Virus record (IMG/VR): IMGVR_UViG_3300030102_001682
Span: 1-31,947 of that record
Source: a virus
DNA: 31,947 nt
Reading direction: 5' to 3' (one strand)
The first letter of the stretch is position 1. Each line of letters opens with the position of its first letter. The notes beneath the pieces are model-generated. The model had not been told where the DNA came from. It worked only from the letters and a program-made list of their open reading frames with translations, and did no database searches. Below are positions 1 through 31,947 of this stretch, in pieces. The position numbers and the translations under genes are program-made.

Positions 1-2987
1 CCAGAAGAATTTGCAACTTGTATTTTAAAGAAACTAGCACGATCACTCGTATTTTCTGTTCCTCCTACAAGATTGACAAAACCGACTCTAGTAGCATCAC
101 TTCCTTCCTTACAGGCTAGTTTAAGAGTTCCACCACCACCAGCACTGTTTGTTTCATTCCATATAGTTAAAAGGCCCTCATTACCCATTATTACCCTGCT
201 AGCAGATTTTCCAAATGAACCAGTAGGCCAATTTGATGTCCCAATATATACCTCGCCAGATGCACCTAGACGCATACGTTCTGCAACATTACTTCCATCA
301 CCATTGGTATAAAATTGCAAACTTCCTTGAGAACCAGAACTATCACGTTCATGTAAAATTGATGCACCTACTCCAGTTGAAGAAGAAGTAATACCAAAAC
401 TAATTCCTATTGCTTCTCCATTATCATTTTCATTATTACGAAGATGTAAGTGATAGTTGGAAGCATCTGATCTACCTGATTCTGCATTTTTTGTAGAAAC
501 TACTGTCAATGCTCCGCTTGCAGTAGAAGAACCTAATACCAAATTTCCAGACGAATCTATAAGCATACGTTCTGAGCCATCTACTCTAAATTTAATTACT
601 GAATTATTTGCATTATTTCCTTGGTCAGCAGCCAAATTAAGTGAACCATTATCATCAGTAGCAATCCAAACGTAAGGATTTCCAGTGGCAGAATCTCTTA
701 AAGTAATTTCTGGAGCCGCACCATTCACTGCAAAAGTTGGACCAGCACCGACACCAGCTATATTTATTGAACTATCACCAACTCTTACATTTCCATTTGC
801 ATCTATACCCATACGTTCTGTTTCACTGGAAGTATTTTTAAATATAATTGATGCTGATTTTCTATTATTAATTTCTAAAGCCCCTGTAGCGGTATGAGTT
901 ATTGTTGCGTAATCTGCACCTATTCCATCACCATTAGAATCACCGTCAAGAAGTATAGACGCACTAGCAGCATTTGTTGACCCAACCAAAATAGCTTGAG
1001 CACCAGTGCCTTGAACATCTAGATGAGAAGTCGGACTTGATGTACCAATACCTACGCTTCCAGTCGAAGTTATACGCATCCGTTCTGAGCCATTTGTACT
1101 GATAATTAGTGGTGCATTATCAGTACCAGCAATGTAGTTAGCACTAGAAGTATTAGCAAAGAAAAATTCATTACTACCTGATTGAACAAGTAGTGCATTT
1201 GCACTACTGCCGACATCTGATATTTCTATACCACCCGTATTACTTCCAAAACTGCTAAATGTCGGACTTGTTGTACCTATACCTACTTTTCCAGACGAAT
1301 CTATAACTAACCTATCAGTACTATTTGTTTGATCATGAATACCAAAGAACCCGTGCATATTTCTTATACTAAAATCTGAATCAGTATCGCTATCAGTTAA
1401 AAATATTTTTGGAGCTACGTTTGTAATCGATAAATTACCAGTTGCAGTTATAGCTCCTGTTACGCTAATTCCACCACTTGTAGTTTCTAGCTTTTGATTT
1501 CCAGCGTGGAAAAGAGCAAAACTCCCACCAGCAGTTCCGAGTGCCATCTGTTGACCACCACCATTTGGCTGTATGGCAACAAATGTTCCACGAATTCTTA
1601 GTTCATGTGCAGGGGAATCAATAAAATTAACAGTACCACTATGAAAGATTTTTAAATCATCATTGTTTCCAAGTCTTAATTCACTATTATCAACTAATTC
1701 TATATGACTTGTAGCTGTTATAACTCCTGTGCAATCAATTCCTGCACCAACGTCTAGATGTCCATTTACATCAACGTGTCCGTCACTATTTATTTGGAAT
1801 CTTGTAGCTTGATTAGTAACATCATAAAATCTAAGCGCACCAGCGTTTCCGTCTATAAAATAATCAGGATTATTATTAGAATCAGAAAAATTGAGTCTAG
1901 GTTGAGTATTTGATATTGTTAAATCTCCAGAAAAAGTAGATGTACCTGCACTGTCTATTGTTAATCTTGTCGTAGGAGAAGAAGCACCATCAGCCGTTGT
2001 GCTAAATACCAAACGACCTGGCATATCATCATCACCAGGAGTTCCATCTACTTCACTACTAATTTCTGCTCCATTTGTAAATGTATCTCCATCCCACCCA
2101 CTGAATAATATTTGTCCTAGCGTGTCATTATTTTGTACTATGGCTTTTGATCCTGAGGTTCCTCTTCCTTTTTGTATTGATAATCTTCCTGAATCTGTAC
2201 TATTAGAAAATCTAGTAAATGAGGCTGCTGCCTCAGTATCACTACTAATTTGCAATAGAGAATTAAATGCACTTGTACCTACTCTAGTGGTTTGAGCAGT
2301 TGACGTTCCAACTAATAAATGACCTGAACTATCAATTCTAACTGCTTCACTACCGCTAGTCTCAACAGAAACAGTATCAGCAGCAGGGAATCTTATCGCA
2401 GTATTAGTATCACCAGAATGAATTATTTTATCTGGTATCGTTAAATCACTTGTAGATGTTATAGCTCCAGTAACAGCTAACGTACCAACAACACTTACAC
2501 CTGTATCAGCAGTTAATCTTGTTGTGCCTCCAGCAGCCAAGCTGACAGTATTCGTTCCACCAAATATTCCGCTATCACTATCTCCAAAATTTATAGCAGG
2601 TGCATTATTAGAACCATTAGGCATGGTCAATACACCAGTTAACGTACTACCAGCTTTTGCTACATAGTTAGTGTTTGATGTGGCACGTTCTGCATCAGTA
2701 ACAGTTTTTAAACCAGCAGGGGTTACAACTCTATTTGTAGCAGATCCAGTTGTTGTTTCAGTATTAGTTGCTAATTCAGATATACCCGAAACTGTAGTAG
2801 TAGCAGTAGGTGTGGTTACAGATCCTGGACCAAATATTTTTACAATACTATTATCACTGGCTCGCATAAAGCCACCGATACTATTTATGTTTGCGTTAAG
2901 TGCTATTTCACCGACAGCAGGTAAATCAGATGTACTTGGGGTACTATCCTGTACAACACTATTCTTTAATTTAATTTGAATTGACAT
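1..2987 (-). CDS. Long tail fibre / receptor-binding structural protein, C-terminus cut by window edge
   Basis: An open frame runs from ATG at 2987 to the window edge, giving 995 complete codons with no stop. The start follows an AAGG-type ribosome site (AAGGTAAACT then ATG). The N-terminus (MSIQIKLKN...) followed by a TPSTSDLPAVGEIALN segment is the short virion-anchoring type seen at the head of many phage fibres. The rest is a low-complexity, Ser/Thr/Gly/Asn-rich beta chain. A motif of the form I-D-S-S-G-x-V-x-I-G-T recurs at least eight times (e.g. RIDSSGHLLVGTS, LVIDSSGKVGIGTTSP, MRITSTGSVGIGTSSP, MLIDSSGNLVLGSS). In other phages this pattern often precedes an intramolecular chaperone (peptidase S74) tail, which would lie outside this window. 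It is last in the visible tail module, the usual place for host-recognition fibres. The fibre role is well supported; the exact receptor role is inference. Confidence 0.8.
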   Translation of the reverse strand, partial: MSIQIKLKNSVVQDSTPSTSDLPAVGEIALNANINSIGGFMRASDNSIVKIFGPGSVTTPTATTTVSGISELATNTETTTGSATNRVVTPAGLKTVTDAERATSNTNYVAKAGSTLTGVLTMPNGSNNAPAINFGDSDSGIFGGTNTVSLAAGGTTRLTADTGVSVVGTLAVTGAITSTSDLTIPDKIIHSGDTNTAIRFPAADTVSVETSGSEAVRIDSSGHLLVGTSTAQTTRVGTSAFNSLLQISSDTEAAASFTRFSNSTDSGRLSIQKGRGTSGSKAIVQNNDTLGQILFSGWDGDTFTNGAEISSEVDGTPGDDDMPGRLVFSTTADGASSPTTRLTIDSAGTSTFSGDLTISNTQPRLNFSDSNNNPDYFIDGNAGALRFYDVTNQATRFQINSDGHVDVNGHLDVGAGIDCTGVITATSHIELVDNSELRLGNNDDLKIFHSGTVNFIDSPAHELRIRGTFVAIQPNGGGQQMALGTAGGSFALFHAGNQKLETTSGGISVTGAITATGNLSITNVAPKIFLTDSDTDSDFSIRNMHGFFGIHDQTNSTDRLVIDSSGKVGIGTTSPTFSSFGSNTGGIEISDVGSSANALLVQSGSNEFFFANTSSANYIAGTDNAPLIISTNGSERMRITSTGSVGIGTSSPTSHLDVQGTGAQAILVGSTNAASASILLDGDSNGDGIGADYATITHTATGALEINNRKSASIIFKNTSSETERMGIDANGNVRVGDSSINIAGVGAGPTFAVNGAAPEITLRDSATGNPYVWIATDDNGSLNLAADQGNNANNSVIKFRVDGSERMLIDSSGNLVLGSSTASGALTVVSTKNAESGRSDASNYHLHLRNNENDNGEAIGISFGITSSSTGVGASILHERDSSGSQGSLQFYTNGDGSNVAERMRLGASGEVYIGTSNWPTGSFGKSASRVIMGNEGLLTIWNETNSAGGGGTLKLACKEGSDATRVGFVNLVGGTENTSDRASFFKIQVANSS

Positions 2988-3021
2988 AGTTTACCTTGAC
3001 TTAATTAAAGGATACATCAAT

Positions 3022-5130
3022 TTAGTAAGTTCCTCCACTGAGGACTGAAACATTTTCAAATTGACCACTTGCTTGAAGAACTAATATTTGACCTGTTGTA
3101 GGACTTGCTACTGTCACATCAGATAAATCGTTTAAATTAGAAACACTACCAGGTCCAGATAAGGTATCAATTCTATCCCAATTATCAGCACCCATACATA
3201 AGCACCAATCACCTGCATCAAAACTTGTATTTGGTACAACGGCTGTTCCGTTTCCAGGAGTTACACAAACAAAATAAGCACCAGTTAATGTTGATGTACC
3301 TGCTGGTATCGCATTGCTTACAGTAAAACCTGCTGACGTTCCAAAGGCTGTAAGTGTAACTATTGTGCCATTAGTAGCGTTAAATGTTCCGCAGAATCTT
3401 AAGTTTTCTTCCGCTAATCTACCAAAACCAACAGAGAAGAAACTGTTACCGTTGAATATTCTTAGTTGTCCTGTAGATTCCTGTAACCAGAAAACACCAG
3501 TAGGCAAATCAGATATGTCTGGAGAGGCTTCTTGAATAAAACCAGTAGATAAGTTTGCCAACTTATCCATTGTTATTGAATCATTGGCTAAAAAATCTGT
3601 ACTAAACTGACCCGTTGTAATTTTTGTGGCCGCTAAATCAGGAATATCTCCAGCAGCAAGAGTAGTTCCAGCAGTAACAAAGCCTTTTGCAGATACTGTT
3701 ACTTTTGGATAAGTACCTGCTGTTACTCCACTATCAGCTACAGTTAAAACTCCTGTATTAGAAATAGCCAAAGGAGCAGAAGATGCTGGTATTGATATAG
3801 CACCAACAGCAGACGCAGTAGCAACAGGTAAATCACCTGCTGCCAAAGGAGCCGTTGCTGTAATTAATCCTTGATCGTTAAAAGTAATTCCTGATCTTGT
3901 AGTGCCAGTGACAGTGTTATCTATTGATAACGCACCTGCTGCGGTAACAGCCAAACCACCTGTTGATGGTACGCTTACACCTCCAACTGCTGATGCTGTA
4001 GCTTCTGGTATATCACTTGCAACTAATGCAGCTGTAGATGTTATAAGTCCTTGTGCATTATAAGTAATACCATTTCTTGCAGATGCTCCACCTGTTACTG
4101 CATTATTTATTCCTAAATTACCTGATGCTACATTTAATGACCTATCAATATTAGATGTATTTAATTTAGCTGCGGTAATTGTTCCATCTGTAATTTTTGT
4201 ACCTGAGACACCTGAGATTTTAGCATCAGTGACAGCAGAAGTTGCAATAGCAGCCGTATCAACAGCATTATCAGCTAATTCACTAGAACCAACTGCATCG
4301 GCAGCAATCTGTGTAGCAGTGATAGTATTATCAGCAATTTTAGCAGCGGTAACGGCATTATCAGCTAACTTTCCTGTTGTAATATTTAAGTCTGTAATTT
4401 TTGCAGTCGTAACAGCATTAGACGCAATAGCTCCACTATCTACTGCGTTATCAGCGAGTTCGGACGATCCAATAGCATTGGCAGCAATATTACCAGCAGT
4501 GATAGTATCGGAAGCAATCTTTGCACCTGTTACAGCAGTATTGGCAATCGCAGCAGTATCCACTGCATTATCGGCTAATTCATTTGCAGTTACAGCATTA
4601 TTTGCAATTTGGGTTGCAGTAACAGAAGCAGGTGTCAATTTTGCACCAGGAATATCTCCATCACTAAAATTAGTCTTTGCAAAAGTAACAGCACTATCAG
4701 CTATTTTTGCAGTTGTAACTGCTGCATTTGCTAATTTACCTGTTGTTACATTTAGATCTGTTATTGCTGCTGTATCTACTGCATTATTTGCAAGCTCACT
4801 AGAGCCTATGGCATTTGCTGCTATCTGTGTAGCTGTAATTGTATCATTAGCTAATTTCGCACCAGTTATTGTTGCATCTGTAATTTTTACATTAGTAACA
4901 GCATTGTCAGCTAAAGTTGCGGTAACAATTTGACCTACAGACAGAGGATAACTAAGTGCTGTAGCTGGTATTGACGCATTATCTACTAAACCAAAAGCAC
5001 CTTGAACAAGGTTTTTTGCAGTTATTTTTTTAGTTTCTGTTGCACTGACATCAGCTACCGCAATCGGATCTGTAGCTTGTAAATTAGCTGAACTTAATTC
5101 GGGTAATTGTGTTATTTGTAAATCAGCCAT
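3022..5130 (-). CDS. Tail fibre with tandem A-D-N-A-V-T-type repeats
   Basis: This 702-residue protein has three visible zones. Residues 1-45 (MADLQITQLPELSSANLQ...) form a compact anchor that ends in a T-K-K-I-T strand, typical of marine phage fibres. Residues ~65-320 are a tandem repeat with a period of about 14-16 residues, built on motifs such as SSELADNAVDTAAI, AVTTAKIAD and TITATQIAA. This is the phage fibre repeat style that forms triple-stranded rods. Residues ~330-500 hold a second, longer repeat (NGITYNAQGLIT / SGITFNDQGLIT, A-A-G-D-L/I-P, S-A-V-G-G/A-V/I-S). The C-terminal ~200 residues are non-repetitive, contain a few Cys and Trp, and end in LNDLSDVTVASPTTGQI...GQFENVSVL, a likely tip or interaction domain. 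It sits 34 bp upstream of the other fibre. A fibre role is confident; the receptor is unknown. Confidence 0.82.
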   Translation of the reverse strand: MADLQITQLPELSSANLQATDPIAVADVSATETKKITAKNLVQGAFGLVDNASIPATALSYPLSVGQIVTATLADNAVTNVKITDATITGAKLANDTITATQIAANAIGSSELANNAVDTAAITDLNVTTGKLANAAVTTAKIADSAVTFAKTNFSDGDIPGAKLTPASVTATQIANNAVTANELADNAVDTAAIANTAVTGAKIASDTITAGNIAANAIGSSELADNAVDSGAIASNAVTTAKITDLNITTGKLADNAVTAAKIADNTITATQIAADAVGSSELADNAVDTAAIATSAVTDAKISGVSGTKITDGTITAAKLNTSNIDRSLNVASGNLGINNAVTGGASARNGITYNAQGLITSTAALVASDIPEATASAVGGVSVPSTGGLAVTAAGALSIDNTVTGTTRSGITFNDQGLITATAPLAAGDLPVATASAVGAISIPASSAPLAISNTGVLTVADSGVTAGTYPKVTVSAKGFVTAGTTLAAGDIPDLAATKITTGQFSTDFLANDSITMDKLANLSTGFIQEASPDISDLPTGVFWLQESTGQLRIFNGNSFFSVGFGRLAEENLRFCGTFNATNGTIVTLTAFGTSAGFTVSNAIPAGTSTLTGAYFVCVTPGNGTAVVPNTSFDAGDWCLCMGADNWDRIDTLSGPGSVSNLNDLSDVTVASPTTGQILVLQASGQFENVSVLSGGTY

Positions 5131-5165
5131 GTCAGGTAACTTTTATGTACATCATAAATCTTATT

Positions 5166-6026
5166 TTAAGTATCTTCAAGTAAAATACCATCTCCATCCT
5201 CTTGCAGTATTAAATCACTATTTTCTTGTAATAAGAATGATGGTGGTACGCCATTATGTAACCTTATTTCTCCGTTAGTTACAAATTCTATTCTTGCTTC
5301 AACTAAACCACTTGCAGGTACATTTACAGCTACATTAGTAACAACACACATTGATTGATACCAAACACTATTTGAAGATTGAGTTGGGTCATTATAAATA
5401 TAAAATCTACCTTCAAAATCTGCTCCCTGTTGTATTCGTACTAATAATTGACTTAAGTAAACAGGAAAATCTGGACTGTTAAAATCTGCCGTATCATTTT
5501 GAAAATTCCTATGTTGCCATATCGTCTGTATTGTTCCTTGCCCAGATATAAGTCCACTTTCATATTGCCTTCTAAAATCCTCTCCTAAATTACTTACATC
5601 AACAGTTTCTCTTGATGTTGTAATTTCAAATTCAGTAATCTTTGCAAGAGGTCTGAATCTAGTATTTCTAGTGCGTATTAATATATTTTTTGTTGAAGAT
5701 GGTGTAGTTAAGGCAAGTGCGTCTGTAATTTCACCAGCTAATGCAGAAGCAAAGGTGTTATATAACCTTATTCCACCCATATCATCAATATGTATAAACT
5801 TACGAAGGTCAGGAAAATTATGACCAGACAATAGCTCTAAATTACTTTTATCAACAGTTTCTATTTCAATTTGATCTCCTGTAATTAACGATCCAAGAAC
5901 ATTATCTACTGAAAATCTTTTCTTACTTACATTTACATCAGCAGAATTTAATGATGATGGTATATCAGCAGTTAAAGCATCACGTTTTAATTCAATAAAA
6001 CCTGTCGATCCAAAATAAATAGACAT
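5166..6026 (-). CDS. Tail protein with tail-tube-like core
   Basis: This 286-residue protein starts (ATG) immediately after the TAA stop of its upstream neighbour, so the two are probably coupled. Residues ~125-200 carry the pattern I-T-E-F-E-I-T-T-S-R-E-T-V-D-V-S-x-L-G then G-L-I-S-G-Q-G-T-I, close in layout to the tail-tube protein encoded at 14219-14974. The N-terminal half (residues 1-120) adds a separate beta-rich part with a YFGSTGFIELKRD start. The last ~20 residues are a short acidic tandem repeat (L-L-Q-E-N-S-D, L-I-L-Q-E-D-G-D, I-L-L-E-D-T), an extension I associate with marine phage tail proteins. Its place between the gpJ-like protein and the fibres fits a tail-tip or fibre-base role. 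The precise function is not known. Confidence 0.6.
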   Translation of the reverse strand: MSIYFGSTGFIELKRDALTADIPSSLNSADVNVSKKRFSVDNVLGSLITGDQIEIETVDKSNLELLSGHNFPDLRKFIHIDDMGGIRLYNTFASALAGEITDALALTTPSSTKNILIRTRNTRFRPLAKITEFEITTSRETVDVSNLGEDFRRQYESGLISGQGTIQTIWQHRNFQNDTADFNSPDFPVYLSQLLVRIQQGADFEGRFYIYNDPTQSSNSVWYQSMCVVTNVAVNVPASGLVEARIEFVTNGEIRLHNGVPPSFLLQENSDLILQEDGDGILLEDT

Positions 6027-6479
6027 TTACAAGACAAGGCCAGTAGGTGCCCCATTTACTTCAAAACTAATATCTGCTGCTGTTACTTCTCCTACTGCAT
6101 TTGTGATATTAAGATTTGTTGGTATTGCTTGAAATTCAATAAATCTACCAGCAGTAGATCCATCCTTTATTCTTAACTTAAATGTCATAGCAGTGCTTTC
6201 TGCATTAACACCATCACCTGCACTACTACCAGTTTTAATAATATTATTTATTAAAGTACTAAGCTGACCAGCACCACCTCCAGCTACATCTTGATAATAA
6301 TAAACACTGGCACTACCTGTATAGCTTCTAGTTCCATGAATAATAGTTCTATCAGTATCTTCTAATGAAACAGTTTCTAAAACTGCTTGGTTAAATGAAA
6401 ATGAAAATGATCTGACTTTAGCAACTTTCGTTCCATTTATCAGTAATTCGCCTTCTTTACCAGAATAAAAGCCAGCCAT
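6027..6479 (-). CDS. Small tail-tube-like structural protein
   Basis: This 150-residue protein reads G-E-L-L-I-N-G-T-K-V-A-K-V-R-S-F-S-F-S-F then E-T-V-S-L-E-D-T-D-R and G-S-A-S-V-Y-Y-Y-Q-D. That matches the usual tail-tube beta-sandwich pattern: a strand, a threonine/aspartate loop, and a Gly-Ser-x-Ser strand ending in an aromatic-Gln-Asp. The length is typical for a compact tube-fold protein. It lies downstream of the gpJ-like gene rather than next to the tape measure gene, so it is unlikely to be the main tube subunit; that role fits 14219-14974 better. It abuts the 286-residue gene (TAA then ATG) and may be structurally related to it. No strong ribosome site is visible. Function beyond 'tail structural protein' is inference. 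Confidence 0.58.
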   Translation of the reverse strand: MAGFYSGKEGELLINGTKVAKVRSFSFSFNQAVLETVSLEDTDRTIIHGTRSYTGSASVYYYQDVAGGGAGQLSTLINNIIKTGSSAGDGVNAESTAMTFKLRIKDGSTAGRFIEFQAIPTNLNITNAVGEVTAADISFEVNGAPTGLVL

Positions 6480-6505
6480 TGTTTTAAATAAATTTTAAAC
6501 CTATT

Positions 6506-6940
6506 CTAATCCCCATCGAGGCAAGCGACAAATTTACATTGCACATTTACTCTGTTAGGTCTGACACTTGTGACTGTTGGAGGACCATCAAACCTGTATC
6601 TTAACAAAGTTCTTCCAAAACCTTCAACTTCTCTAAACTTATCAAATAAATTCATATTTGTTGTATTAGGAAGAACCATACCTGCAAGCCCATCACCTGT
6701 ATTAAATTGAATATAATCATAATCAGAATTAACTTCCTCGTATAAATTTAAAATTAAATTAGCTTCGTCATCTGTAATATTTGTAAATCCTAAAGTTAAT
6801 CTTGCGTCTACTTTTTTATTACCGTATCTAATAACAGTTTTTGCACCATTCTGTGCAATAAATTCAGTTTGCGGATACCTTCCAGGGGTATAGCTTCTTG
6901 AAGAAGGTTTTATGGGTGGAAAGAATCTTTGTGTTGACAT
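6506..6940 (-). CDS. Minor tail protein (possible gpM-like)
   Basis: This 144-residue protein has a Pro/Tyr/Arg-rich N-terminus (FFPPIKPSSRSYTPGRYPQT) and then a beta-rich core with T-V-I-R-Y-G-N-K-K-V-D-A-R-L-T-L-G-F. Its start codon overlaps the stop of the gpJ-like gene in a TAATG junction, which suggests translational re-initiation. The layout (short Y-rich entry, beta core, D-Y-I-Q-F-N segment, C-terminal V-x-C-K-F strand) recalls small tail-tip proteins of the lambda gpM type. In lambda that gene lies upstream of gpL, so the position here is different. I cannot assign a domain with certainty. It could also be a fibre adaptor. Confidence 0.5.
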   Translation of the reverse strand: MSTQRFFPPIKPSSRSYTPGRYPQTEFIAQNGAKTVIRYGNKKVDARLTLGFTNITDDEANLILNLYEEVNSDYDYIQFNTGDGLAGMVLPNTTNMNLFDKFREVEGFGRTLLRYRFDGPPTVTSVRPNRVNVQCKFVACLDGD

Positions 6941-9900
6941 TAACTCAAATTCATAAAATCTAGTTCATCATAATTTATTGTAGCAAGAGTGCCATCAGAT
7001 AAAAGAGGTGCATGACTTGCAGAAACTTGTATTAATCCTTCATCGGTATATGTCATGGATTCTATTTTATAAAGTCTATTAGATTCAGTTGTTTGTTTTA
7101 CTGTAAAGACAGATCCGTATAAATTAGCGTCTGTAGTAAATCCATCTACAACATTTAAATTAGATTCTTTGACTTCTTGTGTGCCTGGTTTCCAATGATA
7201 AATACTTACATTAGTAAGACTATTATTACCTACACTTTGTACAACTCCATCAGGAGATATAACACCATTTTCAAACCTACTGGTATGAGTAGCTTCTGAA
7301 ATAAAACGTATATAATCACCAGGTTTTAATCCTAATGCAGCCTGTGGTGTGGTTTCAAAATTTATACCATGATCTACTTTTGCTCTAATCATTAATGCGT
7401 GTTTTAAAAATTCTTCGGCATGATCTGGATTAGTGCAAAAATCAGACATATCAAATATTTCACTAGGAAATTTTTCCGCTATTTTATCGTCATCTGTTGC
7501 AACACAAAAAGTTTTAGATAATGTTTCAGAAAATCCATTTGGTACTTCTTTTCTAAAATAAACTGTTCCTAAAAAATTCTGACGTTCTTCTGGTGCTAAG
7601 AAACTTACTTTTAGGTTTCGTGTATTACCATCTGTAAACAAAGCCCGAACCAATGGTTTTTGTTCTTTTCTTATTTGAAAACTGTGTGGATCAAAAGGAA
7701 CAGAAGGAAATAATGAAAACTTACCACCAAGAATTGTAAAATCTAATAAATTAAATATTGCATTTTGATATATAAACTCTCTAACATTTACTTTATCAGT
7801 AATAACACCATCCCAATAAAATTGATTAGCTTCGCAAAATTTAGCAGCAGTAACCATTCTTTCTCTATCAACAGAACTAACACCTATTGAATCTGCAAGT
7901 CCAAATCTAGTATCAGTTAATAGTGCAAAAACTATTTCAGGAAATAAATTTGTAGCACCTATTGTATTATCTATTAACCTTTCAACTCTTATACCTTGTT
8001 TTATATAAGCAGAAAATTGTGAAAAACTATTCCATTCTTTTGAACTACTAATTCTTAAAGCAACATTTGCTATACCAGCTTGTGGTAATTCATAAGGAGG
8101 TGAAGTAGTAGCACTACTTTGCTCATTTACATAAACTATTTCATGTTCTGGTCCATCCTGATGACTACTTCGTTCTGCATCGTATTGGTAATAATCTGTT
8201 ACAGCATCAAATGGATTTAGATTTTTTCCTTCAGGCCAAGGTTGAGATACAAATTCACTAAAGTCAGTAACAATATTAATGTTATTAAAACCTGGAAAAT
8301 TTCCTGTTTGCGGAATACTTATAAGATCAGAATCTTTGTAACCACTACCTCTAGCAGTAATTTCCCATACAGCAGCAGCATATTGATTATTGTCTGGGTT
8401 TAAGTAAACTTTTAATCTAACTTGTAATCCTGTTCCGCTACCAGTAGTTGTTGTTGCAACATTTTCATGAATTGTAGGTACAACATCAGCTTCTTTCATT
8501 TCATATTTAATTATTCCATAATATTCACCTCTATTACGCCGAGCCACTTTATTATTATTTGCGTCCCTAGCCCCTAAAGTTGTTATATGTGGACCAACTC
8601 CATATCTAAAACCATCGTCACGATCTATGTAAGGGTGAACATAGGGATCTCCAATAGTGATAGTACTAGGATTTCTTAAAGGGTCATTTATTGTTCTGTT
8701 TCTATTTCCAATATATTCTCTCCAATGAGGAGGTCTATCTCTTGTACTCCATACCCATGAACTACCATGATTAGGAGGATGATAAAAAATAACAGCTTCA
8801 TTCCTTAAGTTTGCATCCATATTAGATGTTTTTCTATCTACCTCTACCCATCGTGTAGATCTTGGTATAACACCAGTGCTTTCTAATAACAGACGATTTA
8901 TCTTTCCTCCGTCTGTTGCAGTTGGTAATTCTCCTAAATACCATTCAGTATTTGAAGCATCACCACTTCTTATCTTGGCATTTGATCCTTTAAAATATAT
9001 TGAAAAAAACTGATCTGCTGTTCCAACTGTGTAATTTGTAAGTTGACCTGATGCAGATAAAAGTCTTACTTCATTGTTATGATCCACATATCTTTTATAA
9101 ATTAAATTACCTGGAAAAGGAAGAAACCTAAATTCAAATTCTCTTCTAGGATTAGAATAATGATTTATACGAATAAAATTATATTGTGGTTGAGGAGAAT
9201 TACCTTTAACAGCAAATGGATGTCCACCATCTATATAGTGCCAATCATCTGTGGCATTATTTTTACCAGCAACTCTTGCCTGTAATCTAAAAAAACTATA
9301 TCTGGTAAGATATTTGCTCATTCCACCAAGAGAAATGCTGCCATCGTCATCGTTATATCTTTTAACAACACCATCGGTTGTATCCATATCTTGTTCATTC
9401 CAGCCAACAGCCCCAGGATGGCTATTTACATTAGGAAAACTTGTAACCTGCTTAAAAACTTTTGACTTCAATCCTATTTCTGTCACATCGCACGCTTTAC
9501 TATTACTGATAGTACCGATAGCAACTTTTTGTATGGTTAATAATTCATATCCTTTATGTGCACCAAAAAAACCATCATTTCGATGTCTTACATCTATTAA
9601 TCCAGGAATATCCACTCTAAAAAAACAATCTTGATAAACTTTTTTTGACCAAATAGGTTTGCTTTTTCTTATACAAACAGCCAAAGCTGATCCTATTAAA
9701 TAGGATTCACCAACTTGAATTGCATCATCTGATTCTTCTCTTGAAGCATCAACAGCCGATTTAACATCTTCTACACCCCAAGGGTCAAATCCCTCGCCAA
9801 ATTGATCTTCAGAATCCATATCACCAATAACATATACAATTTCTTTTCCTTTCTCTACTTGAAGATCATTCCTATTGCCATTAACACCATCGTAATTATC

Positions 9901-10896
9901 TATAGTTGCATATCTAGGAAAATTTGTTCTAAGTTTTCTTCTTTTTGTATCAACATCTGTTTTGTTTTGATCCTTTAAATTTTTTTGTTTTAAAACTAAT
10001 TCATAAGGAACTCTATATCTCATACTATTTGGCATTGGAGAGTAAACACCAAAAATTGTTTGTGTATTAGGAGTTCTTGCACTACTTACAATAGTATTTG
10101 TTGCACCCATAGTTTGATCCCAATCGACAGACATAACATCTGAAAAGGAATTACCATTTCGATCTATCTGTCTTTCTAAAGTACCTTCACTATATTTTTC
10201 AGGTCCTTCCTGTGGTCTACCACCGTTAGTCATTACATAAATTGCTAATTTTTTATGTAAATAATTTTTAAGTAAAAGATCCCCAATCGCATAACCTGCA
10301 AATTCTGGTTTAGCGGCTAAATCAGACAATCCAAGCATAAATAATGCTTTCAACTGTTGACCCGAACCAAGGCTTATCATTTGTGACCATAAAAGTCTTG
10401 TATTTACACGAACTCCTCCAAAAACTCTAATTTCTCCCTGATAATTAATAGTTTCTTGTTTTGTAAATATCAGAGGAATTATATCGCCAAAGTTAGCAAG
10501 TTCCTGTACTGAATTAAATCCTGTTTGTGGTGCAAACCTTTTAGCACCTGTTTGACCAGCAGTTGTGAGGCTAGGAGGAGTTTTAGGTGGTCTGGGTTTT
10601 GGTGTTAATAAAACAGAAACAACTGTAAGTATAACTCCAAAAAATATTTGACCAAAAGTAGTTAAAGCTCCAGTAGTTGTAAATAACGCTGGAAAATTTA
10701 CAACATAAGGTATCTCATCATATTCTTTAGGTCTTTTTCCGTTAAATGCCTGTGTTAATTCTACAAAATACCAATACTCATCTTCTGTTATACCTACTGT
10801 TTCACATAATTCGACTTCTGCGGGGAATAACACCCTACGACCTCCAAGTGGTCTAAAGGACTCCATCTTACCTCCGACTCTCCGCAGTTTATCCAT
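6940..10896 (-). CDS. gpJ-like tail tip / central host-specificity protein
   Basis: This is the largest complete protein here (1318 residues), placed right after the gpL-like and NlpC-like genes, as gpJ is in lambda-type tails. The N-terminus includes a hydrophobic stretch at ~70-96 (T-F-G-Q-I-F-F-G-V-I-L-T-V-V-S-V-L-L) followed by a proline-rich TPKPRPPKTPP linker. This resembles the small gpI-type tail assembly protein and may be a gpI-gpJ fusion. Residues ~110-400 carry the hub-like region (F-G-D-I-I-P-L-I-F, LFMLGLSD), and residues ~990-1180 the long tip region (M-V-T-A-A-K-F-C-E-A-N-Q-F-Y-W-D-G-V). Two starts are possible: 10896 (GAGG four bases before ATG) or Met11 at 10866 (GGAGG four bases before ATG). 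Overlap with the upstream gene is 103 or 73 bp accordingly. It probably forms the tail tip and contacts the host surface. Confidence 0.82.
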   Translation of the reverse strand: MDKLRRVGGKMESFRPLGGRRVLFPAEVELCETVGITEDEYWYFVELTQAFNGKRPKEYDEIPYVVNFPALFTTTGALTTFGQIFFGVILTVVSVLLTPKPRPPKTPPSLTTAGQTGAKRFAPQTGFNSVQELANFGDIIPLIFTKQETINYQGEIRVFGGVRVNTRLLWSQMISLGSGQQLKALFMLGLSDLAAKPEFAGYAIGDLLLKNYLHKKLAIYVMTNGGRPQEGPEKYSEGTLERQIDRNGNSFSDVMSVDWDQTMGATNTIVSSARTPNTQTIFGVYSPMPNSMRYRVPYELVLKQKNLKDQNKTDVDTKRRKLRTNFPRYATIDNYDGVNGNRNDLQVEKGKEIVYVIGDMDSEDQFGEGFDPWGVEDVKSAVDASREESDDAIQVGESYLIGSALAVCIRKSKPIWSKKVYQDCFFRVDIPGLIDVRHRNDGFFGAHKGYELLTIQKVAIGTISNSKACDVTEIGLKSKVFKQVTSFPNVNSHPGAVGWNEQDMDTTDGVVKRYNDDDGSISLGGMSKYLTRYSFFRLQARVAGKNNATDDWHYIDGGHPFAVKGNSPQPQYNFIRINHYSNPRREFEFRFLPFPGNLIYKRYVDHNNEVRLLSASGQLTNYTVGTADQFFSIYFKGSNAKIRSGDASNTEWYLGELPTATDGGKINRLLLESTGVIPRSTRWVEVDRKTSNMDANLRNEAVIFYHPPNHGSSWVWSTRDRPPHWREYIGNRNRTINDPLRNPSTITIGDPYVHPYIDRDDGFRYGVGPHITTLGARDANNNKVARRNRGEYYGIIKYEMKEADVVPTIHENVATTTTGSGTGLQVRLKVYLNPDNNQYAAAVWEITARGSGYKDSDLISIPQTGNFPGFNNINIVTDFSEFVSQPWPEGKNLNPFDAVTDYYQYDAERSSHQDGPEHEIVYVNEQSSATTSPPYELPQAGIANVALRISSSKEWNSFSQFSAYIKQGIRVERLIDNTIGATNLFPEIVFALLTDTRFGLADSIGVSSVDRERMVTAAKFCEANQFYWDGVITDKVNVREFIYQNAIFNLLDFTILGGKFSLFPSVPFDPHSFQIRKEQKPLVRALFTDGNTRNLKVSFLAPEERQNFLGTVYFRKEVPNGFSETLSKTFCVATDDDKIAEKFPSEIFDMSDFCTNPDHAEEFLKHALMIRAKVDHGINFETTPQAALGLKPGDYIRFISEATHTSRFENGVISPDGVVQSVGNNSLTNVSIYHWKPGTQEVKESNLNVVDGFTTDANLYGSVFTVKQTTESNRLYKIESMTYTDEGLIQVSASHAPLLSDGTLATINYDELDFMNLS

Positions 10897-11183
10897 CCTT
10901 CCTCATAGTAAACAGCAAGACCAAATCCATTATTAGATTTACATAATGCAACTGTACCTATATTAAACTGTTTTGTCTCGTTTCCCCACTTTTCAAGTTC
11001 TTCTTTAAATATATCAAAGTCTTTTTTTCTTACTCTTCTATACCAATCTCTTGTAGGCTCTGGTGAATTTATACCATAATGTTTTAAAACTGTACGAGCT
11101 AAAGATAAACAATCTGCTGCATGATGTTTTATAGGATCAGCACCCAATCTATAAGGTAAACCAATAAGTTGATGTGGTTTCAT
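10794..11183 (-). CDS. NlpC/P60-like tail assembly protein, probably catalytically altered
   Basis: This 129-residue protein keeps the first half of an NlpC/P60 cysteine-peptidase fold: G-L-P-Y-R-L-G then H-H-A-A-D-C-L-S-L with the nucleophile-type Cys at residue 25. That corresponds to the peptidase part of lambda gpK. The second half should have a His in a strand of the type H-V-G-I-Y, but the matching segment is G-L-A-V-Y-Y-E-E-G, with Gly where His is expected. A later His (SPLDHLE) is not in the usual place. It starts in an ATGA overlap with the gpL-like gene, in the order L-K-J. The family call is fairly sure. Loss of activity is an inference from a by-eye alignment, and a structural role in the tail tip is possible. 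Confidence 0.7.
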   Translation of the reverse strand: MKPHQLIGLPYRLGADPIKHHAADCLSLARTVLKHYGINSPEPTRDWYRRVRKKDFDIFKEELEKWGNETKQFNIGTVALCKSNNGFGLAVYYEEGWINCGESEVRWSPLDHLEVVGCYSPQKSNYVKQ

Positions 11184-11692
11184 CTATTTTGAATATCGCT
11201 TGTTACAGGTAGTTTACCAACAGCGTCAGTAGTCAAAACTAAATTTGGTACGTTAATGCCTACTGCATCTATAGCACTACTTAACAGAACTTCTACAACT
11301 TCTGGATCGTAAGATAGAGAAGCAGCAAGCCATGTATCGGTTGTCAGAATATTTGTAACGTTATCAATATTATCGTTAGATACAACACAAACATTAACTT
11401 CAACAAAATATCTATTAAGGACAGCTTCTTGTGCTTTTGACATACTTAATGGATGATTTCCCATAATTAAATTAGATTCGATATTATCTCCTGATCTGTT
11501 AATAGTTGTCCCTTGATAAATAAACGGTAAATAATGATAATTTTGACCATTAAATAAAATTGTATTATTTGCAGAATTTGAATTTTCAGATGGTTCTCTT
11601 TTAGCATTTTGCAATCTATGCTTTGTACTTCTGTTGTTATTAATATCTACACTAAAAACTTCTACAAAAGTGACTAAAGTTGTAAGGCTCAT
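11180..11692 (-). CDS. gpL-like minor tail protein
   Basis: This 170-residue protein sits between the tape measure gene and the NlpC/P60-like gene, exactly where lambda places gpL. Both junctions are ATGA overlaps. The sequence is beta-rich, with E-V-F-S-V-D-I near the N-terminus and a central run of the form N-Y-H-Y-L-P-F-I-Y-Q-G. It then has N-I-E-S-N-L-I-M-G-N-H (compare the 'value-of-interest then N-x-x-x' strands of tail-tip L proteins) and C-V-V-S-N-D-N-I-D-N-V. I do not see the Cys cluster that binds an iron-sulphur centre in lambda gpL; only one Cys is present, so any cofactor role is doubtful. The assignment rests mainly on gene order. Confidence 0.6.
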   Translation of the reverse strand: MSLTTLVTFVEVFSVDINNNRSTKHRLQNAKREPSENSNSANNTILFNGQNYHYLPFIYQGTTINRSGDNIESNLIMGNHPLSMSKAQEAVLNRYFVEVNVCVVSNDNIDNVTNILTTDTWLAASLSYDPEVVEVLLSSAIDAVGINVPNLVLTTDAVGKLPVTSDIQNR

Positions 11693-13629
11693 AATCCAAG
11701 AGATGCACGTTGACTTCTAGAATTTCTTAACGTGCCCATAACTTGTGCTTTACCTGCCATTGCACCACGTTTTGCAGCAGCACCGATAATCTCAGGCACA
11801 GCAGATTTTGGAACGTACTCATCGCCATTAAAGTTTAATGTTGGACCTGTGTATTCAACAACTGTGTTACCAGAAGAACCTGCAACAGTACCAGAATCAC
11901 CAGAACCACCTGGAATAACAGAACCACCTCTAGCACCTGCTGAAAACCGATTCATAGCACCTGCCATCTTTGAGGCTGGTATAACGTATTCTGGTTCGCC
12001 ACCTTCTCCAATCATTTTTAAACTTGCAGAATTAACATAGCCACCTTCGGCAAGTCCAAAGTTTGGTCCAGCAATACCTAATCCAGTTGTAGAACTATAA
12101 TATCCACCTGCACTCATACCACCACCACCAAACATACCACCAAAAATACTACTGAAAGCTTTATTTAAAAACATACTTGCAAGCTGTTTTGCAATGTCTG
12201 CTAACGCCTGACCTAATGTTTTTGTACCTTCTATCAATCCCATCACAGCATTTGTCATACCACTAGCTAAGATATTTGTTATCTCTTGCTGTGTTTGACT
12301 TTGCTTTTCAAGTGTTTGATTTAATTGTGTATTTGCTGTGTTTAATTGATTAGTGGTATTTAAAGATTTATTTAATTCGTTATTCTTATCTTTTGAAACT
12401 GTTAAATTTTCTTTTTCTTTAACAGTGTTTTGATTTAATAAATTTTGTCTAGCTGCAAGTAATTCATTAATTTTAGTTTGGGAAGCGATAGTAAAATCAG
12501 TAAATGCTTGATTTTCTCCCGAAGTAATACCAAAAGGTCTTGATTTGTTTATGTTTGCTGCGACATCTGCTGCTTGATCTTGAGTACCCCTAATTTGATT
12601 CATTATTTCAGTTAAACTACCTGCATCTAAACCTGCTGGTGAGATACCTTGTATAAACTCTGTCAAACTTTCAAAATCACCCTTTGTTCCACCTGGCGTA
12701 ATTAATGCTGCTCTTCTTGAACTTAATTCTCTTTGAAACTCACTTGATAAAAGTTTATTAATTGCTGACAAAGCTTTATTAGCTGTGTCTAATATCCCTT
12801 TTAATACTGGTTCTAAAAAATCCTCTATAGTTCTTGCTAATGTTTCAACATTATCTACTAATGTACTAAATTTACCTGCAAGAGTTGTACTTTGAGCTAT
12901 AGCACCATCTGCATAAGTACCACCAACAGACGTTAAATTTTCTAAAGCAATCGCAACTTTATCAGCTCCAATCTCACCTTTTCGCATTGCTGTTTCAAAA
13001 GCATCTCCTTGTAAACCTGTTATTCTTTTAAGTTCACTCGTAATATCAATCCCTCTTTCTAATAACTGCAATTCCTCTTCTCTCATTAATTTACCTTTGG
13101 CTCTTATTTGTCCAAACACTAAAGCAATTTCGTTTAGATTAGCCCCTGTTGCACCAGCAACATCTGATAATCTTTTTACTGTTCCGACTATTTCATCAGT
13201 TTCAAAACCAAACGCTTTTAATCTTTTTGCGGTTTCAATAAGATCAGTGCTTCTAAATGGAGTAACTGCACCAAAATCTTGCAACTGTTTTATGATTTTA
13301 TTTGTTTTGCTTATTGAACCTGTTAAAACTTCTAAACTTTTTCTTTGTGTTTCTAACTCTGCTCCTTTAAAAACTACAAATCTAAATGCTTGAATTGCTC
13401 CAAAACCTAAAACTAAATTTCTTACTGCTCTATTTAAAGCATTTACACCATTACTTGCTAACTTAGATGCTTTGCCTGTTTTTCTAATATTATTTGCAGC
13501 AGCATTTGATCTGTTTTGTAATTTGCTAAAACTTTCTTGTAAACGATTACTTGAATTTTTAAGTTTGTTTAAATTTCTATTAGCATCTTTTGCTGATACT
13601 TTAATTTTTATACCAACTTCGCCAGCCAC
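11689..13629 (-). CDS. Tape measure protein
   Basis: This 646-residue protein determines tail length and leaves the tail at DNA entry. The N-terminal ~70 residues are Lys/Asn-rich helix. Residues ~70-260 hold the conserved tape-measure domain (E-L-E-T-Q-R-K-S-L-E-V-L-T-G, V-T-P-F-R, A-K-R-L-K-A-F-G, L-F-G-Q-I-R-A-K-G-K-L-x-x-E-E-L). Residues ~390-450 are a Gln/Asn/Thr-rich helical stretch, and a Gly-rich hydrophobic patch (F-S-S-I-F-G-G-M-F-G-G-G-G-M) lies near 500. At about 0.15 nm per residue the tail would be near 95 nm; this is a rule of thumb. The start is GTG at 13629, since the in-frame codons just upstream lead straight to a stop and no earlier ATG is available. No ribosome site is visible upstream, so coupling to the frameshift product 26 bp upstream may drive its translation. 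Confidence 0.9.
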   Translation of the reverse strand: MAGEVGIKIKVSAKDANRNLNKLKNSSNRLQESFSKLQNRSNAAANNIRKTGKASKLASNGVNALNRAVRNLVLGFGAIQAFRFVVFKGAELETQRKSLEVLTGSISKTNKIIKQLQDFGAVTPFRSTDLIETAKRLKAFGFETDEIVGTVKRLSDVAGATGANLNEIALVFGQIRAKGKLMREEELQLLERGIDITSELKRITGLQGDAFETAMRKGEIGADKVAIALENLTSVGGTYADGAIAQSTTLAGKFSTLVDNVETLARTIEDFLEPVLKGILDTANKALSAINKLLSSEFQRELSSRRAALITPGGTKGDFESLTEFIQGISPAGLDAGSLTEIMNQIRGTQDQAADVAANINKSRPFGITSGENQAFTDFTIASQTKINELLAARQNLLNQNTVKEKENLTVSKDKNNELNKSLNTTNQLNTANTQLNQTLEKQSQTQQEITNILASGMTNAVMGLIEGTKTLGQALADIAKQLASMFLNKAFSSIFGGMFGGGGMSAGGYYSSTTGLGIAGPNFGLAEGGYVNSASLKMIGEGGEPEYVIPASKMAGAMNRFSAGARGGSVIPGGSGDSGTVAGSSGNTVVEYTGPTLNFNGDEYVPKSAVPEIIGAAAKRGAMAGKAQVMGTLRNSRSQRASLGL

Positions 13630-13654
13630 AAAAAAAATTGTAATTATTTATATA

Positions 13655-13840
13655 TTACCTGCGTTTGGCACTTTTTAAAGTTTTTTCATGATCGTCATTT
13701 AATATTTCAAAATAAGCAGCCCAAATTATCAACTCAGATTCTGTGATATGTCGTTTTAAATCATACAATGTATAACCTAGTTCTTTAGCCACACCTAACT
13801 GGAGCATCAAAAAATTATCTCTTTTGACCTCCTTTTTTAT
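13655..13840 (-). CDS. gpT-like frameshift extension of the tail assembly chaperone
   Basis: Reading minus one at the A7 run before the chaperone stop opens a frame of 61 codons that ends at TAA 13657-13655. It begins I-K-K-E-V-K-R-D-N-F and continues L-G-V-A-K-E-L-G-Y-T-L-Y-D-L-K-R, then E-L-I-I-W-A-A-Y-F-E-I-L. This is the Gly-Tyr/Trp-T-L-x-x-L...W-x-A-Y-F/Y signature of gpT-type extensions. The combined product would be 179 residues. The extension ends 26 bp before the tape measure start, as in lambda G/GT. An alternative is independent translation from ATG 13807 (50 residues); the AGGAGG at 13828-13833 is about 20 bp upstream, which is too far for a normal site. The frameshift is the better explanation but is not proved. 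Confidence 0.8.
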   Translation of the reverse strand: MKKEVKRDNFLMLQLGVAKELGYTLYDLKRHITESELIIWAAYFEILNDDHEKTLKSAKRR

Positions 13841-13846
13841 TTTTTT
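13837..13846 (-). promoter_or_regulatory. Programmed -1 ribosomal frameshift site (A AAA AAA then TAA)
   Basis: On the minus strand the zero frame reads GTA AAA AAA TAA. The seven consecutive A bases (13846 to 13840) are a perfect X-XXY-YYZ slippery heptamer, placed so that slippage by one base avoids the stop. After the slip the next codon is ATA at 13840-13838. A run of A6 then GG follows 2 bases later, with AGGAGG at 13833-13828 just 3' of the site. No strong stem-loop is obvious downstream by eye. The result expected is a minor 179-residue fusion protein. Confidence 0.8.
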
Positions 13847-14193
13847 ACATCAACTTCCTCACTATCTTTAAACTCTTCACTAATAACAGCAAGCATCAAT
13901 GCCTGAAGGTCTGCATCTTTACATTCATTTTTTAATTCAGCAGCATGACCAGCAGTAAACATTCTTACTCCATTTTCGTCTGTTGCCTTTTGAATTAATA
14001 ACTGAAGAGCCATAGCATTAAGGTCATCTTTAGTTCCTTTCTGTGCTCTTTCTCTTTCAGCCATTGTTAATGGTGTTGACCAAAATTCAAAGATGTCACC
14101 ATTTGTAAGTTCTACTTCTCTTTTGATAGGTTGTAGATTAGCAGCCTTTTTTAATTTCTCCAGTGGAGAAAGGCGAGGTTTTGGGGTTGCCAT
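13837..14193 (-). CDS. Tail assembly chaperone (gpG-like)
   Basis: This 118-residue protein lies between the tail-tube gene and the tape measure gene. Chaperones here bind the tape measure and the tube protein to start tail assembly. The sequence begins MATPKPRLSPLEKLKKAANLQ, then shows the strand-turn pattern E-V-E-L-T-N-G-D-I-F-E-F-W-S-T-P-L-T, typical of this family, followed by acidic helices (E-F-K-D-S-E-E-V-D-V-K-K at the end). The zero-frame stop TAA immediately follows an A AAA AAA run, so a fraction of ribosomes should read through into the extension at 13655-13840. No ribosome site is clear upstream of the start. The call is supported by location, size and the frameshift. Confidence 0.82.
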   Translation of the reverse strand: MATPKPRLSPLEKLKKAANLQPIKREVELTNGDIFEFWSTPLTMAERERAQKGTKDDLNAMALQLLIQKATDENGVRMFTAGHAAELKNECKDADLQALMLAVISEEFKDSEEVDVKK

Positions 14194-14218
14194 AAATTGT
14201 TTTAACTAATTTAACTTA

Positions 14219-14974
14219 TCAACTACTTGTACTGAAGTCAAAGGTTGGTGCTTCAGTTGGTTTAAATGTAATCTCTACAGACTGTGCATCGTCTGGATTT
14301 ACATTAAATTCTGCATCTGAAAGCATTGCATCTAATTGAATACTTCTACTTAAAGCTTCAGTTCCTTTTTTATCTGTATAAAGTTTAAATGCAGCACCAA
14401 CTTGGTTTCTCTGTATAACATCTTCGACCATTCTATTAGCTAATGCAGAATCTTCATCTGTAACAAATACAGTTGCTGTTCCTTCACCATCAGCAAAACC
14501 AGGGACAAATGTTCTAAATGGAACTGCCTGTGTGCTTTGCTGACCAATAGTTGTTGTATCTATTTGTTCTCTTGATATAGAAAAACTCCACTGCTGCACT
14601 TCACCTACGGCTGCAAAATCTGCATAGGCAACTTGAAATTCATTTGGTGATGCTGCTGTTCCAACATCAGTAATATTAACTGCCGATCCACCTAAAGTTG
14701 CTGATACCTGCAAAGCGCCTGTAGCTGCTGTATAACCAATAACAAAGAAAGTGTCACTGGCATTTAAACCTGCTGGCAAAGTACCTGTACCACTGCCACC
14801 TGTTTGTGCATTGATTACAGAAAACTTAACACCATCACCTACTTTAAAGTTTAGGTAAGTTTCTACAGTAATGGTTTCAGTTGCTATTGCAACATTTGCC
14901 GTTCCAAAAGTGCCTTTAGTACCTGCTGGTTTGTAATACAACGCACCGCTAGTACCAGATAATACAGTTGCCAT
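14219..14974 (-). CDS. Major tail tube protein
   Basis: This 251-residue protein polymerises around the tape measure. It is placed between the tail terminator-like gene (15000-15416) and the chaperone, as gpV is in lambda. The central segment reads E-V-Q-Q-W-S-F-S-I-S-R-E-Q-I-D-T-T-T-I-G, then a Gly-rich F-A-D-G-E-G-T-A-T-V-F-V-T-D-E-D. This is the conserved tube fold: strand, Thr/Ser-rich loop, and Gly-x-Gly strand to an acidic loop. The first ~100 residues are Gly/Thr-rich (G-G-S-G-T-G-T-L-P-A-G-L) and may be an extra surface domain. The C-terminus ends V-E-I-T-F-K-P-T. It is the best candidate for the main tube; two other genes show the same signature. Confidence 0.85.
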   Translation of the reverse strand: MATVLSGTSGALYYKPAGTKGTFGTANVAIATETITVETYLNFKVGDGVKFSVINAQTGGSGTGTLPAGLNASDTFFVIGYTAATGALQVSATLGGSAVNITDVGTAASPNEFQVAYADFAAVGEVQQWSFSISREQIDTTTIGQQSTQAVPFRTFVPGFADGEGTATVFVTDEDSALANRMVEDVIQRNQVGAAFKLYTDKKGTEALSRSIQLDAMLSDAEFNVNPDDAQSVEITFKPTEAPTFDFSTSS

Positions 14975-14999
14975 TTTTAAAAATTAAACAGATTTTATT

Positions 15000-15416
15000 C
15001 TATTGTAACCATGCTTCAAAAATAAAGCTCAACTCAGTCTGAAAGAAAGGTTGTGGACTTGCAGGTGAAACTTGGCTTGGTCCTACTGTATCACCAAAAA
15101 TGATCTGACTGACAGTTTGTCTATGAAATAAATCTTTTATACGTTCTGCAATCGTAAAATTTGCACCTGATCCAGCGCCTTGAGGTGTGAATACATTTAC
15201 TATCAATTCACCATTATGTTTGTTATATCCACTTGTCGGTGCTTGTAATGTTGCAGATTCATGTGCACCAAATGTAATTGATGACTGAACCCAACTTGTG
15301 TTATTTGGTGGTGTGAAAGGTACGTTTTGAAAAGCAACAGTATATGCTGGTGCATTTGCCATTTCAGTCGCTAGTCTTGCTTCTATTGCAGTTCTTATCT
15401 CGTTGATTGTATTCAT
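15000..15416 (-). CDS. Tail terminator / tail completion protein (gpU-like)
   Basis: This 138-residue protein begins with a helix (MNTINEIRTAIEARLATEMA) that contains the typical 'x-I-R-x-A-I-E-A-R-L' opening of tail terminators. A beta-rich body follows (V-A-F-Q-N-V-P-F-T-P-P-N-N-T-S-W-V-Q-S-S-I-T-F-G), with a C-terminal F-I-F-E-A-W-L-Q. The start overlaps the previous stop in ATGA, with AAGGAG about 16 bp upstream. It lies directly before the major tube protein, the normal place for a protein that caps the tube and joins it to the head. The function is inferred from fold style and gene order; it may alternatively be a minor tail protein. Confidence 0.65.
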   Translation of the reverse strand: MNTINEIRTAIEARLATEMANAPAYTVAFQNVPFTPPNNTSWVQSSITFGAHESATLQAPTSGYNKHNGELIVNVFTPQGAGSGANFTIAERIKDLFHRQTVSQIIFGDTVGPSQVSPASPQPFFQTELSFIFEAWLQ

Positions 15417-15772
15417 AATGATCTAAGCTCCTTCATCATATTTCTTTCAGTTTGTTCAATAAGTCTTGTTGCCCAATCTTTTGGAATCTCTTTGCCTTCT
15501 GCCGTTGTTAGTTGATAACCATTTTTCCAGGTGGGAGGTAGGTTTGTTCCAAAGGTTACTGGTTCTGCATATTCTAAATTATTTATAAGATCAGATTCTA
15601 AATTTGATACTTTTCTAATTTTCCATGTATTTCTCATTATGCCCTCTCTGATCGGTACATTTTGACCCTTCAACTTACCAAGAAGATTTACTGCTCCAAA
15701 ATCTACAACTTGCTCAATAACATCTTCAGCGTAGTTGCCAATTCCATCTAGTCTTAATTTTTTTACAGCCAT
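15413..15772 (-). CDS. Tail completion protein (HK97 gp10-like)
   Basis: This 119-residue protein begins M-A-V-K-K-L-R-L-D-G-I-G and is rich in helix early (Y-A-E-D-V-I-E-Q-V-V-D-F-G-A-V-N-L-L-G-K-L-K). It then shows P-I-R-E-G-I-M-R-N-T-W-K-I-R and L-E-Y-A-E-P-V-T-F-G. The last pattern (an N-terminal helix, then R-x-G-x-L-R-x-S-W-like, then Y-A-x-x-V/I-x-x-G) is the HK97 gp10 family signature, whose members link the head connector to the tail. The neighbours on both sides are connector and tail-terminator genes. The start overlaps the previous stop (TAATG) with GAGG upstream. Confidence 0.7.
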   Translation of the reverse strand: MAVKKLRLDGIGNYAEDVIEQVVDFGAVNLLGKLKGQNVPIREGIMRNTWKIRKVSNLESDLINNLEYAEPVTFGTNLPPTWKNGYQLTTAEGKEIPKDWATRLIEQTERNMMKELRSL

Positions 15773-16131
15773 TATGACCTCACAAATAATGTAAAAGTAA
15801 CTGCCACTCCAGATGCCTCTTCTGAATCTACCTGTATTATTTGATGAACGACATTACTTATCAAGACCTTATCTTTTGTTGTTGGTGTTGAGGTGACATC
15901 TTTTGCAGAAAATAAAACACGTTTATCCTGTTGGTTTATAAGATCATTTACCTCTGATCTAGAAACATCATCAACTAAAGCCTTTACAGTGACATCTGTA
16001 TTGCTTTCAGAAACCGCACCAGTAGATGTATTGTAACTTCCGACTGTTACAAATCTTATTACTACATCACTGCCAGTGGCCTTTAATATCCCTGGTACTG
16101 CTTTTTTTAGTGCGTTTCCTATACTTGGCAT
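15772..16131 (-). CDS. Head closure / head-tail connector protein
   Basis: This 119-residue protein begins MPSIGNALKKAVPGILKATG and then reads D-V-V-I-R-F-V-T-V-G-S-Y-N-T-S-T-G-A-V-S-E. The pattern 'strand Y-N-x-x-T-G, then V-K-A-L-V-D' is the usual head-closure beta-barrel opening, and the final strand V-A-V-T-F-T-L-F-V-R-S fits the same fold. Start and stop are joined to both neighbours by overlaps (TGATG upstream; TAATG with the next gene). This is a normal stopper position, after the DnaT-like adaptor and before the HK97 gp10-like protein. Function is inferred from fold layout and location. Confidence 0.66.
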   Translation of the reverse strand: MPSIGNALKKAVPGILKATGSDVVIRFVTVGSYNTSTGAVSESNTDVTVKALVDDVSRSEVNDLINQQDKRVLFSAKDVTSTPTTKDKVLISNVVHQIIQVDSEEASGVAVTFTLFVRS

Positions 16132-16352
16132 CAGATCAGATAAGCAATAACAGTACCACTATCAAGTTTAACGCTAGTAATAACTCCCTCGATGGCAGTG
16201 TTGGATTTGAACTGTAAACCAGTTAAATCTCCTGTTATGTTTTCAGCTACAAGAGTATTGATAACTGAATCTTGTAATGCTTTTATGCAGCCAAAACGAC
16301 CAGTATGTGCTGCTGTGTCATTAATAATTTTTGCTGCTGGGTAGTAAGTCAT
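16131..16352 (-). CDS. Small structural protein of unknown function
   Basis: This 73-residue product is M-T-Y-Y-P-A-A-K-I-I-N-D-T-A-A-H-T-G-R-F-G-C-I-K-A then beta strands (F-K-S-N-T-A-I-E-G-V-I-T-S-V-K-L-D-S-G-T-V). It starts after an AAGGAG ribosome site with a five-base spacer, one of the best ribosome sites in the block. It overlaps the next gene (TGATG). It lies between the DnaT-like adaptor and the head closure protein. Small proteins with the same opening (Y-x-A-A-K-I-I-x-x-T-A-x-H-T) occur in other marine phages from memory. No catalytic motif is seen. A connector or head-surface protein is plausible, but I do not recognise its function. Confidence 0.6.
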   Translation of the reverse strand: MTYYPAAKIINDTAAHTGRFGCIKALQDSVINTLVAENITGDLTGLQFKSNTAIEGVITSVKLDSGTVIAYLI

Positions 16353-16353
16353 T

Positions 16354-16914
16354 TTAACTCCTTTTGATTGCTACGTTTCCTGGTCCACTTATTCGTAAGC
16401 CAGTAAAATAGCGTTCAAATAGTGGTGGTACTCTATCAGCACCAACAGAACCGAAAAAGTTTGGTTCTGCTTCTAGTGTACCTACTTTTACTCTTTTAAA
16501 ATCCTCTAGACCAGATAAAGCTAATCCTGATTTGTTGTTATTAAGATATACCGCTAGTACAGCCTCTGCTTTTTTTACTTGATCTGGGATCTCAGTATCG
16601 GTGTAATAATCTGTGGTAATACGAAAAGGAAAACCAACAGAATAAGTATTGATATATGTATCAGGTTTTCTAACACCAGTTCTCGGCCATTGTAATGCTT
16701 GTGTATCAGTAACCCTAGCCCCCAAAAATCGCTCTCGATCTATTCTTTGTGTAGATGTGAATAATGCTCTGTTTTTTTGATCAGTTGTGGAACTAGCCCA
16801 TGCGACTACATCATCATCTTCAATCAACCCATCAATAATATCTTGGGCTTCCTGAAGGCTGATATAGCTATTCGCTATACTGCTTCCGACTGTTGTGTGA
16901 ATTGTTATTGCCAT
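16354..16914 (-). CDS. Head-tail adaptor (DnaT-like domain)
   Basis: This 186-residue protein reads N-S-Y-I-S-L-Q-E-A, then D-D-D-V-V-A-W, D-Q-K-N-R-A-L-F-T-S-T-Q-R-I-D and L-G-A-R-V-T-D-T-Q-A-L-Q-W-P-R-T-G. That is the complete signature of the phage 'DnaT-like ssDNA-binding' adaptor family (A-N-S-Y-x-S-L-x-E-A ... Q-A-L-Q-W-P-R). Despite the family name, members usually sit at the portal-to-connector junction. The start is ATG at 16914, nested within the end of the 50-residue gene by 47 bp. It probably binds the portal and starts the connector ring. The family assignment is strong; function is from position. Confidence 0.75.
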   Translation of the reverse strand: MAITIHTTVGSSIANSYISLQEAQDIIDGLIEDDDVVAWASSTTDQKNRALFTSTQRIDRERFLGARVTDTQALQWPRTGVRKPDTYINTYSVGFPFRITTDYYTDTEIPDQVKKAEAVLAVYLNNNKSGLALSGLEDFKRVKVGTLEAEPNFFGSVGADRVPPLFERYFTGLRISGPGNVAIKRS

Positions 16915-17020
16915 TAGATTTTGGCTTACGTTTTGGTTTTTTCTTTGGTGTTAAAAGAACAGGGGCTACCTCATTGGCAGCCTCTTGTTCTCTCATTCGT
17001 CTAAAAGCGAATATTCCCAT
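16868..17020 (-). CDS. 50-residue basic protein between the capsid and connector genes
   Basis: This short frame has ATG at 17020-17018 and TAG at 16870-16868. The start overlaps the TAA of the candidate decoration protein gene in TAATG. The product begins MGIFAFRRMREQEAANEV and has a Lys/Pro/Arg-rich middle (T-P-K-K-K-P-K-R-K-P-K) and an Asn/Ser-rich tail. The M-x-x-F-R-R-x-R-E-Q-E-A opening is shared by short proteins at this location in other marine phages, from memory. It has no hydrophobic segment. A DNA- or capsid-binding role is possible because of its charge, but no function is known. Confidence 0.68.
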   Translation of the reverse strand: MGIFAFRRMREQEAANEVAPVLLTPKKKPKRKPKSNGNNNSHNSRKQYSE

Positions 17021-17385
17021 TAACTGGAAGCACCTTTCAATGCAACAAAGTTGATGACAATAGCTTCACTTAAAGAACCAGCAGACGCATTGGTTACAGT
17101 TACCTTGAATGATCCAGCAGCAATTGTGGATACACCTACAAGATAAGAACCTGCAGTACCGCCAGAGCCATGATTTACAACAACACAATCAGTGGCAGCG
17201 ATTTTGTCGTTTGTTACTGTGAATGTTACTTCAGCAGCAGCAGCTAAAGCTGCGTTGTTCATGGTGATTTGTCCTGACTCTGTATTAAGAGTTACACCTG
17301 TGGATTTGTTAGTTGCCTGTGTTACTGTTCCACCTGTTGTTGGTCCAGTAAGTTTACCAGCACTAACCTCAAATAAAGATGGCAT
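17020..17385 (-). CDS. Candidate capsid decoration / head fibre protein
   Basis: This 121-residue protein lies immediately downstream of the major capsid gene (12-bp gap), a common place for decoration proteins. It has a short Gly/Thr-rich N-terminus (S-A-G-K-L-T-G-P-T-T-G-G-T-V). A beta-sandwich body follows: E-S-G-Q-I-T-M-N-N-A-A-L, V-T-F-T-V-T-N-D-K-I, V-V-N-H-G-S-G-G-T-A-G-S-Y, F-K-V-T-V-T-N-A-S-A-G-S-L-S-E-A-I-V-I-N-F-V-A-L. That T-V-T-N ... G-T-A-G ... N-F layout resembles head-associated immunoglobulin-like domains in other phages. The start has GGGG about eight bases upstream. Role is inferred; it could be a minor head protein. Confidence 0.62.
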   Translation of the reverse strand: MPSLFEVSAGKLTGPTTGGTVTQATNKSTGVTLNTESGQITMNNAALAAAAEVTFTVTNDKIAATDCVVVNHGSGGTAGSYLVGVSTIAAGSFKVTVTNASAGSLSEAIVINFVALKGASS

Positions 17386-17397
17386 AATAGTTTCCCC

Positions 17398-18426
17398 TTA
17401 ATCTTGTGTGCTTACGTTAGTTGCCCTGACGATGCCTATGTTCTTAGTGGCATAAACTTTCGACCAGTTGCCCACAGTTGCAAGTTGTGTTCTGTTTGGA
17501 TTTGTTGTAGTAACAGCCCATTTAGAACCAACAGGATGATATGTGTAATGAAGGTCAATAGCCATAGCATCTGATTTAGCGAGAATATCACGATCAGTTT
17601 CTGTGGTTAGACCAGCTTGCTCTCCACTAGCGACTGCACCTTGCGTAAAGAAATAAGTACTGTACTCAGTTGATGATCCGCTACCTGTGGTAGAAACGTC
17701 ATCCGAAACAATAACTCTTAGTCCACAATATGTGGGAACAGTATTATCTCCACCATATGCTGGTGCGATAGTACCACCACTTGCTGTAGCAGAACCGCCA
17801 TTGCCGTCAGATGCAAGAACATAATCAACCATTTTTCTCTCAACGAGATCATAGTAAATTTTTGAATGGCAACAAATTGCTGTCAGCTTGTCACCTTGAT
17901 CGCCAAGAATAGCTTTTGCTTTTGCAACGTGTCTTGGAGATAAACCTGTTGGTGTATCACCAGATTCTGAATCGATACAAAGATCAAAGAAAGCTGAACT
18001 GTTTGAGTTGTTATTGATAGAACCAAATACTCCATCAAGACAAGCAAGTAAATCTTTCTGTCTTTGGTTTGCTATATATGCTCCGATCTTTTGACCTATT
18101 GCAGCCATAGGGTCAGAACCAGCAGCTAGTGCAGCTAAATCTCTAGATTCAAAAGCACGACCACGATGCAAGATAACTCCTACTTGTTTATCAGTTGAAA
18201 TCTTACCTGGTGTTAATGAACTTGAATCTGAAAGTACTTCAAAATCTCCAGAAAGGTTCGCTGAAAAGAAAGGAACATTAACGAAATCCCCTCCCTCAGT
18301 AGCATTTAGCTCCGCCATTGGTGCAACCACACCGCTTGCCAAGAAGGCATCTCGCTGTGTTGTCTGTTCTAAAACGTATGGCGTGAAAATTTCTGGAATT
18401 ATAATATCTGACCTAAGAACAGCCAT
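17398..18426 (-). CDS. Major capsid protein
   Basis: This 342-residue protein forms the capsid shell. It begins MAVLRSDIIIPEIFTPYV, then D-A-F-L-A-S-G-V-V-A and G-G-D-F-V-N-V-P-F-F, then G-K-I-S-T-D-K-Q-V-G-V-I-L-H-R-G-R-A-F and L-A-G... This is a Gp13-like major capsid family pattern (related to the HK97 fold), with the 'I-I-P-E-x-F-x-x-Y-V' opening. The C-terminal third has H-Y-T-Y-H-P-V-G-S-K-W and ends T-N-V-S-T-Q-D. It is preceded by the scaffold gene with a 76-bp gap and has a good ribosome site (AAGGAG, five-base spacer). The family call is strong. Confidence 0.9.
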   Translation of the reverse strand: MAVLRSDIIIPEIFTPYVLEQTTQRDAFLASGVVAPMAELNATEGGDFVNVPFFSANLSGDFEVLSDSSSLTPGKISTDKQVGVILHRGRAFESRDLAALAAGSDPMAAIGQKIGAYIANQRQKDLLACLDGVFGSINNNSNSSAFFDLCIDSESGDTPTGLSPRHVAKAKAILGDQGDKLTAICCHSKIYYDLVERKMVDYVLASDGNGGSATASGGTIAPAYGGDNTVPTYCGLRVIVSDDVSTTGSGSSTEYSTYFFTQGAVASGEQAGLTTETDRDILAKSDAMAIDLHYTYHPVGSKWAVTTTNPNRTQLATVGNWSKVYATKNIGIVRATNVSTQD

Positions 18427-18473
18427 GATAACTCCTTGTAAATTTTAAGCGGTGGGCGTAACCCTAAATATTT

Positions 18474-18490
18474 ATTCTGCGTAACAGAAT
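18474..18490. repeat. Short inverted repeat and GCGTAAC direct repeat between scaffold and capsid genes
   Basis: ATTCTG and CAGAAT form a 6-bp inverted repeat with a five-base loop, in the leader of the capsid gene. Another copy of the loop-side sequence GCGTAAC (18479-18485) lies at 18456-18462, 23 bp away. There is no T-run after the stem on either strand, so it is not a clear terminator. It could protect or process the mRNA for the capsid gene, which must be highly expressed. This is weak evidence. Confidence 0.3.
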
Positions 18491-18502
18491 TTAATTAATA
18501 TA

Positions 18503-19195
18503 TTAGCGAGATTCTGCAATATTTCGCAACTTTTTCCACGTATCTTCACCATAAACCTTAAAGATTCTTGACTGTTCTGTTAGATTTTCTGAATTTTTTA
18601 AAAATGGCTTAATCATTTCTTCGGTAACTTCACCCCCTCCAGATGGTCTTGAAATGGGTGCGCCACCACCAACAGCAGGTGCTTTTTTTAGCAAATAAGG
18701 CTTTTCTTTTTCTAATTTATTTTTAACATAATCAGCCACAGGTAATTGTTCATAACCATCAATTACAACTGGTCTGCCTTCTTTTATCTGTATCTGTTCT
18801 TTTGGTACAAAGTTATTTAATACAAGTTCAGGATCATGGGTAACTTCAGATAATGCTTGCATTGCTGGTGCAATCAATTCAAGTTCTCTGTTTCTTAACT
18901 CCAGTTCTTCAATGCGTTTTTTATCTTCAGCTGATCTATCACGATACTGCTGTTCCATCGCCTGTTTTGCTTCTGTATATTTACCCTCTTTTTCTAAAGC
19001 CTCTTGCTCATGCTTTTGTTTATAGGCAACAAGCGTGTCATAATCGTCTGGCACTGCTTTCTTCTGGTTTTGCAGTTTACCTATAAGTTCGTAATTTTTT
19101 GCCTCTAGTTTTTTTATTGATTCTTTCAATGCTTCAATTTCAGCATTAGGTGCTGGTGTTGGTGGCGTAGCCACTGTTTCTTTTTCGTCTGCCAT
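18503..19195 (-). CDS. Scaffold protein
   Basis: This 230-residue protein is almost all charged helix: residues ~16-110 form a long coiled coil (E-I-E-A-L-K-E-S-I-K-K-L-E-A-K-N-Y-E-L, then E-E-L-E-L-R-N-R-E-L). An acidic/basic C-terminal part includes E-K-E-K-P-Y-L-L-K-K, G-G-G-A-P, and E-M-I-K-P-F-L-K-N-S-E-N. Scaffold genes lie directly upstream of the capsid gene and have this composition; the C-terminal helix would contact the capsid protein. No protease motif is seen, so it is not obviously a fused protease-scaffold. The start has a poor ribosome site. The call is secure from context and composition. Confidence 0.85.
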   Translation of the reverse strand: MADEKETVATPPTPAPNAEIEALKESIKKLEAKNYELIGKLQNQKKAVPDDYDTLVAYKQKHEQEALEKEGKYTEAKQAMEQQYRDRSAEDKKRIEELELRNRELELIAPAMQALSEVTHDPELVLNNFVPKEQIQIKEGRPVVIDGYEQLPVADYVKNKLEKEKPYLLKKAPAVGGGAPISRPSGGGEVTEEMIKPFLKNSENLTEQSRIFKVYGEDTWKKLRNIAESR

Positions 19196-19225
19196 GTAAT
19201 AAAGCGTAGCCTTAATTAAGTTATA

Positions 19226-19504
19226 TCACCATTTTACACGGTTTGCCCAATATGCAGCACTTGTTTTTCCTTTGGCAATGTTTTTTGCGTGTCTTGCCTT
19301 AAAACTTTTACGCTTTGCCTTGTCTGCTTCTGATTCTCCTTTTCTTGGTGGTTTGGTTTTTGCTCCCTGCATACCAAAACGAATTAACTTATAACCATCG
19401 CCCTGTTTTATTACAACCGCATGAGACTTACCACTTGAATGGCCTGGGGTTCTTATAGGTTTATCAACCCCTTCAAATGTATGACCTCCTCTTTTTATAC
19501 TCAT
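19226..19504 (-). CDS. Basic small protein with R-F-G-M-Q-G motif
   Basis: This 92-residue, Lys/Gly-rich protein begins MSIKRGGHTFEGVDKPIRTP and includes Y-K-L-I-R-F-G-M-Q-G-A-K-T-K-P-P-R-K-G-E-S-E, then S-F-K-A-R-H-A-K-N-I-A-K-G-K and S-A-A-Y-W-A-N-R-V-K-W. The last part is a conserved pattern (R-x-x-F-x-A-R-H-x-x-N-I-x-K-G-K-x-S-A-A-Y-W-A) that I recall from other phage proteins. It has no catalytic motif. Its start overlaps the stop of the next gene upstream in ATGA. It is the last of five overlapping very small genes between the minor head and scaffold genes. The function is unknown; head-DNA contact is a guess. Confidence 0.65.
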   Translation of the reverse strand: MSIKRGGHTFEGVDKPIRTPGHSSGKSHAVVIKQGDGYKLIRFGMQGAKTKPPRKGESEADKAKRKSFKARHAKNIAKGKTSAAYWANRVKW

Positions 19505-19755
19505 TTCTTTTTCTTTCTAAGTAAGTCAGCATCAGCCGTTCTTGCTCCACCTTTACCACTTACAAAACTATTTACACGACCCATAGCCCATGCACCCATA
19601 GTTACATTTCTTGATCCGCTACTAAGATATGCACCCTGACCTCTTCTATAAACAGCAGCTAACTGTCCATAGGTAAACTTAGTTCCTTCAGCCTTTTTCT
19701 TAAGACTTTTTTTTACGGCCTCGCTTAGAGGTTTTCTTTTTGGTTTTTCTGCCAT
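19501..19755 (-). CDS. Basic small protein with S-S-G-S-R / A-W-A-M-G-R-V-N motif
   Basis: I choose ATG at 19755 because the earlier candidate at 19764 would need TTG; AAGGG lies about nine bases before the ATG. The 84-residue product reads G-T-K-F-T-Y-G-Q-L-A-A-V-Y-R-R-G-Q-G-A-Y-L-S-S-G-S-R, then M-G-A-W-A-M-G-R-V-N-S-F-V-S-G-K-G-G-A-R-T-A-D-A-D-L. This is a conserved layout of viral proteins of unknown function (R-R-G-x-G-A-Y-x-S-S-G-S-R ... A-M-x-R-V-N-S-F). It starts inside the previous gene (overlap 56 bp) and ends in a Lys-run and ATGA overlap with the next. The family is real; the role is not known. It is Lys/Arg-rich and suited to nucleic-acid contact. Confidence 0.68.
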   Translation of the reverse strand: MAEKPKRKPLSEAVKKSLKKKAEGTKFTYGQLAAVYRRGQGAYLSSGSRNVTMGAWAMGRVNSFVSGKGGARTADADLLRKKKK

Positions 19756-19930
19756 CTTGAGCAACCCTTGATTTTTGTATAGCTTTTATATCAATATACT
19801 CTCCTTTTCTGTACGCTTCAGCAGTTCTTTTTATCTCAGCAGCTTTTGCACTTCTGTTTTTTGCACCACTGAGATATTTCTTCGGTACACCAGTTTTTTT
19901 ATCCTTTGGTACTTTTCTCTGCTTTGGCAT
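19700..19930 (-). CDS. Lysine-rich small protein
   Basis: This 76-residue protein begins M-P-K-Q-R-K-V-P-K-D-K-K-T-G-V-P-K-K-Y-L-S-G-A-K-N-R and continues A-A-E-I-K-R-T-A-E-A-Y-R-K-G-E-Y-I-D-I, ending in a T-K-K-K-T-S-K-R-G-R-K-K-K-S tail. The Y-L-S-G...R...I-K-R-T-A-x-x-Y-x-x-G pattern appears in phage proteins, often near the two genes downstream. Basic composition suggests contact with DNA or acidic capsid surfaces. It overlaps both neighbours: the first 32 bp share sequence with the 33-residue gene and the last 56 bp with the 84-residue gene. Function is unknown. Confidence 0.62.
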   Translation of the reverse strand: MPKQRKVPKDKKTGVPKKYLSGAKNRSAKAAEIKRTAEAYRKGEYIDIKAIQKSRVAQDGRKTKKKTSKRGRKKKS

Positions 19931-20000
19931 TTTTCTTTGGTTTTGTAACTTTTGCTGCCTTCTTTGCTTCAGACAACCTTTCTGCTAATGTTTTTGCCAT
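19899..20000 (-). CDS. 33-residue lysine/alanine-rich protein
   Basis: ATG at 20000-19998 overlaps the TAA of the preceding 22-residue gene in TAATG; the stop is TAA 19901-19899. The product is M-A-K-T-L-A-E-R-L-S-E-A-K-K-A-A-K then a Lys-rich tail. It resembles a short amphipathic helix followed by a basic tail. It is co-translated with neighbours by overlap and lies in a group of Lys-rich genes, so it probably is expressed. Support is context only. Confidence 0.5.
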   Translation of the reverse strand: MAKTLAERLSEAKKAAKVTKPKKNAKAEKSTKG

Positions 20001-20068
20001 TATTTCTTGCCACCCTTTTTCTTTTTCTTCTTACCTTTAGGTTTCATTGAGCCATAATGTCCAGGCAT
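20000..20068 (-). CDS. 22-residue lysine-rich mini-protein
   Basis: The frame runs from ATG 20068 to TAA 20002-20000. The product begins M-P-G-H-Y-G-S-M-K-P-K-G followed by an almost pure Lys/Gly tail. The opening MPGHYG..MK is one I recall as widely repeated in marine phage head modules; that is memory, not proof. It is the first of five nested genes and the stop overlaps the next start (TAATG). There is no strong ribosome site. If real it may bind DNA or be a virion component; its tiny size would make it easy to miss. Confidence 0.5.
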   Translation of the reverse strand: MPGHYGSMKPKGKKKKKKGGKK

Positions 20069-20097
20069 AATTAATAAAAGCAACTAAATTTATCTTA

Positions 20098-21291
20098 CTA
20101 TTTTTTCTTGTATATAGCCATTAACTGATCTATTGTTCTTCTTGATCCATCGTTCTTTATAAACTTACGCATCGCCTCAGTTGGTGAATTATATTTACTT
20201 CTCAACCTTTTGTACATACTAAACCCTTGCTTTCCTAATACTTTCTGTCCATAAGCAGTACCCTTGTCATCTCCCTTTTTATTAAGGTCTGCTACTTTTT
20301 TATCAAACCATTGACCATAAGTTTCGCCATCAGGTACAAATTCTTTACCAGTAATAGGTCCAGTCGGTATCGGTATATCAACAGACCTGCAATTAAAATG
20401 CTGTGGTGGGTATGGCCCTTCACCAACCTTATATCTTTTGCCGTCTAATGCTCTACAGATTGCAGATGTTTTTTGGTCATGCACCGCAGAATATTCCCAC
20501 CTTCTTACAATCTTTGGATTAATTTGGTAACTCTTTCTACTAATCTCAGTGCTTAACTGGTTTACTGTTGTTTTAACAAGTGTTTTTGTCTGGGCGTTAC
20601 TCAAAGAAGTGACAACTCCACCTTTTGATCTTGGGTTAAAATCTAATGTTCCGATCAATTCCCTTTGTATTCTCTGTAAACTTCTACCCTCCAATAGTCC
20701 TTGTCTTACAGTGTGAGCAAATCTATCGGCTGTTCTTTCTGTAAGGCCACGAAATGCTTTTGCTACAACATCACCATTAGGTAATACTATTTCTTTTCCT
20801 ACACCAGCCGTCAAAGCAAATCTACTTTGCACTGCTTGCATACTTGTCGTATCTTTAAAAACATCAAAAACCTTACCTCTTGGTAAACCAATCTGATTAC
20901 TTTTGGTAGGGTCAAATCGTATTAACCTATCTACAAAGTCAGGGTCTATCTGTAAAGCATTGATCTGACCAGCCAACTCAGGTGGTGCAATATCTTCAAG
21001 TAACCCCTCAATAAAATCTTTTTGTATATCAGCAACATCTTTCAGTTCTTTGACCATAATGCCAAGACTGCTGTTTCTCCATCTGTCTAAGTCTGTCTTT
21101 ACCTGTTTTAAAATGCTTTTTAATCTGATCGCTCTTGTTTTATCTAATCCTGGGCCTACTGGTATATTTTGTAAACGCTGTGCAGCATCTATCATTATTT
21201 TGTTATAGGTATCAATCAACCTTGCTGCTAAATCATTTTCATATCTGTTGAGGTCGATTTGGTTGCGATAAAACTTTTCAGGTATCGACAT
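20098..21291 (-). CDS. Minor head protein (Mu gpF / SPP1 gp7-like)
   Basis: This 397-residue protein has a helical N-terminal part (residues 1-130, a portal-interacting region). The C-terminal part carries the signature of the Mu gpF family: K-T-S-A-I-C-R-A-L-D-G-K-R-Y, then P-P-Q-H-F-N-C-R-S-V-D-I-P-I. The Cys and His positions (C-x-x-L-D-G ... P-x-H-x-x-C-R) are conserved. These proteins aid head assembly and may be packaged. The start overlaps the portal stop (TAATG). The position after the portal is normal. Confidence 0.87.
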   Translation of the reverse strand: MSIPEKFYRNQIDLNRYENDLAARLIDTYNKIMIDAAQRLQNIPVGPGLDKTRAIRLKSILKQVKTDLDRWRNSSLGIMVKELKDVADIQKDFIEGLLEDIAPPELAGQINALQIDPDFVDRLIRFDPTKSNQIGLPRGKVFDVFKDTTSMQAVQSRFALTAGVGKEIVLPNGDVVAKAFRGLTERTADRFAHTVRQGLLEGRSLQRIQRELIGTLDFNPRSKGGVVTSLSNAQTKTLVKTTVNQLSTEISRKSYQINPKIVRRWEYSAVHDQKTSAICRALDGKRYKVGEGPYPPQHFNCRSVDIPIPTGPITGKEFVPDGETYGQWFDKKVADLNKKGDDKGTAYGQKVLGKQGFSMYKRLRSKYNSPTEAMRKFIKNDGSRRTIDQLMAIYKKK

Positions 21292-22718
21292 TATTCATCT
21301 TCTAGTTCTGCTGACTGTTCGGGCATAGATTCTTCTGCCTCTTCGATAGGTTCTGACATTTCTCTTAAACCACCAGATTCTGTTGCCTCTATCTCTTCTT
21401 CGACATCAAATTCATCACCTAATATTTCACCCTCATGTAATTGTGTAAGTAATGTTTCCTGTGTGATCGTACCTGCTGTATAAAGCTGCAACAATGATTG
21501 GATCTCTTGTGGTTCTAATCTTTGTGCAACAAAATCTCTATTAACAAAACAACTTCCAGCATCACTACCAAGATATTGTCCATGAAACTGTAAGCAGTTA
21601 TCTATCATGTCTTGCATCTGCTGTGCTATGACCATCATCGTGCTATCACCTTGACTTCTATCTATTCTCTTTGATTCTGCTGTTTCTGCACTTAACTTCT
21701 GTCCAAGAATACTTGCCAAACCTAGTTCATTTATCTGTTTCTCTACACGATCAATCTGTTCAAACTGTGCATTAAAACTATTACCATTAGGCTCAATATA
21801 CTCGGCTCTACCTTCTGCTGGAAATGCAATAGCTTCACCTGGTCCAGCACTTACCTCTTCACTATTCTGTGGAAAGCCAAAAAATGCCAACATCGGCACA
21901 CTTGATATATGTAACTGGTTTGATAAGTCTGATTGCAATTGATACGACTTGAGATTTAATTCTGCAATATCAGCCATCGGTGGCCTTGACTCTAGAAAAT
22001 TAATTTTGTTTGCATAGGCAACAGCAAAAGGTATCTCAGGTAAACTCATTGTTCCTTCATCAAACTTTACATACTCATTGTTTTTACCTTTGCGATGTAT
22101 CTCATAAGCACCAGGAGTTAGTAATCTAACCTGCTCTACAATCTTTTCTCCATATAATCCTTCGGGTTCAAATACTTTTTCTAACAATCTAAGCTGCGTA
22201 AGTTTTAACTTACCCTCTGACATCTCGGTTCTCCAACCTAATATCTGTCTTGGCGTGTAGGTAATCCAGTAAGGTCTGCCCGATTGTCCAGCAGCAGGTG
22301 CATCTACAAGGACTCCGACATGACCATAACGAATCATTTTTCTTGCAGTTTCATATGTCCATACATTCAGATCATTACCTTCTAAATCAACATCAAACAT
22401 ATGCAGTCTTATATCATCGCTTGTATCATTTAATCTCACAGGTTTACGCACCAACATACCAGCTAATAACTTCTCCAACCTGATGAAATAGGGAGGGCAG
22501 ACGCTTCTAGCCAAACGATTGTCAAAAGACTCATCTAACTCCCTAGGTTCTTGTGGTAAATATTTTCTATGACGACTTCTCATCTGATATGTTCCACCAA
22601 TCAAATCTTCTATCAAAGGCCAGTGAGGTTCTTGTGCAAACCATGCGTTATTAGGATCTATTATTGTCGTTCCAACTGCTGACTTCTGCCTGTTGTAATG
22701 GTTATAACCTGAATACAT
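21291..22718 (-). CDS. Portal protein (DUF4055-like)
   Basis: This 475-residue protein forms the 12-fold ring at the DNA entry vertex. It begins M-Y-S-G-Y-N-H-Y-N-R-Q, then W-P-L-I-E-D-L-I-G-G-T-Y-Q-M-R and Y-L-P-Q-E-P-R-E, which is a DUF4055 portal opening. A later run is D-I-A-E-L-N-L-K-S-Y-Q-L-Q-S-D-L-S-N-Q-L-H, the crown helix area. The last 50 residues are very acidic (E-E-I-E-A-T-E-S ... E-S-M-P-E-Q-S). The start at 22718 lacks a clear ribosome site. It follows TerL by 45 bp and overlaps the minor head protein (TAATG). Confidence 0.87.
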   Translation of the reverse strand: MYSGYNHYNRQKSAVGTTIIDPNNAWFAQEPHWPLIEDLIGGTYQMRSRHRKYLPQEPRELDESFDNRLARSVCPPYFIRLEKLLAGMLVRKPVRLNDTSDDIRLHMFDVDLEGNDLNVWTYETARKMIRYGHVGVLVDAPAAGQSGRPYWITYTPRQILGWRTEMSEGKLKLTQLRLLEKVFEPEGLYGEKIVEQVRLLTPGAYEIHRKGKNNEYVKFDEGTMSLPEIPFAVAYANKINFLESRPPMADIAELNLKSYQLQSDLSNQLHISSVPMLAFFGFPQNSEEVSAGPGEAIAFPAEGRAEYIEPNGNSFNAQFEQIDRVEKQINELGLASILGQKLSAETAESKRIDRSQGDSTMMVIAQQMQDMIDNCLQFHGQYLGSDAGSCFVNRDFVAQRLEPQEIQSLLQLYTAGTITQETLLTQLHEGEILGDEFDVEEEIEATESGGLREMSEPIEEAEESMPEQSAELEDE

Positions 22719-22763
22719 TTTAAGAGTCCATTAATACTACTAACTATAGTTTAAAGAATAATA

Positions 22764-24104
22764 CTAATAAAGCCTAATTCCAGTACCTTTACCAGAACGG
22801 AAATATAATGGATTAAATTCACGCCAGATTAGATAGCCAATACAATCAAGAATGTGGTCATAGCCATTCTGTTTATCAGGTTCTCCTGTTCTTTCATCAT
22901 AAGCTTGTAGCTCAAAACATTCTATTAAGGTTCTGCAACAGGGGCTAATCGCCAAACGGACTTCCCCTTTGCCGTTCTTGAGAAGAGCATTAACAGCCGA
23001 GACTCTATCTTTGATTGGGGGGTTCGATCTTGGCGACATATTGGTAAAGCCGTAAGATTCGAGAATGGATATATCGGTTGCTGAAGCATTTGTAGAACGA
23101 TTACCTCCTGAAGCGTCTGGGTAAACTAAAATCCTACGATCTGGATATCTTCTCAGCAGTTCTTGCGAAATTGCATCCGTATCGTGCATTTTAGTAATTT
23201 CATCTATTATGACTAACTTATTGCCATCACGCACCCCTATGACACAGTTAGTATTCTGAATGTTGAAATCCAAACCTACACGCAAGATTTCATTGTTATA
23301 ACTTGGAAGTTGATTGCATACATGAATATTTCTGTCGAAGCGATCATAAACTTGAGACATATTTAAGTTCACAAATTCACCTAGAAGATACGCTTTGATT
23401 AATTGTTCTGGATAATTGGCTTTTAATGATTCAATAAATCCTTCTGGAAGATATTTATTGTCCTCGGTTCTTGCTTGTATCAAGTCAGTATCAGGTTTCG
23501 GATCTTTTTTAAATGTTTCAAACGCCCAACCATGACCTTCTGGAGTTGTTGTTGCATAAAACTGTTGAACATTTCCTGATCTAAGTCTTGCAAGTGCCAT
23601 ATTCATTGCATTTTCTGCCTCTCTTTTCGGAATAGTATCTGCCTCATCAAATCCTACTGCACACAGGTTTTGGCCTCGTAATCGTTGATAAGTAAGCATA
23701 GTTCTAAGCAATATTGTGTGTGATCCTTCTGCAAATTCCAAAGTATATTCAGGAAGAGGTGATGCTCTAAATGTGTAAGGTATTTGCCATTCATCTAACA
23801 ATTCATTCATTGTTCTTTGCAAAATATCTCTAAGCATGGGAGCCGTAGGTTCAAAAATGGCTGATACATGACCAACATTTAGTGCTGCCAGTATGCAAGA
23901 TTTTGAAATAAGTGCATGAGTTTTTCCAGCACCAAAACCACAGACTAATGCAAGTTTTCGTGAATCCATGTTGTCACAGAATTTTGCTTGATGAGGTAGC
24001 AAATTTTGTGATATTCGTCTTATTGCTTCATCTGCTGTAGGTAGATCATATGCACCTATTTGATATAAAACATTACCAGGTTTTACTGTATCTAAAATAC
24101 TCAC
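22764..24104 (-). CDS. terL: Terminase large subunit
   Basis: This 446-residue protein drives ATP-dependent DNA packaging and cuts the concatemer. Walker A is G-F-G-A-G-K-T at residues 56-62. Walker B ends G-F-D-E-A-D near 151-156, with E154 the likely catalytic Glu. The nuclease part has R-V-G-L-D-F-N-I-Q-N-T (a D-x-N first-aspartate motif), a D-A-S-G-G motif near 330, and a final D-H-I-L-D-C-I-G-Y. The start is GTG at 24104 in a GTGA overlap with the TerS stop. No clear ribosome site is visible upstream, so coupling probably drives translation. The identity is secure. Confidence 0.93.
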   Translation of the reverse strand: MSILDTVKPGNVLYQIGAYDLPTADEAIRRISQNLLPHQAKFCDNMDSRKLALVCGFGAGKTHALISKSCILAALNVGHVSAIFEPTAPMLRDILQRTMNELLDEWQIPYTFRASPLPEYTLEFAEGSHTILLRTMLTYQRLRGQNLCAVGFDEADTIPKREAENAMNMALARLRSGNVQQFYATTTPEGHGWAFETFKKDPKPDTDLIQARTEDNKYLPEGFIESLKANYPEQLIKAYLLGEFVNLNMSQVYDRFDRNIHVCNQLPSYNNEILRVGLDFNIQNTNCVIGVRDGNKLVIIDEITKMHDTDAISQELLRRYPDRRILVYPDASGGNRSTNASATDISILESYGFTNMSPRSNPPIKDRVSAVNALLKNGKGEVRLAISPCCRTLIECFELQAYDERTGEPDKQNGYDHILDCIGYLIWREFNPLYFRSGKGTGIRLY

Positions 24105-24421
24105 GAAATAATCTGTGCAAGTTTAGCTGCTGTATTGATTGCACCAAGAGCAATATGTAAATGCCCTTTTTCTCTTGCTTCCATCTGAAGGGTTGCAGCT
24201 TGTGCTAAAAGATTTGCAACCATTTCTGGCCTTTCCATATCCCAATCAGCTTTCATTTCGGCTCTTACAATTTCAAGATATTTGTCTACTGATTTATAAC
24301 CTACCCCCCATTTTTTAGAGGCATATTCTATGCAGTCTGATCTACGACCACCTTTGGCAATAATCTTGCCAAGTTCTCGTGACCTAATGAGTGTTTCTAT
24401 TTTTGTACCTTTTTTAGCCAT
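24101..24421 (-). CDS. terS: Terminase small subunit
   Basis: This 106-residue protein has a helix-turn-helix-like N-terminal half: M-A-K-K-G-T-K-I-E-T-L-I-R-S-R-E-L-G then R-R-S-D-C-I-E-Y-A-S-K-K-W-G-V-G-Y-K-S-V-D-K-Y-L. An oligomerising helical part follows (A-T-L-Q-M-E-A-R-E-K-G-H-L-H-I-A-L). It lies immediately upstream of TerL and overlaps it (GTGA), and binds packaging-site DNA in related phages. The repeat-rich gap just upstream would be a natural target. Family identification is by context and HTH style, not by a definite signature. Confidence 0.78.
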   Translation of the reverse strand: MAKKGTKIETLIRSRELGKIIAKGGRRSDCIEYASKKWGVGYKSVDKYLEIVRAEMKADWDMERPEMVANLLAQAATLQMEAREKGHLHIALGAINTAAKLAQIIS

Positions 24422-24468
24422 TACTAAGATGTTACACGCAAATAAGAAAATATGAATACTTGTATCAT

Positions 24469-24490
24469 TCTAGACTCATTTGAGACTAGA
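24469..24490. repeat. Imperfect 22-bp palindrome upstream of terS
   Basis: The arms are TCTAGACTCA and TGAGACTAGA around a central TT, with one mismatch per arm (A opposite A). The dyad looks like a dimeric protein site. It lies about 48 bp before the TerS start. A loop of two bases would make it a poor hairpin, so a DNA-binding site is more likely than an RNA terminator. Confidence 0.5.
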
Positions 24491-24561
24491 TACTGTTCCT
24501 ACGTTCCAACCTGTGCCGACTAAGAGTAAAAAGTTACCTGTTCCTATATTTACCCTATTCC

Positions 24562-24593
<32 letters not shown>

Positions 24594-24657
24594 TAATAGG
24601 TAGGTACATAGGTACAGGATAGAACAACCTAGGTGCTGGTAGGGTGTTTCAGTGTTC

Positions 24658-26715
24658 CTACCTTTCAGATGAGGTAGGTACAGATTTAATCCAAGTCCAT
24701 TTAAGTTGACCATCTACTCTTTTTCGTTTTTTCTCATACCCAAGAGATTTTAGAATAGATGAGACAGTCATGACATCTGATTTTGTTTGTTTATCGGTAG
24801 ATTTCTCTACAGCTTCAGTTAATAAAAGTTCACAGGTTATGGTTTTAGAATAGTTTGAAGGATCTGTAAGCCATGAATGAATAGGGTGTGTCCAGGGCGA
24901 TTCGACAAGATAGGCAAGATTTTCTAAGGCAATTAAGTTTTCCTGTGTATGTGTAAGATAATGAGGTTCTTTATTTCTGTATGATTTGATTGCAGAACTC
25001 CAGATAGAATCTCTCTCCATTTCAAGCCCATTTGTATTAATCATATTGGAGGCAGTTGATTCAACAGGGATAACATGAAACCTTCTATTACCTGTATCAT
25101 CAAGTAAAAAATTATCTTTATTGGTAGAACCAACGATAATACATTTTCTAGGGAACTCTTCTACGGATCTGCCATATGGAACACGCATATGATCTGTAGC
25201 TCTTGATAAAAAAGACTTAACTGTACCTGCGTGTTTTTTAGAAGTGATCTGATCTATCTCTGACCATTCGCAGAGCCAACTGCGGTGAAGGCAAAGTATA
25301 TCATCTTTATTGGAAAGATCACCGAGAGAATCTGAGAAAAAAGCACCTCCGAGTATTTTCCAAAATGTAGATTTACCACAACCCTGATGCCCCATCAGAA
25401 CAGTGGCTGTATCATGTTTAGCACCAGGTTCAAATATCCTTCTCACTGCACCGATCAAAGTGGCTTTCATCATGTGGTCATAAATTGTCGGTTCTTTGTA
25501 TTGAGCATCTGAAGGTCTTAGGTATGTCGTTGCAAGTCTGTCTATGTAAGCAGGTTCAACAGTTTTTTCTACGACTTCAAGATAATCACGAACAGGGTCA
25601 AATTCGTTTTCATGGGAAACTTTAAGAAGGCAATCTATCGCCATTTCTTTTGAGCATTTATAATTTTGCTCTGATAGCGACAGGTAAAACAGTTCAGTAT
25701 TTTTAAGAGGCTTTTCATTCTGCTCTATGTTGTGAGTAAAAGTGTTATATCTAATTTTGTTTGGCATATTACGCAGCAGATGTATAAGTTCCTGTGCATT
25801 TATTGGTTCTAATTTTTTTGGTATTACTTTTGTTGTATCTTCTGACTTGTAATGTATGGAAGGGTTTATCTGCTTTGGTGGAGGAGTCCAACCATCTTCC
25901 TGTGCATACTTAACAAGAGTACCTAAAGATACTCCTGACCTTTTACCAAATGATTGCCATTTTTTAAAACATTCACCAGATTTATAGTTTGATGCTTTTG
26001 CTGAAATGGTATCCCATTCTGTTAAAAGGCGATCATCTCCGACACTGTGCAGGCTCATACCAATTTGAACCCAAGTATCGTAATCATCTAAACGTGATGG
26101 ATTTATTGATTGAAGTAAAGAAAGACACCTTTCATAATCTGAATTAAAAACCTCTGGTTGTTTTACCTCAGTTTCCATCATGCGTTCTAATAAAATTGCT
26201 GGTGCTTCTGCTATGGGTATGTCATCAGGTGATCTATCTTTTACCCATTTGTAACCAGAAGTTTTTGGGTGTTCACCTGCTACAACAGATTGACAACCAT
26301 TCCATCTAAGTTCAAGTTGCTCTACAGAACCCTCTTCATCTTTTACACCTGTTCTAAATTTTTTAGTTTTTATCTTTGACCAAAGTTCTTCTGGTACTTG
26401 ATATATAAGTTGAAACCGCCCGACCCTACCAGAAGTGACTGTCCATGTAAGAGGTAGTGTTGATATTGATAGCCCCCATTCGAGAAGAATGTTTGAGGCA
26501 GATTCACCATCATGGTCTACGAATAAAAGGCCACCTGACAACTCACCTGCAAGAACACCAACAGCTTTTGCTTTCTTTGATATTAATTCTTTTAGTATTT
26601 CTGATCTTTTTAGGGGATTCTTTTGCCAATCTTTTTGATAAGGCTGTTTGTTACCATTGACTGCAACATAACGCCAGCTTGAAGGCAAGCGTAATAATTC
26701 TTCTTTTGTATCCAT
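24658..26715 (-). CDS. PrimPol-VapE primase / helicase
   Basis: This 685-residue protein is a replication initiator. The N-terminal part (residues ~1-180) is a bifunctional primase-polymerase domain: L-L-F-V-D-H-D-G-E with the D-x-D metal motif, then T-S-G-R-V-G-R-F-Q-L-I-Y, and L-E-L-R-W-N-G-C-Q-S-V-V-A-G-E-H-P. In the second motif the usual S-G-x-G-x-H is S-G-R-V-G-R-F-Q, so Gln replaces His. Residues ~195-275 fit PriCT: Y-D-T-W-V-Q-I-G-M-S-L-H and F-K-K-W-Q-S-F. Residues ~400-590 are a VapE-type ATPase: M-G-H-Q-G-C-G-K-S-T (Walker A), W-L-C-E-W-S-E-I-D, G-S-T-N-K-D-N-F-L, G-N-R-R-F. It lies 2 bp after the ribbon-helix-helix gene, so both are likely on one transcript. Confidence 0.85.
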   Translation of the reverse strand: MDTKEELLRLPSSWRYVAVNGNKQPYQKDWQKNPLKRSEILKELISKKAKAVGVLAGELSGGLLFVDHDGESASNILLEWGLSISTLPLTWTVTSGRVGRFQLIYQVPEELWSKIKTKKFRTGVKDEEGSVEQLELRWNGCQSVVAGEHPKTSGYKWVKDRSPDDIPIAEAPAILLERMMETEVKQPEVFNSDYERCLSLLQSINPSRLDDYDTWVQIGMSLHSVGDDRLLTEWDTISAKASNYKSGECFKKWQSFGKRSGVSLGTLVKYAQEDGWTPPPKQINPSIHYKSEDTTKVIPKKLEPINAQELIHLLRNMPNKIRYNTFTHNIEQNEKPLKNTELFYLSLSEQNYKCSKEMAIDCLLKVSHENEFDPVRDYLEVVEKTVEPAYIDRLATTYLRPSDAQYKEPTIYDHMMKATLIGAVRRIFEPGAKHDTATVLMGHQGCGKSTFWKILGGAFFSDSLGDLSNKDDILCLHRSWLCEWSEIDQITSKKHAGTVKSFLSRATDHMRVPYGRSVEEFPRKCIIVGSTNKDNFLLDDTGNRRFHVIPVESTASNMINTNGLEMERDSIWSSAIKSYRNKEPHYLTHTQENLIALENLAYLVESPWTHPIHSWLTDPSNYSKTITCELLLTEAVEKSTDKQTKSDVMTVSSILKSLGYEKKRKRVDGQLKWTWIKSVPTSSER

Positions 26716-26717
26716 TG

Positions 26718-26861
26718 TTATGCAGCCTGATCCATCTTTTCGTTTACGATTAGTCTTATGAGACAGGATCTTGACTCAGAACCTTTATTATCATCTAGCC
26801 ATTTTATCTGACCTTGCGAAAGCTGAATATTAATGGTCTTTAAAATTTGATCTTTTTCCAT
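26718..26861 (-). CDS. Small ribbon-helix-helix (CopG-like) transcriptional regulator
   Basis: ATG is at 26861-26859 and TAA at 26720-26718, giving 47 residues. The core T-I-N-I-Q-L-S-Q-G-Q-I-K-W-L-D then S-R-S-C-L-I-R-L-I-V-N-E-K fits the CopG/Arc pattern: a beta-strand with alternating residues, a first helix with W-L-D, and an S-R-S-x-x-I-R-x-L-I second helix. Such proteins bind DNA as dimers through the strand. The frame ends 2 bp before the primase start, and the gene begins next to the divergent control region. It probably regulates its own and the rightward promoter. No ribosome site is obvious upstream. The family match is good; the target is inferred. Confidence 0.75.
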   Translation of the reverse strand: MEKDQILKTINIQLSQGQIKWLDDNKGSESRSCLIRLIVNEKMDQAA

Positions 26862-26869
26862 ATGTAGGG

Positions 26870-26897
26870 TTGTTTATGTATGACTATAGGGTAAGAT
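26870..26897 (+). promoter_or_regulatory. Candidate rightward promoter
   Basis: TTGTTT (26870-26875) and TAAGAT (26892-26897) have a 16-base spacer. The second hexamer matches TATAAT at four of six positions. Its -10 region overlaps the -10 of the leftward candidate. It would give a short leader before the helicase start at 26920. Confidence 0.4.
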
Positions 26898-26920
26898 AAC
26901 GCTAAATCTAGTATGGTCAA
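26893..26920 (-). promoter_or_regulatory. Candidate leftward promoter for the regulator-primase genes
   Basis: On the minus strand TTGACC (26920-26915) and TATCTT (26898-26893) are separated by 16 bases. TTGACC matches five of six in TTGACA; TATCTT four of six. The -35 hexamer reaches the first base of the helicase start codon. This promoter and the rightward candidate share the same -10 bases, so only one could be occupied at a time. The predicted leader before ATG 26861 is about 25 bases. Confidence 0.4.
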
Positions 26921-28233
26921 TGGTTAAATTAAGAGATTATCAAATACAGGCAAGTCGCAAGCTGACCAGGCTATGTCAGGTAAACAAATGCGGATATTTA
27001 AGTGGCGAATGTAGAACAGGAAAAACAATGGTGGCACTGTCTGTTGTGAAGAATATGGCACTAGAAAAAGTCTTGATAATTACTAAGAAAAAAGCAATAC
27101 CAAGTATTGAAAGTGATGTAAATAAAATGAATCTTAATAAGGTAGTATCCACGACTAACTTTGAGCAGTTAAAAAACTTTAAGGGTACAAGTTGGAATAT
27201 GATTATTTTAGACGAAGCCCATAGTGTTGGTGCATTTCCAAAACCATCGCAGAGGTATCAAAATATTTTAAATATCAGATACAACAGTATTATTTTGATG
27301 AGTGGTACACCAAGCCCTGAAAGCTTTAGTCAGTTATATCATCAATGGTCATTGACACCATTTTTATGGAGTCATTATCAAAATTTTTACAGGTGGGCTA
27401 GTGACTATGTTGAGATAAAAGAAAAAAGAGTCGGAACAGGTATTGTTATTAAAGATTATTCAGATGCAAAGCAGACAAAAATTTTAGAAGATATAAAACC
27501 TTTTACAGTACAGATGACTCAGAAGGAGGCTGGCTTTACTCAGGAAGTTGAGGAAGAAGTGCATATGGTAAAGATGTCTAGAAGAACTTATAGGTTGGCT
27601 TTACGGATTATTAAAAATGGTGTTATTGGAAAACCAGGAAGAAGATCAGTCGTGGCTGATACAGGAGCTAAAGTGATGAGCAAATTAAGGCAGTTATATA
27701 ATGGTCATGTAATAACAGAAAACCATGGAGCGATAATATTTGATAAAAGTAAAGCTGAATATATTAAAGATAATTTTACTGGAAGGATTGCAATTTTATA
27801 TTGTTTTATCGCTGAAGGTAAAATTCTTCGAGATATGTTTGGACATAGAGCAACAGATGATCCTGATATTTTTAATGCTGTAAGCGATTCTGTTTTTATC
27901 GGTCAGGTCAAGAGTTGTAGAGAAGGAGTTAATTTAAGCAGTGCGGATCATTTAATTTTTTATGGTATTGATTATTCTGCACTCAGTTATTTGCAGGGAA
28001 GAGAGAGAGCAAGTTTTCTTGGCAGAGATAGAAAGAATAAAATACATTATATTTTTGCAGAGAAGGGAATCGAGCCAAAGGTATATGATGTTGTTAAATT
28101 AAAGGAAAGCTACACGATCAACCATTACTACCATGACCGAAGCTCAATATCAGAAGAAGCTGATAGACAAGCACGAGAAAGAAGGGTGGACAGTAATCAA
28201 GTTAATTATGTGCAACAAAGCTGGCTTACCTGA
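26920..28233 (+). CDS. SF2 DNA helicase (DEAH/SNF2-like)
   Basis: This 437-residue protein is a superfamily 2 ATPase. Walker A is G-E-C-R-T-G-K-T at residues 29-36, preceded by the Q-motif-like L-R-D-Y-Q-I-Q. DEAH follows at about residues 97-100 in M-I-I-L-D-E-A-H, and motif III is M-S-G-T-P-S-P. The C-terminal lobe has S-C-R-E-G-V-N-L-S-S-A-D-H and the arginine-finger part S-Y-L-Q-G-R-E-R-A-S-F-L-G-R. It heads the rightward block and overlaps a VRR-NUC gene by 101 bp in a different frame. The pair suggests an unwinding/cutting function in replication or recombination. No clear ribosome site is visible before the ATG, and an ATG two codons ahead reads into a stop. The identity is secure. Confidence 0.87.
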   Translation: MVKLRDYQIQASRKLTRLCQVNKCGYLSGECRTGKTMVALSVVKNMALEKVLIITKKKAIPSIESDVNKMNLNKVVSTTNFEQLKNFKGTSWNMIILDEAHSVGAFPKPSQRYQNILNIRYNSIILMSGTPSPESFSQLYHQWSLTPFLWSHYQNFYRWASDYVEIKEKRVGTGIVIKDYSDAKQTKILEDIKPFTVQMTQKEAGFTQEVEEEVHMVKMSRRTYRLALRIIKNGVIGKPGRRSVVADTGAKVMSKLRQLYNGHVITENHGAIIFDKSKAEYIKDNFTGRIAILYCFIAEGKILRDMFGHRATDDPDIFNAVSDSVFIGQVKSCREGVNLSSADHLIFYGIDYSALSYLQGRERASFLGRDRKNKIHYIFAEKGIEPKVYDVVKLKESYTINHYYHDRSSISEEADRQARERRVDSNQVNYVQQSWLT

Positions 28234-28372
28234 TTTGGTATGTATGAAACCAGATGAGGTTAAGTTCATTGAGGTCAAAGGGCCGAAGGGAAGATTAAGT
28301 GAGATACAAAAATATAGAATTGAGGAACTGAAAGAAAAGGGATTCGATGTAAAAGTAATGAAACCTTGTTGA
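28133..28372 (+). CDS. VRR-NUC domain nuclease
   Basis: This 79-residue protein is nearly a minimal VRR-NUC: M-T-E-A-Q-Y-Q-K-K-L-I-D, C-N-K-A-G-L-P-D-L-V-C-M-K-P, F-I-E-V-K-G-P-K-G-R-L-S, I-Q-K-Y-R-I-E-E-L-K-E-K-G. The G-x-P-D and E-V-K motifs are the catalytic part of this PD-(D/E)XK subfamily. Such proteins process branched or flap DNA. The start is inside the helicase gene (frame shifted), so it is expressed as a separate protein. The last codon and stop overlap the first TTGACA of the downstream promoter. Confidence 0.88.
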   Translation: MTEAQYQKKLIDKHEKEGWTVIKLIMCNKAGLPDLVCMKPDEVKFIEVKGPKGRLSEIQKYRIEELKEKGFDVKVMKPC

Positions 28373-28397
28373 CAGTTGTTGACACCTGATGTAATAT
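28369..28397 (+). promoter_or_regulatory. Strong sigma70-like promoter with a second TTGAC 10 bp on
   Basis: TTGACA (28369-28374) and TAATAT (28392-28397) are separated by exactly 17 bases. A second TTGACA lies at 28379-28384. The first hexamer overlaps the TGA stop of the nuclease gene. The leader to ATG 28423 contains a C-run (AACCCCC) and no clear ribosome site. It likely drives the small genes that follow. Confidence 0.6.
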
Positions 28398-28422
28398 AAA
28401 GGTAAATCAACCCCCGATTCAA

Positions 28423-28749
28423 ATGGAAACTAAAACCTACGAGCTTACAGAAAAAGAAGCAAAAGTTGCTGAGTGTGGCGAAATCTGTTTTAGCAGCTTT
28501 CACGATCCAGAACTTGGCTACCAACATTTCGATGGCGACCCAGCTTTTATGTGCTTCACCTTAGAAGAAGCTTTAGAAACTGGTTATACAAAGCATCAGA
28601 TTGCTGGATTGATAAGTAGTCTTGAAGCTAAAGGAGTAATAGACATAGAGCATAGATGCCCTATAGTTGAAGGCCCAGACTTATATTGGTTAAACGAAAA
28701 CTTTATCAACTATTTAGCAAAAAAAAATACACAAGAGGAGGCTAAGTAA
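28423..28749 (+). CDS. Acidic protein with a possible winged-helix part
   Basis: This 108-residue protein includes H-Q-I-A-G-L-I-S-S-L-E-A-K-G-V-I-D-I-E, a pattern like the recognition helix and wing of MarR/winged-helix proteins (Q-I-x-G-L-I-x-S-L-x-x-K-G). The N-terminal half is acidic (E-K-E-A-K-V-A-E-C-G-E) with C-F-S-S-F-H-D. The C-terminal region is W-L-N-E-N-F-I-N-Y-L. It may be a small DNA-binding or anti-host protein; I do not recognise a family. It ends E-E-A-K with the direct-repeat ribosome-site segment at its stop. It is the first gene after the strong promoter. Confidence 0.6.
   Translation: METKTYELTEKEAKVAECGEICFSSFHDPELGYQHFDGDPAFMCFTLEEALETGYTKHQIAGLISSLEAKGVIDIEHRCPIVEGPDLYWLNENFINYLAKKNTQEEAK
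28736..28749 (+). repeat. First copy of a 14-bp initiation segment (AGGAGGCTAAGTAA)
   Basis: The sequence supplies a ribosome site and stop (TAA) for the 108-residue gene and leads to the ATG at 28750. An identical copy occurs at 28961-28974. In this copy the segment is part of the upstream coding sequence. Confidence 0.85.
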
Positions 28750-28962
28750 ATGAAAACTATTCAAGAAATTATCACCAGATACAACAAACTTGAAAACACA
28801 AAAGCAAACTTAGGCAGACCAAGAACTGAAGCTGAGTGGCTAGAGACACAAAGGCTTGAAGAAGAGTTTACAAACCACCCTGACGCAGATGACACCTGTA
28901 CTTACAAAGGTAATTTTGTAATGAAATCAGATGTATCTGTTGAAGATTATTTAAACCATTAG
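28750..28962 (+). CDS. 70-residue acidic protein of unknown function
   Basis: The start is ATG right after TAA of the previous gene and follows AGGAGG by eight bases. The product begins M-K-T-I-Q-E-I-I-T-R-Y-N-K-L-E-N-T, helical, with E-A-E-W-L-E-T-Q-R-L-E-E-E-F, then an acidic loop (N-H-P-D-A-D-D-T-C-T) and V-S-V-E-D-Y-L-N-H. No catalytic motif or transmembrane part. It is a small early protein of unknown role, perhaps an anti-host effector because of its location. Confidence 0.6.
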   Translation: MKTIQEIITRYNKLENTKANLGRPRTEAEWLETQRLEEEFTNHPDADDTCTYKGNFVMKSDVSVEDYLNH

Positions 28963-28974
28963 GAGGCTAAGTAA
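28961..28974 (+). repeat. Second copy of the 14-bp initiation segment
   Basis: AGGAGGCTAAGTAA begins on the last two bases of the previous stop codon (TAG, 28960-28962). The segment is followed by CAA and ATG (28978), so it serves the next short gene. The two copies are 225 bp apart. Confidence 0.85.
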
Positions 28975-28977
28975 CAA

Positions 28978-29154
28978 ATGCACGAATTTTTCACGCTACA
29001 AGAATTAAAAGAATTACAAAGTACTTTTAAATATGGTACTTATCCATCATGCGGTGATCCTGACCAACCAATAGTAAGAAAATCTATTTTAAGAAAGATA
29101 GACAAAGCTATTGAAATAAAATTTATGAGACAAAAAAAATGCCTACAAAACTAA
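28978..29154 (+). CDS. 58-residue protein of unknown function
   Basis: ATG at 28978 follows the repeated ribosome-site segment; stop TAA at 29152-29154. The product is M-H-E-F-F-T-L-Q-E-L-K-E-L-Q-S-T, then Y-P-S-C-G-D-P-D-Q-P-I-V-R-K-S-I-L-R-K-I-D-K-A-I-E. It is helical and overlaps the next gene by 16 bp. The ribosome site makes it likely to be translated. No family is recognised. Confidence 0.6.
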   Translation: MHEFFTLQELKELQSTFKYGTYPSCGDPDQPIVRKSILRKIDKAIEIKFMRQKKCLQN

Positions 29155-29570
29155 CAGGACTTGAAATTGAGATCATTACAGACAGACCAGAAGAATGTAT
29201 TGTCGAATGTTCTTGTCAATTTTACACAGATGAAATGATTGCCAAATATGGCAACTACAACAAAACTGATGAAATCATTTCTGAAGTTTGGGAAGATGTA
29301 GAACGTAAAGTATATCCTGAACAAAAAGTTTGGGATAGCTGCCATAAATTGTATTGGCATTTAGAGGATCACAAGACATTACCAGATGAATTAGATGAGA
29401 TTGACAAAATGGTTTTAGATGATTGTATTTCTGGTAGCACTATGGATAGATGCGATGAAGTAAGTCCTCAATATGGTGGTAAGGTTACTGCAACAGCAAT
29501 ACGTCTTATTGAGAAGTTAGAAAAGCTAGGTGTTAAATTTAGCTACGCAGAGAGATGGTATAACAGTTGA
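29139..29570 (+). CDS. 143-residue acidic protein of unknown function
   Basis: The product begins M-P-T-K-L-T-G-L-E-I-E-I-I-T-D-R-P-E-E-C-I-V-E-C-S-C-Q-F-Y and is rich in Glu/Asp/Cys/Trp (W-D-S-C-H-K-L-Y-W-H, D-E-I-D-K-M-V-L-D-D-C). The several Cys/His suggest metal binding is possible but no spacing fits a standard finger. The stop TGA (29568-29570) lies inside both the 17-bp palindrome and the -35 of the next promoter. It starts 16 bp inside the previous gene. Function unknown. Confidence 0.65.
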   Translation: MPTKLTGLEIEIITDRPEECIVECSCQFYTDEMIAKYGNYNKTDEIISEVWEDVERKVYPEQKVWDSCHKLYWHLEDHKTLPDELDEIDKMVLDDCISGSTMDRCDEVSPQYGGKVTATAIRLIEKLEKLGVKFSYAERWYNS

Positions 29571-29578
29571 CAACTGTT
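29562..29578. promoter_or_regulatory. 17-bp palindrome at the end of the 143-residue gene (operator-like)
   Basis: AACAGTTG-A-CAACTGTT has perfect 8-bp arms around one central base. It overlaps the TGA stop and the -35 of the following promoter. A dimeric repressor or activator site is the natural reading. It lacks a T-run, so it is not a terminator. Confidence 0.6.
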
Positions 29579-29594
29579 GACCATTAGTTATTAT
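29567..29594 (+). promoter_or_regulatory. Second sigma70-like promoter with paired TTGAC
   Basis: TTGACA (29567-29572), TATTAT (29589-29594, five of six to consensus), spacer 16. A second TTGACC lies at 29577-29582, 10 bp on, as in the 28369 promoter. The leader contains C-runs before ATG 29620 with no ribosome site. It overlaps the 17-bp palindrome. Confidence 0.55.
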
Positions 29595-29619
29595 TAATTT
29601 ACCCCTGAAACCCAACCCC

Positions 29620-29757
29620 ATGAAACATCTATTTCTCTATCTCTGCATTTTCGGCATAGGATATATCTCGCTTACTGATTCTTTGACACGTTCTACCCAA
29701 ATAGACTGCCACACTTTTAATGTACAAGCTGCGTGTGAGGAGCTTGCCAGAAAATGA
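29620..29757 (+). CDS. 45-residue membrane or secreted mini-protein
   Basis: ATG at 29620 follows the promoter leader; stop TGA at 29755-29757. The first ~18 residues (M-K-H-L-F-L-Y-L-C-I-F-G-I-G-Y-I-S-L) are hydrophobic with a Lys at position 2, like a signal or single membrane span. The rest contains a D-C-H-T-F pattern and A-C-E-E-L-A-R-K. The two later Cys could pair. No lipobox is apparent. It may act on the host membrane in early infection. No known family. Confidence 0.62.
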   Translation: MKHLFLYLCIFGIGYISLTDSLTRSTQIDCHTFNVQAACEELARK

Positions 29758-30041
29758 TGAGTGAATATGATCTTGGTCTACGCTTCCGTAAAAAACCGAG
29801 GAAGAAGCGACCAACCCCTGAACGCTCCGACCTCGGCAACCCAATCTTAACTATGACTGAGAAAGAAATCTTTAATACATTTGCATCTGTAATTGATTCT
29901 CCTGACGCATCACCATTTCTTAAGAGACTTGCACAAGCAGGTCTTGTTGCAATGCCACAGGATAAGGCACTGATTTTAAAAACATGGCCTCGGATAATGA
30001 TGCAGTATGGCCCACACACAAGGAGATATTCAGACTCATGA
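29754..30041 (+). CDS. 95-residue basic protein of unknown function
   Basis: ATG 29754 overlaps the previous stop in ATGA; a second ATG follows at 29757. It begins M-M-S-E-Y-D-L-G-L-R-F-R-K-K-P-R-K-K-R-P-T-P-E-R with a strongly basic segment, then E-K-E-I-F-N-T-F-A-S-V-I-D-S-P-D-A-S-P-F-L-K-R-L-A-Q-A-G, and D-K-A-L-I-L-K-T-W. It may bind nucleic acid through the basic stretch. No family is recognised. Confidence 0.6.
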   Translation: MMSEYDLGLRFRKKPRKKRPTPERSDLGNPILTMTEKEIFNTFASVIDSPDASPFLKRLAQAGLVAMPQDKALILKTWPRIMMQYGPHTRRYSDS

Positions 30042-30379
30042 AACTTAATTTAGATTTACCAAAACATAAATGGCAGTGTATTTCTCGACATTTGAAAGAT
30101 TATAGGAAAGAAGATGAAACAGTAAACACTTTTTGTTGTGCTGTTGAATCTATCGAATTTGGTTCCGACTTTCCATCAAAGATGTATCAATTTTTGTCGT
30201 CACATTCTGAACTTAGTCCTTTAATTTTTCCAACTGTGCAGACCATACAAAAGCATGATGGAGGCCCAGGTATTGTTAAAAATATGTATCAAATTTATGA
30301 ACACATCAGTCACGCAAGAACCGATTACTACAAATTTATTCAAGACAACTTCAAAATAGTTCAACAGGATAAATCATGA
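30038..30379 (+). CDS. 113-residue protein of unknown function
   Basis: I choose ATG 30038 because it makes an ATGA overlap with the previous stop and AAGGAG lies 12 bases upstream; an earlier in-frame ATG at 29984 would add 18 residues but lacks a ribosome site. The product is M-K-L-N-L-D-L-P-K-H-K-W-Q-C-I-S-R-H-L-K-D-Y, then F-C-C-A-V-E-S-I-E-F-G-S, G-G-P-G-I-V-K-N-M-Y-Q-I-Y-E-H-I. It is helical, with no catalytic motif that I recognise. It overlaps the exonuclease gene by four bases (ATGA). Confidence 0.6.
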   Translation: MKLNLDLPKHKWQCISRHLKDYRKEDETVNTFCCAVESIEFGSDFPSKMYQFLSSHSELSPLIFPTVQTIQKHDGGPGIVKNMYQIYEHISHARTDYYKFIQDNFKIVQQDKS

Positions 30380-31179
30380 CGACAGGATCAGTACAAATAT
30401 CAAACGAAGATTACCATGCAAGTGATGCGATCTCAGCATCAATGCAAAAAACAATGGTAAAGCATGGCCCAAAAGCATACTGGAATTGTTATCTAAATCC
30501 AGACAGGCCAGAACAAAAACCAACGGCTGCTATGTTGCTGGGAACATTAACTCACTGTGCAGTATTAGAACCTGATGAACTGACAAAAAGGTTTGTTGCA
30601 GTATCATCAAGAACTACAAAAAAAGGTAAGGAAGAGGCAAAAGAAGCTGAAGAAAAAGGTATCATTCCTGTTACTGAAGCAGACATGACCACTGCACTAA
30701 AAATGAGAGATGCAGTTTTTGCAGAACCTCATGCCAAGAAGTTATTAAATTTTGGTGTTGCTGAAAAGTCTTACTGGTGGGAAGATACTGTATCTGGTTT
30801 GACTTGTAGATGTAGACCTGATTGGTTAAACAAAGATACTATTATTGATCTTAAAACCAGTAGATCAGGAGCAAACCCGATAGATTTTGGTAAGGCAGTT
30901 GCTAATCTAAAGTACCATCTCCAAGCAAAACATTATTTGAATGGTATTCCACAGGCCAAGCATTTTATTTTTTTGGTAGTACAATCTGAATACCCTTATG
31001 ACGTAGGTTTATGGAAACTTGATGATGATGCTTTGAAAGAAGGTCAGGTGTTATCAAGATCAGCACTAAATCAAATTGCACAATGTCGCTTGCTTGACGA
31101 TTGGCCTAGCTGGTGTCAGGCAGGTGTTAAATCACTATCCTTGCCCCGATGGGCGTATTCAACCCCAATAGAACAATGA
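30376..31179 (+). CDS. RecE-like PD-(D/E)XK exonuclease
   Basis: This 267-residue protein is a phage recombination exonuclease. It has A-M-L-L-G-T-L-T-H-C-A-V-L-E-P (the helix with a conserved His), then C-R-C-R-P-D-W-L, D-T-I-I-D-L-K-T-S-R (D-x-K catalytic), and Y-H-L-Q-A-K-H-Y-L (the Q-x-x-x-Y motif). These are the RecE/lambda-exonuclease-like motifs of the DUF3799 type. It likely degrades the 5' strand to give 3' overhangs. Directly downstream is a Rad52-family annealing protein (ATGA overlap). The identity is well supported. Confidence 0.85.
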   Translation: MTTGSVQISNEDYHASDAISASMQKTMVKHGPKAYWNCYLNPDRPEQKPTAAMLLGTLTHCAVLEPDELTKRFVAVSSRTTKKGKEEAKEAEEKGIIPVTEADMTTALKMRDAVFAEPHAKKLLNFGVAEKSYWWEDTVSGLTCRCRPDWLNKDTIIDLKTSRSGANPIDFGKAVANLKYHLQAKHYLNGIPQAKHFIFLVVQSEYPYDVGLWKLDDDALKEGQVLSRSALNQIAQCRLLDDWPSWCQAGVKSLSLPRWAYSTPIEQ

Positions 31180-31832
31180 GTTTTAATGAAGAGCAGAAAA
31201 AACTGCTAAATCAAAAAATTAACAAAGACAATGTTTCTTTCCGTAGCGGTGGAGGCGGTCAACAGTTGGCTTATGTAGAAAGCTGGCACGTTATACAAGA
31301 AGCCAACCGCATCTTTGGTTTTGATGGTTGGTCTTGTGAAACTTTAGAGGCTGGTCTTGTCAGCGAAGGTAAAGACAGTTATGGAAACTCTATTTTTTCT
31401 TACATTGCAAAAGTTCGAGTCACAGTAGGAAACATAATCAGGGAAGGTTATGGCTCTGGTCATGGAAGAGGTGGCAAGATGTCTGATGGTGAAAAACACG
31501 AATCAGCAATTAAAGAAGCAGAAAGTGATGCTTTGAAAAGAGCCATGAAAAGCTTTGGAGATCAGTTTGGTTTATCTTTATATGACAAAGATAAGGCATG
31601 GCTAAAAGAAGAGAAAGAAACCAAAACTAAAGATGTCAGTGACAAACCCATAGATCTTACTGAAGGAGAAAAGTTTATCAAAGAATGTGAGGCATTTATA
31701 AAACGCCCAGGTAGTAAAGACAAACTTGGTTTGTTGAAGAAAAACATTTCTAAAAGGTTTGAATCAAAAGCTATTACTGAAAACCAAAGAGATGGATTGC
31801 TAACACTTATTTTAGAGAAGGAGGATTCATGA
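31176..31832 (+). CDS. Rad52/22-family single-strand annealing protein
   Basis: I choose ATG 31176 (218 residues) because it overlaps the exonuclease stop in ATGA; the earlier ATG at 31149 adds nine residues. The signature is V-S-F-R-S-G-G-G-G-Q-Q-L-A-Y-V-E-S-W-H, then A-N-R-I-F-G-F-D-G-W-S-C-E and E-S-D-A-L-K-R-A-M-K-S-F-G. This is the conserved Rad52/Rad22 DNA-binding domain. The C-terminal ~70 residues are a Lys/Glu-rich linker and helix (E-G-E-K-F-I-K-E-C). It would pair with the exonuclease for annealing of single strands. The partner layout is typical. Confidence 0.9.
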   Translation: MSFNEEQKKLLNQKINKDNVSFRSGGGGQQLAYVESWHVIQEANRIFGFDGWSCETLEAGLVSEGKDSYGNSIFSYIAKVRVTVGNIIREGYGSGHGRGGKMSDGEKHESAIKEAESDALKRAMKSFGDQFGLSLYDKDKAWLKEEKETKTKDVSDKPIDLTEGEKFIKECEAFIKRPGSKDKLGLLKKNISKRFESKAITENQRDGLLTLILEKEDS

Positions 31833-31947
31833 ATGAACTTATAACCTCAGATCAATTAGCTGAAGAGCTTGGTGTAAAACCTCAAACTGTGCGACTTTGG
31901 AGAACCAAAACTCGCAAGGGTCACCCTAGTGGCCCGAAATGGACTGT
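31829..31947 (+). CDS. Helix-turn-helix DNA-binding protein (start only)
   Basis: ATG 31829 follows AAGGAGG (31817-31823 area) and overlaps the Rad52 stop in ATGA. The visible 39 residues read M-N-E-L-I-T-S-D-Q-L-A-E-E-L-G-V-K-P-Q-T-V-R-L-W-R, a typical AlpA/MerR-like helix-turn-helix (L-A-E-x-L-G-V-x-x-x-T-V-x-x-W). The rest is cut by the window end. It may be an excisionase- or regulator-type protein. Confidence 0.7.
   Translation, partial: MNELITSDQLAEELGVKPQTVRLWRTKTRKGHPSGPKWT

Follow-up and report, generated by a model that had tools for sequence, protein, structure and literature searches.

The window, the whole AT-rich 31,947-nucleotide stretch of DNA analysed here, is part of a 38.8-kb IMG/VR virus record (IMGVR_UViG_3300030102_001682) from a marine siphophage. 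Its gene order is terminase, portal-like protein (DUF4055), Mu F-like protein, major head protein, connectors, tail terminator, major tail protein, chaperone/extension pair and tape measure protein. The pair thus sits between the genes for the major tail protein (14219..14974; phrog_158 major tail protein, E=2.3e-7) and the tape measure protein (11689..13629, start codon GTG 13629; PF20155 TMP_3, E=1.1e-18, and several tape-measure PHROGs); all features described here are on the minus strand. The tail assembly chaperone gene (13837..14193), gpG-like and of HK97 gp13 type, has a zero-frame product of 118 residues. As the earlier note had read from the letters, its last codons are GTA AAA AAA TAA, with the stop at 13839-13837 and a run of seven A's (A7) at 13846-13840 that forms an A_AAA_AAA heptamer (13840..13846). 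A -1 frame extension (13655..13840) is open for 61 codons (13840-13658) up to a stop at 13657-13655 and, again as noted earlier, ends shortly before the tape measure gene, with a gap of 25 nt. The junction of the predicted fusion protein reads ...VDVKK-IKKEV..., and the extension residues encoded before an in-frame ATG at 13807 (M12 of the extension) include DNFLMLQLGVAK. A TTG at 13810 is a possible alternative start, and AAGGAGGT (13834-13827), which contains GGAGG, is a possible ribosome-binding site. A predicted 13-bp stem-loop (13801..13832), a candidate stimulator, begins 7 nt 3' of A7, and GAGGAA (13855..13860), a weak Shine-Dalgarno-like sequence about 9 nt 5' of A7, is a possible 5' stimulator.

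Profile and fold comparisons, together with gene position, point to a tail assembly chaperone as the zero-frame product. The profile phrog_344 ('tail assembly chaperone') is matched by 39 of 42 chaperone homologues and by HK97 gp13. An AlphaFold model that is only fair (pLDDT 71.5, pTM 0.56) has as its best PDB match the HK97 tail assembly chaperone 2ob9 (Foldseek rank 1, E 2e-3; VIA Z 8.2). YqbN, 3fgx and a PICI protein come next, and after them Z drops to 2.4. Direct hhalign comparison with HK97 gp13 gave no match, the likeness running through the fold and the PHROG profile, and direct profile comparison with lambda gpG gave none either. For the extension, all 13 sequences tested match both phrog_337, which also contains lambda gpT and is matched by the HK97 extension, and phrog_14766, which contains both parts of the HK97 frameshift product. 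When a profile built from 40 extensions is compared with the HK97 extension by hhalign, the alignment has E=4.7e-8 (37% identity over 30 residues); its match to lambda gpT is weak (P=0.026). The second part therefore appears to be homologous to the T extension; the gpT-type label given to it previously was right, and HK97-type is the more precise term. Pfam and NCBIfam yielded nothing usable for chaperone or extension (weak Phage_TAC_13 matches in 6 of 42 homologues), Pfam PF06223 (Phage_tail_T) had no match over its curated cut-off in the window's own record, and a PDB sequence search found no relative.

We asked how much the window says by itself. Over the 7,328 codons of its minus-strand genes there are 69 in-frame X_XXY_YYZ heptamers, A_AAA_AAA occurring several times among them, and the chance of an open -1 frame of 61 codons is about 2%. 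The slippery site that the earlier note described is present, but the weight placed on it was too great: the A7 heptamer alone is weak evidence and is not special in an AT-rich window. The combination of heptamer, gene-end position and conservation is far beyond chance. Since A7 heptamers are common in the window, the case depends on comparison with relatives.

Relatives were gathered by an IMG/VR protein search (74 loci) and three profile searches (at least 80 loci each), which left at least 256 distinct loci after removal of duplicates; S-2L was set aside as too distant to class. The isolates KBS-S-2A, S-H1, MED4-184/P-HS2 and MED4-117 carry the pair, as do, at greater distance, S-2L and the single-cell contig AG-345-A17. 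A scan of a genome collection found one locus, on a gammaproteobacterial MAG contig. Across the 256 distinct loci listed, the frame of the extension picks up directly where the chaperone stops but is shifted relative to it, and a shift-prone site lies there; the direction is -1 in 239 and +1 in 17. A mechanical reading of all the loci listed found no clear in-frame chaperone-extension fusion, and most of the ten loci in which no chaperone ORF could be read are truncated by a contig end. Divided by site, the 256 distinct loci listed comprise 106 with C_CCA_AAA, 17 with two overlapping heptamers (C_CCA_AAA_AAA), 18 with C_CCA_AAG or AAC, 22 with A_AAA_AAA, 29 with A_AAA_AAC, 14 with C_CCN_AAG, 33 with A_AAG and 17 of the +1 class (GAC ATG AAA AGC and similar). 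A shift-prone site before the first stop, with an overlap in the shifted frame, is thus conserved. Retention of A7 in homologues had been proposed as a check on the fusion: every contig of the window's own clade has it. Close relatives have C_CCA_AAA, by itself or overlapped with A7, and homologues further away lack A7 but have another recognised shift site in the same place. Frames split by extra stops, the other outcome that would have told against the fusion, do not occur.

Several of these classes depart from a perfect -1 heptamer. The C_CCN_AAG class (L048, L050-L068, L074) and locus L165 have the site C_CCN_AAG_AAC, where N is C, T or G. Because N varies, the A-site tRNA cannot fully re-pair; in members with CCT a TAA of the -1 frame falls within the site, and both tRNAs must therefore take part in the slip. 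In the group of Prochlorococcus phage MED4-184 (L248-L284), all 33 distinct loci listed keep A_AAG (NNA AAG GAA or similar). Both C_CCA_AAG (highly) and A_AAG are shift-prone in E. coli (PMC5009743). The extension is in the +1 frame in L106, L123, L139, L153, L143, L071 and others, with GAC ATG AAA AGC almost invariant, and also in AG-345-A17 (L079), one of one or two separate rows outside the main +1 lineage. The sole clean re-pairing predicted from these sites is of tRNA-Lys from AAA to AAA by +1, which keeps all pairs. A -2 shift was considered for this lineage and rejected, since TGA would occupy the P or A site and the tRNAs could not re-pair. The direction of shifting, as read from the sites, has switched within one gene family. 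One 55.8-kb contig (IMGVR_UViG_3300030376_002052) has two extension loci about 33 kb apart (L302 and L315) and is possibly two phages joined in assembly.

The extension bears the marks of a translated protein. The window's clade and the double-site clade, taken together, have a pN/pS of 0.21 over codons 3-11 and of 0.19 over codons 12-57; for the same codons the other two frames give 0.8-0.95 and 2.4-2.5. The value for the extension is 0.02-0.10 in the C_CCN_AAG and +1 classes. By this measure the extension evolves as a protein, equally before and after ATG 13807. The shift site itself also appears to be under selection, at the nucleotide level, in relatives. Aspartate before a C_CCA_AAA/AAG site is encoded by GAC in 72 cases and GAT in 0, against a GAC:GAT ratio of 197:469 elsewhere in those genes, and proline within the site is CCA in 74:0 cases, against 108:193 elsewhere in those genes, although these rows are related by descent and exact tests on them overstate significance. 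GAC and CCA are what the C_CCA_AAA heptamer needs. The A7-only clade of the window, whose heptamer lies three bases further along, would have no need for that C, and here the aspartate is GAT in five cases and GAC in three.

The stem-loop 3' of A7 is an addition to the earlier note, which missed it. The 45 nt after the stop fold with a minimum free energy of -13.0 kcal/mol and a 13-bp stem; codon-preserving shuffles average -4.7, with 0 of 2000 as low. The corresponding z-score is -4.1; among 235 other coding segments of the genome, not one has a z so low. The site thus has the parts of a programmed -1 signal, an A_AAA_AAA heptamer, a 7-nt spacer and a stable 3' structure; the usual spacer at -1 sites is 5-9 nt (PMC5009743). 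The hairpin is conserved in the window's clade, and in KBS-S-2A and L118 a stem lies at the same place, with the same 7-nt spacer, after A_AAA_AAC, with a few compensatory changes. In an alignment of only six sequences, three stem pairs change on both sides (four cells); 11 of 500 shuffles score as high for covariation.

Downstream structure differs among the site classes. The C_CCN_AAG class, with its imperfect heptamer, is followed at a similar distance by far more extensive folding, with about -41 kcal/mol across 90 nt and a z of about -5.5, and the C_CCA_AAA loci as a class have no strong hairpin. Over 48 nt, z is about -2.0 to -2.8 for A_AAA_AAN and A_AAG (mean -2.2 for the A_AAG loci of the MED4-184 group) and -0.6 and +0.3 for CCCAAAN. 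This class pattern makes sense given how shift-prone C_CCA_AAG is (PMC5009743). A correlation of hairpin strength with loss of C_CCA_AAA was not adopted, being seen by class where the tree gives just 3-6 independent pairs. Likewise, a Shine-Dalgarno-like upstream stimulator was not retained: pairing with the anti-Shine-Dalgarno sequence upstream is somewhat stronger than a synonymous null in the A7 and CCCAAAA classes (mean percentile 0.18-0.30; 0.26 for the window itself), a modest enrichment only.

We considered whether the split frames could arise in some other way than by ribosomal frameshifting. The main alternative in the earlier note was that the extension is a separate small gene, translated from ATG 13807 (or TTG 13810) with the GGAGG of AAGGAGGT as its ribosome-binding site; termination-reinitiation after TAA 13839 would have the same result. 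The in-frame ATG and the perfect GGAGG are indeed there, and an ATG is found in the extension of all C_CCN_AAG loci and nearly all +1 loci listed. However, the GGAGG is about 20 nt from ATG 13807, and the predicted hairpin has one of them in each of its two arms, which casts further doubt on initiation at this codon. ATG 13807 is not conserved among relatives: 95 of the 256 distinct loci listed, including all 33 with A_AAG, lack any start codon (ATG, GTG or TTG) in the stretch from the shift site to the conserved residue E20. Moreover, codons 3-11 are under the same purifying selection as the rest of the extension, and a separate gene leaves the fixation of GAC and CCA at the shift site unexplained. 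Selection ahead of the ATG and the loci without a start codon together mean that an independent start at 13807 is not the general route, and we regard a separate gene as improbable.

Slippage could instead occur during transcription, with RNA polymerase slipping on A7 to give mRNAs with an extra or missing A. A7 lies next to a run of six A's, a homopolymer setting in which such slippage is known (PMC5009743), but homologues shift at CCCAAAAGG, CCCAAGAAC and GCAAAGGAA, with just two to four A's, and the 7-nt distance to the hairpin is typical of ribosomal signals, in keeping with slippage of the ribosome. Hence, we consider transcriptional slippage still less probable than a separate gene. That the frames are split by a sequencing error, to which homopolymers are prone, or by decay of a once-fused gene into a pseudogene, has a negligible probability: the same frames are found in many independent assemblies and in the isolates KBS-S-2A, S-H1, MED4-184 and MED4-117, purifying selection is strong, and no clear in-frame fused relative is among the loci listed.

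The fusion by -1 frameshifting that the earlier note proposed is upheld by the frame arrangement, the selection and the HK97 homology seen in relatives. We infer with high confidence that the chaperone gene, which is of the lambda G/GT and HK97 gp13/gp13-14 kind, makes use of programmed -1 ribosomal frameshifting. The majority of ribosomes would stop at TAA 13839 and release the chaperone of 118 residues. A minority of them, carrying tRNA-Lys in both the P and the A site on A_AAA_AAA, would slip back by one base, on the assumption that tRNA-Lys behaves in this way in the host of the window phage, and the hairpin 7 nt downstream probably aids the slip. These ribosomes would read 61 more codons and produce a chaperone-extension fusion, presumably as a minor product. 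By analogy with lambda, the chaperone part would coat its presumed partner, the tape measure protein, and the extension would recruit the major tail protein, also a presumed partner. On the same grounds, the fusion should be needed for tail assembly, and a low ratio of fusion to chaperone, set by the slip rate, would matter for it.

HK97 gp13/gp13-14 shares with the window the order major tail protein, chaperone, shifted extension and tape measure protein, as well as the chaperone fold (2ob9), phrog_344, an alignable extension and the -1 direction; the HK97 record itself states 'translated due to a -1 frameshift'. It differs in that its shift region ends CCCCCGGCGTAA where the window has A7, its extension is about 95 residues long rather than 61, and a further small gene separates its extension from the tape measure gene. 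Lambda gpG/gpGT is alike in operon position, in a -1 frameshift near the end of G and in an extension that belongs to phrog_337, but its T domain is longer (144-residue ORF). The lambda G-GT shift site is GGGAAAG, unlike the A7 of the window. In lambda, gpG has the tape measure as its binding partner and the T part the major tail protein, the ratio being about 30:1, and both gpG and gpGT are absent from the mature virion (PMC5009743); virion proteomics is therefore a poor test of the fusion. Closer to the window is cyanophage KBS-S-2A (Synechococcus WH7803), whose chaperone and extension are 68.6% and 52.5% identical to those of the window and which has an A_AAA_AAC site with a hairpin 7 nt downstream; its second codon is AAC rather than AAA, its hairpins are stronger and its record leaves the extension unannotated. 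The haloviruses HCTV-1, -2 and -5, whose hosts are archaeal, resemble the window in kind of site and of gene pair, their g-t -1 sites including A_AAA_AAC (PMC5009743).

A tree of 118 fused proteins, whose inner branches are short and partly unresolved, places the A7-only clade (8 rows) on one side of a branch with support 99, grouped with the clade that carries overlapped C_CCA_AAA and A_AAA_AAA. A relay through the double site appears to be the simplest reading of the order of events. Ancestors with C_CCA_AAA would have given rise to C_CCA_AAA_AAA, from which the window's clade dropped CCC and kept A_AAA_AAA, weaker in E. coli, together with a hairpin; elsewhere the outcome would be C_CCN_AAG with a large structure, A_AAG, or +1 shifting at AAA_AGC. 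The extension protein would be unchanged throughout, with site strength and RNA structure traded off such that the ratio of chaperone to fusion is kept. We put forward this account tentatively, its probability falling slightly short of an even chance.

Frameshifted tail chaperones are a classic phage system (HK97, lambda G-GT), and the window adds a well-supported member. The newer and more interesting part is that hundreds of relatives give unusually clear signs of turnover of the shift site, including a change of direction. A literature search, mostly without subscription papers, found no report of this frameshift in these phages, and the extension is apparently unannotated in them. The expectation that annotation would easily miss it was borne out, as it is absent from the annotations of KBS-S-2A, MED4-184 and MED4-117. 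Our analysis thus amends the gene annotation of many related marine siphophages, a large group. It also provides a natural series of related frameshift cassettes that differ in shift site, direction and downstream structure, which allows a test of whether the slip rate is maintained by selection as its components are replaced.

Four other regions of the window deserve mention. Well downstream of the tape measure gene, a 150-residue protein (6027-6479) is weakly similar to the phage tail tube families PF18906 and PF09393, and may be a second protein of the tube kind. On the minus strand, the ORFs 11183-10794 and 10896-6940 share about 100 nt (10794-10896) in different frames; the start of the latter, 1318-residue ORF may have been placed too far upstream, or the overlap may be genuine. 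A single 685-residue protein (24658-26715) combines Prim-Pol, PriCT_2 and a VapE-like helicase. A PDDEXK-like DUF3799 protein (30376-31832) adjoins a Rad52-like annealing protein, with which it likely forms a recombination pair.
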